Source of the DNA: a virus
Direction: 5' to 3' (one strand)
Length of the DNA: 47,281 nt
IMG/VR virus record: IMGVR_UViG_3300005753_000031
Location: 1-47,281 of that record
In this document: positions 1 to 47,281 of the stretch, one piece after another
Numbering within the stretch: the stretch's first letter is position 1
How the letters are laid out: each line of letters starts with the position of its first letter
The notes under the pieces: model-generated
What the model was told of the DNA's origin: nothing
The model's input: only the letters and a program-made list of their open reading frames with translations
The model's database searches: none
Made by a program: the position numbers and the translations under genes

Positions 1-777
1 TTCCTTTTCTTCTTCATCTTCTTCTTCGTCTTCAAGTTTTTTCTCAGCCTCTTTGGCTTTTTCTTCTGCCGCATCAGCTAATGCTTTTTGCTTAGAAACT
101 TCTGCTTTAGAATCAGTGAGTGCCTTCTCGGTACTTTCTAATTTTTTAACAGTCTTGTTAATAATTGGAGCAACGGAATCTGAAACCTCGTATTCCACGC
201 CGTCAATGTTTAGCTTTGCCATAGTAATATTCTCCTTAGGCTTGTTATCAAAAATACTGCACTCTTTACCACATCGTGCAGAATCCACAAAGGCAACGTG
301 ATTGCCGCGTATTTTCCGTTGGATGGCAGTTTTGCCATCGTCTGAAAATTCTAGTTCAGTAGTATAGCCTGCTGATAATTCTGTTTTTCCATCTTCAATT
401 TTTCTTATCAGTGTTGCATCATAAACGATAATGTCACATTTTAAATGACCTGATTCCGTTGGTTCTGCATCAATAATAGTTCCCCTATTGAATTTAGAGA
501 AATTCTCTGGAGTAATCTTTCTTCCCTCTGGATGTTCGTCAGTAATAGGTATATTAATAAAACTAGCCACAGACATAGAATCTGTAACTTCTGAAACCGG
601 ACGTTCAAGGGAAATTATTTCATGAGGCATACGGTCATTAATACCTAGTTCGCCTGCGGAATAATCTTGTTTTCCAGAACGAGAAATAATTCCCTGAAGT
701 TGAAGATATCCTTGCGGAGTTTTCTTAAAACTCTTATCACAAATCTGCAGCTTAACATCTATTAAAACATATATCAT
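1..777 (-). CDS. DUF2213-type prohead protease/scaffold, N-terminal 259 residues (continues at 47281)
   Basis: Head maturation protease, probably fused to a scaffold. The frame opens at an ATG at 777, seven bases after an AAAGG ribosome site, and is still open at base 1. Visible family marks are INIPITDEHPEG (about residues 75-85), ELSAGY (133-138) and GNHVAFVDSARCG (158-170), which supply the conserved His and Ser of DUF2213 proteins. After about residue 200 the chain becomes Lys/Glu-rich and then strongly acidic, like a scaffolding coiled coil. Joined in frame to 47281-46946 it gives 370 residues, a usual length for the family. It is preceded by a late-promoter-like box at 789-813. The protease call rests on motifs only. 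Confidence 0.85.
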   Translation of the reverse strand, partial: MIYVLIDVKLQICDKSFKKTPQGYLQLQGIISRSGKQDYSAGELGINDRMPHEIISLERPVSEVTDSMSVASFINIPITDEHPEGRKITPENFSKFNRGTIIDAEPTESGHLKCDIIVYDATLIRKIEDGKTELSAGYTTELEFSDDGKTAIQRKIRGNHVAFVDSARCGKECSIFDNKPKENITMAKLNIDGVEYEVSDSVAPIINKTVKKLESTEKALTDSKAEVSKQKALADAAEEKAKEAEKKLEDEEEDEEEKE

Positions 778-788
778 AAGTATACCTT

Positions 789-813
789 TAATTTTTGCCA
801 ACTATAACATATA
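789..813 (-). promoter_or_regulatory. Late promoter candidate (extended -10), copy before the protease gene
   Basis: The minus strand carries an extended -10 TGTTATAGT (809-801). The surrounding 25 bases match the stretch before the terminase gene (8760-8784) at 22 of 25 positions. No good -35 is visible. The predicted start would lie about 18 bases before the ATG at 777. Such a match between two intergenic stretches with unrelated genes downstream suggests a shared late promoter. Confidence 0.55.
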
Positions 814-838
814 TTTAGCTTGAAAGCTAATTGCAAAA

Positions 839-1303
839 TCAATCTTCATAAGCATCAGTAGACTGTTTCTTATTTCCCATGCTCTTCCATTTTTCCATTG
901 TTCTTCCACCTGCATAGAAAATTGCGAAGGTAACAGTTAGTGTTGTCCACAATTCAATCCATCCTAACTTGACAACAAAGGAACCTAGATTTCCATCACT
1001 GAAAGTGAAAAGTGTTGTCATCATCAGCATATAGATAAAAGCCATTGGACGAATATTTTTAGACAACCAAGAATCAGACATCATATCTATTTCTTGACGT
1101 CTAGTTATTTCTTTTAATATTGTTAATTCAATCTCACTTTCAATTTTTGAAAGCTTAATTTCTACATCGGCCTTTATCTGAACAAGCTTATTTTTTAAAA
1201 CTAATTTTTCTTCGTCACTTGTGAATAAATCATCAAATGCTCCACCAACACTATCGACTAAATCGCTTGCTCCGCCAGAAAATAAATCACTTAAAATTCC
1301 CAT
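839..1303 (-). CDS. Holin, GTA-type three-TM holin family
   Basis: Probable holin that permeabilises the inner membrane at lysis. The 154-residue protein has a Gly/Asp-rich start, a charged helical stretch (about 30-75) and two clear membrane segments (about 84-102 and 114-132), then a basic tail. This resembles the 'holin of 3TMs, for gene-transfer release' family. I chose the ATG at 1303 rather than the one at 1309: GGGAG lies six bases before it, and it overlaps the stop of the endolysin gene as TAATG, so the two are probably translationally coupled. Confidence 0.75.
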   Translation of the reverse strand: MGILSDLFSGGASDLVDSVGGAFDDLFTSDEEKLVLKNKLVQIKADVEIKLSKIESEIELTILKEITRRQEIDMMSDSWLSKNIRPMAFIYMLMMTTLFTFSDGNLGSFVVKLGWIELWTTLTVTFAIFYAGGRTMEKWKSMGNKKQSTDAYED

Positions 1304-1653
1304 TACCATCTCCCGTTATGTTCTAAAGAATAATGATTACCATCATTGTTTCCACCACTACCACCCCATCTACAAAGTTCATGAAGTGAAATCCAGTACT
1401 CACCTAGTTCTGCATGGTCTTCCGTGGTTGTTTGAAAAACTCCATCCTTAGTGATATTAAGGTCAACTGCTAACTTTAATTTATGATTTGATAGGGTAGA
1501 AGAGTATCCTTCTTTTTCACCATATTCACCATGTGCGCGAGGGTCACGAAATAAATCACCACCCCTTATTTGAAATCCTAATTCATACGCCTTTGGAACT
1601 AATTTTAACATCCATAGTCTTGAAAATAATTCTTGCTTATGTCCGAGTTTCAT
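1303..1653 (-). CDS. Endolysin, peptidase M15 (D,D-/L,D-peptidase) type
   Basis: Cell-wall peptidase that would cut peptidoglycan stem peptides. The 116-residue protein shows the M15 metal-site pattern: SNHKLKLAVDL (His57 and Asp64) and a C-terminal WGG...DGNHY (His107). It is about the length of compact phage M15 endolysins. No signal peptide is seen, so it should depend on the holin encoded directly downstream. AGGAG lies eight bases before the ATG. It overlaps the preceding membrane-protein gene by 17 bases. Confidence 0.8.
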   Translation of the reverse strand: MKLGHKQELFSRLWMLKLVPKAYELGFQIRGGDLFRDPRAHGEYGEKEGYSSTLSNHKLKLAVDLNITKDGVFQTTTEDHAELGEYWISLHELCRWGGSGGNNDGNHYSLEHNGRW

Positions 1654-1894
1654 CTTTATGTCTCCTGATGTGTTCTACGTTACTGCTAATGTCGTTTAGC
1701 TTTTCATGAATTGGCTTCAATGCCCTGTCAACAAATTTTTCCATTTCCTCCCTTTCTAGTTTCTTTGCAAGCTCTAACTGAGTATAGTCAATCTTTTTTC
1801 TAGTTGTTATCAGATGATTATACAACCACGCCATCGGTATGAGAATAATAGTCCATACCCATTTCATTAAATTAAAGTCGGCTTCAATCGACAT
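1637..1894 (-). CDS. Small membrane protein with coiled-coil tail (lysis-associated)
   Basis: An 85-residue protein with one N-terminal membrane segment (about residues 9-29) followed by a charged, probably coiled-coil region. The ATG at 1894 follows GGAGG by five bases; an upstream in-frame TTG is unlikely. It sits directly before and overlaps the endolysin gene, so a lysis role is inferred, for example as inner spanin, antiholin or second holin. The topology (N-in membrane anchor, soluble helical tail) fits an Rz-like inner spanin best, but no family was recognised. Confidence 0.6.
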   Translation of the reverse strand: MSIEADFNLMKWVWTIILIPMAWLYNHLITTRKKIDYTQLELAKKLEREEMEKFVDRALKPIHEKLNDISSNVEHIRRHKDETRT

Positions 1895-1938
1895 ATTTTC
1901 CTCCAAATAATTTTAATTTTCCTTACCTATGCTTTCCA

Positions 1939-2223
1939 TTAGTCTACAAAAACCTTCTGATTATCAATCGACAATGAGCCAAGAGTTGTATCAGCAGAAC
2001 AATCAACAATGCTTTTTCCTGCTCCAGTGGCTGTTACCAATACTACAACTTTAGTTCCTACAATACTTGCAGAACCTAGAGTAATTACAGAACCCGATGA
2101 AGTTTCACTCACGGCAGGAAATCCAGTTAAAGAGTCGTCTGCTGCAAGATAAGATGAATGTTCAAATTCAAGGCTTGTTTTTTCACCAATCTTCATTTCT
2201 AAAACTTCGCAATCTACTGTCAT
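1939..2223 (-). CDS. Small beta-rich virion protein, possible fibre-tail adaptor
   Basis: A 94-residue protein rich in Val, Ser, Thr and Gly, predicted as a beta sandwich, ending in VVVLVTATGAGKSIVDCSAD and a short tail. This general pattern occurs in small phage Ig-like or fibre-tail adaptor proteins. The assignment is tentative. The ATG overlaps the stop of the repeat-rich fibre-like gene (ATGA), which suggests co-translation and a physical partnership with that product. Confidence 0.6.
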   Translation of the reverse strand: MTVDCEVLEMKIGEKTSLEFEHSSYLAADDSLTGFPAVSETSSGSVITLGSASIVGTKVVVLVTATGAGKSIVDCSADTTLGSLSIDNQKVFVD

Positions 2224-3794
2224 GCTGCCACCTCTTTTATAAAGGAACCACTTCCTTTTACTATTTTTGTGAATACGCTTGAACCAGAAACAATTTTAGT
2301 AAATGAACCTCCAGTAAGAACTACACCAGAAACGAAAATGCCAACTTGTGAATCTTCTAGTGTTAATGATAAATTTAAATCTAATTCTTGTGAAACGATT
2401 ATATTCGTAGATGTATTTTCAAGAATTAAAGATAAGTTAATTCCAATTTCTGTTTCTGAATTTATACTTACCGTTGTATCTTCAAGTATGGTGTTTAATG
2501 CAATAGAACCAGCGCCACCCAGACCAACCTGAATACTTGCTACCGTATCATCTAATGTAATGCTACCACTTACATTTAATATATTTTGCGCTTGTATAGC
2601 GGTTGTAGTTGCCTCTAATAACAGTTCTAAATTTACGCCAGCTTGCTGACTAGCCTGAATATTTGTAATTGTGTCAGCAAGAACAATATTGAAATCAATA
2701 TCATTTTCAAGAATAGTTAAGATAGAGGCAATTGTATTTTCTAAAACTAATTCTAGTATTACCGCTTCTTCTTTCGAAACTACAATATTTGTTATTGTAT
2801 CATCTAAAGTAAGATTTAAATCTATATCATCTTCAACATTTGATGAAATTGAAGTGATTGAATTTTCAAGTATTAATTCTAAGCCTACTCCTTGTTCTAA
2901 AGAAGCTAGTAGGCTAACCACGATATCATCAAGTGAAACTGAAATTGTCGCATCTGCTTCTAATGAAGCTTGAATATTGACCGTGGTGTCTGATAATGCA
3001 ATGTCTAAATTTATTCTTTGTTCTGTTTCTATAACCGATGAAGCTACAGTGTCATCAAGGACTACGGCTATAGAAGTGTCTAATGCTATTTCAGATGCAA
3101 CTCCGCTAAAACTTAATAGTGTCCAAGCTCTACGTTGATGTAATGTAGAACTTTCTTGCTCCATTGTTTTCGCGGCTGCTATTATTTGTGTAAATTGACT
3201 AACTACACCACCAGCATTGCTCTGGTCTTCAATCGCTGCTAATTGTGTTTCAGTACTAGTGAATGTTGGAGCATTGCTATGACTAATAGCCCAAATATCT
3301 ACAATCAAACAATCATTGTCTACAGGCGTTATCGATGCACTGAATTTAGCTGCTGCAGCAACATCGGTTATACTGATGTTTTGTACTAAGTTGTCATAAC
3401 CTTCATCTGGACAACCTAATATTTCAAAACATATCCAAAGGTGCCGATCAATGTCTCCATCAAAGTCTGGCTCAAAAAGATAAGAGCCTGCTGAGCTTGG
3501 TAGGTCTGCATCCTTAATAAAGTAGACGCCATTCTGACTTGAGCGAATACCTTCTTGGGCTATACTTGTAACCCCTTGCAAGGCAATTTCTCCACCTACT
3601 AATGTCGCATTAACTCCTGCTGTGTCAAAAGCTAGTGCACTAATTATATTCACGACAGCTGTACTATCTTTTGCAAGATTACATAAAACCAATAAGCGTC
3701 CAGATTGAGCCGCAGATATCGGAATATTAAAGTCCAATGGACCTGTGCCCGAATAAGTGACTATGCTTGCAGGAGTTATTACAGGAGCTGCCAT
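2220..3794 (-). CDS. Fibre-like virion protein with twelve 21-residue repeats
   Basis: A 524-residue protein in three parts. Residues 1-230 form a globular, beta-rich domain with hydrophobic strands (LLVLCNL, LWICFEILG). Residues about 236-488 hold twelve tandem repeats of 21 residues with the pattern hydrophobic-x-hydrophobic, LDDT or LENT, then an I-x-S segment. Residues 497-520 repeat a short FTKIV(S/K)GS unit three times. The same 21-residue repeat ends the DUF2612 baseplate protein at 35014-36084. It sits between head and lysis genes of the late operon. A surface fibre or appendage is likely, but no enzymatic motif was seen. Confidence 0.65.
   Translation of the reverse strand: MAAPVITPASIVTYSGTGPLDFNIPISAAQSGRLLVLCNLAKDSTAVVNIISALAFDTAGVNATLVGGEIALQGVTSIAQEGIRSSQNGVYFIKDADLPSSAGSYLFEPDFDGDIDRHLWICFEILGCPDEGYDNLVQNISITDVAAAAKFSASITPVDNDCLIVDIWAISHSNAPTFTSTETQLAAIEDQSNAGGVVSQFTQIIAAAKTMEQESSTLHQRRAWTLLSFSGVASEIALDTSIAVVLDDTVASSVIETEQRINLDIALSDTTVNIQASLEADATISVSLDDIVVSLLASLEQGVGLELILENSITSISSNVEDDIDLNLTLDDTITNIVVSKEEAVILELVLENTIASILTILENDIDFNIVLADTITNIQASQQAGVNLELLLEATTTAIQAQNILNVSGSITLDDTVASIQVGLGGAGSIALNTILEDTTVSINSETEIGINLSLILENTSTNIIVSQELDLNLSLTLEDSQVGIFVSGVVLTGGSFTKIVSGSSVFTKIVKGSGSFIKEVAA
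2331..3089 (-). repeat. Tandem 63-bp protein-coding repeat, 12 units
   Basis: Twelve in-frame units of 63 bp (one is 66 bp) encode the 21-residue repeat of the fibre-like protein. Representative units contain LTLDDTITNIVVS, LVLENTIASILT and IVLADTITNIQAS. The DNA copies have diverged considerably, so this is an old protein repeat rather than a recent expansion. Confidence 0.85.
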
Positions 3795-3866
3795 TATATT
3801 TTCCTATTCACAGAATGAAACTCCACCGACAATATGTCAGTGGAAATAGTTTCTATACTGAAATTC

Positions 3867-4265
3867 CTAATCGGCATTTCCTTCAGTTTCAGTCCAAGAA
3901 ATCAAGTTAATAGCTTGACCATTAACGACATTCACGTTATCGATAATCATGTCACCACCACCACCAGAAGCAGTAACCGAACCATCTTGCATAACTGTAG
4001 TAGTGTCTGGGTCAACTTGACGATACCAAGAAACTGTTCCCGTGGCTCCTGCAGTAATAGAGGCAATTGCATTCGCAGTGAAAACTCCATTGACGATTGC
4101 TCCAGCAGGATTTGGAAGAGCGAATGTTGCAATTAAATTTTGTGCTCCTAGTGCTGCGTCAACAGTTGCAGGAGCAGCTCCGTCATATAATTCAAGTGTT
4201 CCTAAATTTTTAGAAGCAAGTAAAGAAGTTGCTTTAGTTGTTCGTGCTGCTTTAGATAATCTCAT
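3867..4265 (-). CDS. Putative virion protein, beta-rich, 132 residues
   Basis: I do not recognise a family. The protein starts with a basic stretch (MRLSKAARTTKATSLL) and continues as an Ala/Gly/Thr/Val-rich, beta-strand-like chain ending GQAINLISWTETEGNAD. Similar small proteins lie beside fibre genes in other phages, so a decoration or fibre-associated role is plausible. The ATG at 4265 follows an AGGAA site by six bases. It lies in the late operon between the MuF head protein and the repeat-rich fibre-like protein. Confidence 0.6.
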   Translation of the reverse strand: MRLSKAARTTKATSLLASKNLGTLELYDGAAPATVDAALGAQNLIATFALPNPAGAIVNGVFTANAIASITAGATGTVSWYRQVDPDTTTVMQDGSVTASGGGGDMIIDNVNVVNGQAINLISWTETEGNAD

Positions 4266-4298
4266 TTTTATTCCTCGTTATGTTATTGAATTGAATTT

Positions 4299-5159
4299 CT
4301 ATACTTCTAATATCGGTTTTGCGGCACAGCGACATTGATATTCTTGATTAACATGTCCGCCTGCTACGTTCCTAACATTTTTTCCTGCAACACCTCTTGT
4401 TACACTTAAAGATGTTTTTAATATTTTTCCTGTACTCCAATCAACTTCTAATCCGTGCATGATTTTATGATTATGACCTTTGGTACTACGCACACGGTTA
4501 TCCTGAGAAGTTATCCATACATATTTTTTTATACCAGAGGCCTCTTGACGAAAACGATTTAAACTACCAATGGTTCTTTGAGTTTGGTCTCTTGCAATTT
4601 TCTTTGCTTCGTTCTTACTCGTCTTATTAAACATTTCCCTTATTTGTTTTTCTAGGCTTGGTGACTTAGAGTTCTGGCCAATGATATTTTTATTAATCAA
4701 TTCAGCCATACGTTTCTGAGCATTGGCAGAGATATTCGTAATTTGATTTACATTGTCCTCTACCATGCTATTTAATATTCCGGCTAGCCCTTGTTCGTTG
4801 ACGAATCCTGCTACGTTTATTCCTATGCTACTAGTAACAGTTTCGTAATATTCTTGTTGGTGATAGCGATTCATTTCATGCACACTACTTTCAGCAGCAG
4901 TTTTCAAATCTTCCCACCAATCCATTCTTTCAAATAATGTTTCCAAGTTATTGGAAATATAATCTAAATCATCATTGCTATTATACAATTGCAATACTGC
5001 ATCTTTAGTTTTATCAATTGCACCTACTATGGCATTGCGATAACGAATTTCTTGCCGTGGTGTTGGTTCAACTTCTTCAAGCACAAACTTATCCTTCTTG
5101 CGCGAAATTTTCTTGCGCGACTCCTGAATTCTTTTAGCTTGTGCTTTAGAAATTGTCAT
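4299..5159 (-). CDS. Phage head morphogenesis protein, Mu gpF / SPP1 gp7 family
   Basis: Minor head protein that sits near the portal inside the capsid. The C-terminal third has the family signature: WITSQDNRVR, a His-rich segment (TKGHNHKIMHG), then GGHVNQEYQCRC with the typical CRC near the end. The 286 residues start with a basic helical region. It lies downstream of the terminase and portal genes on the same strand, as this family usually does, although secreted and spanin-like genes are inserted between. Confidence 0.85.
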   Translation of the reverse strand: MTISKAQAKRIQESRKKISRKKDKFVLEEVEPTPRQEIRYRNAIVGAIDKTKDAVLQLYNSNDDLDYISNNLETLFERMDWWEDLKTAAESSVHEMNRYHQQEYYETVTSSIGINVAGFVNEQGLAGILNSMVEDNVNQITNISANAQKRMAELINKNIIGQNSKSPSLEKQIREMFNKTSKNEAKKIARDQTQRTIGSLNRFRQEASGIKKYVWITSQDNRVRSTKGHNHKIMHGLEVDWSTGKILKTSLSVTRGVAGKNVRNVAGGHVNQEYQCRCAAKPILEV

Positions 5160-5161
5160 TA

Positions 5162-5350
5162 TTACGCGAACTTACCCAAATCTTTTAATTCTTTTTCGAT
5201 TGCACGAATATGTTTCATTAACGCAGGATTTGTTCCAAGACCTGCTGTAGAGATCGTGGCTCTTAAATCTCTTAATTTTTCTAATGCCTTCTTAGTATTT
5301 GGAGCGGCATCTTCTACTTTGCTCACTAGCTTTCCATCTTTAATTATCAT
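5162..5350 (-). CDS. Small helical protein of unknown function (62 residues)
   Basis: No family recognised. The sequence is soluble, Lys-rich and mostly helical (KKALEKLRDLRATIS, MKHIRAIEKELKDLGKFA). It overlaps the end of the spanin-like gene upstream and is followed two bases later by the MuF head gene. Its place between lysis and head genes suggests a small head-assembly cofactor, but nothing in the sequence proves this. Confidence 0.55.
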   Translation of the reverse strand: MIIKDGKLVSKVEDAAPNTKKALEKLRDLRATISTAGLGTNPALMKHIRAIEKELKDLGKFA

Positions 5351-5555
5351 TGTTATGCACCTTAATTATTTTATAACATTGTTCAAAACTTTTCTTTAAC
5401 TCTCCGCACCCCTTGCCTATCGGGACATGCGGATACGGAATTGTACTATGTCGAACTTCCACCTTCTTTACTGGGCAAGTCGAGCACCCCTTTAGAAGGA
5501 GTATAGATAAAAGGCTCAGGGCAATTACAATTACATTCAACTTTAGTTTCTTCAT
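5340..5555 (-). CDS. Putative outer spanin lipoprotein (Rz1-like)
   Basis: The short protein has a basic N-terminus and a hydrophobic signal segment ending LLLKGCSTC, a lipobox-like site whose Cys would be lipidated. The mature part is small with two Pro (STIPYPHVPIG) and Cys residues, as in outer spanins. Lys two before the Cys is unusual for a lipobox. I prefer the ATG at 5555, seven bases after GGAAA; an in-frame ATG at 5570 is possible. It overlaps the preceding small membrane-protein gene in another frame, the classic nested Rz/Rz1 layout. It implies a Gram-negative host. Confidence 0.6.
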   Translation of the reverse strand: MKKLKLNVIVIALSLLSILLLKGCSTCPVKKVEVRHSTIPYPHVPIGKGCGELKKSFEQCYKIIKVHNNDN

Positions 5556-5706
5556 TATTTTCATTTCCATTAATTACATAGTAAGGATATATGCTCAACA
5601 ATAAAACAAGAACGAACAAAATTACTATCTGTTTTCCAAAGCTTAGTTTTTTAAAGTGAGCTAATAAGAATGTTGGTATTAAAGAAATTAATGTTCCTAT
5701 TCCCAT
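5446..5706 (-). CDS. Small membrane protein nested with the outer spanin gene
   Basis: An 86-residue protein with a hydrophobic N-terminus (MGIGTLISLIPTFLLAHF) and a strong membrane segment (about 27-47, IVILFVLVLLLSIYPYYV), followed by a Cys-rich tail (VECNCNCPEP). The ATG at 5706 overlaps the end of the secreted-protein gene; a longer frame to 5784 lies wholly inside that gene and is not preferred. Overlap with the lipoprotein gene suggests an inner spanin partner, but the periplasmic tail is short and lacks a clear coiled coil. Confidence 0.55.
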   Translation of the reverse strand: MGIGTLISLIPTFLLAHFKKLSFGKQIVILFVLVLLLSIYPYYVINGNENNEETKVECNCNCPEPFIYTPSKGVLDLPSKEGGSST

Positions 5707-6110
5707 GATAGTGTTACTCCTACGTTTCCTCCGGTTTCTTTTCCATTGGTCGTTACACCTCCGTGCCAGAAAGAAGAATAACAATCCTTATTACAAAACT
5801 TTTTACCCATTGATATTCCAATAGAATTGTTTCCTTCAAAATCATAAGTGGACAATCCTATAGAGAGCTGAGTCTTTTTACTATCTGGATTAAATTGATG
5901 TTGTACCATTGGAATTATAGATTGAAAGTTTTTGCCTCGTAATCCGTCCTTACCGTCAACACCATTGGCTCCATCTATTCCATTAATTGGATCACTATGG
6001 TGATGTTCATGTTCTTCATGCTCGCGTTCACTTGAATATACATTGCTTACCATAATAAGCAGTAAGAAAAATATTACAGGGGCAATCATATAATTTAAAA
6101 AATATCTCAT
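5697..6110 (-). CDS. Secreted protein with His-rich and collagen-like segments and a membrane-anchor-like end
   Basis: No family is certain. The 137 residues contain a signal peptide (about 1-26, ending SNVYSS), an acidic/His cluster (EREHEEHEHHHSD), and a short collagen-like Gly-x-y run (GIDGANGVDGKDGLRG, 44-59). The C-terminal 75 residues look like beta strands and end GVTLSWE, resembling trimeric autotransporter (YadA-type) anchors. Cys105 and Cys109 may form a disulfide. It begins directly after the portal stop. A surface role such as receptor masking or virion attachment is inferred. Confidence 0.6.
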   Translation of the reverse strand: MRYFLNYMIAPVIFFLLLIMVSNVYSSEREHEEHEHHHSDPINGIDGANGVDGKDGLRGKNFQSIIPMVQHQFNPDSKKTQLSIGLSTYDFEGNNSIGISMGKKFCNKDCYSSFWHGGVTTNGKETGGNVGVTLSWE

Positions 6111-7532
6111 TTATTTATCCTCTTCTTTGTCATCTTCATTAAAATCTTCCTCTTTAGGTTCGCCATTATCTTCTTTATCGTCGTTACCGTTAGAATTAAA
6201 TTGTTCTTCTTGTTCTTCTTCCATTTCATTAATAGTTTTTTCTAGCTCCTTTAGATACGCAGCATCAATAGTTGAGTATGTACCGCTTTCCATTAGCCCT
6301 GTAGCAACCATAGTTTCATTAATAATATTAGCGTCCATGTATTTAATATCACGTTCTGCTTTTGCATTTTCTAATTCGGCTTGTTCTGCCTCAGTCATTT
6401 GCCACAATTGATTCCACTTAAAAGAGATTTCATCTTTTTTATGTGGCTTACCGAATAGGCTTGCATAGACAATAGAATCTACACGTTTCAGCTTAGGGCT
6501 TAAATCAGTATTTTGTTGAGAAGATAAGTTGTCATAATAATTTCTTAAATCACTTTCTCCCGTGCTGTTCATTCCTCCAGGACTTTGCCCGAATAAACGA
6601 GTAATAGGAATATCAGCAGCACCGCCAACAACATTCAACATTTTTTCTAATATATCGGATAGTCCTGAAAATGTTTGTTGATGCTGTTCGTATTCTTCTT
6701 CTGCGTCCATTAGCAACATGCGATTAACTGACTTCTGTAATTTCGCTACACCGAATCTTTTCTGCAATTCTTTTTCAGTGTCAGGTGAACTAATTAAACT
6801 CATTAATTCAGGTATCTTAATAATGTCCACCGTGGCCTCATGTAACATGGAGCCAATGTTTTCTTGTACCTCAGCTGCTCTGACAAGTGCTGTGTGTATT
6901 CTTTCTAGTATACTCTTACCCCAATACTGGTTCTGCCTACGAGACTGTAATGGTAGTGCTATACCTTCAAAGCGAATAATCCTTGTATGATGAATTTCCA
7001 AAGAAGTTTGTGAGATTCTATACGTTTCTGGATAACCATAATTATCACTCAATGGATTGCTATCAACCTTTCCTAAATGTAGAAACTGTCTATCAATTAC
7101 AACAATAGATTTCAAAGAACCCTTTTTAATGTTTTCTAATAAAAGTGGTTCCCAAGGATTAACATTATCTTCAACATTAAATATAATTCCTGCTCCACCA
7201 TATAGTCTAGCCCATTGCATAGCTTCTTTAAATTTTCTTTGAATGCATAAAATTTCTTCGGCTTCTATAAAAGCTTCTTTCTTTTCAGGTGTCATGTCAC
7301 CAGTCATTGTTCTCCATTCACGGGTCATATCATAAGGTGGCAAATCAATAACTTTTCCACTTAACCAGTCACTACCATAGGCAGCTTCTAGTTCTTGATA
7401 GTCTAATCTAACTTCTACAAACTTAGAGGACGCAGATTTATCTAATCCTTCTATTCCCATTCCAGTTAGAACATTCTGCAAGCTATCTCCAATAAAGGCA
7501 GTCATCTTTTTATATATGGAATTCTTTTTCAT
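6111..7532 (-). CDS. Portal protein, DUF1073 family
   Basis: The portal forms the ring through which DNA enters the capsid. The 473-residue chain shows family features: DWLSGKVIDLPPYDMTREWR near residues 54-73, WARLYGGAGIIF, and a central WGKSILERIHTALVRAAEVQE helix region. FGQSPGGMNSTGESDLRNYYD (about 314-334) is the well-conserved segment of DUF1073 portals. It ends in a long Glu/Asp tail. The ATG overlaps the terminase stop by one base (TAATG), the usual terminase-portal coupling. Confidence 0.9.
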   Translation of the reverse strand: MKKNSIYKKMTAFIGDSLQNVLTGMGIEGLDKSASSKFVEVRLDYQELEAAYGSDWLSGKVIDLPPYDMTREWRTMTGDMTPEKKEAFIEAEEILCIQRKFKEAMQWARLYGGAGIIFNVEDNVNPWEPLLLENIKKGSLKSIVVIDRQFLHLGKVDSNPLSDNYGYPETYRISQTSLEIHHTRIIRFEGIALPLQSRRQNQYWGKSILERIHTALVRAAEVQENIGSMLHEATVDIIKIPELMSLISSPDTEKELQKRFGVAKLQKSVNRMLLMDAEEEYEQHQQTFSGLSDILEKMLNVVGGAADIPITRLFGQSPGGMNSTGESDLRNYYDNLSSQQNTDLSPKLKRVDSIVYASLFGKPHKKDEISFKWNQLWQMTEAEQAELENAKAERDIKYMDANIINETMVATGLMESGTYSTIDAAYLKELEKTINEMEEEQEEQFNSNGNDDKEDNGEPKEEDFNEDDKEEDK

Positions 7533-8749
7533 TATGCCGCCTTACTATAGTCTAAACGAGGTCTAGATATTAAATGAGTTTTACATACACGGTATCCAGC
7601 TGAATCTAATGGATGGTCTATATCTTGTGATTTATCCGGCATACCATTTTTATAGATTTGTTGTTCAAATGCTTCCGTGGTTTGTGGACATTTCTTAGTA
7701 TTGATTTTCATTTCACCACTCATCCATACTGCATTAACTGATTGTACACGTTCTTTAACTAAAGGATTTTTCCTTAATGCACGAACTTCAAATCCTGCTG
7801 CTTTTAATAATTTATGGTCACTGGTTGTTGCTCCAGTTGTATTTCTGCTAGCTCCGGCTGCATCAGGATAAACGATTATACGATGCTCATCATAACGGTC
7901 TTTAATAGCGGCAATGATATCAGGAGTATCATAAAACCCAATAAGCTCATCGACAATATTAAGGCCGTCAACAAATGTCGTTGCAGACATTTTTCCAACA
8001 TTAAAGTCCATACCAAGATGAAGAGGTTCACCTTTTTTAATCTCCCTACTTGTGTTGCATTCCTTTCTATCAAACGCATAATATACTGAGCCTGATACTA
8101 AATTAACGAATTCCCCATTCAAGTAAGCCTTAATCAATTGTTCTGGATATAAGTCTAATAAACCTTGAATATAATCATCTGGTAGATGTGGATTAGAATA
8201 CGTTGACATTTGAACCAGACGAGAATCAGTTAAAGGCTCTTTTTTAAAAAACTTATAGGTGGCCTTGAAGCCCTCTGGAGTTGTTGTAATGAATCTTTGA
8301 TTCTTCTTCCCGTCTGGAAACTTTTGACGCAACCGAGCCGATAATTTATTTATCACTTGAATTGCTTTATCAGTTGGCAGCACATCAAATTCATCTAAGA
8401 ATGCATCGCCTGCTTGCCAACCAATTATCATTTCTGGTCTATTCATTGTTCGGCAAATGATTTTGCCATAACCCTGAATAAAAATATTTTTGGATTGCTT
8501 CTGTATTTTGAACGGTATTCCCATTTCCGTTAATACTTCATGTATGTAAGGAAAGAATATATCACTAATAAGGGAATACGATGGAGCTAGATATGCAACA
8601 TCAATTGATGGATATTTCAGCTTGGTCGCGATAATCCTTGAAACAGCGGCTTGAGTTTTTCCAGAACCGAATCCTGCGACAGCAGCGACATATCTTTCAG
8701 TTGCATGAAAAAAGTCTGACTGAGGGTCTGTTAATGTTATCTCTGGCAT
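7532..8749 (-). CDS. terL: Terminase large subunit (packaging ATPase/nuclease)
   Basis: DNA-packaging motor. The 405-residue protein has Walker A AGFGSGKT (residues 25-32), Walker B AFLDEFD (about 115-121) and the coupling motif FITTTPEG. The RNase H-type nuclease domain follows with Asp motifs GMDFNVG and VYPDAAG, and a late DSAGY. A promoter-like box lies at 8760-8784, so it may have its own late transcript. No homing endonuclease or intron interrupts it. Confidence 0.95.
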   Translation of the reverse strand: MPEITLTDPQSDFFHATERYVAAVAGFGSGKTQAAVSRIIATKLKYPSIDVAYLAPSYSLISDIFFPYIHEVLTEMGIPFKIQKQSKNIFIQGYGKIICRTMNRPEMIIGWQAGDAFLDEFDVLPTDKAIQVINKLSARLRQKFPDGKKNQRFITTTPEGFKATYKFFKKEPLTDSRLVQMSTYSNPHLPDDYIQGLLDLYPEQLIKAYLNGEFVNLVSGSVYYAFDRKECNTSREIKKGEPLHLGMDFNVGKMSATTFVDGLNIVDELIGFYDTPDIIAAIKDRYDEHRIIVYPDAAGASRNTTGATTSDHKLLKAAGFEVRALRKNPLVKERVQSVNAVWMSGEMKINTKKCPQTTEAFEQQIYKNGMPDKSQDIDHPLDSAGYRVCKTHLISRPRLDYSKAA

Positions 8750-8759
8750 AGTTGTCTCA

Positions 8760-8784
8760 TAATTTTAGGCAACTATACCATATA
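8760..8784 (-). promoter_or_regulatory. Late promoter candidate (extended -10) before terL
   Basis: The minus strand carries extended -10 TGGTATAGT (8780-8772). A weak -35 TTTACT lies 17 bases upstream (8800-8795). The 25-base context matches the box at 789-813 at 22 positions. The predicted transcript starts about 16 bases before the terL ATG. A short inverted repeat, TAGTTG...CAACTA, also spans the box and the start region. Confidence 0.55.
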
Positions 8785-8801
8785 ACTAGGTCAGAGTAAA
8801 A

Positions 8802-9182
8802 TTACAAGTCCATCTTATCAACAGCCCACTTGATAAAAATTCTACTATCAACTCTAATGAAACCCCGTTTAATTCCTATATGTTTCGCGCCTATAAGAAA
8901 CTCCCAAGGTTTTCTGTTTTGACGGAATGCGACTACAGGAATTATCTTATCATCATGTGACTTCTTAGCGGCACGATTAACTTGATGCCACCATGAATCT
9001 AAGTTGAGTGATTCACATCTTTTAACTTCAATGTAAAATGGTTCTACATCCATTATATCCGTGCCACCTGAACGCACTTGTTCTAAGTTTCTTGTAGGCA
9101 TTGGTATATTGAAGTTCTTGCATAACCACTTACACAATTCACGTTCACCATTAGCGCCTTTATTTCTTGCCATCTTACTCAT
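8802..9182 (-). CDS. PDDEXK nuclease, putative Holliday junction resolvase
   Basis: A small (126-residue) endonuclease of the archaeal-resolvase-like PDDEXK fold. The active-site pattern is complete: GERELCKWL (Glu), then RSGGTDIMD (Asp), then FYIEVKRCE (Glu-x-Lys). Such enzymes resolve branched DNA before packaging, and its place just before terL fits that role. The ATG overlaps the stop of a 20-residue membrane peptide (ATGA). Confidence 0.75.
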   Translation of the reverse strand: MSKMARNKGANGERELCKWLCKNFNIPMPTRNLEQVRSGGTDIMDVEPFYIEVKRCESLNLDSWWHQVNRAAKKSHDDKIIPVVAFRQNRKPWEFLIGAKHIGIKRGFIRVDSRIFIKWAVDKMDL

Positions 9183-9241
9183 GAGGCTAACCAGAAAATT
9201 AAAGTAATCATTATTAAGAGGAATACATAAATGTCATCCAT
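9179..9241 (-). CDS. 20-residue transmembrane micropeptide
   Basis: A 63-base frame encodes MDDIYVFLLIMITLIFWLAS, almost entirely one membrane span. The start overlaps the preceding stop as TAATG, and the stop overlaps the resolvase start as ATGA, so it is locked into the translation chain on both sides. This double coupling in a tightly packed operon is the main evidence that it is real. Function unknown; a link to membrane or lysis timing is only a guess. Confidence 0.5.
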   Translation of the reverse strand: MDDIYVFLLIMITLIFWLAS

Positions 9242-9462
9242 TATTTTTCTCCATACGGATACAACTTATTTTTCAATCGTATTGCAGTGACTCCATTCAT
9301 TAAATCAGGAATGTATTCATAGTCGCCTGAATCAACTAAAGCCTTCATTATTTCTTTCTGTGCAATAGACTTGCCTTGCCTTCTTGAAACTAGTGGAGTT
9401 ACGAACTTCGGTGCATTATCACAAGGAATCCCGTTGCAATTTAATCCTGCTAATTTACCCAT
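9241..9462 (-). CDS. Small protein of unknown function (73 residues)
   Basis: No family recognised. The N-terminus has LNCNGIPCDN, then a basic region (VSRRQGKSIAQKEIMKAL) and an aromatic stretch (SGDYEYIPDL). It overlaps its upstream neighbour by eight bases and its downstream micropeptide by one. Part of the chain of small genes between the terS candidate and terL. Confidence 0.6.
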   Translation of the reverse strand: MGKLAGLNCNGIPCDNAPKFVTPLVSRRQGKSIAQKEIMKALVDSGDYEYIPDLMNGVTAIRLKNKLYPYGEK

Positions 9463-9745
9463 TTATTTGCCCCTCCATTCTCATTCTTGCTTCAAATAAA
9501 GATTTCTCTAATTCAAGTAACGAAACTCGCTCAATGAAAAAATGAGCGCGAGCCATAACGTATCCTTTTTCAGATAATGAGATGGGCTTGATGCCATTCA
9601 ATTTCACTCTTTCAAATAAGCCCATCTTAAAGCCCTGTTCAATGCCGAGCACATTCATGTTATTTTCTTCCTGATTTCCGTGCCAGAATAATTCAGTTAT
9701 ATTAGTGAATGTCTCAACTTTTACTTCTAAGTTTAAAAATTTCAT
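9455..9745 (-). CDS. Small protein of unknown function (96 residues)
   Basis: No family recognised. The sequence is soluble, with an N-terminal beta-like stretch (MKFLNLEVKVETF) and a C-terminal Glu-rich helix (LLELEKSLFEARMRMEGQ). The start overlaps the stop of the 51-residue gene upstream (ATGA). Overlapping starts on both sides support it as a real gene. Confidence 0.6.
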   Translation of the reverse strand: MKFLNLEVKVETFTNITELFWHGNQEENNMNVLGIEQGFKMGLFERVKLNGIKPISLSEKGYVMARAHFFIERVSLLELEKSLFEARMRMEGQING

Positions 9746-9897
9746 TTTTCAATTACCCCTACTTGTATTGAAAATATGAATTCAATAGGAATACCCTCTA
9801 GTATCGAGAATTGCTTAGCCACATCATGCCAGCTTCCAAAGAATTTCCTTTTGCAAAATTGATTGTTATGGTCTATATATTTTATTACAAATTCCAT
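9742..9897 (-). CDS. Small protein of unknown function (51 residues)
   Basis: A 156-base frame encodes a peptide starting MEFVIKYIDHNNQFCKRKFF and ending IFSIQVGVIEK. Its start is fused to the upstream stop (TAATG) and its stop to the downstream start (ATGA). It fills an otherwise empty gap in the overlapping gene chain. No family recognised. Confidence 0.55.
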   Translation of the reverse strand: MEFVIKYIDHNNQFCKRKFFGSWHDVAKQFSILEGIPIEFIFSIQVGVIEK

Positions 9898-10079
9898 TAT
9901 TTATCTCCAGTTGGTGGAAAACACTCGCTATTTAATCCAGATTCGTATTCACCACATATTCTACAAATTAAGAATCCCTCTTCACACACTAATGAGGCCG
10001 TATTATTCGTTTCGTGCTGAATCTCTTCCTGTGTAAAATCACTGCATTCGTACAATATATGATTATTTACCTTTCTCAT
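9897..10079 (-). CDS. Small Cys-rich, zinc-binding-like protein (60 residues)
   Basis: Five Cys, including CRIC (39-42) and Cys12, Cys32 and Cys53, suggest a small zinc-binding fold. The ribosome site is the AAAACTGGAGAA element that otherwise marks rightward early genes. It lies within the end of the preceding gene, which this one overlaps by 17 bases. Function unknown; a small DNA- or protein-binding regulator is possible. Confidence 0.55.
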   Translation of the reverse strand: MRKVNNHILYECSDFTQEEIQHETNNTASLVCEEGFLICRICGEYESGLNSECFPPTGDK

Positions 10080-10530
10080 CTTTCTTCTCCAGTTTTCTTT
10101 TAGTTGTATTTATTACTAGTGCCTCAAATGATACACCGACTCCACCCTTTTCGTCAACTCCCTTCTTTCCTGTTATCTCCATCATTAAGTCTAATATTTT
10201 CGCATAATCCTTATGACCTTGTTTATCTTTAATTATTTCAACCATTGATTGAATAGTTATGCCTTGCATCTGCAATGGAGTAGCTTCTGCTATTAATTTC
10301 AAAATAATTTTCTGTTCTTTATCAAGCTTGATATTTCTATAAATTATGATTCCTTCATCATAAGTTCCCAAGGCACAGATTTGTTGGAATTGTTTCAATC
10401 TCATGTGCCGTGCGTTCATCCTTTTCAACTTATCACCTTCGTATTCATAAAGGTCTTTAAGTGGATAAAGTCTTTCTTTTTTTCCAATTTCCATTGCAAA
10501 CTCAGTTGGGAAATAATCTTCTAAACTCAT
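10063..10530 (-). CDS. Candidate small terminase subunit
   Basis: A 155-residue soluble protein. It begins MSLEDYFPTEFAMEIGKKER and contains helical segments (KLDKEQKIILKLIAEA). It ends with an Ile/Leu-rich oligomerisation-like helix (YAKILDLMMEITGKKG) and a basic tail. A conserved-looking MMEITG element and the position upstream of terL suggest TerS, but no helix-turn-helix was confirmed and several genes separate it from terL. I chose the ATG at 10530, preceded by GGAG, over an upstream in-frame start at 10593. Confidence 0.5.
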   Translation of the reverse strand: MSLEDYFPTEFAMEIGKKERLYPLKDLYEYEGDKLKRMNARHMRLKQFQQICALGTYDEGIIIYRNIKLDKEQKIILKLIAEATPLQMQGITIQSMVEIIKDKQGHKDYAKILDLMMEITGKKGVDEKGGVGVSFEALVINTTKRKLEKKDEKGK

Positions 10531-10823
10531 TTTACTACTCCGTTTAGCCGTATACAAAAATACACCTGAATACAGGCCGTGTATGTAGCCCAAAGTATAG
10601 CAGCTATGTGGTTTCTTTTAAATAAATACAATATATATATACTATTATTATTACTACTTTTATTTTTTATTGTTTTTTGTGTTTGCTTGTGGGGTATGTA
10701 TTTACCGTAATTTTTTATCGAAAAATCCTGATAGCCAGGCTCTGAAACACTCTTAGGCTGAATACAGTTTTTGTATTTTTTTACGATAAATACAGAAATA
10801 AACGTTTTTGACATTTTAAGCAT
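10527..10823 (-). CDS. Possible coupled gene of unknown function (98 residues)
   Basis: The frame starts seven bases after GGAGG, within the end of the primase gene, and stops in ATGA with the next gene. It stays open through very AT-rich DNA that is full of stops in the other frames. The product is basic and Asn/Ser-rich in the middle, hydrophobic near the end (NHIAAILWATYTACIQVYF). Against it: odd composition, plus repeats and a good promoter within the same stretch. Either a real gene or a regulatory region open by chance. Confidence 0.35.
   Translation of the reverse strand: MLKMSKTFISVFIVKKYKNCIQPKSVSEPGYQDFSIKNYGKYIPHKQTQKTIKNKSSNNNSIYILYLFKRNHIAAILWATYTACIQVYFCIRLNGVVK
10566..10622 (-). 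promoter_or_regulatory. Leftward promoter candidate with overlapping operator-like repeat
   Basis: On the minus strand TTTAAA (10622-10617), a 17-base gap, then TATACT (10599-10594) with an extended TG form a fair sigma70-like promoter for the terS-candidate operon. CTGTATTCAG (10575-10566), a near-palindrome, sits just after the predicted start. An identical copy lies at 10758-10767 and a CTGTATT half copy at 10788-10795. Confidence 0.45.
10758..10795. repeat. Upstream CTGTATT repeat pair
   Basis: Ten bases at 10758-10767 equal those at 10566-10575, and CTGTATTT is repeated at 10795-10788 on the minus strand. Spacing and near-palindromy suggest binding sites for a repressor or activator acting on the promoter at about 10.6 kb. 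Confidence 0.35.
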
Positions 10824-13050
10824 TGCCATTCCTCCATTGTAATAACCGGTACAAATGTTTTATGTTATTGCCCCTGCCATTAATTTCTATTTTTACTTCT
10901 TCAATTATTCCATCTTTAACTAATGCTCTTACGACGCTATCTTTTTGGAATGATGAGAGTTTCAGAACCTTTCTTGAATTCATTATTATTGCTCTAGAAA
11001 CATATTTACCGCCCTTACTGATATTCCCCTTTTCGTTTAATTTTCCATTATCCTGATATTTCTTCAATATTCTTACAATGTCTTTTGCTGCGATATCTTC
11101 TACATGTTCTCCTACAGAATTCGTAAATAGATTAACCGTATACTCACATGAGTTTTCAACGAATATCATATTCCTTTTCATGATTTCCATTGTAACTATC
11201 GGTTCACTTGGATTTTCTGCTACCGCTTCAATCATTGCGTATTTCTTTGCGTTTGGAACTCTTCTATTCCATATTGCTTTTAGTTCGCCTGTTCGTTTAT
11301 CATCACGGCAAGCTTCTTTATAGCAGTATTCTATGACTTCTGCCGGAAACTCAACAATCTTAGGATTATACAATCTAGCAGATGGCATGTTGTAAGTATC
11401 GGAATTAGTCATAGTTTTCGTATTAATCATTTCCTTTAGACTTTCTTTAATTCGCTTAGACAATTTCAATTCGCTGACTTCTCTTAATCTTTTATCTGCA
11501 TACGAATCCGCATTGAATAGCATAAGTCTAGACATGAGGCCAGTAGAAACGAAATTGGCACTAAGACCGTCCAAAATAAGACTAGGAGTAGTGGCAGCGG
11601 AAACAAGAAAATGAGGTGCGTATAATACTTCAGAATCTTCGTCTCCTTTTTTCTTTGCGAGTGCTCGTTCATTTGAAACTCCATTTGATTTTGTGTACAT
11701 CTTTAGAATATAAGAAAACAATCCCATCTTGGCTTGGTTTCCACTTGCTGCTTGTTGCATGAGTTCGCCGATTTCATCCTTAACGAATATCAAGTCATGC
11801 TTATGGCCTAGTGAACGAATTCGTCCATCTAGTCCCTCTTGACTTCCGGCTTCATCGATAACTCCGCGTAACAATGCAGCCATTAGTTTCTTATCATAAC
11901 GAAAACATTGACTAATGACTTCTGGTGTTATGGATATCAATGGGTCTTTACCGACGCCTGATTCGCCGACTGCGACTTGTTGAATATTTAATCGGTCATT
12001 GGTATTCGCTTTATAGTTTCCGCCTGCTATGTATGCAATCGTTTGTCGTGCTGCTAAACTTGCGACCATTAAGTTCGGCTTCCACCATGTTTTCATTATT
12101 GCTCTGGTCAGGTCGCCTAGTACTGTATTCTTTGGTGCAAGAATATCCGCCGATAATTTCGTGGCCTTGACATTCTCTTCTATATCTTCTATCTCTTCGG
12201 CTTCCTCTACTTCTTCATCTATTTTCTTAATGGCTGAGTCAAAGCATTCGTCTAAATGAATTTCATCGAATCTGCTAGAAATATCTATAGCGCGTTTTGC
12301 TTCAACATCATCAAAATTTATATTGCCATAAGCCAACATCATGAACTGAATAAATAGTTCTTTCTTAATTCCTTGGTTCGCCATGCTCATTGCAATGCTA
12401 ATCATGCTTCCATGTAAATCGTTTGTGCTTGTTAATTCTGCAACGGCTGATTGAATATCAAATGTTCCTTCTGAATCAGAAGAGTAATTACTTTTCTTTT
12501 TCTTGGCAGGAGGAAATGCAGTAGTCACCACCTTCCAATCATACTTTTTAGAATTACCGCCGATGACTTTCACACGGAACTTCTTTTTCTTATGGTGATA
12601 TGTTCCTGGAATTCTTAATACGCGACTGATATCCCGTGCGTGATTATCGCAATTGTATTCGTCGACCATTGTCTGCATGACTAAATCGTATTCTTTGAAT
12701 TTCTTGGTTGAAGTTAGCCAATAGTAGTGGAATTTATTAGGTGAGGATTCTATTACAATAGATGGAGATAGCGGCCAATCTGTTACTAGACTTCCGGTTT
12801 TGTCATCTTCAACAAATACAGCGCGAACCCTTTGAACTAAGCTCTTTCTTCGTTGTCTACTTGGGAATTTATTAACAGTGAAGTATATTCCATATCCTGC
12901 TTTGTTTAATTTCCTTATTTCGTCCTTACTTATGTCTTGCTTGAATCTTCTTTCTTCATGTCCATCGTGACCTTTTAAATCATCACCTGCACTGTATTGA
13001 ACTTTATTTATATTCTTGCTAAATAGTTTTAAGAAATCTTGTTGCTTCAT
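10816..13050 (-). CDS. Replication protein: RepB-type primase fused to a helicase-like P-loop domain
   Basis: A two-part replication initiator. The N-terminal third resembles RepB-type primases: RAVFVEDDKTG, then SIVIESSPNKFHYYWLTS and RVLRIPGTYHHKKKKFRVKV. The central and C-terminal parts look like a DUF3987-style helicase with a P-loop-like VGESGVGKDPL and Walker-B-like HDLIFVKDEIGEL. I chose the ATG at 13050, eight bases after AGG; the frame extends to a TTG at 13092, but that codon lies in a hairpin. It is the only replication gene on the minus strand and has its own leftward promoter candidate. Confidence 0.8.
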   Translation of the reverse strand: MKQQDFLKLFSKNINKVQYSAGDDLKGHDGHEERRFKQDISKDEIRKLNKAGYGIYFTVNKFPSRQRRKSLVQRVRAVFVEDDKTGSLVTDWPLSPSIVIESSPNKFHYYWLTSTKKFKEYDLVMQTMVDEYNCDNHARDISRVLRIPGTYHHKKKKFRVKVIGGNSKKYDWKVVTTAFPPAKKKKSNYSSDSEGTFDIQSAVAELTSTNDLHGSMISIAMSMANQGIKKELFIQFMMLAYGNINFDDVEAKRAIDISSRFDEIHLDECFDSAIKKIDEEVEEAEEIEDIEENVKATKLSADILAPKNTVLGDLTRAIMKTWWKPNLMVASLAARQTIAYIAGGNYKANTNDRLNIQQVAVGESGVGKDPLISITPEVISQCFRYDKKLMAALLRGVIDEAGSQEGLDGRIRSLGHKHDLIFVKDEIGELMQQAASGNQAKMGLFSYILKMYTKSNGVSNERALAKKKGDEDSEVLYAPHFLVSAATTPSLILDGLSANFVSTGLMSRLMLFNADSYADKRLREVSELKLSKRIKESLKEMINTKTMTNSDTYNMPSARLYNPKIVEFPAEVIEYCYKEACRDDKRTGELKAIWNRRVPNAKKYAMIEAVAENPSEPIVTMEIMKRNMIFVENSCEYTVNLFTNSVGEHVEDIAAKDIVRILKKYQDNGKLNEKGNISKGGKYVSRAIIMNSRKVLKLSSFQKDSVVRALVKDGIIEEVKIEINGRGNNIKHLYRLLQWRNGNA

Positions 13051-13081
13051 TATTATTTTCCTGTAGTTGATTAAAGTGAAA

Positions 13082-13107
13082 GGCTCCTCCAACTAAGAAA
13101 AGGAGCC
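13082..13107 (-). terminator. Leader hairpin before the primase gene (attenuator candidate)
   Basis: A perfect 7-bp stem (GGCTCCT/AGGAGCC) with a 12-base loop is followed on the minus strand by TTTCACTTTAA. It lies about 40-65 bases after the predicted leftward start and 30 bases before the primase ATG. The T tract is broken, so it may pause or attenuate transcription rather than end it. Confidence 0.4.
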
Positions 13108-13155
13108 CTTCTATTACACCGCACTCCGTCAAGCACAGGGTTGTTATATTACACT

Positions 13156-13183
13156 ATTATATATAGCGAATACAAATTGATAA
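13156..13183 (-). promoter_or_regulatory. Leftward promoter candidate for the primase gene
   Basis: The minus strand shows TTATCA, a 16-base gap, and a perfect TATAAT (13161-13156). The predicted start is about 13149. It faces away from the rightward promoter at 13196-13224, so the two form a divergent control region. Confidence 0.45.
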
Positions 13184-13195
13184 AAATTTTGTAAC

Positions 13196-13224
13196 TTGCA
13201 ATCGTTTTTGCTCTATGCTAATAT
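13196..13224 (+). promoter_or_regulatory. Rightward early promoter candidate
   Basis: TTGCAA, a 17-base gap and TAATAT (13219-13224) lie upstream of the first early gene. The decamer AACTTGCAAT here recurs at about 18347-18356, in the other gene-free region. The leader (13230-13320) contains a CCAATG/CATTGG hairpin (13251-13273) and a relatively G-rich stretch. Confidence 0.45.
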
Positions 13225-13323
13225 ATTAACTCGGTAGCGGTGGTTGGCTTCCAATGTTCTTTCCAGTCATTGGGCTCATAAGTTAATCACTGCTCTTTTA
13301 AAACTGGACAACTGGAACTTAAA

Positions 13324-13614
13324 ATGAAAGAATTACTATTAGAACTATATTCCCTGAAACGACGTGAATTGAAAACTCTCCGTGCTGAGTACTCTGATGA
13401 GAAATTATTGAAGGCACGGAAAAGATTTATAGTTGGAACTATTTCTCGTCCATTAACATTAATTTCGTTATACTATTATATTGATGAACATGGTGACTTT
13501 ATGAATGGAAAGCGCATCCATCAAAAAATAGCAGAAGCTTTTTATAATGGATTGAAAAGTAAGGATAAGTTGCTAGTGCTAGAATATATAGAGGAGTTTG
13601 GAAATGTTGACTAA
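13324..13614 (+). CDS. Early protein of unknown function (96 residues)
   Basis: First gene of the rightward arm. The sequence is highly charged and helical (KRRELKTLRAEYSDEKLLKARKRF), with a hydrophobic patch (LTLISLYYYI). No family recognised. The ribosome site lies in an AAAACTGGACAACTGGAAC leader. Its position suggests an early host-interaction role, without direct evidence. Confidence 0.6.
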   Translation: MKELLLELYSLKRRELKTLRAEYSDEKLLKARKRFIVGTISRPLTLISLYYYIDEHGDFMNGKRIHQKIAEAFYNGLKSKDKLLVLEYIEEFGNVD

Positions 13615-13786
13615 AGAGCAAATTAAAGAGCAGATTGTAATTCTTGGCAGCGAGAAATCAATCGAGCAAATCGTAGAAGAAATTAAACGTCTTGAAGAAG
13701 TTGTTAAGCTTCAGGCTCGCGAAATAGGCAATCTAACAGAGAGAACATTAACAATTGAAAAATGGATTGATGAACTAATACAATAG
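13604..13786 (+). CDS. Small coiled-coil protein (60 residues)
   Basis: Almost wholly heptad-like: IVEEIKRLEEVVKLQAREIGNLTERTLTIEKWI. I chose the ATG at 13604, seven bases after GAGGAG; a TTG at 13598 is a weaker alternative. It overlaps the preceding gene by 11 bases. No family recognised; probably oligomeric. Confidence 0.6.
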   Translation: MLTKEQIKEQIVILGSEKSIEQIVEEIKRLEEVVKLQAREIGNLTERTLTIEKWIDELIQ

Positions 13787-13870
13787 ATGTTTAATGGTAT
13801 TGAAATATTTAAAGAAGAGTCAGGTGGACTATACAAGCTCAAGAAATTCTTAGATAGTTGGAGTAAATAA
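13787..13870 (+). CDS. Tiny early peptide (27 residues)
   Basis: The ATG follows the previous stop directly (TAGATG), and the stop overlaps the next start (TAATG). The peptide is MFNGIEIFKEESGGLYKLKK plus seven residues. Tight coupling on both sides is the only support. Confidence 0.35.
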   Translation: MFNGIEIFKEESGGLYKLKKFLDSWSK

Positions 13871-13938
13871 TGAGGATTGTAAAACTATTAAATCATTTAA
13901 ATGCAATAAGTTCAAGAAGGTTTACTTTACATTACTGA
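13870..13938 (+). CDS. Tiny early peptide (22 residues)
   Basis: A basic peptide (MRIVKLLNHLNAISSRRFTL plus two residues), with GGAG six bases before the start and TAATG overlap with the previous frame. Could be a chance frame. Confidence 0.3.
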   Translation: MRIVKLLNHLNAISSRRFTLHY

Positions 13939-13948
13939 GGGAAATAAT

Positions 13949-14128
13949 ATGTTACCACTAACTAGTAAATTAGGAATAAATATCGTTAGAATATCTCTGG
14001 AAATGATGAGTAGGTTTGATGAGAGTGGCGATTATGCTCAGGACAATTTAGTTAGCTCCATAATGAATGACCTAGAAAAATTAGATAAAGTTATCTCTAA
14101 GAAAATGGAGTCCGAAAATGGCAATTAA
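13949..14128 (+). CDS. Small helical early protein (59 residues)
   Basis: GAGG lies eight bases before the ATG. The helical, charged sequence (RISLEMMSRFDESGDYAQDN, NDLEKLDKVISKKMESEN) overlaps the start of the Sak4-like gene by 11 bases. No family recognised. Placement suggests cotranslation with the recombination genes. Confidence 0.5.
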   Translation: MLPLTSKLGINIVRISLEMMSRFDESGDYAQDNLVSSIMNDLEKLDKVISKKMESENGN

Positions 14129-14825
14129 AATTAAAAGCACAAAGGGTATAGGAAAACGCGGAGTTAAAGTCTGTGTTTACGGAAAATCCGATTCAGGTAA
14201 AACAAGATTATGTGCAACCGCACCGAAACCAATTATATTAAGTAGTGAAGGTGGTCTACTTAGTTTAAAGGATATGAATATTCCATATCTAGAGATAAAA
14301 ACAGTAGATGATATTTACGATGCGCTTGAATATGTTTCTGGTAGAAAAGGGAGAGAGTTTGAATCAATATGTTTAGACTCAATAACAGATATGGCTGAAA
14401 AGATTTTAGCTGACCATATTAAAAATGAAAAAGACCCGCGTAAGGCGTACATGCAAATGGCAAGTGAGGTTAAAGATGTAGTGTGGAAATTTAAAGAAAT
14501 TCGTAAAAAAAATATCATATTAGTCGCTAAGCGCGGGATAATTGAAGAACCAGAAAATGGCGGTGAGCAATACGTACCTCTAATGCCGGGAAGAGCTTTG
14601 ATGGCAGAAAGTTTTTTGCCTTATCAATTTGATGAGGTTTTTTATGCAACTATTAAGAAGAAAGATGGAGGTAAAATGAAAAGAGTATTAATGACCTCAT
14701 CAACACCTGAGTATGAAGCAAAAGATCGTTCTGGTTCTTTAAAAAGAATGGAAGAACCAGACTTAACAGCGATATTTGAAAAGATATCTAATTCAAAATC
14801 TAAAACCAAAAAGAGAAGGAAATAA
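14118..14825 (+). CDS. Sak4-like RecA-family ATPase (single-strand annealing/recombination)
   Basis: A RecA-core ATPase of the phage AAA_24/Sak4 type. Walker A is YGKSDSGKT (21-29), Walker B-like ICLDSITD lies near residue 93, and a Gln/Ser-rich middle precedes KNIILVAKRG. The length (235) is typical. It ends with a strongly basic tail (SKSKTKKRRK). It is followed three bases later by a DUF669 gene; the Sak4-DUF669 pair is a known phage recombination unit. Confidence 0.8.
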   Translation: MAIKIKSTKGIGKRGVKVCVYGKSDSGKTRLCATAPKPIILSSEGGLLSLKDMNIPYLEIKTVDDIYDALEYVSGRKGREFESICLDSITDMAEKILADHIKNEKDPRKAYMQMASEVKDVVWKFKEIRKKNIILVAKRGIIEEPENGGEQYVPLMPGRALMAESFLPYQFDEVFYATIKKKDGGKMKRVLMTSSTPEYEAKDRSGSLKRMEEPDLTAIFEKISNSKSKTKKRRK

Positions 14826-14828
14826 ATA

Positions 14829-15482
14829 ATGGCTAAATTACCAAGTAGTTTTAAACGCAAAGACCACGGCAAGATGCGCGACTTTAGTGCGATACCTAAA
14901 GGAGAATATATTGCCAAGATAATAGAAAGTGATTACAAGGCAAACAGTAAAAAAACTGGACACTTCCTTACACTAACACTTGAGGTTCAGAACAAAGAGC
15001 ATAAGGGTCACAAAATTTTTGCTACCTTAAATTTAGACAATCCTAGTGAACTTGCTATTCAAATTGCAAATGACGAGTTTGCAACCATACTAGACGCTTG
15101 TGGTAAAAAAACTGTTAAGGACAGTAAGGAACTACACAACATTTTAATGATTGTTACATTGGGTGTTGACAAAGACGATAAAAATGTAATTAAAATGTAT
15201 GATGCAATGGAAGAAGATTCACATGAAGATGAAGATGAAGATGAAGACCCTGTGGACGATGATGATGAAGATAAAGATGACGATGATGACGATGATGCGG
15301 TTACGCCTGAACAAGTTATCAAGTTAGCTAAAAAGTTCAAGGAATTAACTGATGGCAAAACAATGAAAAAAGTTATTAAAGAATATGACATCAAGAAGAT
15401 TGCTGAAATTAAAGACCTTGATGAAGATGATTTAGAAAGCCTCAAGGAAGATTTAGAAGATGAAATTGAAGACGCAGGATAA
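14829..15482 (+). CDS. DUF669 protein, likely single-strand DNA-binding
   Basis: The N-terminal 110 residues match DUF669: FSAIPKGEYIAKIIESDYKANSKKTGHFLTLTLEV and FATLNLDNPSELAIQIAND. A long acidic linker follows (about 130-157, mostly Asp/Glu), then a Lys/Glu-rich C-terminal domain. Such proteins are SSB-like partners of Sak4 annealing ATPases. The acidic tract resembles the acidic tips by which SSBs recruit partners but is internal here. Confidence 0.75.
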   Translation: MAKLPSSFKRKDHGKMRDFSAIPKGEYIAKIIESDYKANSKKTGHFLTLTLEVQNKEHKGHKIFATLNLDNPSELAIQIANDEFATILDACGKKTVKDSKELHNILMIVTLGVDKDDKNVIKMYDAMEEDSHEDEDEDEDPVDDDDEDKDDDDDDDAVTPEQVIKLAKKFKELTDGKTMKKVIKEYDIKKIAEIKDLDEDDLESLKEDLEDEIEDAG

Positions 15483-15489
15483 TAATAAC

Positions 15490-15505
15490 GGCACAAGGAC
15501 GTGCC
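15490..15505 (+). other. Small hairpin with AAGGAC loop
   Basis: GGCAC, AAGGAC and GTGCC form a five-base-pair stem with a six-base loop, just after the DUF669 stop. The identical hexaloop occurs in the terminator at 32577-32594. The weak following T stretch (AACTTTAAATT) makes it at most a partial terminator. Confidence 0.35.
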
Positions 15506-15516
15506 AACTTTAAATT

Positions 15517-15681
15517 ATGAAATATAGTAATATAGAATTAAAAGAAATGTGTATAAGAATAAAAAAGTCATACATAGGAAATGACTTGAGATTCACAACT
15601 TTTATGCACACTCTACAAATTAAATCAGGCAAGAGCCTAGAATTTATAAAGAGGTTTATAGATGGCTATCATCCCCGTTAA
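15517..15681 (+). CDS. Small basic protein (54 residues)
   Basis: MKYSNIELKEMCIRIKKSYI begins a basic, helical peptide that overlaps the nuclease gene by 20 bases. The ribosome site is poor. No family recognised. It lies inside the recombination set, so it might be a small cofactor of the nuclease or helicase. Confidence 0.45.
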   Translation: MKYSNIELKEMCIRIKKSYIGNDLRFTTFMHTLQIKSGKSLEFIKRFIDGYHPR

Positions 15682-16537
15682 TAAGAAAACAACTGAATAT
15701 CAAATTGAATCTAAACAGTATGGTGGAAATCCACGAAACTATTTAGGTATGAGCGGAATAGGAAACGAATGTCTCCGTGCTCAATGGTTCAGTTGGAGAT
15801 GGGCGACTAAAAGTAAAGTCATTGCTAGAGTCAATAGAATTTTTGGGCGTGGTCATGCGGAAGAAGCTAGTGTTATAAAAGACTTAAATGGCGTTGGAAT
15901 AAAAGTATTCAGAAGAACTAGTGGAAAAATTGTTGCTCTTACAGGAAAGATTGGAGAAGTGCAAGAAACGCTATATGGATTTGAAAACCATGCAAAGGGG
16001 CATCCCGATGGTAGACTACTAGGAGTAATAGAATCACCTAAAACAGAACACTTGTTAGAAATAAAAACAATGAAGGATAGCAAGTTTGAGCAATTATGTA
16101 AGGCGACAACCGTGCATGATTACGGAGAAGGATTAAGAAAAACATTCTTAGGTTACTTCGGTCAGGTAACACGATACATGGACAAAATGAAATTGAAACG
16201 CACCCTATTTGTAGCAACCAATAAAGACACACAAGCACGGAAGTACATAAGAATAAAATTAGACAAAACCTATGCAATGGTGCTAAGAGAAAGAGAAGAA
16301 AATATTGTAACAAGTGAAAGACCACCAGTTAAAAGATTCACGCCAGACCATTTCAAATGTACATGGTGCAATCACCATCAAATGTGTCACTATGACAAGA
16401 CTCCAGAACGAAATTGCAGAACTTGTGTTCGTGCAGACGTATTGTCAAATGGAAAATGGAATTGCTCTATTAGGAATAAAAGAATTTCAACAGTTAGGCA
16501 ATTAAAAGGCTGTATTAGTTATAAGAGATTATTTTAA
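15662..16537 (+). CDS. PDDEXK nuclease, RecB/Cas4-like
   Basis: A phage exonuclease of the RecB-like PDDEXK fold. Active-site motifs are in order: GRGHAEE (about 62-68), GHPDGRLLGV (Asp, about 116), HLLEIKTMK (Glu-x-Lys, about 135) and GYFGQVTRYM. The C-terminus has Cys clusters (CTWCNHHQMCH, then CRTC) that could bind zinc or an Fe-S cluster, as in Cas4-like nucleases. It follows the Sak4/DUF669 genes and precedes a RadD-like helicase, so it probably makes recombinogenic ends. Confidence 0.75.
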   Translation: MAIIPVNKKTTEYQIESKQYGGNPRNYLGMSGIGNECLRAQWFSWRWATKSKVIARVNRIFGRGHAEEASVIKDLNGVGIKVFRRTSGKIVALTGKIGEVQETLYGFENHAKGHPDGRLLGVIESPKTEHLLEIKTMKDSKFEQLCKATTVHDYGEGLRKTFLGYFGQVTRYMDKMKLKRTLFVATNKDTQARKYIRIKLDKTYAMVLREREENIVTSERPPVKRFTPDHFKCTWCNHHQMCHYDKTPERNCRTCVRADVLSNGKWNCSIRNKRISTVRQLKGCISYKRLF

Positions 16538-18195
16538 TGGAGAAGAAACCAAGATACTATCAGAGCAGAGGTACAAAAAAAATTTGTGCTAGCCTAATGA
16601 AGGGTCACAATCCAGTTGGGGCATTTCCAACTGCTAGTGGTAAAAGTCTAGTACTGTGCATGTTAACTGATAAATATTTAAGTCTAAATATAGATAGAGA
16701 TGTTCTGATACTCTCTCATGAAAGTGGCATACTAGAACAAGACCTTAAGGCATTAGAGGAGTATTTTGAGGAAATAGAAATAGGCTTGTACAGTGCCGGA
16801 CTAGGCAGCAAGAAAATACAAAAAATTACAGTGGCAGGCGTACAGTCGGTATGGAAAAAGCCGGAGCTATTTGAAAACGTTGGCCTAGTAATAATAGATG
16901 AAGCACACCTAGTGAATACAAAAGACTCTGGAATGTACAGGTGCTTTTTAAGCAACATAAAAGCTCAGTGTGTGGGTCTAACAGCAACACCATTTAGATT
17001 ATCAGACGGTTACATATACGAAGGTGAAACAGCACTGTTTAACAACCTAGCATACGATTTAACAAGTACTGTAAATTATAATAAATTAGTTAGACGTGGT
17101 TACTTAAGCAAGATGTTTAGTATTGGAACAAAACTAAAGCTAGACACCAATAAGCTACCAAAGCAGGGTGGAGACTTCAAAGAAAGCGCAATGTCAAAAA
17201 GATTCAATACCGAGGCAATAACAGAAATTGCATGTACGGAAATGACAATGGCAATTAATGAAAGAAACCTAAAGAAAATATTAATATTTGCAATAGATAT
17301 AGAACACGCTGAAAATATAGCTAGGAAAATGAATCAGAACGGAATTAAAACGATTGCAATACATTCAAAGTCAAGTGAAAATAAAGGCTCTCTAATTAAA
17401 AAATTCAAGGGCAACTTATATCGGTGTGCTGTTAACGTTCAAATGCTTACTACTGGCCTAGACATTCCGGAAATAGACTTACTAGGAATATTGCGCCCAA
17501 CCATGTCCCCCTCATTACACGTACAAATTCTTGGAAGGCTAGGTCGGCCATTGTTCGCCAGCGGATATGATATTACTATTAAAAAAGAGAGGCTAAAAGC
17601 AATAGCTAACGGTGGTAAGCCGTGTGGATTTGTAATGGACTTTGCAAAGAATATATCTAGGCTTGGACCAATTAACGACGTACATGTTGCAGAAAAGAAA
17701 ACTAAAAAAGGTGGTGGTGAAGCAATAATGAAGGTTTGCCCCAAATGTAAAACTGAACATTTTGCAGTAGTTAAAAAGTGTAGTTTTTGTGGGCATGAAT
17801 TTGTATTCAAAACAAAATTATCGGCAGAATCAGAAGGTGGAGATGTTATTGCAAAAAAGCCAAGAAAGGTCGTTACTGTCGTTCCTACAGGAACATGGCT
17901 AGATTTGGAAAAAATAGAATATAGCATACATTCTAAGAAAGGGAAGGTTTCTTCACTAAGGGTTAGATATCAATCTGGAATTCTAGTTTTCGATAAATAC
18001 ATATGCATTGACCACGGTCCAAGACCAAGGTCAATTGCGAAAAATTGGATAAAGCTCCATATGGAAGAAAATGTTAGAAAACCTAAGAATTTAAGAGAAC
18101 TGTATATGTGCAGAAATGATTTGAAAATTCCTAAAAGAATTCATGTTGCAAAAGGAAGCATGAAATTTTATGAAATCGTTAATTATGAATTTTAG
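16537..18195 (+). CDS. RadD-like superfamily 2 DNA helicase
   Basis: A 552-residue SF2 helicase. Visible motifs are YQ (8-9), PTASGKS (31-37), VIIDEAH (about 125), LTATPFR (about 150), MLTTGLDIPE (about 305) and QILGRLGRP (about 329), followed by a four-Cys zinc knuckle (CPKC...CSFC, about 400). This order, with the zinc motif after the helicase core, matches RadD. It starts on the stop of the nuclease gene. Role: remodelling of recombination or replication intermediates. Confidence 0.85.
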   Translation: MEKKPRYYQSRGTKKICASLMKGHNPVGAFPTASGKSLVLCMLTDKYLSLNIDRDVLILSHESGILEQDLKALEEYFEEIEIGLYSAGLGSKKIQKITVAGVQSVWKKPELFENVGLVIIDEAHLVNTKDSGMYRCFLSNIKAQCVGLTATPFRLSDGYIYEGETALFNNLAYDLTSTVNYNKLVRRGYLSKMFSIGTKLKLDTNKLPKQGGDFKESAMSKRFNTEAITEIACTEMTMAINERNLKKILIFAIDIEHAENIARKMNQNGIKTIAIHSKSSENKGSLIKKFKGNLYRCAVNVQMLTTGLDIPEIDLLGILRPTMSPSLHVQILGRLGRPLFASGYDITIKKERLKAIANGGKPCGFVMDFAKNISRLGPINDVHVAEKKTKKGGGEAIMKVCPKCKTEHFAVVKKCSFCGHEFVFKTKLSAESEGGDVIAKKPRKVVTVVPTGTWLDLEKIEYSIHSKKGKVSSLRVRYQSGILVFDKYICIDHGPRPRSIAKNWIKLHMEENVRKPKNLRELYMCRNDLKIPKRIHVAKGSMKFYEIVNYEF

Positions 18196-18289
18196 CTGAA
18201 ATTTGCTCAAAAGTACTATTTAGCCAATAATAGCACCCAGTATAAACAACGGCTTACAAATATGTGGTTTCCTACCAAATTTGGCCTAC

Positions 18290-18308
18290 TTGTACACTTT
18301 TTGTACAA
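18290..18308. promoter_or_regulatory. Inverted repeat TTGTACA-N5-TGTACAA
   Basis: A perfect 7-base inverted repeat after the helicase gene, followed by TTATATTTT. It could be a weak terminator for the recombination operon or an operator for the promoter-like sequences downstream. Confidence 0.4.
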
Positions 18309-18389
18309 TTATATTTTATAAATGCCTTTAAAAACAATAACTTAAAAACTTGCAATAGCTGCATTTTGGTGTATCTTTAAACTATGTAT

Positions 18390-18449
18390 AGCAACACCCC
18401 AAGCGGTACACTATATATAATGCAAACAGCAACATCCACAGCGATACGC
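18390..18449. repeat. Pair of 22-base direct repeats (iteron-like)
   Basis: AGCAACA-YCC-n2-AGCG-R-TAC-R-C occurs at 18390-18411 and 18428-18449, matching at 17 of 22 positions, start to start 38 bases. A perfect TATAAT lies between them. Iteron-like spacing would suit an origin or an activator site. Confidence 0.4.
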
Positions 18450-18731
18450 TTATTAGCATTCAGGTAACGAGCCGAACGAAACTAGTGATTAGGATTAAGG
18501 CGTAAGAAATCTCCGTAAGGAATTCAGCAAACTCCGAAAATTAAGAATGTTTCCACCGCTACTCGCCATACCTAGCAAAAGTAAAACTGGAAGATTACAA
18601 ACTGAATTTACAAAAGTTTCTGAAAACGAAAAATAATAATTCTAAATATTGTAATGATTTATCGGTAGTTTAGCAGACTACGAAAAATATTAAACTTTCA
18701 AATTACCTCTGGCAAATACAAACAAGGAAAA

Positions 18732-18774
18732 TTCAACACTAAGTTGAATTGTGGATAGAACACTATCTACAATT
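18732..18774 (+). other. Two adjoining hairpins in the leader of the DUF2786-like gene
   Basis: TTCAAC/GTTGAA (18732-18748) is followed by a 12-bp stem, AATTGTGGATAG/CTATCTACAATT (18747-18774), with one G-U pair and an AACA loop. They share two bases, so they compete. No T tract follows. The gene start lies 29 bases downstream. Confidence 0.5.
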
Positions 18775-18802
18775 TAATTTCAAATCAAAACTGGAAAATA
18801 AA

Positions 18803-19486
18803 ATGAAAATAAATCACGAAAAAATATTATTGAAAATAAAGAAATTACTGGCATTGTCTGAAAGTAGCAATATAAATGAAGCCGCTTCAGCAACTTCAAT
18901 GGCTTCAAAGATGATGACAAAATACAATATAGAACTTTCAGATACAATATTAAATGAAAGCAATGAAAATATTTCTGAGGAAACTATAAAACAAAAGTCC
19001 GTGCGTAATATACCAAAATGGAAACAATGGATTGCAATAGCAGCAGGAGAATTATACGAATGCAAAACAAGAATAATTCAAAATGAGTATGGTTTAAGTC
19101 TTTCAGTACTGGGCTTTAAACAAGATGTTCAAATGGCAATATGGACATATGAATATTTAGAAAATGAAATAAACCGCTTATGTGGAGAAGAGATTAAGGT
19201 TGATAAATTAACCGGCAGGCTAGCAACACAATTTAAACGTTCATTTAAAAGAGCAGCTTCTTCTGCAATTTATAGCAAGATAAAAAAAATGATTATAGAA
19301 AAAAATACTTCTTATGAAGCGAGTGGTTGTAAGGGGCTCGTTATTTCAAAAGAGAAGATGATTGCTGAAAAATTTGGTAAAATTGAATACAAAAAACAAA
19401 GGAATAGCCTAAAATATGAAGCTTACGCGCATTCAAGAGGACATGCAGCAGGTTCAAATATAAACATAAACGTTAAACTTAAATAA
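18803..19486 (+). CDS. DUF2786-like protein
   Basis: The 227 residues begin with a helical segment typical of DUF2786 (ILLKIKKLLALSESSNINEAASATSMASKMMTKYNIE). A middle domain with WKQWIAIAAGELYECKTR follows, then a basic C-terminal part. Biochemical role unknown. I chose the ATG at 18803 after AAAACTGGAAAA; an in-frame start at 18749 would lie inside the leader hairpin. Confidence 0.65.
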   Translation: MKINHEKILLKIKKLLALSESSNINEAASATSMASKMMTKYNIELSDTILNESNENISEETIKQKSVRNIPKWKQWIAIAAGELYECKTRIIQNEYGLSLSVLGFKQDVQMAIWTYEYLENEINRLCGEEIKVDKLTGRLATQFKRSFKRAASSAIYSKIKKMIIEKNTSYEASGCKGLVISKEKMIAEKFGKIEYKKQRNSLKYEAYAHSRGHAAGSNININVKLK

Positions 19487-19504
19487 ATATACTAGGAGAA
19501 TAAT

Positions 19505-19624
19505 ATGATAACTATGAAAAATATTTATACACTGGAAGAAGTTACCTTTTCCTTATCTGACAGAATAGCAGTTCTTTACTTCTACAATAACATTCAATTT
19601 AGAATAACATCTGTTTCACTTTAA
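19505..19624 (+). CDS. Small early protein (39 residues)
   Basis: AGGAGA lies six bases before the ATG. The peptide starts MITMKNIYTLEEVTFSLSDR and has a hydrophobic, aromatic middle (IAVLYFYNNIQF). No family recognised. The strong ribosome site and tight packing support it. Confidence 0.45.
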   Translation: MITMKNIYTLEEVTFSLSDRIAVLYFYNNIQFRITSVSL

Positions 19625-19651
19625 CCTAAAAATAAAACTGGAGATAATAAA

Positions 19652-19804
19652 ATGAACATGATTGAATTAAAAGAAACATTAAGAAAACAATGCCAAGTTA
19701 ATCATGAAACGGTCATTGCAATAAAAACATTAAGACGCTTTAATAATGAGAACAATATTATAGAGGCAATGCAAGTTCCGCACATTAAAAGAAGGGGGAA
19801 TTAA
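19652..19804 (+). CDS. Small early protein (50 residues)
   Basis: It follows an AAAACTGGAGA leader. The basic, helical sequence (LKETLRKQCQVNHETVIAIK) ends with HIKRRGN. The stop lies one base before the next ATG. No family recognised. Confidence 0.5.
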   Translation: MNMIELKETLRKQCQVNHETVIAIKTLRRFNNENNIIEAMQVPHIKRRGN

Positions 19805-19805
19805 A

Positions 19806-20174
19806 ATGGGTATTAAAATAGATTTTCAAAAAACATATAAAGAACGAGTAGATGACAGGGTTAATAGAAGAGTTCTAACTATTTCATATTCTTTTATATT
19901 CCTAATACTTACCATTCTTATAGTTGCCAACATTAATCCTGCAAAAAAAGACAGTGATGCAGTTGTGGCTGCAAAAGTTTTAAACATTGTTAGCCTAAAC
20001 ATAAGAAGCGGTTCAAGAGAGCCGCTAATTTACGACCTTGAATATATAGTGCCAGCACTTGCCAAGCACGATTTTACAACGGCAGATTATTATGCTGCAA
20101 ATATATACTTTAAAAAGAATCCAAAATTAATTAGATATAAAAATGGACATTATTCAGCGAGGTTGATTAGATGA
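19806..20174 (+). CDS. Early membrane protein, one TM segment (122 residues)
   Basis: A cytoplasmic basic start (KTYKERVDDRVNRRVLTIS) precedes one membrane span (about 27-45, SFIFLILTILIVAN). A soluble, probably periplasmic part with two Tyr-rich stretches follows. A GGGGG ribosome site lies just upstream. No family recognised. A membrane role in early infection is plausible. Confidence 0.6.
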   Translation: MGIKIDFQKTYKERVDDRVNRRVLTISYSFIFLILTILIVANINPAKKDSDAVVAAKVLNIVSLNIRSGSREPLIYDLEYIVPALAKHDFTTADYYAANIYFKKNPKLIRYKNGHYSARLIR

Positions 20175-20353
20175 GAAATTTAAATTTTAAATTAAAATTA
20201 AAATTATATTGTTCAACCACTGGAATATATTTATCAGAACTGGTTCCGGAGGAAATAGCGTATGACATGCTACTTGAGCAAGAACTAAATCACCCTAGAA
20301 TGGATTTTGAAGTGCATGACCATTATGGTAATCCAATTGATTATGAGAATTAG
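20171..20353 (+). CDS. Small early protein (60 residues)
   Basis: ATGA overlap with the membrane-protein gene. The sequence is basic at the start (MRNLNFKLKLKLYCS) and acidic later (EVHDHYGNPIDYEN). No family recognised. Confidence 0.55.
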   Translation: MRNLNFKLKLKLYCSTTGIYLSELVPEEIAYDMLLEQELNHPRMDFEVHDHYGNPIDYEN

Positions 20354-20355
20354 CC

Positions 20356-20622
20356 ATGAAGACTATTATTAAAGATGGGAATATACAGACTGTTTTTTAT
20401 AATGACGAGGACCCCAGTATAGGAGAAATTCAAAAGCTTGTTGGTGGTTATGCAGGACACATATATTGGAAAGATTCCGTGGTTGTATTTGACGAACGCG
20501 GTATAGAAAAAAATTATGAATATAATTTAAAAGCTTCTGCTATCGTTGGAATCGGTCTAGTTGGTAACGTTGGAATTATCGCATTTGATAAATTCCTACC
20601 AGATGGAGAAACATTGCAATGA
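20356..20622 (+). CDS. DUF3846-like protein (88 residues)
   Basis: The pattern IQKLVGGYAGHIYW...VVFDERG...YNLKASAIVGIGLVGNVGII resembles DUF3846, a small phage family with a conserved LVGG and a late I-x-G-x-x-x-x-x-G segment. Function unknown. It starts two bases after the previous stop and overlaps the next start (ATGA). Confidence 0.55.
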   Translation: MKTIIKDGNIQTVFYNDEDPSIGEIQKLVGGYAGHIYWKDSVVVFDERGIEKNYEYNLKASAIVGIGLVGNVGIIAFDKFLPDGETLQ

Positions 20623-20765
20623 AAAATAAGAGAAATTATAAGGCTCTAATAACAATTGGATGTTTTTTAGCAGGTACTCCAATGCCTCCAAAGCTTGCTA
20701 GGGAAATAGTTTATGTTAGCGCATTAATAATAATGGATGAAGAATTCATAAGGAAAGCTTCATGA
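20619..20765 (+). CDS. Small early protein (48 residues)
   Basis: The start is fused to the previous stop (ATGA) and the stop to the next start (ATGA). Basic N-terminus (MKNKRNYKALITIGCFLAG), then Pro-rich (TPMPPKLAREIV) and a short hydrophobic segment. No family recognised. Confidence 0.5.
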   Translation: MKNKRNYKALITIGCFLAGTPMPPKLAREIVYVSALIIMDEEFIRKAS

Positions 20766-21037
20766 GCGCAATACAAAAAGAAGCACTAGTGAAAATGTGT
20801 GGAGTATGGCTATGTATAACAGATGGAGATTCCACAAGGATTGTATTTTGGTCTCAAATTTTAGGGTGCAAGATCATGCAGCTTAAACTTGAAATAGAAA
20901 AAACAAAATATTTAGTAAACAATAAAACGGGAAGGAAACATAATGATGTTTTTCTTGAAACCCTATATGATGAAGTTAAACATTTGCCTATTGAAAATAT
21001 AAAATCCCTGTTTAATAAAATGAGGAAAGAAAAGTAA
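20762..21037 (+). CDS. Early protein of unknown function (91 residues)
   Basis: No family recognised. N-terminal aromatic/Cys segment (MCGVWLCITDGDSTRIVFW), then a Lys/Glu-rich helical region. Overlaps the previous stop by four bases. One of the few GATC sites of the genome lies here (20872). Confidence 0.55.
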   Translation: MSAIQKEALVKMCGVWLCITDGDSTRIVFWSQILGCKIMQLKLEIEKTKYLVNNKTGRKHNDVFLETLYDEVKHLPIENIKSLFNKMRKEK

Positions 21038-21060
21038 TACAAACAAAACTGGAGAAATAA

Positions 21061-21297
21061 ATGAGCACAATTAAAAAAGAAATCAAAACAATGAATAGCA
21101 TTATAGATGAAATGTCTGAACTATACTTTAGTTTAAAGAATGATAAAACAAGTATACGCAAGGCAGGAGAAATGGCTAACATGGCAGGTAAGGTTATAGG
21201 AGCTACAAAAATTAACATGATGGCAAAGATTTTATCTATAAAGGAAAAATCTGTTGATGGAAAAATTAAAATAGTTAATCCTAAGCAGGGAGATTAA
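21061..21297 (+). CDS. Small helical early protein (78 residues)
   Basis: It follows an AAAACTGGAGAA leader. A charged helical N-terminal half (TIKKEIKTMNSIIDEMSELY) is followed by a Met-rich amphipathic stretch (MANMAGKVIGATKINMMAKI). The pattern is DNA-binding-like, but no family was recognised. Confidence 0.55.
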   Translation: MSTIKKEIKTMNSIIDEMSELYFSLKNDKTSIRKAGEMANMAGKVIGATKINMMAKILSIKEKSVDGKIKIVNPKQGD

Positions 21298-21298
21298 A

Positions 21299-21586
21299 AT
21301 GAATAAATTAATAGTATTAGCTTTACTAGCATACATAGCTATAGGTAATGTAAACGCACAGGAAGTCAAGATAACATTGGGAATGGGAACACCAATTTTT
21401 AATGCAGACATCTATAGTTCTAATGGAAAAATATGGAGCACGGGAGACGCTGTCGGTTCTTTAATCATAACCATTCCAACAAACTATGTTGACCTTTCCG
21501 TGTGGCATCATTCCCTAATACCAGATTTATACGACTTTGGTGTAACAGGTTTTTCAATATCAAAAACCTTTACTTTTAATTTATAG
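21299..21586 (+). CDS. Early secreted protein with beta-barrel-like end
   Basis: A clear signal peptide (about 1-20, cleavage after GNVNA) precedes a beta-strand-rich 75-residue mature part. Its last strand ends SKTFTFNL, like an outer-membrane beta signal. Secreted early phage proteins often mask receptors or block superinfection; this is inference. It starts two bases after the previous stop. Confidence 0.6.
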   Translation: MNKLIVLALLAYIAIGNVNAQEVKITLGMGTPIFNADIYSSNGKIWSTGDAVGSLIITIPTNYVDLSVWHHSLIPDLYDFGVTGFSISKTFTFNL

Positions 21587-21597
21587 GAGAAAATAAA

Positions 21598-21717
21598 ATG
21601 AAATTTTTATTATTCGCAATAGCATTAGTCTCATTATTATTTGGTCAGATTATTGTTGCATCTGTATTATTTAGCTCTGCGGCAATTATTGAAACTTTAA
21701 ATAAAAGTGGAGGTTAG
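21598..21717 (+). CDS. Small membrane or secreted peptide (39 residues)
   Basis: MKFLLFAIALVSLLFGQIIV and the residues after it form one long hydrophobic segment. GGAG lies about eight bases before the ATG. Placed right after the secreted-protein gene, it may be its partner or an independent membrane toxin-like peptide. No family recognised. Confidence 0.5.
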   Translation: MKFLLFAIALVSLLFGQIIVASVLFSSAAIIETLNKSGG

Positions 21718-21718
21718 A

Positions 21719-21901
21719 ATGTCACAAGCAATTCAAACAATAAATAATTGGACAGAAAAAGAACTAATTAGTTTTTCAAGAAATTACAAGGTTATGGAAG
21801 AGCAACATGGTGATTATATAATAGTTAAATTAATTGAATTGGCAGAAATGGGAGATTGCGAATTTAATGAAAATCTAGGAGGAGACCAACAAGCACAATA
21901 G
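21719..21901 (+). CDS. Small early protein (60 residues)
   Basis: GGAGG lies at the end of the previous gene, six bases before the ATG at 21719; an upstream in-frame start at 21707 lies inside that site. The sequence is acidic and helical (WTEKELISFSRNYKVMEEQH). No family recognised. Confidence 0.55.
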   Translation: MSQAIQTINNWTEKELISFSRNYKVMEEQHGDYIIVKLIELAEMGDCEFNENLGGDQQAQ

Positions 21902-21986
21902 TAACCAATGAAAGAACATGCTAAATAGAAATTTGCTTTAATACTTTTAAAACTGTAAAATAATCATACTAAAACTGGAGAACAAA

Positions 21987-22172
21987 ATGAAAAGATTGAC
22001 TTTGAAGTCCGCCAATAGTAAGGAGTGTATGAGATTTGGAGAAAAAATGGTAAGAGAAGGAGAGAGGATCATTAAAATGGCAGAAAGGGCTTTAAAGATG
22101 GAGCCATCTATTGGAGAAGAAATTGAAATCATAAATATAGAAAAAATAGAAAGAACAAGTAAGGCAAACTAA
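21987..22172 (+). CDS. Small basic early protein (61 residues)
   Basis: It follows an AAAACTGGAGAA leader. The sequence is Lys/Glu/Met-rich and helical (MRFGEKMVREGERIIKMAER). No family recognised; possibly a nucleic-acid or host-factor binder. Confidence 0.5.
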   Translation: MKRLTLKSANSKECMRFGEKMVREGERIIKMAERALKMEPSIGEEIEIINIEKIERTSKAN

Positions 22173-22199
22173 AACTAACTAAAAACTGGAGAATACAAC

Positions 22200-22976
22200 A
22201 TGAAATTTTTAATCAATAGCGAATTTGAAATCGTAATGAAAGGTGATGCAATCAATAGTGACAAACTTGACGATTCAGAATTTATTTATGAAACTGGAGG
22301 AAAAACAAAATTAACAATTAACCAACTAAATGAAATTGCCGAAGCCAATGGCGTAAAAATAAAAGGCAAGAAAGTTTCAGAACTTTCTAAATCACTTGAT
22401 GAAAAACTAACTAAAATTAAAAACATTCCGGAGAAAAAGGAAATGACAGATTCAGAAAAAGTTATAAAAATTGTTGAAGCAGGATTTAAAGCGGAAAAAG
22501 AAGAAGACGATATTTTAATTGAAATTGTTAAATCAGGCATTGGTTTCAAGGATGCAATGAAACGAATGAAAGTCGCAATGATTGAACTTGGATTATCTGT
22601 ATCCAGTAAAGACCGTTACGAAAAAGCAGCTTCAATTATGGATGATGAAGATTTTGAGCCAGAAAATTATGATGATGTTCTTGAAATGGTAGCTCAAATT
22701 TCTAAAGATATTAACAGTACAAGCGAAAGTCAAGCATTAAAAGAAATTCGTAAATATTGTAAAGCAAATACAATTGAACTTCCGAAGAAAGTTAAAATCA
22801 AATCTTCTCCTTTTGCAGTTCGCGCAATTGCTTGGATGATTTTAAATCACGATTCATCTGCTGAAGATTTTATTGAAGCTTTTGAAAATGATAAAGAAAA
22901 ACTTGTAGCTCAATGGTCAGAAAAATTTGACGGAGCTAAAGTGGAAGTTGAAAAAATGGAAAAAGCTGCTGAATAA
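22200..22976 (+). CDS. Charged helical early protein (258 residues)
   Basis: No family recognised. The N-terminus has short strands. Residues about 55-95 look like a small SAP/LEM-like helical segment (LTINQLNEIAEANGVKIKGK), followed by Glu/Lys-rich helices to the end. The repeated hydrophobic spacing suggests a helical bundle. It follows an AAAAACTGGAGAA leader and is followed by a strong hairpin, so it probably ends a transcription unit. Confidence 0.6.
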   Translation: MKFLINSEFEIVMKGDAINSDKLDDSEFIYETGGKTKLTINQLNEIAEANGVKIKGKKVSELSKSLDEKLTKIKNIPEKKEMTDSEKVIKIVEAGFKAEKEEDDILIEIVKSGIGFKDAMKRMKVAMIELGLSVSSKDRYEKAASIMDDEDFEPENYDDVLEMVAQISKDINSTSESQALKEIRKYCKANTIELPKKVKIKSSPFAVRAIAWMILNHDSSAEDFIEAFENDKEKLVAQWSEKFDGAKVEVEKMEKAAE

Positions 22977-22994
22977 AGCAATTTAAGCCCATAT

Positions 22995-23040
22995 AAGCCA
23001 CTATTGCACAATATAGTAATAGTGGTTTATTTAATAAACC
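22995..23040 (+). terminator. Rightward terminator candidate with overlapping second palindrome
   Basis: An 11-bp stem (22995-23005 with 23018-23028, one G-U pair) has a 12-base loop and is followed by an AT-rich run. Bases 23024-23040 form a separate palindrome, GGTTTATT-T-AATAAACC. The two overlap and cannot form together, as in attenuators. It separates the small early genes from the replication genes. Confidence 0.5.
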
Positions 23041-23213
23041 AATAGCCTAGAGGACGCTTCAGGCGGTGTTCTGGGGGGGCTTTTAGCAATATACGCTTAG
23101 TTATGCAATGTCATTAAAGGTGGCTTAAAACGGCTATTAAACAGTCTAAGCAACTATGCACATAAAAAGTAAGGTTATTATTTTACCCTTTTACCAAAAC
23201 TGGAGAAAACACA
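23041..23213 (+). other. Gene-free leader with a G7 run
   Basis: No gene is visible. The region has a G+C-rich stretch ending in seven G (23073-23079), unusual in this AT-rich genome, then ATACGCTTA, which also occurs at about 18444-18452. The AAAACTGGAGAA ribosome leader of the next gene closes the stretch. It may hold a promoter for the replication genes, but no clear -35/-10 pair was found. Confidence 0.35.
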
Positions 23214-24302
23214 ATGGGTGATGTTAAAAAAAATCTATGCAAAAAAGAATTGCCGGAAAGAGAACTTCACAATTCAAGGATGTTTATCGACTTGGCAGAA
23301 AATATTCATATTCATTACAGAGAATATAGAAATATATTTTCATTGCAAGAATATTTTGAATATGCAGGAATTATCTCAAAATCTACAGATGATGTTAGAA
23401 GTTATTTGTGTCAAAATCCTTCTTATGAAGAGGGCAAATACCCCACCACCATAATGATAGCAGGTGGAAAAATGCGCCAGAGAAGTTTCCTTAAAACTTC
23501 ACCAAAACCAAATCAAAGTTTTTACCATAACAACCATCTAACAATAGAACTACAAGAAGAATACGTTACAGATGAAATCCATATTCATTATCGTGACTTT
23601 AGAATTGCGATGAATAGAGAAAACTTCCGTGTGTTTGCTCAAGGTGTTTCAGAATCATTGCTAGAACTTAATATGTTTGAATCACAAAACGAATATAATA
23701 GAGAAAAGCACAATGATAGAATGATAAAAATAAATGAAATGAATAAAAATAATACATCCACCACGGAACTAATGGGTGTAACTCGTATAATGCTAACTGA
23801 AGTAAAATCAAATTGGTATGAAATACATGGAACAGATTTTATTTCAAAAGGTGAAATAGAATGGCTACCAAATCGCAAGGCGATTAATATTCTTAAAAAA
23901 GAATACGCAAAAAATAGAAGATTCGTTCCCATTATATTAAGCACAGAAAAAGATGGCAGTCACATAATTGTAGATGGACACCACAGAACTTACACCGCGT
24001 TATTGTTAGGCTTATATAGAATAGATGCAATTATAATTAACTTGCCATTTAAAGAAACAGGACTAATTAGAAATGCTGAAAGTTTATTGAAAAAGTTTGA
24101 TAAGAAAACTAATTACAAATATGGAATGTCAGAATATTTACGCTCTTTCTTAGGATTTAAACTTAATAGATATTATGCAGGTTCATTCAATGGAAAAATG
24201 AAAAGCATGAATTTTATTAATAAAAATATAAGAAAAATTAAAAAGAAAATATTTGGCAAGCGTTCAATATTTAAAAATTTTAATGAAAGGAAAAACAAAT
24301 GA
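23214..24302 (+). CDS. ParB/sulfiredoxin-like domain protein
   Basis: A 362-residue protein. Its C-terminal half contains a ParB-like signature: FVPIILSTEKDG, IIVDGHHRTYTALLLG (about 260-272). The N-terminal half is beta-rich with two similar FREY/FRDF-type segments (about 35 and 127). The far C-terminus is very basic. ParB-like phage proteins can be nucleotide hydrolases, nucleases or DNA binders; which applies here is not clear. Confidence 0.6.
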   Translation: MGDVKKNLCKKELPERELHNSRMFIDLAENIHIHYREYRNIFSLQEYFEYAGIISKSTDDVRSYLCQNPSYEEGKYPTTIMIAGGKMRQRSFLKTSPKPNQSFYHNNHLTIELQEEYVTDEIHIHYRDFRIAMNRENFRVFAQGVSESLLELNMFESQNEYNREKHNDRMIKINEMNKNNTSTTELMGVTRIMLTEVKSNWYEIHGTDFISKGEIEWLPNRKAINILKKEYAKNRRFVPIILSTEKDGSHIIVDGHHRTYTALLLGLYRIDAIIINLPFKETGLIRNAESLLKKFDKKTNYKYGMSEYLRSFLGFKLNRYYAGSFNGKMKSMNFINKNIRKIKKKIFGKRSIFKNFNERKNK

Positions 24303-24604
24303 AAAAGCAAAAGCCCTTTGCAGTAACAGAACTTGAAGATGGTGCAAAAACTTATTTCGATAGGAACAAAATATATGGAGAGTCTTACAAACAAAAAGGT
24401 AAGATAATGGAAATACTTTTTCCAGATGGAATTACTCTTAAAACGGCAGATGAATTTAATCGTTATTCTATGATGGGTGCAGTTATAGGAAAAATGATTC
24501 GTTATTCCGCACAGTTTAAAGAAGGTGGGCATTATGATTCCGCACATGATGCAATGGTATATGCCGCAATACTAAACGAGGTCGATAACGATGCCAAGGG
24601 ATAA
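24299..24604 (+). CDS. DUF6378-like protein (101 residues)
   Basis: ATGA overlap with the ParB-like gene. The pattern RNKIYGESYKQKGKIMEILFPDGI, then MMGAVIGKMIRYSAQF and GGHYDSAHDAMVYAAIL resembles the DUF6378 family of small phage helical proteins. It has conserved His/Asp positions that might bind a metal or nucleotide. Function unknown. Confidence 0.6.
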   Translation: MKKQKPFAVTELEDGAKTYFDRNKIYGESYKQKGKIMEILFPDGITLKTADEFNRYSMMGAVIGKMIRYSAQFKEGGHYDSAHDAMVYAAILNEVDNDAKG

Positions 24605-25139
24605 AATAATATTTGACACTGAAACAACCGGTCTATTAAAACCAAAGGCCAGTAGAGTTGAAAACCAACCTTACATAACTGAATTTTATGCAGCAAGGCT
24701 AGATAGAAAAAATAGGGTCATAGGTGAAGTTGATACTCTTATTTCCGTGCCTGTTGAGGTGACTCCACTAATAACAAAGCTAACAGGAATAGAAAACTAC
24801 ATGCTAGTTGGAAAACCTGAATTCATAGAAGTTTATCGTCACATTGTTGATTTGTTTAAAGGCTGTGAAACATTGATTGCACATAACCTAACTTTTGATA
24901 CAGGAGTACTATGGGCTGAATTGCATCGTCATGATTTGGAATTCAAATTCCCTTGGTGTCCTAGTTGGTACTGCACAATAGAGCACAGCATGTACATTGA
25001 AGGGAAAAGGCTAAAGCTAAGTAAGTTACACAAATATGCTACTGGCGAAGAGTTTAAGGAAGGGGCTCACAGGGCAAAGCAGGATACGATGGCACTATTA
25101 AGATGTTATAATTGGTTAACTAAGGAGGAAGGTCAATGA
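24591..25139 (+). CDS. DEDDh 3'-5' exonuclease (DnaQ/epsilon-like)
   Basis: Proofreading-type exonuclease. The four acidic positions and the His are visible: FDTETTG (Asp9, Glu11), HNLTFD (about 97-102), and HRAKQD (His and Asp, about 159-164). The 182-residue length is a compact epsilon. It is encoded just before the DnaE polymerase gene and probably proofreads for it in trans. Confidence 0.85.
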   Translation: MPRDKIIFDTETTGLLKPKASRVENQPYITEFYAARLDRKNRVIGEVDTLISVPVEVTPLITKLTGIENYMLVGKPEFIEVYRHIVDLFKGCETLIAHNLTFDTGVLWAELHRHDLEFKFPWCPSWYCTIEHSMYIEGKRLKLSKLHKYATGEEFKEGAHRAKQDTMALLRCYNWLTKEEGQ

Positions 25140-25375
25140 GGTCAGTGAGGGAAGCAGCATGTTTCAATTCAAAATGTAAGTTCAATAGAATTAGTGTTCA
25201 TGGTATTTCACATTTATTCTATTTCCGTAGAAATAGTATGCAAGAAAGACAAGTTAAAAGAAAGAGAATGTGTTTCTCACATGGTGGTGTAACTTTATTC
25301 GTAAATGTTTGTGAAGATTGCTCCGATTCCTACACAGTAGAAATGAGAAAGATTCTAAGTGTGATGAATGATTAA
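25136..25375 (+). CDS. Small zinc-ribbon-like protein (79 residues)
   Basis: Cys pairs (CFNSKC at 9-14, Cys46, CEDC at 59-62) suggest a zinc knuckle. A basic middle (RNSMQERQVKRKRMCF) could touch nucleic acid. It overlaps both the exonuclease and the polymerase genes, so it is probably a replisome accessory. No family recognised. Confidence 0.55.
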   Translation: MRSVREAACFNSKCKFNRISVHGISHLFYFRRNSMQERQVKRKRMCFSHGGVTLFVNVCEDCSDSYTVEMRKILSVMND

Positions 25376-28196
25376 CCTAGCGCTTCGCACGGAATATTCT
25401 TTCCAAAAAACTTACGGATTTATAGAAAAAGTTGTGGATACTCAAGAAAGTTTCGTTGGAGTGGCAGACATTAACAACACATTCGCACATTTTTACTTGA
25501 ATGAACTTTGTAAGGAGCAAAAAAAGAAACCAATTTTTGGAGTGCGCTTAATGGTTGTAGAACAACCAGAAGAGAGGATTCCACCTCGCGGACAATTTGG
25601 CCCTGAGTATATTTTTATTGCAAAAAACTATGCTGGATTAAAAGAAATTCACCTGCTTGTTGAAAGATCACACGATTGTTTTTATTATAGGGCACACATC
25701 GGAATTGTAGATGTATGGAAGCTAAGTGAAAATGTAATTGTTATGGCACCTGACTTTACAATGGAAGAAAGAATAGACTACGTTGCCGTATGTAACGTTA
25801 CTTCCAATCGTGCATTGAAATCTTCATTGCCAAGGGTTGCTATAAATAATAACTGGATGATTGAAGCTGACGACTGGGAGGTTTATGAATTATTTTCTGG
25901 TTCAAGAAAAGTTGATAGACAAACATTTCCACAACACATATTAAGCGAGAAAGAATGGTTGTTCCACTATGGAGATAAAGAGGCTGTTGAAAATACCTAT
26001 AAAATAGCTTACGAATGTGAAGTTGAATTTCCACGTGCCGAGCAATTAAAGTACAAAGGAACTGAAAAAATAAGAACACTATGTCGTAAGGGGGCAAAGC
26101 TAAAAGGAATAAATCTAAAGGACCCTGTTTATAAAAAAAGAATGAAAATGGAGCTTGAGCTAATTAAAGAAAAAAACTTTATAGATTATTTTATGATTGT
26201 TCAAGAAATGATAGCAAAGGCTAAAAAAGAAATGCTCGTTGGTCCTTCCCGTGGGTCTAGTGCAGGTTCTTTAATTTGCTACCTACTAGGTATAACAGAA
26301 ATTGACCCTATAAAATGGGACTTATTGTTTGAAAGATTTATTGATGTAAACAGAATGGACATGCCTGATATCGATATTGATTTCCCGGATAAGAAAAGAA
26401 TGAGCGTAATAAAAGAACTTGTTAAAACAAATGGAAGAGAAAATGTTGCTAACATTGCAACCATAAGCACAATGAATCCTAATGGTTCAATTGGAGACTT
26501 TGCAAGGGAACTTGAATTACCAGAGCAAGAAATTGATTCGATTAAAAACTCAATCATTTCAACGACAGTCGGTGATACACGGCGCAGAAGTTTTAGAATG
26601 GAAGACACTTTTACCACAACTTCTGTTGGAAAACTATTCATAGAAAAATATCCTGAAATGTGGGAAGTAACTAGGATAGAAAAACATGCAAGGCATAGCG
26701 GCAAACATGCAGCAGGAATAATCGTTGCAGCAAGACCGATAAGAGAATTTGCTAGTGTTAATCCTCGGGAAAATTCAATGCAGCTTGAAGGAAAATCTGC
26801 TGAAAAAATGAACCTATTGAAAATAGATTGCTTAGGTCTATCTACACTCTCTGTTCTTGAAGAAGTTGCCGATGCAATTGGAATGAAATATTCAGACTAT
26901 TACGAAATGGAATGCGATGATGACAATGTTTTTAAATTATTTAGAGAAATAAAGGTCAAGGGTATTTTTCAATTTGAAGGCCATGCACTAGCAGGTCTAT
27001 GTAGAACAATTAAGGTAACAAACATAGAAGACATAATTGCGATAACAGCACTAGCACGTCCTGGTCCACTTCATGGTGGTGGTGCTGCTAAGTTTTCTAA
27101 AATACATTCCGGTCAAGAAGATATAGAATATATAATTAACCATCCAGATGTTATTTCTATAACGAAACCAACAATGGGTGTTATAGTATATCAAGAACAA
27201 ATCATGCAGATACTAAGGGGAATCGGTGGTTTCGCATGGGAAAATGTTAATGGTGTTCGTAAATTAATTTCAAAGAAAAGTGGTAAAGAAAAGATAGATA
27301 AATTTAGAGAAGAGTTTATTTCGGGTGCCGATAAAAATGGAATTAAAAAAGAAGAAGCAGAAGACGCTTGGAGAAAGATTTTAGAATTTGCACAGTACGG
27401 ATTTAATCGTAGTCATGCCGTGGCTTATGGCTTAGTAAGTTACTGGACGGCATGGTGCAAGGTGTATCATCCCTTACAATTTTTAGTTGCTAACTTAAAT
27501 AATTCAAAGGGTCATCTTTCTTCCATGAGGATGATAAGGGAAATGAAAGAGTCACATAAGTTTGAATTTATATCTTATGATAAAGAAAAGTCTGGTGAAG
27601 ACTGGGAGGTACATGGTAATAAAATCATAGGACCACTAACAAGCATAACCGGAATAGGTAAAGTAAACGCAAAAGTCATTATAAGAAAAAGAGAAACTGG
27701 TGAAAAAATGGCAGAAGGAATTACAAAGAAATTAGAAAAAGGAGAAACAAAATTTGATATTCTATATCCTTGCAAGCATTATTGGGGGGCAATGTTTAAA
27801 ACACCAAAACGATATGGACTATACACCAAGCCCACAGTAATTAAAAAGGTAAACAAAAAAGGTGAATATTTAATTGTTGCACAGCTAATGAAAAAGAACG
27901 TGCGTGATTTAAATGAAATTCAAAATGTATTGAAGCGTGGTGGGGAAATATATGAAGATAATACTAAGCTGCTAAATATTACAGTTGAGGACGATACAGG
28001 GAGTTTAATGTGCAGGGTCAATCGCTATGAATACGATAAGTTAGGTGCTATAATAGCAGAGGAAGGAGAAGAAGAAACTGACTGGTATTTAATAAGAGGA
28101 AAAATAATCAGTGATGATATTATTTTCCTATTCATTTCAGAAATACATAAACTAGGAGACGGTAAAACAGATGGACAAACTATTACAGATATTTGA
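25368..28196 (+). CDS. dnaE: DNA polymerase III alpha subunit (DnaE, C family)
   Basis: Phage replicative polymerase, 942 residues. Recognisable family elements: VGPSRGSSAGSLICYLLGIT (about 284-303), PDIDIDFPDKKR with catalytic Asp (about 332-343), HARHSGKHAAGIIV, KIDCLGLSTLSVLEE, FQFEGHALAGL, ALARPGPLHGGGA, VYQEQIMQI, and HAVAYGLVSYWTAWCKVYHP. The N-terminal PHP region lacks the His pairs of an active PHP, so proofreading may depend on the exonuclease encoded next door. The C-terminus has an OB-like segment (LLNITVEDDTGSLMCRV). The last 26 bases overlap the HD gene. Confidence 0.9.
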   Translation: MINLALRTEYSFQKTYGFIEKVVDTQESFVGVADINNTFAHFYLNELCKEQKKKPIFGVRLMVVEQPEERIPPRGQFGPEYIFIAKNYAGLKEIHLLVERSHDCFYYRAHIGIVDVWKLSENVIVMAPDFTMEERIDYVAVCNVTSNRALKSSLPRVAINNNWMIEADDWEVYELFSGSRKVDRQTFPQHILSEKEWLFHYGDKEAVENTYKIAYECEVEFPRAEQLKYKGTEKIRTLCRKGAKLKGINLKDPVYKKRMKMELELIKEKNFIDYFMIVQEMIAKAKKEMLVGPSRGSSAGSLICYLLGITEIDPIKWDLLFERFIDVNRMDMPDIDIDFPDKKRMSVIKELVKTNGRENVANIATISTMNPNGSIGDFARELELPEQEIDSIKNSIISTTVGDTRRRSFRMEDTFTTTSVGKLFIEKYPEMWEVTRIEKHARHSGKHAAGIIVAARPIREFASVNPRENSMQLEGKSAEKMNLLKIDCLGLSTLSVLEEVADAIGMKYSDYYEMECDDDNVFKLFREIKVKGIFQFEGHALAGLCRTIKVTNIEDIIAITALARPGPLHGGGAAKFSKIHSGQEDIEYIINHPDVISITKPTMGVIVYQEQIMQILRGIGGFAWENVNGVRKLISKKSGKEKIDKFREEFISGADKNGIKKEEAEDAWRKILEFAQYGFNRSHAVAYGLVSYWTAWCKVYHPLQFLVANLNNSKGHLSSMRMIREMKESHKFEFISYDKEKSGEDWEVHGNKIIGPLTSITGIGKVNAKVIIRKRETGEKMAEGITKKLEKGETKFDILYPCKHYWGAMFKTPKRYGLYTKPTVIKKVNKKGEYLIVAQLMKKNVRDLNEIQNVLKRGGEIYEDNTKLLNITVEDDTGSLMCRVNRYEYDKLGAIIAEEGEEETDWYLIRGKIISDDIIFLFISEIHKLGDGKTDGQTITDI

Positions 28197-28776
28197 CATG
28201 GCATATAAAATGTCATCACTAACAAGATATTCACAAACTCATTTAGTTAAGGAAGAGTCCGTACTTGAACATACAGGATTCGTTTGCCTGATGGCATACA
28301 CAATTGGAAGTGAGCTAATAAATACAGACAACATAGACATAGGATTGTTGTTGAGGAAAGCAGTTACGCACGACATTGATGAAATAATAACTGGAGATAT
28401 ACCACGGCCAACAAAATATTATAGTAAGGACTTTAGAAATGCAGTTCAGAAAATTGAAGATGAAAACATGAATATGATTGCTGCAAATTTAAACTTGCCA
28501 TGTATGTATCACGATTGGGAACGCTCTAAGGATGGTCCTGAAGGTTTTATAGTTGGATTGTGTGACTGCCTAGCCGTTATATATAAAGCATATTATGAAG
28601 CGGTAATGTTTGGAAACAAAACTATAATAGACCATGTAACATCAATGCGAGGAGACTTAGATTCAAATAGTTTTAAAGCAAGCCGTTTCAATTACGAGGG
28701 TGAAAAATATATTCGTAAAGTTATTAAAGACGCTCATAATATTTGCACAGAAATATTAGACTTGGAGAAAAAATAA
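28171..28776 (+). CDS. HD-domain 5'-nucleotidase, YfbR-like
   Basis: A 201-residue HD hydrolase. Metal-site residues are visible: LEHTG (His34), THDIDE (His67-Asp68) and CDCLAVIYKAY (late Asp). TGDIPRPTKYY matches the YfbR signature. YfbR-type enzymes remove the 5'-phosphate from deoxynucleoside monophosphates. Related phage HD enzymes include dATP triphosphohydrolases (DatZ), but no PurZ is present. It starts the nucleotide cluster 28.2-31.3 kb. Confidence 0.8.
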   Translation: MDKLLQIFDMAYKMSSLTRYSQTHLVKEESVLEHTGFVCLMAYTIGSELINTDNIDIGLLLRKAVTHDIDEIITGDIPRPTKYYSKDFRNAVQKIEDENMNMIAANLNLPCMYHDWERSKDGPEGFIVGLCDCLAVIYKAYYEAVMFGNKTIIDHVTSMRGDLDSNSFKASRFNYEGEKYIRKVIKDAHNICTEILDLEKK

Positions 28777-29741
28777 TGATACATAAGGCACTAGCATATT
28801 CAATATCAGAACATCAGGTTAAATACCTAGAAGCAATGAGCAAGGTGTTTAACATTAATACTATGTTGCTACCAGAAACAAGGTATCAATTAGTTGAAAG
28901 TAATGTTGAAATTTCAATTTCAAATGGATATTACTATTCAGGTCACAATAAATTTAATGTAATGAATAGAATAAGATTGTTCTCTAAGAATAAAAAGGTA
29001 GTTACATTTTCTCACTCTACATTTGGCTCTAATGAAAATATATATAATTGTGTTTCTTCTGACCGTGGGAAATATTTTGCTGTTCCTAGTGCATGGAAAA
29101 ATATACTTAAGTACCCATGCTTAAGCCCAAATTCATTTGAATATGAAGGTCACTTTATGGCATTGTATCACTATGATAAATTTCCATTATCTCGTCAAAG
29201 TGAAACGATTTTGTACATGCCAATTTCAGGAATAAAAAACATTGAAGAAGTAAAGGAAACTCTTAAAAATTTAATGCACATGTCTATAATGATAAAGGTG
29301 CATCCCGTTATTGAAAGTGGTCACGCTTCCCATAAGTGGAACATGGATAGCATTGGAATTCCATTTCAAGAGTATCTAGACTTTGCAGATGAACATAGTA
29401 ACATTATAATAATTCACGAAAGAAAAGAAGCAATGGTAGATGCAATCGATAGATGTAAGTATATAATCGGAACACCTCCAACCTCTACTTTAATTGAAGC
29501 GGCAATACGTGGTAAAATATACAACGAGGAAAAATTAATAATTGCTACATCGGGTGGTGCTAAAATTGAAAGTGACTTGATTAATTGTTTAGATAAATAT
29601 GGAATAAATATTACATCATCACCACGGAGAGAAGACTTTGCTATATTGCCAGAGCACACAATTAAAGAATTTGTTATTGGCAAGTGGAATCAGGAAAGTG
29701 AAATTAATAATTTAATTAATAAAATAAAACTGGAGGAATAA
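28776..29741 (+). CDS. Glycosyltransferase-like protein (CDP-glycerol transferase / GT-B fold)
   Basis: The C-terminal two-thirds resemble the TagF/TagB (CDP-glycerophosphotransferase) GT-B family. Marks are ILYMPISG, then MSIMIKVHPVIE (Lys-x-His-Pro), an IIHERKE segment, and IDRCKYIIGTPPTSTLIEAAIRG. The ATG at 28776 is fused to the nucleotidase stop (TAATG). It lies between nucleotide-metabolism genes rather than wall genes, which raises the possibility that it modifies DNA or a nucleotide. The substrate is unknown. Confidence 0.6.
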   Translation: MIHKALAYSISEHQVKYLEAMSKVFNINTMLLPETRYQLVESNVEISISNGYYYSGHNKFNVMNRIRLFSKNKKVVTFSHSTFGSNENIYNCVSSDRGKYFAVPSAWKNILKYPCLSPNSFEYEGHFMALYHYDKFPLSRQSETILYMPISGIKNIEEVKETLKNLMHMSIMIKVHPVIESGHASHKWNMDSIGIPFQEYLDFADEHSNIIIIHERKEAMVDAIDRCKYIIGTPPTSTLIEAAIRGKIYNEEKLIIATSGGAKIESDLINCLDKYGINITSSPRREDFAILPEHTIKEFVIGKWNQESEINNLINKIKLEE

Positions 29742-29742
29742 C

Positions 29743-30858
29743 ATGAAATTAAAAATAGTAAAAATAAATAAAGAGGATGGAATGGGGGTTCCATTAAATG
29801 TCCGTGCTTGGAAATATTCTCGCAACAATGACGAAACTTCATTTAAAGATGTAATGGAACTAGACCTACCTGTAAATGAAATCCCAAGTATAGTTGTGGA
29901 AATTGAATCTACAATAATTGAAAGGGAAGTATTAACTTCTATGCGTGACCATTCAATGTGGGCCAGAACTTCTAGAGTTGATGATGCAATAAATTTTAAA
30001 ATACCTCTTATACTTGAAAAACATATTAAATATAAAGAATATGCAGACCATGCTCACGGTAGAATGATTCAAGATAAGTCTAAGGGTGCAAGGCAAGACG
30101 AATATCGATTGCACATGCCACTGTTCGCATTAACAAGATATACAATGTCTATTAATCTTCGCTCACTTGTTATTATTCAAAAGTATTTTTCACATTTAAA
30201 GATTTCTGCACAAGACATAGGACTTAAAGAATTATATCACGATGCGGCAGGAGCATTTAAGTTTATGATTGAACAGTTTACATCAGACTCTTCATTTTTA
30301 ATTGGAATTAAATATAAAGAGATATTGCCAAGAGTTGAAAAAATACAGAACGGAAGGATTTCAGACTTTATAACTTTCTCTGGCAGCATTCCATTTTCAT
30401 TGAGAACACATTTAATCAGACATAGAATGATATTTATGAATGACAAATTAAAAGAAATAGCCACTCATTCTGAATTTCACACATTTAATTTAAAAACTGA
30501 AATGTCTGTTAGCATAACCTCTAATGTTGGATTTTGGACAGACATTGTAGCGAAGCGTAGCTGTTGGCTTGTTCATTATTCAATGTGGGAACAAATCATA
30601 AAAGTTATATTCAAATTCCTTCCGGAACCGGAACTAGGAGAGGAGATTTTACCTTGCAATGGAAATGGGAAATCATGTTGCTATGAAGAAGACGTTAAAT
30701 CGCGTTTGCAAAATAAAGACCCAAATCCTCCATGTCCAATTTATTTAGCAGCAAATGAAATTCCTGTTAGCAAGGAAATGAAACAGCAAATTTCAAAGCA
30801 ATTTGTATTAGACCATCGTCCAATTTTCTGGACAAAATCTATCGGAGAAATAAAATGA
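29743..30858 (+). CDS. ThyX-like flavin-dependent thymidylate synthase, two-part
   Basis: A 371-residue protein, longer than the usual 220-250 of ThyX. The first half has MRDHSMWARTSRVD (67-80, a degenerate RHR...S.R motif) and the family segment MPLFALTRYTMSINLRSLVIIQKYF with AQD. The second half has another RHR (226-228, LIRHRMIFMND) and a Cys-rich end (Cys305, 312, 313, 331). It may methylate dUMP, or act on another pyrimidine. It follows an AAAACTGGAGGAA leader. Confidence 0.7.
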   Translation: MKLKIVKINKEDGMGVPLNVRAWKYSRNNDETSFKDVMELDLPVNEIPSIVVEIESTIIEREVLTSMRDHSMWARTSRVDDAINFKIPLILEKHIKYKEYADHAHGRMIQDKSKGARQDEYRLHMPLFALTRYTMSINLRSLVIIQKYFSHLKISAQDIGLKELYHDAAGAFKFMIEQFTSDSSFLIGIKYKEILPRVEKIQNGRISDFITFSGSIPFSLRTHLIRHRMIFMNDKLKEIATHSEFHTFNLKTEMSVSITSNVGFWTDIVAKRSCWLVHYSMWEQIIKVIFKFLPEPELGEEILPCNGNGKSCCYEEDVKSRLQNKDPNPPCPIYLAANEIPVSKEMKQQISKQFVLDHRPIFWTKSIGEIK

Positions 30859-31343
30859 AAAAAGAAGATATAAAGGTTTACATTGCAGCACCATTCTTTA
30901 ATGACGATGAAATTCGTGTGGTTGAAGCGATTGAATTTGCCTTAACTCAATATGAGATTAGTTATTTTTCACCAAGGTCTGAAGGTGTTATAAAAGAAAT
31001 GACTGTCGTTGAAAAAATTAGTAAAATGAGAAACATTTATGATTCTAACATAGAGGGTATAGCAGGGTGCAATTTAATGATTGCAGTAATAGATGGAAGA
31101 GATGTTGGAACAATGTTTGAACTAGGAGTTCAGGCTTGTATGGCAAGAGACAGAGTTGACGAGAGATACGTAGTCACATTCTCAGATAAGAATTTCGGAT
31201 TAAATGTAATGCTGAAATTTGCAAGTGATTGTCATATAAATGGATTTGAAGAGTTTCAAGACATGCTGCTCAATATTGGCAATGAAGGTTTATCTCGTGC
31301 TACACTTATGCAACATGGAACTGAACTAGAGGTAACAACATGA
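30855..31343 (+). CDS. Nucleoside 2-deoxyribosyltransferase-like enzyme
   Basis: A 162-residue NDT-fold protein. Visible motifs: VYIAAPFF (8-15), DSNIEGIAGCNLMIAVIDGRDVGTMFELGVQACMA (contains the catalytic Glu in TMFELG, about 87-92), then TFSDKNFGLNVML. Such enzymes exchange bases between deoxynucleosides. It starts in ATGA with the ThyX-like gene, so the two are translated together. Confidence 0.8.
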   Translation: MKKEDIKVYIAAPFFNDDEIRVVEAIEFALTQYEISYFSPRSEGVIKEMTVVEKISKMRNIYDSNIEGIAGCNLMIAVIDGRDVGTMFELGVQACMARDRVDERYVVTFSDKNFGLNVMLKFASDCHINGFEEFQDMLLNIGNEGLSRATLMQHGTELEVTT

Positions 31344-32398
31344 AATTATATAAATTAGATTCAGTTGGAAAGTTGAGGCTATGGGAAGTTATCCGTGTCA
31401 AAAATACTATCCATGTTCGTCATGGTCAGGTTGATGGAGCAATGCAGGAATCAGAAGATACAATTCGTATTGGCAAAGGTGGACGCACAGTTGACGAGCA
31501 AATTGAAATGATGATAAGCTCAATGATAAAGCGAAGAATTGAACGTGGATATTTTTACAACAAAAGCGATGTCGTGAAGAAACCTAAGAATAGCCTTGGT
31601 TTTCATAACCCGATGCTAGCTTCAAAAGTCAACTACGATAAAATTGAATATGAAAATTGTTATGTTCAACGGAAATATGATGGACATAGATGTCTAATAA
31701 CTATGCACAATGGGGCCGCCATAGCGTACAGTAGAGGCGGTAAAAAAATAACAAGTATAGCGCACATACTTGATGAGATAGTGGCCGCTGACAGGCTTCA
31801 GGAAGGAGAAACACTGGATGGTGAACTGTATATACATGGAATGGCATTGCAAGACATAGGAAGTTTAGTGCGTACTCAGAAAAATCAATCGCCTGAACTT
31901 ATTTATCATTGTTATGATTTTATTTCTAGCGAAAGTTTTATTAAAAGACTTGGAAAAATAAGAAAAATTTTTACAAGAATGAAATATTCTCGTTCTATTT
32001 CAACAGTGTATGCTAGTGATGAATCTACAATTGTCTCATGGTTTAAAACTTTTAGAAATGAAGGTTACGAAGGTGCAATTGTTAGATGGGGAGAAAATGG
32101 ATACGAGGATGGAAAACGAACTAAATATTTAATGAAAGTTAAAGAAGTTATCCGAGCTGAATTCAAAGTGATAAATGTTCTGTCATCGGTTGACGGACTT
32201 GCTCGATTAATATGCAAATGCAAGGGTGGTGAATTTGCTGTTTATGCACATGGAACTCATGTAAGGAAAAGAGAAGTTTTAATAAATAAAGAAAAATATA
32301 TAGGGAAATACATATCTGTGGAGTTTGCAAGCTATACAAATTCTAAAAAACCATCTCAGCCGATAGCAATTGAATGGAGGGAAAAGAGTGAGTTTTAA
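31340..32398 (+). CDS. ATP-dependent DNA ligase with N-terminal WGR-like domain
   Basis: Residues 1-50 have a WGR-like pattern (LRLWEVIRVKNTIHVRHGQVDG...). The rest is a covalent nucleotidyltransferase ligase: nucleotide-binding QRKYDGHR with Lys112, then GETLDGELYIH, FISSESF, YEGAIVRW and KYLMKVKE (motif V), and a C-terminal OB fold. It would seal phage DNA nicks. The fusion with WGR, a DNA-end or RNA-binding module known from PARPs, is uncommon. It ends the rightward arm. Confidence 0.8.
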   Translation: MKLYKLDSVGKLRLWEVIRVKNTIHVRHGQVDGAMQESEDTIRIGKGGRTVDEQIEMMISSMIKRRIERGYFYNKSDVVKKPKNSLGFHNPMLASKVNYDKIEYENCYVQRKYDGHRCLITMHNGAAIAYSRGGKKITSIAHILDEIVAADRLQEGETLDGELYIHGMALQDIGSLVRTQKNQSPELIYHCYDFISSESFIKRLGKIRKIFTRMKYSRSISTVYASDESTIVSWFKTFRNEGYEGAIVRWGENGYEDGKRTKYLMKVKEVIRAEFKVINVLSSVDGLARLICKCKGGEFAVYAHGTHVRKREVLINKEKYIGKYISVEFASYTNSKKPSQPIAIEWREKSEF

Positions 32399-32570
32399 AA
32401 AATGGCGATCTTCTGAACTAGTATATACTGAGGGCGGTTATTGGTTGTATGTTTTAACTAATGGTGAGAACAAGGTGACTTGCCACTCGAGCAAAAGAAA
32501 GGAATTTGTAAAAGAGGATATTGAAAAAGCACTTTCAAGATTAAATGTTAAATTAGTTAACGTCTGTTAA
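32388..32570 (+). CDS. Small early protein (60 residues)
   Basis: I chose the GTG at 32388, preceded by GGAGGG at good distance; the gene overlaps the ligase end by 11 bases. The sequence has a compact beta-hairpin-like segment (LVYTEGGYWLYVLTNGENKV). No family recognised. Last rightward gene before the terminator, and it carries one GATC (32407). Confidence 0.55.
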   Translation: MSFKKWRSSELVYTEGGYWLYVLTNGENKVTCHSSKRKEFVKEDIEKALSRLNVKLVNVC

Positions 32571-32594
32571 AAAAGTGCCTCCAAGGACGGAGGC
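32568..32594 (-). terminator. Leftward intrinsic terminator ending the late arm
   Basis: A 6-bp G+C-rich stem, GCCTCC/GGAGGC, with the hexaloop GTCCTT is followed on the minus strand by ACTTTTTT. It ends transcripts of the tail operon 20 bases after the collar-fibre stop. The same stem has no T run in the rightward sense, so it appears one-directional. Confidence 0.75.
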
Positions 32595-32612
32595 AAAAAC
32601 CAACGGCACATA

Positions 32613-33377
32613 TTAATAACTTATTACCAGATTAACATAAATATTCTTGCCCCTTGTTTCGTTACCACCTGTGAATCCTGATCTCCTTCCTGCTCCTATC
32701 GTCGGTTGATCGTTCCCTCCTCCTCCACCTGTTCCGCCACTTAATGGTAAGGTGTGATCATGAACTTCAAACTGGTCTTGTTGAACTGTTCCAACCTGAT
32801 CTCCTACTGTTCCGTCTCCACGATTTGTTCTAGCACTTGAATCAGGATCAATACCTCTACCGTAATCAGTTGCTCTTAAGGAATATCCTCTGTAGTCTGG
32901 TAGGGCAAAAGTTCCAAAACCACCACCATACATTTGACCAAGGAATGAAAACAGCCGTGGATAGGTAATTTGTGAAACTAAAGAGCCATTGCAAGGAAGG
33001 CTTCCAACTGGAGAGCCATCCATCGGCCATATGGTTACGACCCCAACTGGGTTTTCAAGCTCTCTAACTGGTATCCAAAAACCTAGTCCAGCCGTAACTG
33101 GTTGACCTAAGTTTGAATTCTTAAGCGACTGCCAGTGCTGGTCTACGTTAAAAACTCTTGAGCCAATGCTATATATAATTAAGGGGTCATAGTTTGGTGC
33201 GCCACGTTCATCTAAATGTTGCAGATATACGTCAGCCCTATTCTGAATCCAATTTTCATTTTGATACGGAGGCTTTTCTGCAACCCATCCTAAATCTATT
33301 TTTGAATCACTAGGCTGAGCTTTAGCACCATTGTTGCACCATGCTCGTCTCATATCTGGTTTTGTAATAACTGTCAT
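32613..33377 (-). CDS. Tail-collar-domain fibre protein
   Basis: Receptor-contacting tail protein. The second half matches the phage tail collar domain: PVGVVTIWPMDGSPVGSLPCNGSLVSQ, then TYPRLFSFLGQMYGGGFGTFALPDYRGYSLR, and a GTVGDQVGTVQQD...HDH region followed by a Gly-rich loop and KNIYVNLVISY. It is visibly richer in G+C than its neighbours and holds five GATC sites, versus about 11 in the other 46 kb. Recent acquisition or module exchange is likely. It is the last late gene before the terminator. Confidence 0.85.
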   Translation of the reverse strand: MTVITKPDMRRAWCNNGAKAQPSDSKIDLGWVAEKPPYQNENWIQNRADVYLQHLDERGAPNYDPLIIYSIGSRVFNVDQHWQSLKNSNLGQPVTAGLGFWIPVRELENPVGVVTIWPMDGSPVGSLPCNGSLVSQITYPRLFSFLGQMYGGGFGTFALPDYRGYSLRATDYGRGIDPDSSARTNRGDGTVGDQVGTVQQDQFEVHDHTLPLSGGTGGGGGNDQPTIGAGRRSGFTGGNETRGKNIYVNLVISY

Positions 33378-33907
33378 GCTAATTTCTCCACTATAATCAA
33401 TGTGTCCAATACATCTACAGTGTCAACCGTAGAGCTTTCGTTATTTTTAAAACATCTTATATTGTAAGTTGTAGAGATCAATACATCTAGTACAATTATA
33501 AATCTTTTATATTCGTCTTGCTCTGCACTTGAAGGCAATCTAGTTACATAAATTTCTGTAAAAGTAGTTTGGTCAAATACTCCAAGATGCAACGAGAGAG
33601 GCGAAGCAGCATTTGAAAATTTAACATTTACATCTAATTTTATTTTACCAATTGGAAGAACTAGATTTCCATTTGTTGCATTTGCTATTCCAGATGCATT
33701 TGCCAGTCCAGTTATATTTACAGGAGTCTCATTTAGACCGTCTAGGGATAATTGAGCTCCTGCTCCCCATAGTGTGCCTATTGTATTAGATGAACCAGTA
33801 AACAAATTATCTTTGCGAATCTTTTTTGTTCCGCCTGCATCTTCAATACAAAAAAGGTCATTGTCATTTGCAGATACAGCAATAGGGAATGATGATGTCT
33901 TAGCCAT
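33374..33907 (-). CDS. Tail fibre paralogue C (C1q/TNF-like fold candidate)
   Basis: A 177-residue protein whose N-terminus (SSFPIAVSANDNDLFCIEDAGGTKKIRKDNL) shows the same anchor pattern as the next two genes. The rest is a jelly-roll-like beta domain with an F-D-Q-T segment. One of three tandem relatives of similar size, likely trimeric fibre heads. The start overlaps the preceding stop and the stop overlaps the collar gene (ATGA). Confidence 0.65.
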   Translation of the reverse strand: MAKTSSFPIAVSANDNDLFCIEDAGGTKKIRKDNLFTGSSNTIGTLWGAGAQLSLDGLNETPVNITGLANASGIANATNGNLVLPIGKIKLDVNVKFSNAASPLSLHLGVFDQTTFTEIYVTRLPSSAEQDEYKRFIIVLDVLISTTYNIRCFKNNESSTVDTVDVLDTLIIVEKLA

Positions 33908-34478
33908 AGAAAGTTTCTACCTCGAAAAAAGCGTCTGTGAAATCAACGGTATGTGCAGTGAAAGCATCCGTGGTGTATACTCTTAGAGATAAAGAGTCGT
34001 TTGCTGTTAAAGCCCTAACAACAGAAAAATTTACTGGTATAAATAGATAAGTTGAAAATGCAGGTTGCCGATAAGTTTGCATTTGCTCTCTTACTGAATT
34101 CACCCATAGTTCTAAAAATACTTCTGCATTATTAACACCCGCTATTCTTTTCATTAGAATTGAAGCGGAAACTTTATAGTTCGCAGTATTAGGAACAATA
34201 ATTGTTCCGGCCGATTGGTCTACAGAAGCACCTCCAGTTTTGGAAGCATAGCCTGTTATTATAGTTGGAGCGGCAGGCGGAACATCAGAAACTTCCTCAG
34301 CAAGAACCACGGAAGATGCAGCACCTCCATGTAATTTTCCAACCGATGATGAAGACTGTACCGCTACATTCTGCACTTCAATTTGTCTTGAAGTTGGAGT
34401 AACATTTGGGTCATACAATGCAAGAACATCTGTATCATTTGAAACAGTTGTCGATTGAAGTTCGCTAATCTTTGGCAT
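33900..34478 (-). CDS. Tail fibre paralogue B (C1q/TNF-like fold candidate)
   Basis: A 192-residue protein beginning MPKISELQSTTVSNDTDVLA, matching the anchor of the neighbours (ISEL..T...TD.LA.YD...T...I...N). Its beta-rich C-terminal domain contains the A-Y-K-V-S-A type strand common in C1q-like heads. Function: receptor-binding fibre, inferred from paralogy and position beside the baseplate genes. Confidence 0.65.
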   Translation of the reverse strand: MPKISELQSTTVSNDTDVLALYDPNVTPTSRQIEVQNVAVQSSSSVGKLHGGAASSVVLAEEVSDVPPAAPTIITGYASKTGGASVDQSAGTIIVPNTANYKVSASILMKRIAGVNNAEVFLELWVNSVREQMQTYRQPAFSTYLFIPVNFSVVRALTANDSLSLRVYTTDAFTAHTVDFTDAFFEVETFYG

Positions 34479-35014
34479 TAATATTTCTCCAATTGAAATG
34501 TAGTTTTGTCTACTTGAATATTAAATGTGCTGCCGATACTAACTGCTATAGAAACTACATCACCGGATGTTAAAGAAAAAGCTTCTGTAAATATTTCCAT
34601 ATATTTTTTAGGAACCGCATCTCCTTTACCATAATATCCATAGAGTCCAATTTGAGTGTCAGAACCATTTATTCTGAAAAATACCTTGCCATTGCGAGCA
34701 GAGTCTTGATGCAAAGCAGAAAATGTAACTCTATATAATCCTGTTGTTGCTATAGTAACTTCACCAGTTGAAATATTTCCAATGCCAGTCGTGAAATCAA
34801 ACCCTGTCATTTTCTCTGCAACATTTAAAGTTGGAACACTTACACTAAGATTATCTGCATACATTGTGGAAATATTTTCTATTCCTGCAGAACTTAAATT
34901 TGACATTGCAATTCTTTTTGAAACAAAAATTGGGGATGCACTTTTATCTATAATAACTATTTCATCCGTGGGTGAAAAAGAAGTTATTTCTGTTAAACCA
35001 TTAAAATCAGGCAT
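34478..35014 (-). CDS. Tail fibre paralogue A (C1q/TNF-like fold candidate)
   Basis: A 178-residue protein with N-terminal anchor FNGLTEITSFSPTDEIVIID, then MTGFDFTTGIGNISTGEVTI and GLYRVTFSALHQDSARNGKVFF. The latter two are typical of C1q/TNF-like phage receptor-binding heads. It starts on the stop of the DUF2612-like gene (single-base overlap). Confidence 0.7.
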   Translation of the reverse strand: MPDFNGLTEITSFSPTDEIVIIDKSASPIFVSKRIAMSNLSSAGIENISTMYADNLSVSVPTLNVAEKMTGFDFTTGIGNISTGEVTIATTGLYRVTFSALHQDSARNGKVFFRINGSDTQIGLYGYYGKGDAVPKKYMEIFTEAFSLTSGDVVSIAVSIGSTFNIQVDKTTFQLEKY

Positions 35015-36084
35015 TATTCAATCTCCCAGTCTGAACCATCTGCATTTGTTATAACATTGCCAGATGAATCTAATATCGCAGAAACATTTAATTCACCAGT
35101 CACTATCGTATCTGCTAGTGCAATAATTAAATCTGCATCGCTGACAACTGAAGTTGAGATTGAGACTATAGTGTCTGAATCAATTATAGATAGAGTAGCA
35201 TCTTGCTCAACAGTTGAGTTTATAGAAACTACAGAATCTTCTAAGGCAAGAATTAAGTTGAACGTTCCTGGAGGGGCAACCTGTATGTCAACTATAGAAT
35301 CTTCTAACACTAAGTCTAAACTTATATTTTCAATTACTTCTACATTAAGAGAAGTAGAAACATCCTCATGCGCTACTGAAATAAGCCCTTCAATTGTAAG
35401 TCCAGCGACCATAGAAGAAATAGTGTCTCCAAGCAATGTATTTAATTCAGTGTCTAGGTCAATGTCAATATCTTCATAAACATATTCTATTCGAACACCT
35501 ACTGGCCTTGGTATTAAATCTAGTGAGGCTATGAAAGATTTTTCAGCCGGAGTTAAAATGTAATTAATCTTAACTTGAAAGCTGGCATTTCCTGTTTCAG
35601 CTATGTCTACATTTATAGTTATGTTAGGATACATTAACTCTAATATTTGCCTAGTAATTAGTAGCACATCATTAGAGGTTATATTAGAAATATTTTTTAA
35701 TATCTTAGCGTTTATTAAAATTCTATATTCGCTGTCAATTAGTTTCCGTGTGGTTACTGCATTTTCATCGGCAGAACGATAACGACCTGCGACTACTTTT
35801 TCTGTTAAGCTGCCAAACCCTTTACCAGTCGGGTCTTGTAGAAAGCTAAAGTAATCTGTTTCAACAAAATCCGTAACCTCTCTTCCAACTCCAATAATAC
35901 TTCCTATTATATCTAGATTTATATTCTGTGCATTGTTGAAATATCTTTCATCTATAACTCTTTTAATTTCAACATGGAGGAAATCATATTCGGTTGATAA
36001 AGAATTTAAAAGTGCAAGTATAACAGGACTATCTTTATATTGTCCTATTAATCTTTCACTAATTATTTCGGTAATATTGTGCAT
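35014..36084 (-). CDS. DUF2612-like baseplate protein with a 21-residue repeat tail
   Basis: The N-terminal 200 residues resemble DUF2612 (Mu gp48-type) baseplate proteins: FLHVEIKRVIDERYFNNAQNINLDIIGSIIGVGRE and TSNDVLLITRQILELMYPNI. The last 150 residues are about six units of the 21-residue repeat (LVLEDSIVDIQV, LALEDSVVSINS, IALADTIVTGEL) also found in the protein at 2220-3794. Such a tail could form a beta stalk joining fibres to the baseplate. The adjacent fibre genes fit. Confidence 0.75.
   Translation of the reverse strand: MHNITEIISERLIGQYKDSPVILALLNSLSTEYDFLHVEIKRVIDERYFNNAQNINLDIIGSIIGVGREVTDFVETDYFSFLQDPTGKGFGSLTEKVVAGRYRSADENAVTTRKLIDSEYRILINAKILKNISNITSNDVLLITRQILELMYPNITINVDIAETGNASFQVKINYILTPAEKSFIASLDLIPRPVGVRIEYVYEDIDIDLDTELNTLLGDTISSMVAGLTIEGLISVAHEDVSTSLNVEVIENISLDLVLEDSIVDIQVAPPGTFNLILALEDSVVSINSTVEQDATLSIIDSDTIVSISTSVVSDADLIIALADTIVTGELNVSAILDSSGNVITNADGSDWEIE
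35071..35466 (-). repeat. 63-bp coding repeat, about six units (second array)
   Basis: In-frame 63-bp units encode the 21-residue repeat in residues about 207-338 of the DUF2612-like protein. The protein-level pattern is the same as the array at 2331-3089. Confidence 0.75.
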
Positions 36085-36085
36085 A

Positions 36086-37270
36086 TTATCCTACTGTAAA
36101 TGTTATTCTTGATTCATCCCATGATGAAACTTCTTTATAATTAATAGATATATCGGCACTACTCCAGTTCACATTGTCTATGCTTGTTTCCAAACTATTA
36201 ATAGTGTGATTTGGATATGCTAAATTCAACGGAGTGTATAGTCTTGAATTTAAAACATTATCTCCAACACTAACGTCTGTACCTGAAACAAGTTCTCCAG
36301 AAACATATCTTAAAAGATAGTCTGTAAATACTATGCTAGCATCTGCAGGAACCTCTCCTAGAAAAGTAACACTAGCACGGAAATATACTGGAATTGAAGT
36401 TGGCCGTGTAAAGGAAACATCATGAGAGTTCCCAAATATATCTAAAATTTGAACAGTAGTCGTTCCAAATGCCTCTATTCCGGCCGGCTTCTTATCCCAT
36501 ATTGCGGCTCCAATTGAGCTATCAAGTCCACCGGAAACAACAGCTTCAAATGAATGTGGTGGCACACCATTGGCATCAACAACATCTGAAAAGTTTTCAA
36601 CACCACCAGAATGAATCACACTTTCAATCCTAGAGATTTCAGATAAGATGGCATCTAAAGAACTACTACCTGCAATAAATAGAGAACGATTTCTACGTGC
36701 TCTTAATTCTATATCAGTTTCAATATTTCTACCTTGAACAACATCAACAGAATTGTTAACAGTGCCCCAACCATTTACAGGTGAACCGATAACCGTTAGT
36801 GTTCCGGCTGCTGCCACTATAGGTCCATCTTTACGGGCGTTGACAAGCACCTGAGCCGTCCCTGTGGGGAAGTCCGTGCCTATTGTAATGGCTGCACTAG
36901 TTAAAAATTCAGCTTGTGTAGAACTATGCCTTATTATAGAACCGGAAGGTATAACAGTTCCATCTGTTCCTGTTATATCAACATAGGTATTAGATTTCAA
37001 TGCAGGCAATCTTGAAAGTCCATTTAGAAAAACTAGATTATCAAGTGCTTGACCAGTAACGAATAGAGGATTAAACGAACCATAAGCCTCATGTAATTCT
37101 TCCCATAGACCAGAAGTTATTTCAGAAAGTATTGCGATTATTTGCCCTTCAATTGAATCTGGTAAAAGAGTTGCGTCTGCGCCAAGAGCCTGACGTACAG
37201 ATTCTTCCATGTCGGCTTTTATTTCTGGAAGCCTTTTTGTTGTGAAACCATTTGCATCTATGCCGTACAT
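36086..37270 (-). CDS. Baseplate J-like protein (Mu gp47 family)
   Basis: Baseplate wedge protein, 394 residues. Family features: FTTKRLPEIKADMEESVRQALG, SIEGQIIAILSEITSGLWEELHEAYGSF, GQALDNLVFLNGLSR, then a beta-rich middle with GSIIRHSSTQAEF. Order gp25-J-DUF2612 matches Mu- and Pam3-type contractile tails. Confidence 0.85.
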   Translation of the reverse strand: MYGIDANGFTTKRLPEIKADMEESVRQALGADATLLPDSIEGQIIAILSEITSGLWEELHEAYGSFNPLFVTGQALDNLVFLNGLSRLPALKSNTYVDITGTDGTVIPSGSIIRHSSTQAEFLTSAAITIGTDFPTGTAQVLVNARKDGPIVAAAGTLTVIGSPVNGWGTVNNSVDVVQGRNIETDIELRARRNRSLFIAGSSSLDAILSEISRIESVIHSGGVENFSDVVDANGVPPHSFEAVVSGGLDSSIGAAIWDKKPAGIEAFGTTTVQILDIFGNSHDVSFTRPTSIPVYFRASVTFLGEVPADASIVFTDYLLRYVSGELVSGTDVSVGDNVLNSRLYTPLNLAYPNHTINSLETSIDNVNWSSADISINYKEVSSWDESRITFTVG

Positions 37271-37271
37271 A

Positions 37272-37646
37272 TTATACTCCGAATGGATTTGCTTCTAGCG
37301 TTAGGAAAGAACCATATATAGTTTGTGCTGAAAAAGAAACTTTTAATTTCCTTGTATTTCCTTGTTCAAAATCAATTTCAAATCTAGTTAGGTTCAATAT
37401 TCCTTCTGTTTCTAATATAAATTGTTTTATAGTTGTCTCTAAATCTGTAAGGCTAAATATACGAGAGCCAAATACTTCATTATATGGAAATCCGTATGAC
37501 TCATCTAAAAAATATTCACCGATGCTAATCGACAATCTTGTTTTAACATTCCTAGAAATTTCATCATCCCTGTCTACAGTTTCAAGCTGACCGTCAGTAT
37601 ATATGATATCGTTTCTCAATGTATCTAATTTGAATCCCTTGGCCAT
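37272..37646 (-). CDS. Baseplate wedge protein, gp25-like (DUF2634)
   Basis: 124 residues. It contains ISRNVKTRLSISIGEYFLDESYGFPY and SLTDLETTIKQFILETEGI, the core of gp25-like/DUF2634 proteins that seed sheath polymerisation. Placed directly before the J gene in transcription order. Confidence 0.8.
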   Translation of the reverse strand: MAKGFKLDTLRNDIIYTDGQLETVDRDDEISRNVKTRLSISIGEYFLDESYGFPYNEVFGSRIFSLTDLETTIKQFILETEGILNLTRFEIDFEQGNTRKLKVSFSAQTIYGSFLTLEANPFGV

Positions 37647-38254
37647 TATGCAGCAAATCCTCCGCCATCTGATTGTGGTGGTCCAGTTCCTGCACCTGAA
37701 TGCAGATGTGTATTTAAAGTTACATCTGCAACACCAGTTCCAGGAATTGATTCGAATACTACTTGTCCGTGCAATTTAATCTTACCATTTATTAATTCTA
37801 TTTTTGCGCCACCATTAATTTCTTCAAGGACAAGTCCTTCGGAGGCAGGAACATTATTTCTTTTACCTTTTGAAATTAAAGCAGGTATAAACACTGCATC
37901 AGAAATATTATGTTTTCTATACATTAATGGTCGTGTCACATCTCCCTTTTCAACGAACTGATTAATTTCTCTTTCAGAAAAAACTAGCATACCTTCATCA
38001 CCTTTTTCTATAGGAAATGTTATCCTATACTTACCAACACTAGGGTAAATTATAGGTATGTCAGATAAAGTTGGCAATGTAATTTCCTCATTATCTTCAA
38101 CTAAAACTCTTTTAATGGCAGGAGTAGCATTTACAGTTCCATTGCTGTTAAAGGTTTCAACAACACACGGAATTGAAGTATGTAGATTATGAAGACTAAA
38201 CTCTAAAATCGTTTTAATCAATCCATCTAATGTGTATATATCTTCTGCGCTCAA
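37646..38254 (-). CDS. Tail spike tip protein (Gp138/gp5-like OB domain)
   Basis: The 202-residue protein has an OB-like start (HTSIPCVVETFNSNGTVNATPAIKRV), then LPTLSDIPIIYPSVGKYRITFPIEKGDEGMLVFSEREINQF, typical of Gp138 N-domain spike proteins. It ends in a beta-stalk-like part and a His-Gly-Pro tail (LNTHLHSGAGTGPPQSDG), which may bind iron as in phage spikes. Confidence 0.75.
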   Translation of the reverse strand: MSAEDIYTLDGLIKTILEFSLHNLHTSIPCVVETFNSNGTVNATPAIKRVLVEDNEEITLPTLSDIPIIYPSVGKYRITFPIEKGDEGMLVFSEREINQFVEKGDVTRPLMYRKHNISDAVFIPALISKGKRNNVPASEGLVLEEINGGAKIELINGKIKLHGQVVFESIPGTGVADVTLNTHLHSGAGTGPPQSDGGGFAA

Positions 38255-39108
38255 TTTAATCTAAGTCCTATTAATTCCGTATACCATGCATCACCGTGAG
38301 TATCTCCGGTATGAGCCATTGACAAAACTTTTTGCCTACCAAGTCCAAATGAAAATTTATTAGAATATTCTAATGCTTGCTGTGTTAAAGTTAGCCCTTT
38401 ACTCTTAACATCAAATAAGTCACCGTTATTAATAGAAGGCTCCATAAGCATCTTAACACTTATTCCACCCTTTGTTAATAGCACGGGTGTCTCTATAAGG
38501 CCTGTGCCTGCACTAACTTCAAATAATTCTTTCTCATCATTTCCTTTTTCTGAATCATATAAAAATAAATCGCCGTTTATGATATACCAATTAAAATTAT
38601 ATGATTCAGAAAGCGTGTTCATTATATTATCAAAAGTGTCGTGTACTGTATATCCACCGCTAATATTATTTATTTTTATATTATTCTTTACAATTAAAAT
38701 TCCTGCTGTGCTTGCAATATCACTTAGAACGTCATTCAATGCAATTGACCTTGTCCATCCAAAAGAAATCATTTTAGAATTATAATCTCTTCCATCATTG
38801 CAATATATTCTAGTTATAAAATCAACCCCTTCACGGTATTCATTTGTGTTATTTATTTTTCCAATAAACAGAACACCATTAAAATCTTTATATCCTGCTT
38901 CAAGTGTTATTACGGTTCCAATTTCTAAATAGTTATTTTCACTTTTTATTTTGCCAAGGTTGTATATGTCGAGTTCCATTGTATGGTGTGCATCGCCATG
39001 AAATCTTTGTATTCTAAATACCATTTTTAAATCAGTAATTGAAACTTCAGTTCCATCAAACCTAACTCTTATAAAACGATTAAATTTAGAACCTTTTTCC
39101 ACTACCAC
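38251..39108 (-). CDS. Baseplate hub protein (gp27/gpD-like)
   Basis: 285 residues, with beta-rich segments such as FRIQRFHGDAHHTMELDIYNLG, TVITLEAGYKDFNGVLFIGKI and a lysine-tolerant middle. Fold pattern and position between spike and plug genes fit a hub of the gp27/gpD type. Sequence similarity was judged by pattern, not alignment. Confidence 0.7.
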   Translation of the reverse strand: MVVEKGSKFNRFIRVRFDGTEVSITDLKMVFRIQRFHGDAHHTMELDIYNLGKIKSENNYLEIGTVITLEAGYKDFNGVLFIGKINNTNEYREGVDFITRIYCNDGRDYNSKMISFGWTRSIALNDVLSDIASTAGILIVKNNIKINNISGGYTVHDTFDNIMNTLSESYNFNWYIINGDLFLYDSEKGNDEKELFEVSAGTGLIETPVLLTKGGISVKMLMEPSINNGDLFDVKSKGLTLTQQALEYSNKFSFGLGRQKVLSMAHTGDTHGDAWYTELIGLRLN

Positions 39109-39458
39109 TTTTCCCTTATTACGGCATTGCCATCATAATATGAATTGTTAAATTCGTCAAGTGTCATGTATGCTAAAATAACTTTTTCAGAAAAGTTTTC
39201 AATAGTTGCCTCAAGTAATGGTTCTGGCGTACTAACGGCAATGAGAACTTCTAAACCTATTCTTCCAGATTGGGATAAAAGGTCTTCGCCTGTATTTATA
39301 AGAATACCATTAGACTCCGTGCCTAATCTAGCATTAGAAATATCCATTGCCCATCTATCTTTAGTTTTAGAATAGTATATTCTTAATGCAATTTGCTCTC
39401 CACCTATTCTTAAATTATAAATTGAAGTAGCCTTATCTAATTTTATTATCTCGGCCAT
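39102..39458 (-). CDS. Baseplate plug protein (Pam3-type)
   Basis: 118 residues: MAEIIKLDKATSIYNLRIGGEQIALRIYYSK, then DRWAMDISN and EVLIAVSTPEPL. This fits the small phage baseplate plug family that fills the hub centre in Pam3-like short contractile tails. It overlaps the hub gene by seven bases. Confidence 0.7.
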   Translation of the reverse strand: MAEIIKLDKATSIYNLRIGGEQIALRIYYSKTKDRWAMDISNARLGTESNGILINTGEDLLSQSGRIGLEVLIAVSTPEPLLEATIENFSEKVILAYMTLDEFNNSYYDGNAVIREKW

Positions 39459-39459
39459 T

Positions 39460-40062
39460 TTATTTTCCCAATGAACTTGTTATAGACTGTTCAATTGCAC
39501 CACTAGCTTGGGTAATAGGTGCTTCTCCTTTTACAACTATGGCTCCATAACCTGCCTTGTCTTTTTCATCAGATATATTTCTTGCATCAACTTCTGTAGA
39601 TGCAGACTTTACAATTATAACTTGTTTAAACGTTGCTGAAAAATGAATTGACCTAGCTCTATCCTTGTCCTGCTTTACTGAGATAGATTCAAAAACTAAA
39701 TCTTTATATAGCTGCAATGAAGATTGTATTTCAATTATTTCTTTTGCTTCTAATAATTTAACTAATTCTGTATATATTTGTTGTGACCGAGTTTGACCGC
39801 TTTCTTCTGACTTTCCAAATACGCCAGAAACAGAATCTATAATTCCTGTTATAGCTTCCGTGGCTAATGGAGTGTCTGTTATAACTCCTTCCATGCTATA
39901 TTTTAATGGCACTCGGATAACATGGTCGGAAATAGTTGTCGCATCTTCAACCGGATGCTCTGTTATGCGAACACTTCTATCTGTAGTTTCCTCAATGACT
40001 CCATCAATAGCAATGCCACCAATTTTCCTTTTCTTTCTTATTAATAGGTTTTCAAATGCCAT
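39460..40062 (-). CDS. Dit-like tail protein
   Basis: 200 residues starting MAFENLLIRKKRKIGGIAID. The pattern resembles the N-terminal domain of Dit-like baseplate proteins that connect tube and hub: IEETTDRSVRITEHPVEDATTISDHVIRVPLKYSMEGVI, KLLEAKEIIEIQSSLQLYKDLVFESISV and SIHFSATFKQVII. It lies between the tape measure and plug genes. Confidence 0.75.
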   Translation of the reverse strand: MAFENLLIRKKRKIGGIAIDGVIEETTDRSVRITEHPVEDATTISDHVIRVPLKYSMEGVITDTPLATEAITGIIDSVSGVFGKSEESGQTRSQQIYTELVKLLEAKEIIEIQSSLQLYKDLVFESISVKQDKDRARSIHFSATFKQVIIVKSASTEVDARNISDEKDKAGYGAIVVKGEAPITQASGAIEQSITSSLGK

Positions 40063-41067
40063 TTAATTCTTCTCAGGATTTTGATATTGTCTTACTAACT
40101 GGTTTATGCTCTTTGCTATTTCATTAGTCGTTAGACTTTTAACAAGTTCAGAGCTAGCAGTATTAATATTGTTATTAATAGTTATTGAAGCGTCTTTAAT
40201 CACTCCTCCTATTTCTTGCAACTTGGCAGAAGAACCAAGGTCAAATAATTTTGATGGATTCTGCATAAAAAACTCTGCATCTTTTTGAATATTAAATGCT
40301 CTCTTGCCAACTTCTTTTTCAATGAAGTCGTATACCGTCGTTAACAGTGTTGTGAAACCCTTAGTAATTTGAGGGATAACTTCAAGCAAGTCTTCAAATG
40401 CGGGAATTAGCTTTTCAATAATGGGCTCTATATTTTTTAAAAATTCGTCGCCAAAAGTGTCTGCCATTCTAGAAAACATATTGTTTAACTTTTCTATATT
40501 CTTAGTGTCAAATTTTTCAGGTGTTAATTTTTTTAATAATTCACCTGTAAGACCTAATACAAAATTTTGAGCCTCAGCATCAAAGCCTCCTCTTACGAAA
40601 GTTCTGCGCTGCTCTCTTTTACCTTGAGCTTGTATTGCTTTGGATACTGCTAGTATTCTATCAGGTAAAGATTTATTTATTAAATCGCCTAAGTTTAATC
40701 TTAACTTTGCAAAGGTTTCAAGGTCTTGTTCTGATATTAATCCTGACTCTTTCTTTGCGCGTAAATCACTAAGCATGTCTAAAAGACGATTAGCTCCAGA
40801 GCTGGAACCAGTTAGCTCATTGGCCGCACGATTTATACCTTCAAGTTCTTCTCTTGTTGTGTTAAGCCCCTGACCTAGTCTTTTTTGTGTAAGGGCTTTG
40901 TTGGCAAACCTTGAATACATTAATCCTAAGGAAGTTGCTAATCCGATTGCGACAATAGCAAGTTTCTTCATGGACCCTAAAGTTGCTTTAACACCTTTAT
41001 TGAACTTTTCCATTTTATCTTTGTCATATTCATAACCAAGTTTAACGAAAAATTTATCAAGTATCAT
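40063..41067 (-). CDS. Short tail tape measure protein
   Basis: 334 residues, predominantly helical, with a hydrophobic helix near residues 35-52 and a long C-terminal helical tail. It lies just after the frameshifting chaperone pair, the hallmark position. At roughly 1.5 angstrom per residue it implies a tail of about 50 nm, so a short contractile tail. No lysozyme domain is seen. Confidence 0.8.
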   Translation of the reverse strand: MILDKFFVKLGYEYDKDKMEKFNKGVKATLGSMKKLAIVAIGLATSLGLMYSRFANKALTQKRLGQGLNTTREELEGINRAANELTGSSSGANRLLDMLSDLRAKKESGLISEQDLETFAKLRLNLGDLINKSLPDRILAVSKAIQAQGKREQRRTFVRGGFDAEAQNFVLGLTGELLKKLTPEKFDTKNIEKLNNMFSRMADTFGDEFLKNIEPIIEKLIPAFEDLLEVIPQITKGFTTLLTTVYDFIEKEVGKRAFNIQKDAEFFMQNPSKLFDLGSSAKLQEIGGVIKDASITINNNINTASSELVKSLTTNEIAKSINQLVRQYQNPEKN

Positions 41068-41658
41068 TTGTTTTCCTAATTTCTACTATTAAGTCCAATG
41101 CTTCATGCATATCATAAAGGTCGCATATATTATAAGTTCCATTTTCTAGCTCTTTATATACGCATAGCTGCGGTTCGCTTAATATTGGCCTCCATATAAA
41201 CAGGTCAATATTCGGTGTAATTTTATCTATATTACTTTTTACAGGTTCATCACCTACAGTTCCTCGATGAACCCTTCTATAAAATTTCCAAATTCACACT
41301 TTAGTATCCAGAATAAAACTTCATACATTTCACTCATGTGATTTGTAAAGTGGTTGTCCATGTTAACTCTCTCAGCCTCATCACCAATACCACGGAATGC
41401 AGGTATAAAAATTCTAACTATTAAGTCAGCAACATGGTCAGGTTCATTGTCTGTAAAAACTTTTTGCATTGCATTTCCAAACGCGGCCAATTGCTTATCA
41501 GAAGTTTTATCTTTACCCATAGCAGGAATAATTTCAGTTAACGCTCCACCAATAATTTTTGCTAAACGAAATTTTAATTTTAAAGACTTCGTTGCAGGTA
41601 ACTGAGTGTAGGCATAATGATTGCCATTAATTTCCGTGGTGAATGTTTCGCAACTCAT
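41057..41658 (-). CDS. Tail assembly chaperone, frameshifted long form (G-T type)
   Basis: A second product of the chaperone gene made by a programmed -1 shift. Frame 0 runs 41658-41281. Base 41281 is then read again and the -1 frame continues 41281-41057 to its stop, giving about 200 residues. The added part has no usable start codon of its own; it includes IDKITPNIDLFIWRPILSEP and YDMHEALDLIVEI. The stop overlaps the tape measure start. Long forms of this kind wrap tape measure proteins during tail assembly. Confidence 0.8.
41244..41287 (-). promoter_or_regulatory. Programmed -1 ribosomal frameshift site with hairpin
   Basis: On the minus strand the slippery heptamer A-AAT-TTT (41287-41281) lies exactly in frame 0. 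A seven-base spacer follows, then a perfect 8-bp stem GGTTCATC/GATGAACC (41273-41266 with 41251-41244) with a 14-base loop. The loop carries the frame-0 stop codon (41256-41254). Heptamer type, spacer length and stem fit canonical bacterial -1 frameshift signals. Confidence 0.85.
41254..41658 (-). CDS. Tail assembly chaperone, short form
   Basis: 134 residues, helical, with ATKSLKLKFRLAKIIGGALTE near the start and a C-terminal MYEVLFWILKCEFGNFIEGF. It lies between the tube and tape measure genes, as phage tail chaperones (gpG-like) do. The frameshift signal near its end yields the longer form. Confidence 0.8.
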   Translation of the reverse strand: MSCETFTTEINGNHYAYTQLPATKSLKLKFRLAKIIGGALTEIIPAMGKDKTSDKQLAAFGNAMQKVFTDNEPDHVADLIVRIFIPAFRGIGDEAERVNMDNHFTNHMSEMYEVLFWILKCEFGNFIEGFIEEL

Positions 41659-41659
41659 A

Positions 41660-42088
41660 TTATAACTCCGAAGTTCCTGTATTGATTAAGTCTAATCTTT
41701 CAACTGTTATAATCCATTCGGTTTCATTTGCATTTTGACCGAATGTTTGCTTGGCTGGTTTTGTTATATATCCCTGAGTACCAGAAATTAACTCGCCACC
41801 TTGAGTATTTTTAATTTGAATAAACACTGGAACGAATGCACCGTTTTCTTGAGAGGTAATGAGTGCAGTTAGCAGGGCATTACTTTCAGAAGTTTGCATT
41901 AACTTAAATGTTATTGAACCAGAGCGGTCATTTGAAATAGACAATGTCATCTTTCCATCAACACCAATAATGTGCTGACCACTATCTTCAAATCGTTCAC
42001 ACATAATAGCATCGTCACCCTTCGGCCAACCAGTAATTTCCTGACCTTGAACTAGCATTATTACATTATTAAAACTATATGCTTTCAT
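41660..42088 (-). CDS. Tail tube protein, DUF3277 family
   Basis: 142 residues. Conserved-looking segments: MKAYSFNNVIMLVQGQEITGW, then IIGVDGKMTLSISNDRSGSITFKLMQTSESN. This family forms the inner tube in Pam3-like and related contractile tails. It follows the sheath gene, which is usual. Confidence 0.8.
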   Translation of the reverse strand: MKAYSFNNVIMLVQGQEITGWPKGDDAIMCERFEDSGQHIIGVDGKMTLSISNDRSGSITFKLMQTSESNALLTALITSQENGAFVPVFIQIKNTQGGELISGTQGYITKPAKQTFGQNANETEWIITVERLDLINTGTSEL

Positions 42089-42097
42089 TATTTTCTC

Positions 42098-43558
42098 CTA
42101 GCGTTCAACTACGCCATCAATTTGAATAAAGTGAACCGCACCTGCTAACAATGCAGTAAATGCGATTGCAGGAGCAATACGATTTCCTTTGTCTACTGGA
42201 TTCATGTCAGCAACTTTTTGCACAGAAGTTATATATCCATTACCTAAGAATACTCCGCCACTAGTAGTACCTGTTCCAATCATGCCGTTACTATTGGCAG
42301 CATCCAAAGCACGGATTAGTTGTTGTTCAATTGAAGAAGCACCGGCATCAGTTAATGGAATTTTTGTTGGACGCGTAATTAGATATCCAAATACATTAGA
42401 TTCAATTTCTCCAGCTAGCCAATCAATACTATGTCGTTCATCAAAAAATAACTGAGAGCTCATAAAGCTTTCAGCTAACATTGATGTTCCTGCAATTGAT
42501 GTTAAGGCATTTCCACGCTTATCATCAAGAGCACTTTTTTGAGAAGTAGTTAAATTTTCAGTTGTAATTCCTGCAAGTGGCTTGAACTTTAATGTTATAA
42601 CACTATCAGGCGAATCAAAATTAACTGTAAACGCTTTTCCTAATATCGCAGCATCTGGATATTCCTCTGTAACAGAGGAGAAGATCACCGTGGTTCTTTG
42701 ATAATTTGAATTGCTAAGCTTATAAATATTATTATCAATATTATTAAGAACAAGTGAATTAGGATTGTGAGAGGTTGTTGAGAATAATTTAACTCTTGCC
42801 TCAGCCCATGCAGCAACATCAAGTTGAACTTGTGTGTCAAAATGCAATGACTGAATCAAAACACCATACCAATCTGAACTTGCAAACTCCGCAGCTGATA
42901 ATGAATCAATAACAGTTTCTGCAGAAACGCCTGCGAATACCTTCACACCACTGATAGAAACATCGGTAAACATGTGTGCTATGGAAATATCTGCACCTGA
43001 GGCAGCTTGTAAGGTTGCGGTAATGTTGCCACCTACTAAAGCATTTCCAATTTCAAAATGGTCTACATTCCAAATGCAAGTTGATGCACTCCAAGCAGCG
43101 TCGGCTGCCTGAATTCCTGTTTCGATAATTGCTGCTACTGCATCCATGTCGGCAGCAGCAGAAAAATCAAGAAGTAAAACATCAGCCGTAACACTATTCA
43201 TTGTCATGGCAAAGCTTCCAGTGGTTATTCCTGTCCACTGGGCAACTAAAGATTGAGCAGTTACACCAGTAAGCGTACCCTGAAATCCTACATCATAGTT
43301 TGCGATTACAGCGAACAATGTTGGAGAAGGACTTTGACTGAAATACGAAGTTGCAGCTTTACTAACATCACTAGATGAACCCCATTCTAAATCTACTTCT
43401 GCCGCTGTAGAATAAAATTTAATTCTTTCATTTGGTTGTGAACCAGAAAGAAGATTTTCTTTTGTTACGAATGCGGCAGTTCCAAAGCCTTGTTTAGCCG
43501 GAACCGCAGGAGCTACTGAAACATTAACGGTAACGATACTCGATATAGGTAAAGTCAT
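42098..43558 (-). CDS. Tail sheath protein, DUF3383 family
   Basis: 486 residues. It starts MTLPISSIVTVNVSVAPAVP with AFVTKENLL; the middle is Ala/Thr-rich, and the C-terminal domain contains LDAANSNGMIGTG and GYITSVQKVADMNPVDKGNRIAPAIAF. These match DUF3383 sheath subunits of short contractile phages. It establishes the myovirus morphology. Confidence 0.85.
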   Translation of the reverse strand: MTLPISSIVTVNVSVAPAVPAKQGFGTAAFVTKENLLSGSQPNERIKFYSTAAEVDLEWGSSSDVSKAATSYFSQSPSPTLFAVIANYDVGFQGTLTGVTAQSLVAQWTGITTGSFAMTMNSVTADVLLLDFSAAADMDAVAAIIETGIQAADAAWSASTCIWNVDHFEIGNALVGGNITATLQAASGADISIAHMFTDVSISGVKVFAGVSAETVIDSLSAAEFASSDWYGVLIQSLHFDTQVQLDVAAWAEARVKLFSTTSHNPNSLVLNNIDNNIYKLSNSNYQRTTVIFSSVTEEYPDAAILGKAFTVNFDSPDSVITLKFKPLAGITTENLTTSQKSALDDKRGNALTSIAGTSMLAESFMSSQLFFDERHSIDWLAGEIESNVFGYLITRPTKIPLTDAGASSIEQQLIRALDAANSNGMIGTGTTSGGVFLGNGYITSVQKVADMNPVDKGNRIAPAIAFTALLAGAVHFIQIDGVVER

Positions 43559-43561
43559 TTC

Positions 43562-44092
43562 TTAACCTCCTAAGGTTATTGTAGTTTGTTCTACTATTTT
43601 TTCTGAATTATCAATGTCACCATTAATATTTATTGTGTCAATTCCGGTTATTGTTTCAATAGCTGAAGTTAATTCAAATTGCACAAAAGCGTCAAATTGA
43701 CTTCGCTCTTCATGGCTTGCATCAAATACTTCTGATAGCTCTCTAACATCAGAAATCCTTGTAAGTCCTACTCCAGATAAAATGAATCTATCTGTTACAT
43801 GTTGGTCATACAAAGAGCCTGCAACTATGGCAGCATTGCCAATGGCATCACCACGGAAAAAATTAAATGAAATCATTGCCTCATATAACTTTACCGTTTT
43901 AAAATCTAAATCATCTCCATTAGTAGCTATTTTTCTATCTATCGTGCCGATTTTTATTAATGGACCAACATGAATAGAGGCAAACTCGCCAGATGGCCGA
44001 GGAGCATTTGGATGATGATTAATAACATCTGGTATAGTTATTAAACTATTAACCGTATCCCTCATTAAAGTTTGTAATTCATCAATTGTCAT
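43562..44092 (-). CDS. Neck/tail-terminator protein (gp12-like)
   Basis: 176 residues. The N-terminal LQTLMRDTVNSLI, PNAPRPSGEFASIHVGPLIKIG and the ELTSAIE...I pattern match phage neck/tail terminator proteins (LIC_12616-like). It would cap the tail tube and sheath under the connector. Confidence 0.7.
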   Translation of the reverse strand: MTIDELQTLMRDTVNSLITIPDVINHHPNAPRPSGEFASIHVGPLIKIGTIDRKIATNGDDLDFKTVKLYEAMISFNFFRGDAIGNAAIVAGSLYDQHVTDRFILSGVGLTRISDVRELSEVFDASHEERSQFDAFVQFELTSAIETITGIDTININGDIDNSEKIVEQTTITLGG

Positions 44093-44433
44093 TTTTCAAT
44101 TTCTCGAAATAATCCAGCCGTGTGACCATTGCCACTCCAATTGTCAAAATCAGTTAACCGATATGTAATTCCATCTTCAGTTATTTCGTCAGGCTTAATT
44201 TTTTTACTAGGCATTTGCAATTTAATGTTTGTATAAATTTGCCTGTACTTAGCAGGACTATCGCCTTCTGGTAATAATCTATATTGTGAAGATGGAACTG
44301 GCTGTACACTTGCATTTATTTTATTAGAAGTTGAGCCTCCATCAATCCATTCTCCATTGAGGTAAGAGCCTTCTTTAAATCTCTTTAGGATAACTTTTTT
44401 CATAAAAGCACTAGGAATTTTAACTTTAATCAC
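44089..44433 (-). CDS. Head closure/stopper-like connector protein
   Basis: 114 residues with an all-beta pattern (SVQPVPSSQYRLLPEGD, ITEDGITYRLTDFDNWSGNGH). Size and order (connector, tail completion, stopper, terminator) point to a head-closure protein. It overlaps the terminator gene by four bases. Confidence 0.65.
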   Translation of the reverse strand: MIKVKIPSAFMKKVILKRFKEGSYLNGEWIDGGSTSNKINASVQPVPSSQYRLLPEGDSPAKYRQIYTNIKLQMPSKKIKPDEITEDGITYRLTDFDNWSGNGHTAGLFREIEK

Positions 44434-44878
44434 TTACTACAACTCCCTCAATTCCTTGCTTCAATGCACCAGTGTCATTTAATGGATTACTACTACCATC
44501 TTTCCGTGGTTTATCAAGCGCAGTGAAATTAGAAGTTCCACCTGCAATATATTCTTGAACTAAACCTTTACCAAATAATGCAAACTGCTCCATCAATACA
44601 CTTGCCTTTTCACCATTTAAAGATTTCTTTGCAAGTATTTCAAAGTTTTTCTTAATTTCTTTAACACCATTTTGAACAGCACCTCTTAAGAAGCTACGCT
44701 CTGGCATTTCATTTAAACCAAATTCATGTATCGCCCCTAATTCTGAAAGTGGTAGTCCAGATGGATTGTGTATCCTGTCACTTGGCAATCCAATCTCAAC
44801 GGCTAGGCCACCTAGTTTAGCATATTGAGCGACAGCCTTTTCAAGTTTTTTCTCAAAATCTTTTAGCTCTTTACTCAT
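44426..44878 (-). CDS. HK97 gp10-like tail completion protein
   Basis: 150 residues. LAVEIGLPSDRIHN...LSELGAIHEFGLNEMPERSFLRGAVQ is the signature of HK97 gp10/Mu G-type neck proteins. I chose the ATG at 44878, fused to the previous stop (TAATG); an upstream in-frame start at 44911 would overlap the connector gene needlessly. Confidence 0.8.
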   Translation of the reverse strand: MSKELKDFEKKLEKAVAQYAKLGGLAVEIGLPSDRIHNPSGLPLSELGAIHEFGLNEMPERSFLRGAVQNGVKEIKKNFEILAKKSLNGEKASVLMEQFALFGKGLVQEYIAGGTSNFTALDKPRKDGSSNPLNDTGALKQGIEGVVVSD

Positions 44879-45264
44879 TATGGAGCAACCATTATCGCAC
44901 CACCACGACAATATTTTTGTAGAACCAAGAATTTTCTACCATACTGAGTACTATTATAATAATCTTTTAGTGAGCCACCCTTTTGAGCAGCCTCACTCAT
45001 TTGATAGGTTACAGAAACTGAACCTACCGAAGCATTCGTTATTGGACCTGCTGAATCATCCATCCCTTCTGGATTCGCTCCAGACTTTGCGACACAATGC
45101 GCGGACATTGCCAATGCCATCCACTGAGCAAGATTAACACATGGCTGAGTTCCCAATATTGCAATGCTTTCATCTATACATGCTTGTATTGCGGCTTCGT
45201 TTTCGTCGCCACAAGAAACAAGTTCTGGATAAATAGCCTTGAATGTTGGAAAATCTATTGCCAT
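44878..45264 (-). CDS. Head-tail adaptor, DUF4054
   Basis: 128 residues: FPTFKAIYPELVS...IQACIDESIAILG, a conserved MALAMSAHCVAKSG, then VGSVSVTYQMSEA and YYNSTQYGRKFLVLQK. These match DUF4054 head-tail connectors. Confidence 0.85.
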   Translation of the reverse strand: MAIDFPTFKAIYPELVSCGDENEAAIQACIDESIAILGTQPCVNLAQWMALAMSAHCVAKSGANPEGMDDSAGPITNASVGSVSVTYQMSEAAQKGGSLKDYYNSTQYGRKFLVLQKYCRGGAIMVAP

Positions 45265-45306
45265 GTGCTAATACCTTTTCTGCTAATTAACTAACTACTG
45301 TATTAC

Positions 45307-45549
45307 TTACTCAGTAGGTTCGCCATCTTCTTTATCGTCTTTAATTTCTTGGGTTGCATCGCCTTTCTTAGCCTTTGCACCAATAACTAAAGATTCATCA
45401 TCACACCATTTAGAAAACGAACGATTCTTTTTAAGAATATCTAAATCGCTCTTTTCAACAACCTGCATAATTCCAGGAATAAAGTTCACTACATGGCCGC
45501 GACACGTTACGCTCAACATTGCTTGCGTTTTATTTAATACCATAGTCAT
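45307..45549 (-). CDS. Small virion-associated protein (80 residues)
   Basis: No family recognised. The N-terminus is compact (MLSVTCRGHVVNFIPGIMQVV) and the C-terminus acidic (KDDKEDGEPTE). It sits between the capsid and adaptor genes, where small neck or head-fibre proteins are common. Clear AGGAG ribosome site. Confidence 0.6.
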   Translation of the reverse strand: MTMVLNKTQAMLSVTCRGHVVNFIPGIMQVVEKSDLDILKKNRSFSKWCDDESLVIGAKAKKGDATQEIKDDKEDGEPTE

Positions 45550-45560
45550 TATATTTCTCC

Positions 45561-46448
45561 TTATACACCTGAAATTTTAAGTAAAGATAATGGGTAGTAG
45601 ACATTCACGCCTGCTGTTTTACCCCATGCAGGAACGATTAATTCTAGACCACGTTCTTGAGGAGGAAGGAACTCTAATTCTTTTGGAATTTCAAGTTCAA
45701 GTTTATCAGCATTGTTTGCGTAAAGTAAACCGCTACCAGTTAGTTCATTAACCTTTTGAATAGTGTTAATTCCTTCAACATTCTTAAGGATGAACTGCTT
45801 AATAGTAGTGTCACTATTTGATGCCCGTGGTGTTCCATTGATGTGATTGTATTCAGCAATTGGAAGAAGTAATGTATCTGGAACTTCTTTCATTTTTGTT
45901 GAAACAGCCATTTGACCAACTAAAGCATTACAGTCAGCAATGATTTCATCAGGAGTTGCGTTTAACCAACCTGTACCAGTAGTTGAAGCAAAAGTTGGAA
46001 CATTAGGATGTGTTAAGATTCCTAGTAAACCATCTTTAGCTGAACCATTCCAAGCGATATCATCGACAACTTCTTCCCATGCTCGTTGAACAGCGTTTGC
46101 ACGACGTTGGTCTAAAGATTGACCAGTTAACTGAGCTTGAAGAATTTCGTTACGGTTGTAACCAAAACTAGAACCAATTGAACGAACAGGAATAGTTGTT
46201 TCATGACCGTATACATCGGCACGAGGAAGGTCATCAGCATAGTGACTGATAATTTTCGCTGAACCAACCATATCATAAGTAGTGTATGTGATAGTATCCA
46301 CTGCGGGACCTGCTTCACCTGTTACTGGAAAAAGTTGACGCGCTACTAAATCAGCGTGAACAACATCGTATGACTTAGCTTTCACATGTTCTAATTGACG
46401 AGCAAAGTAAACTTGTGAGGAGCTATCTAAAATTGTAATATTTTGCAT
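45561..46448 (-). CDS. Major capsid protein, DUF2184 (HK97 fold)
   Basis: 295 residues. Recognisable: HVKAKSYDVVHADLVARQLFPV, GSSFGYNRNEILQAQLTGQSLDQRRANAVQRAWEE (a long helix typical of the HK97 fold), GLLGILTHPNVP and the C-terminal LVIPAW-like ELIVPAWGKTAGVNVYYP. It follows the cement and protease genes. Confidence 0.9.
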   Translation of the reverse strand: MQNITILDSSSQVYFARQLEHVKAKSYDVVHADLVARQLFPVTGEAGPAVDTITYTTYDMVGSAKIISHYADDLPRADVYGHETTIPVRSIGSSFGYNRNEILQAQLTGQSLDQRRANAVQRAWEEVVDDIAWNGSAKDGLLGILTHPNVPTFASTTGTGWLNATPDEIIADCNALVGQMAVSTKMKEVPDTLLLPIAEYNHINGTPRASNSDTTIKQFILKNVEGINTIQKVNELTGSGLLYANNADKLELEIPKELEFLPPQERGLELIVPAWGKTAGVNVYYPLSLLKISGV

Positions 46449-46460
46449 TTAAGTTACTCC

Positions 46461-46946
46461 TTATTTAGCACTTACGCGAATTAAACCAACGAAAATTGAA
46501 GCTGCCTGACCTTCTAACGAAATATCAATAGCAGGTTTTTCAATGTAGGCTACAAGACCAGTTAATGCGGTTCCTGCTCCTGCTGCAACGACCTGTCCAG
46601 AGGCATTGATCGTAACCGCCGCATCAAGTGTTCCATTGATTGCATCAAACTCCGCCCAAATATAACCTTCACGAAGAACTGCAACAGTCTCTTCATCTTT
46701 ATATTTACCAGCAACGATAGCTGCCTGTTGATAGTCATTTTCACTTGCGTGTCGAATTGAAACTCCAATCGCAGATGCACCACCTAATAGACATTGACCT
46801 TGAGGATCAGTCCCACGGGAAACAAAACGACCGTGCTGAACTTCACCTTCCGCTGCAAATGAATCTATGTTAGTGTTACCAATATCATAGATTAAACCTG
46901 CCAAACGAGTAGGAATGTTTTTTCCGTAATTTAATTGAGCAACCAT
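46461..46946 (-). CDS. Capsid cement/decoration protein (Gp24-like)
   Basis: 161 residues, beta-rich: GEVQHGRFVSRGTDPQGQCLLG, IGVSIRHASEND, YKDEETVAVLREGYIWAEFD. These resemble phage structural cement proteins encoded next to DUF2184 capsids. G+C is higher here than in the rest of the late arm. Two GATC sites lie within it. Confidence 0.75.
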   Translation of the reverse strand: MVAQLNYGKNIPTRLAGLIYDIGNTNIDSFAAEGEVQHGRFVSRGTDPQGQCLLGGASAIGVSIRHASENDYQQAAIVAGKYKDEETVAVLREGYIWAEFDAINGTLDAAVTINASGQVVAAGAGTALTGLVAYIEKPAIDISLEGQAASIFVGLIRVSAK

Positions 46947-47281
46947 TATTTGCCACCTCCGTTGTTACGAGCGATTTTTGCACTACGAGCTTTAGCAACC
47001 ATGTCGCCTCCACCATCATTAATTTCACTACTCATGTGGTCCATCAAACCTTTTTCAAGTTTGCTTGCACCCTTTAAGTCTTGATCTTCAACAAGAATTT
47101 GGAATCGTGTATCAATATACATTTCATCTTTATCTGTTAAGTCAATTTCAGGAATAGCGTCAGTTAAAACGTCGCGTTTGATTTCAGTTAAAGATTTACC
47201 GGAAGGGTCATAATCTTTTAAGAATTTAGAAGCAGAAATTAAAGTACCAAGACGAGAGTTCACTGCATCTTGAATCTTTTT
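46946..47281 (-). CDS. DUF2213-type prohead protease/scaffold, C-terminal 111 residues
   Basis: The frame is already open at 47281 and runs to a stop at 46946. It starts KKIQDAVNSRLGTLISASKF and continues with the DUF2213 C-terminal pattern IPEIDLTDKDEMYIDTRFQI and a Gly-rich end. A GTG at 47263 could mimic a start, but the chain continues upstream across the circle join to base 777. The stop is fused to the cement-protein start. Confidence 0.85.
   Translation of the reverse strand, partial: KKIQDAVNSRLGTLISASKFLKDYDPSGKSLTEIKRDVLTDAIPEIDLTDKDEMYIDTRFQILVEDQDLKGASKLEKGLMDHMSSEINDGGGDMVAKARSAKIARNNGGGK

Follow-up and report, generated by a model that had tools for sequence, protein, structure and literature searches.

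A −1 frameshift signal in the tail assembly chaperone gene of a contractile-tailed phage, conserved among its relatives

Tail gene region and genome context

The window, i.e. the whole 47,281-bp stretch of virus record IMGVR_UViG_3300005753_000031 that was analysed, contains on its (-) strand tail genes in the order sheath, tube, chaperone and tape measure. The tail sheath protein (DUF3383; 42098..43558, (-)) matched PF11863 at 3e-67 and phrog_205 (tail sheath) at 1e-96, and the tail tube protein of the KPP10_Orf10 family (41660..42088, (-)) matched PF11681 at 1.9e-14 as well as phrog_280. The tape measure protein of 334 aa (40063..41067, (-)) was assigned by its ORF, its position between the chaperone and the Dit-like gene, and hits to phrog_2013 (tail, 7e-11) and phrog_12506 (tape measure, 6e-4), while its Pfam match to TMP_2 (0.0026) was under the cut-off. 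Further neighbours identified by profile matches were the Dit-like protein, a Pam3-type plug and an E217-type hub. The presence of a sheath protein implies a contractile tail; according to the sequence similarities, this is a contractile-tailed phage with a tail related to those of Pam3 and Chaseviridae, and more distantly to those of KPP10/PAK_P1-like phages.

Length of the tape measure protein varied among the related loci described below, from about 305 aa in L065, L086 and L087, and 358-362 aa in L011-L013, to over 1000 aa in others. Because the tape measure protein of the window is short (334 aa), a very short tail is predicted for its group.

No near-identical phage DNA was found for the window. 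The (-) strand ORF cut at the left end of the window (1-801) continues in frame at the right end (46946-47281), and the record thus seems to be a complete genome, either circular or circularly permuted. Elsewhere, the (+) strand encodes a DNA polymerase III alpha-type polymerase with PHP, NTPase and finger domains (25368-28196) and an ATP-dependent DNA ligase (31340-32398). Two (-) strand proteins (2220-3794 and 35014-36084) contain degenerate repeats of ca. 19-27 aa of the type 'LxLxLEDTIxSIxSSxE'; the former had no Pfam match, and in the latter the repeats follow a DUF2612 baseplate domain.

Chaperone gene, slippery heptamer and −1 frame

The ORF between the tube and tape measure genes (41254..41658, (-)) encodes the 134-aa short form of a tail assembly chaperone (G-like, or TAC-N), with matches to PF21822 (Phage_TAC_15, E = 4.2e-20) and phrog_1613 (tail assembly chaperone, 6.5e-21) and a confident AlphaFold prediction (pLDDT 89). 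A slippery heptamer, A-AAT-TTT, is located at 41281..41287 (-) in X_XXY_YYZ phase with this ORF, 31 nt before the frame-0 stop TAG (41256..41254, (-)). The −1 frame is open over 41057..41293 (-), comprising 78 codons and a TGA (41059..41057), and the 74 codons that come after the heptamer constitute the extension, a T-like domain. Slippage at the heptamer would give a product of 200 aa, with ...CEFGNF joined to YRR... at the junction.

A preliminary description of this region, made from the sequence alone, had placed A-AAT-TTT in frame 0, counted 74 open codons in the −1 frame and predicted the junction peptide EFGNFYRR. Re-reading of the sequence confirmed the heptamer in slippery phase at 41287..41281 (-), the codon count after it, the peptide and the coordinates, and the −1 frame likewise ends over the tape measure start, with an overlap of 11 nt. 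The further claim that the −1 frame has no start codon of its own holds for starts that would give the whole domain, since no ATG, GTG or TTG precedes codon 62 of the 78, but not literally, as ATG and TTG occur at codons 62 and 66, both within the last conserved helix.

In-phase XXXYYYZ heptamers are not rare in the window (about 51 in 9,134 codons). The probability of finding some such heptamer by chance in an overlap of ca. 12 codons is about 0.065, and that of an in-phase AAATTTN or TTTTTTN about 0.013. Taken alone, the evidence of the window is thus suggestive, being moderately beyond chance.

The extension matched phrog_4364 at 4.4e-12, and PF21829 (DUF6889) at an E-value of 3.8e-5 with 23.8 bits, just below the cut-off of 23.9 bits. 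Both families are listed as of unknown function, and no mention of DUF6889 was found in the literature searched. An AlphaFold model of the extension (mean pLDDT 81) consisted of a flexible linker and a helical domain; four rows from annotated phage records were omitted from the alignments used for structure prediction. Comparison with solved structures gave no clear relative, by sequence or by fold. The best viral fold matches were small uncharacterised proteins of phiEcoM-GJ1, PM1, PaP1 and PAK_P1 (E-values 0.002-0.3), matches that are no more than suggestive.

Downstream hairpin

Folding placed a 3′ hairpin of 10 bp, including two terminal G-U pairs, at 41243..41274 (-). Its 5′ arm (41274..41265) and 3′ arm (41252..41243) enclose a loop of 12 nt containing the frame-0 stop TAG, and its core consists of eight Watson-Crick pairs (41273..41266 with 41251..41244) with a G-U pair at each end. 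The hairpin starts 6 nt after the heptamer; the 7-base spacer described previously, together with the perfect 8-bp stem and the stop in the loop, agrees with this structure when the distance is taken to the Watson-Crick core. An Rfam scan of the window returned no matches. The minimum free energy was −11.5 kcal/mol with z = −2.4, and 6 of 200 shuffled sequences folded as well; that the hairpin is only moderately unusual counts against the mechanism proposed below. Both reading frames are coding across the hairpin, and this also constrains its sequence.

Among the related loci, L001 (the closest sheath relative) has a compatible hairpin that starts at the same distance from its heptamer and uses different bases in the inner part. 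Downstream regions folded on average better than upstream controls (mean z −1.3 vs −0.2), and in 16 relatives a GGCCAG...CTGGCC stem was found at 6-nt spacing, with six pairs formed in every sequence, three double changes, and a score exceeding both shuffles and slid controls. No strong hairpin was found downstream of the site in L011-L013, which have the closest chaperones (47-48% identity, T-TTT-TTA), and the role of the hairpin in the family is for this reason not uniform. As far as sequence comparison can tell, a hairpin is a real part of the system without being universal, and covariation supports the stem in one subgroup.

Phase and slippery site in related loci

Related loci were fetched by homology to the tail genes, in nearly all cases with the extension domain as query, and thus phase was not selected for. 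A search of viral contigs with an alignment of the extension core gave 103 relatives, 80 of which were kept, and the loci added in this way were 80 viral and 7 genomic; the short form alone as query returned no confirmed relative from viral contigs, and an alignment of eight fused sequences contained no stretch with sufficient conservation for such a search. Profiles for the two halves were used to call the phase of each chaperone/extension pair, and removal of near-duplicates left 71 non-redundant pairs.

All 71 pairs were in the −1 phase, and none was an in-frame fusion. In the locus of the lone +1 call (L072), the chaperone ORF is broken upstream, and the same AAATTTG site is present. The N part belonged to TAC_15 in 43/43 members, and the extensions of the relatives matched phrog_4364 in 45/45 cases and DUF6889 in 42/45 (E ≤ 0.01). 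AAATTTN or TTTTTTN was present at the homologous codon in 62 of the 71 pairs, compared with 4 of 8,586 other in-phase codons; the heptamers were TTTTTTC (24), AAATTTA (10), TTTTTTA (9), AAATTTT (6), TTTTTTT (6), AAATTTG (5) and TTTTTTG (2). Relative to the N profile, the site fell at its end, and its offset from a common HMM position was 0-1 codons in nearly every locus, the exceptions being L053 (off by three residues) and L088 (split profile match). L001 has exactly the A-AAT-TTT of the window at the homologous codon, as do 5 of 61 other loci. Both comparisons proposed in the preliminary description, for homologues with an own start and for the heptamer in related phages, were thereby carried out, and their outcome agrees with frameshifting, as all pairs overlap in the −1 phase with no plain in-frame gene and most carry one of the two heptamer types.

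The other nine pairs kept T-TTN in the A site, the sites being GGT-TTT, GAT-TTT, GAT-TTC, GAT-TTG, GGT-TTA, CCT-TTA, or TTT-TTC after GAG; the CCT-TTA site has a preceding C and is itself a canonical C-CCT-TTA heptamer. Loci with T-TTN in the A site and the same phase and position, lacking the canonical P-site half, were L002 (3116-3130), L005, L032, L051, L070, L083, L094 and L095.

In the first six annotated relatives the extension was in the −1 frame throughout, mostly unannotated, and T-TTT-TTC/T occurred at the same codon in four. Gene callers had omitted or chopped the extension in the annotated records examined. For RHph_I65 and Pam3, an in-frame fusion suggested by a single unbroken tblastn piece was rejected: the DNA has the usual −1 overlap with T-TTT-TTC, and the tblastn piece represents the −1 frame, which extends backwards beneath the chaperone ORF.

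Alternative origins of the extension

On sequence grounds, the comparative data are decisive for the reality of the frameshift signal, and the alternatives were weighed against them. The best surviving alternative, which is nevertheless very improbable, is that ribosomes reinitiate, or initiate internally, after the chaperone stop and translate the extension as a small protein of its own. Small ORFs are annotated at this location in some GenBank records (e.g. SppYZU05 gp10, 31 codons including the stop), and a canonical start with an SD-like sequence was present in the −1 frame in 9 of 62 loci. A 2022 article by Vladimirov et al. (cited in PMC12846349), going by its title, reportedly argues that T4-like phages form their tail chaperone versions by another mechanism, which would also speak for separate synthesis. 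However, eight of these nine starts fall inside the conserved core or immediately ahead of it and would therefore yield truncated domains, and the window lacks ATG, GTG and TTG over the first 61 codons of its −1 frame. Moreover, reinitiation would neither need a fixed −1 phase nor keep a slippery codon pair at the homologous position.

Transcriptional slippage as the source of the −1 product is still less probable: the T-TTT-TTN sites of relatives are indeed short T runs, but the A3T4 run of the window is too short for efficient polymerase slippage, mixed +1 and −1 products would be expected, and the sites keep strictly to one codon phase, which points to ribosomal slippage. A chance overlap, i.e. 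a decaying frame beside an accidental heptamer, would be compatible with the in-phase XXXYYYZ frequency of the window (P about 0.065, as above), but is refuted by the comparative data, in which the extension is a conserved family (phrog_4364, DUF6889) in a constant −1 phase.

Proposed mechanism and significance

The preferred reading, with a probability of roughly 0.95, is that a −1 slip on A-AAT-TTT gives a second, longer chaperone carrying the DUF6889 extension, that the hairpin pauses the ribosome, and that the two forms have lambda-like roles. The G/G-T-type reading of the preliminary description is thereby upheld by the TAC_15 homology, the gene order, and some 70 relatives with the −1 phase and a slippery codon pair. 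The analysis demonstrates the sequence elements, the −1 phase and the fact that both are conserved at a homologous codon, whereas slippage itself, its rate, its stimulation by the hairpin and the binding partners are inferred. The 134-aa short form would come from the majority of ribosomes, which stay in frame 0. At the hairpin, which begins 6 nt downstream of A-AAT-TTT, a smaller share would pause, move back by one base on the heptamer (AAT re-pairing on AAA, and TTT on TTT) and then read on in the −1 frame. In the resulting 200-aa long form, a flexible linker would join the helical DUF6889 domain to the chaperone part. On the model of lambda gpG/gpGT, the tape measure protein would be coated by the short form together with the N-terminal part of the long form, and the role of the extension would be to recruit the tube protein to the tape measure protein; the tube protein encoded next to the chaperone gene is accordingly the expected partner of the T-like extension. 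Again by analogy with lambda, slippage would keep the long form scarce relative to the short form.

The frameshift signal is real and ordinary in kind, the mechanism being already known. What is added here is an assignment for DUF6889, together with the finding that the slippery site is better conserved in its A-site half than in its P-site half. For a broad range of contractile-tailed phages, DUF6889/phrog_4364 can be identified as the part that frameshifting would add to TAC_15 tail chaperones. More tentatively, and with the odds rather against it, the invariant element in the chaperone family might be T-TTN in the A site rather than the complete XXXYYYZ heptamer, while the P-site half varies (AAT, TTT, GGT, GAT, CCT), so that slippage at loci with a poor P site, if it occurs, would be governed chiefly by the tRNA in the A site (Phe or Leu). 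If true, the requirement would be less strict than in the two-tRNA model, and programs that scan for heptamers would miss such sites. The ca. 70 loci have one of two heptamer types, or else a degenerate site, at a single homologous codon and form a natural series on the requirements for bacterial −1 slippery sites.

Comparison with known systems

The −1 frameshifting of tail chaperones, as in lambda G/GT, is textbook knowledge. The locus of the window resembles lambda gpG/gpGT in that a single gene, placed immediately before the tape measure gene, would give two chaperone forms through −1 slippage at a low level. In lambda, the partner of the G part is the tape measure protein, and that of the T part is the tube protein (PMC5009743). 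Lambda differs in having another heptamer and a non-contractile tail, and no sequence similarity to the chaperone of the window was detected.

Among solved structures, the best fold match of the short form was 5ir0, the functionally unannotated ORF19 of a PICI-like element of Vibrio cholerae (Foldseek probability 0.98, E 0.05; TM-scores 0.46-0.58), for which profile comparison also gave a weak match along its length (E 0.25), and kinship between the two is tentative. Given this resemblance, a relative of the tail chaperone may be encoded by a phage satellite.

A conserved −1 frameshift in the chaperone gene was reported in December 2025 for Vandenendeviridae and Andersonviridae (phage Adele; TAC-N/TAC-NC), a group that includes the PAK_P1-like phages (PMC12846349). 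The fold matches of the extension of the window include the modelled extensions of PaP1 and PAK_P1 (Pakpunavirus), and sequence similarity of the chaperones is weak (about 24%, E about 1e-3). The slippery motif of those families is given as GTTTTT (PMC12846349), whereas the window has A-AAT-TTT and a clear hairpin.

Chaseviridae and the myophages Pam3, RHph_I65, pOW20-A and ctfzr933 share with the window the gene order, a TAC_15-like chaperone and a −1-frame extension, mostly unannotated, between chaperone and tape measure. They differ from it in that most have T-TTT-TTC/T at the same codon, and in Faunus and pOW20-A the site is canonical in its A-site half only.
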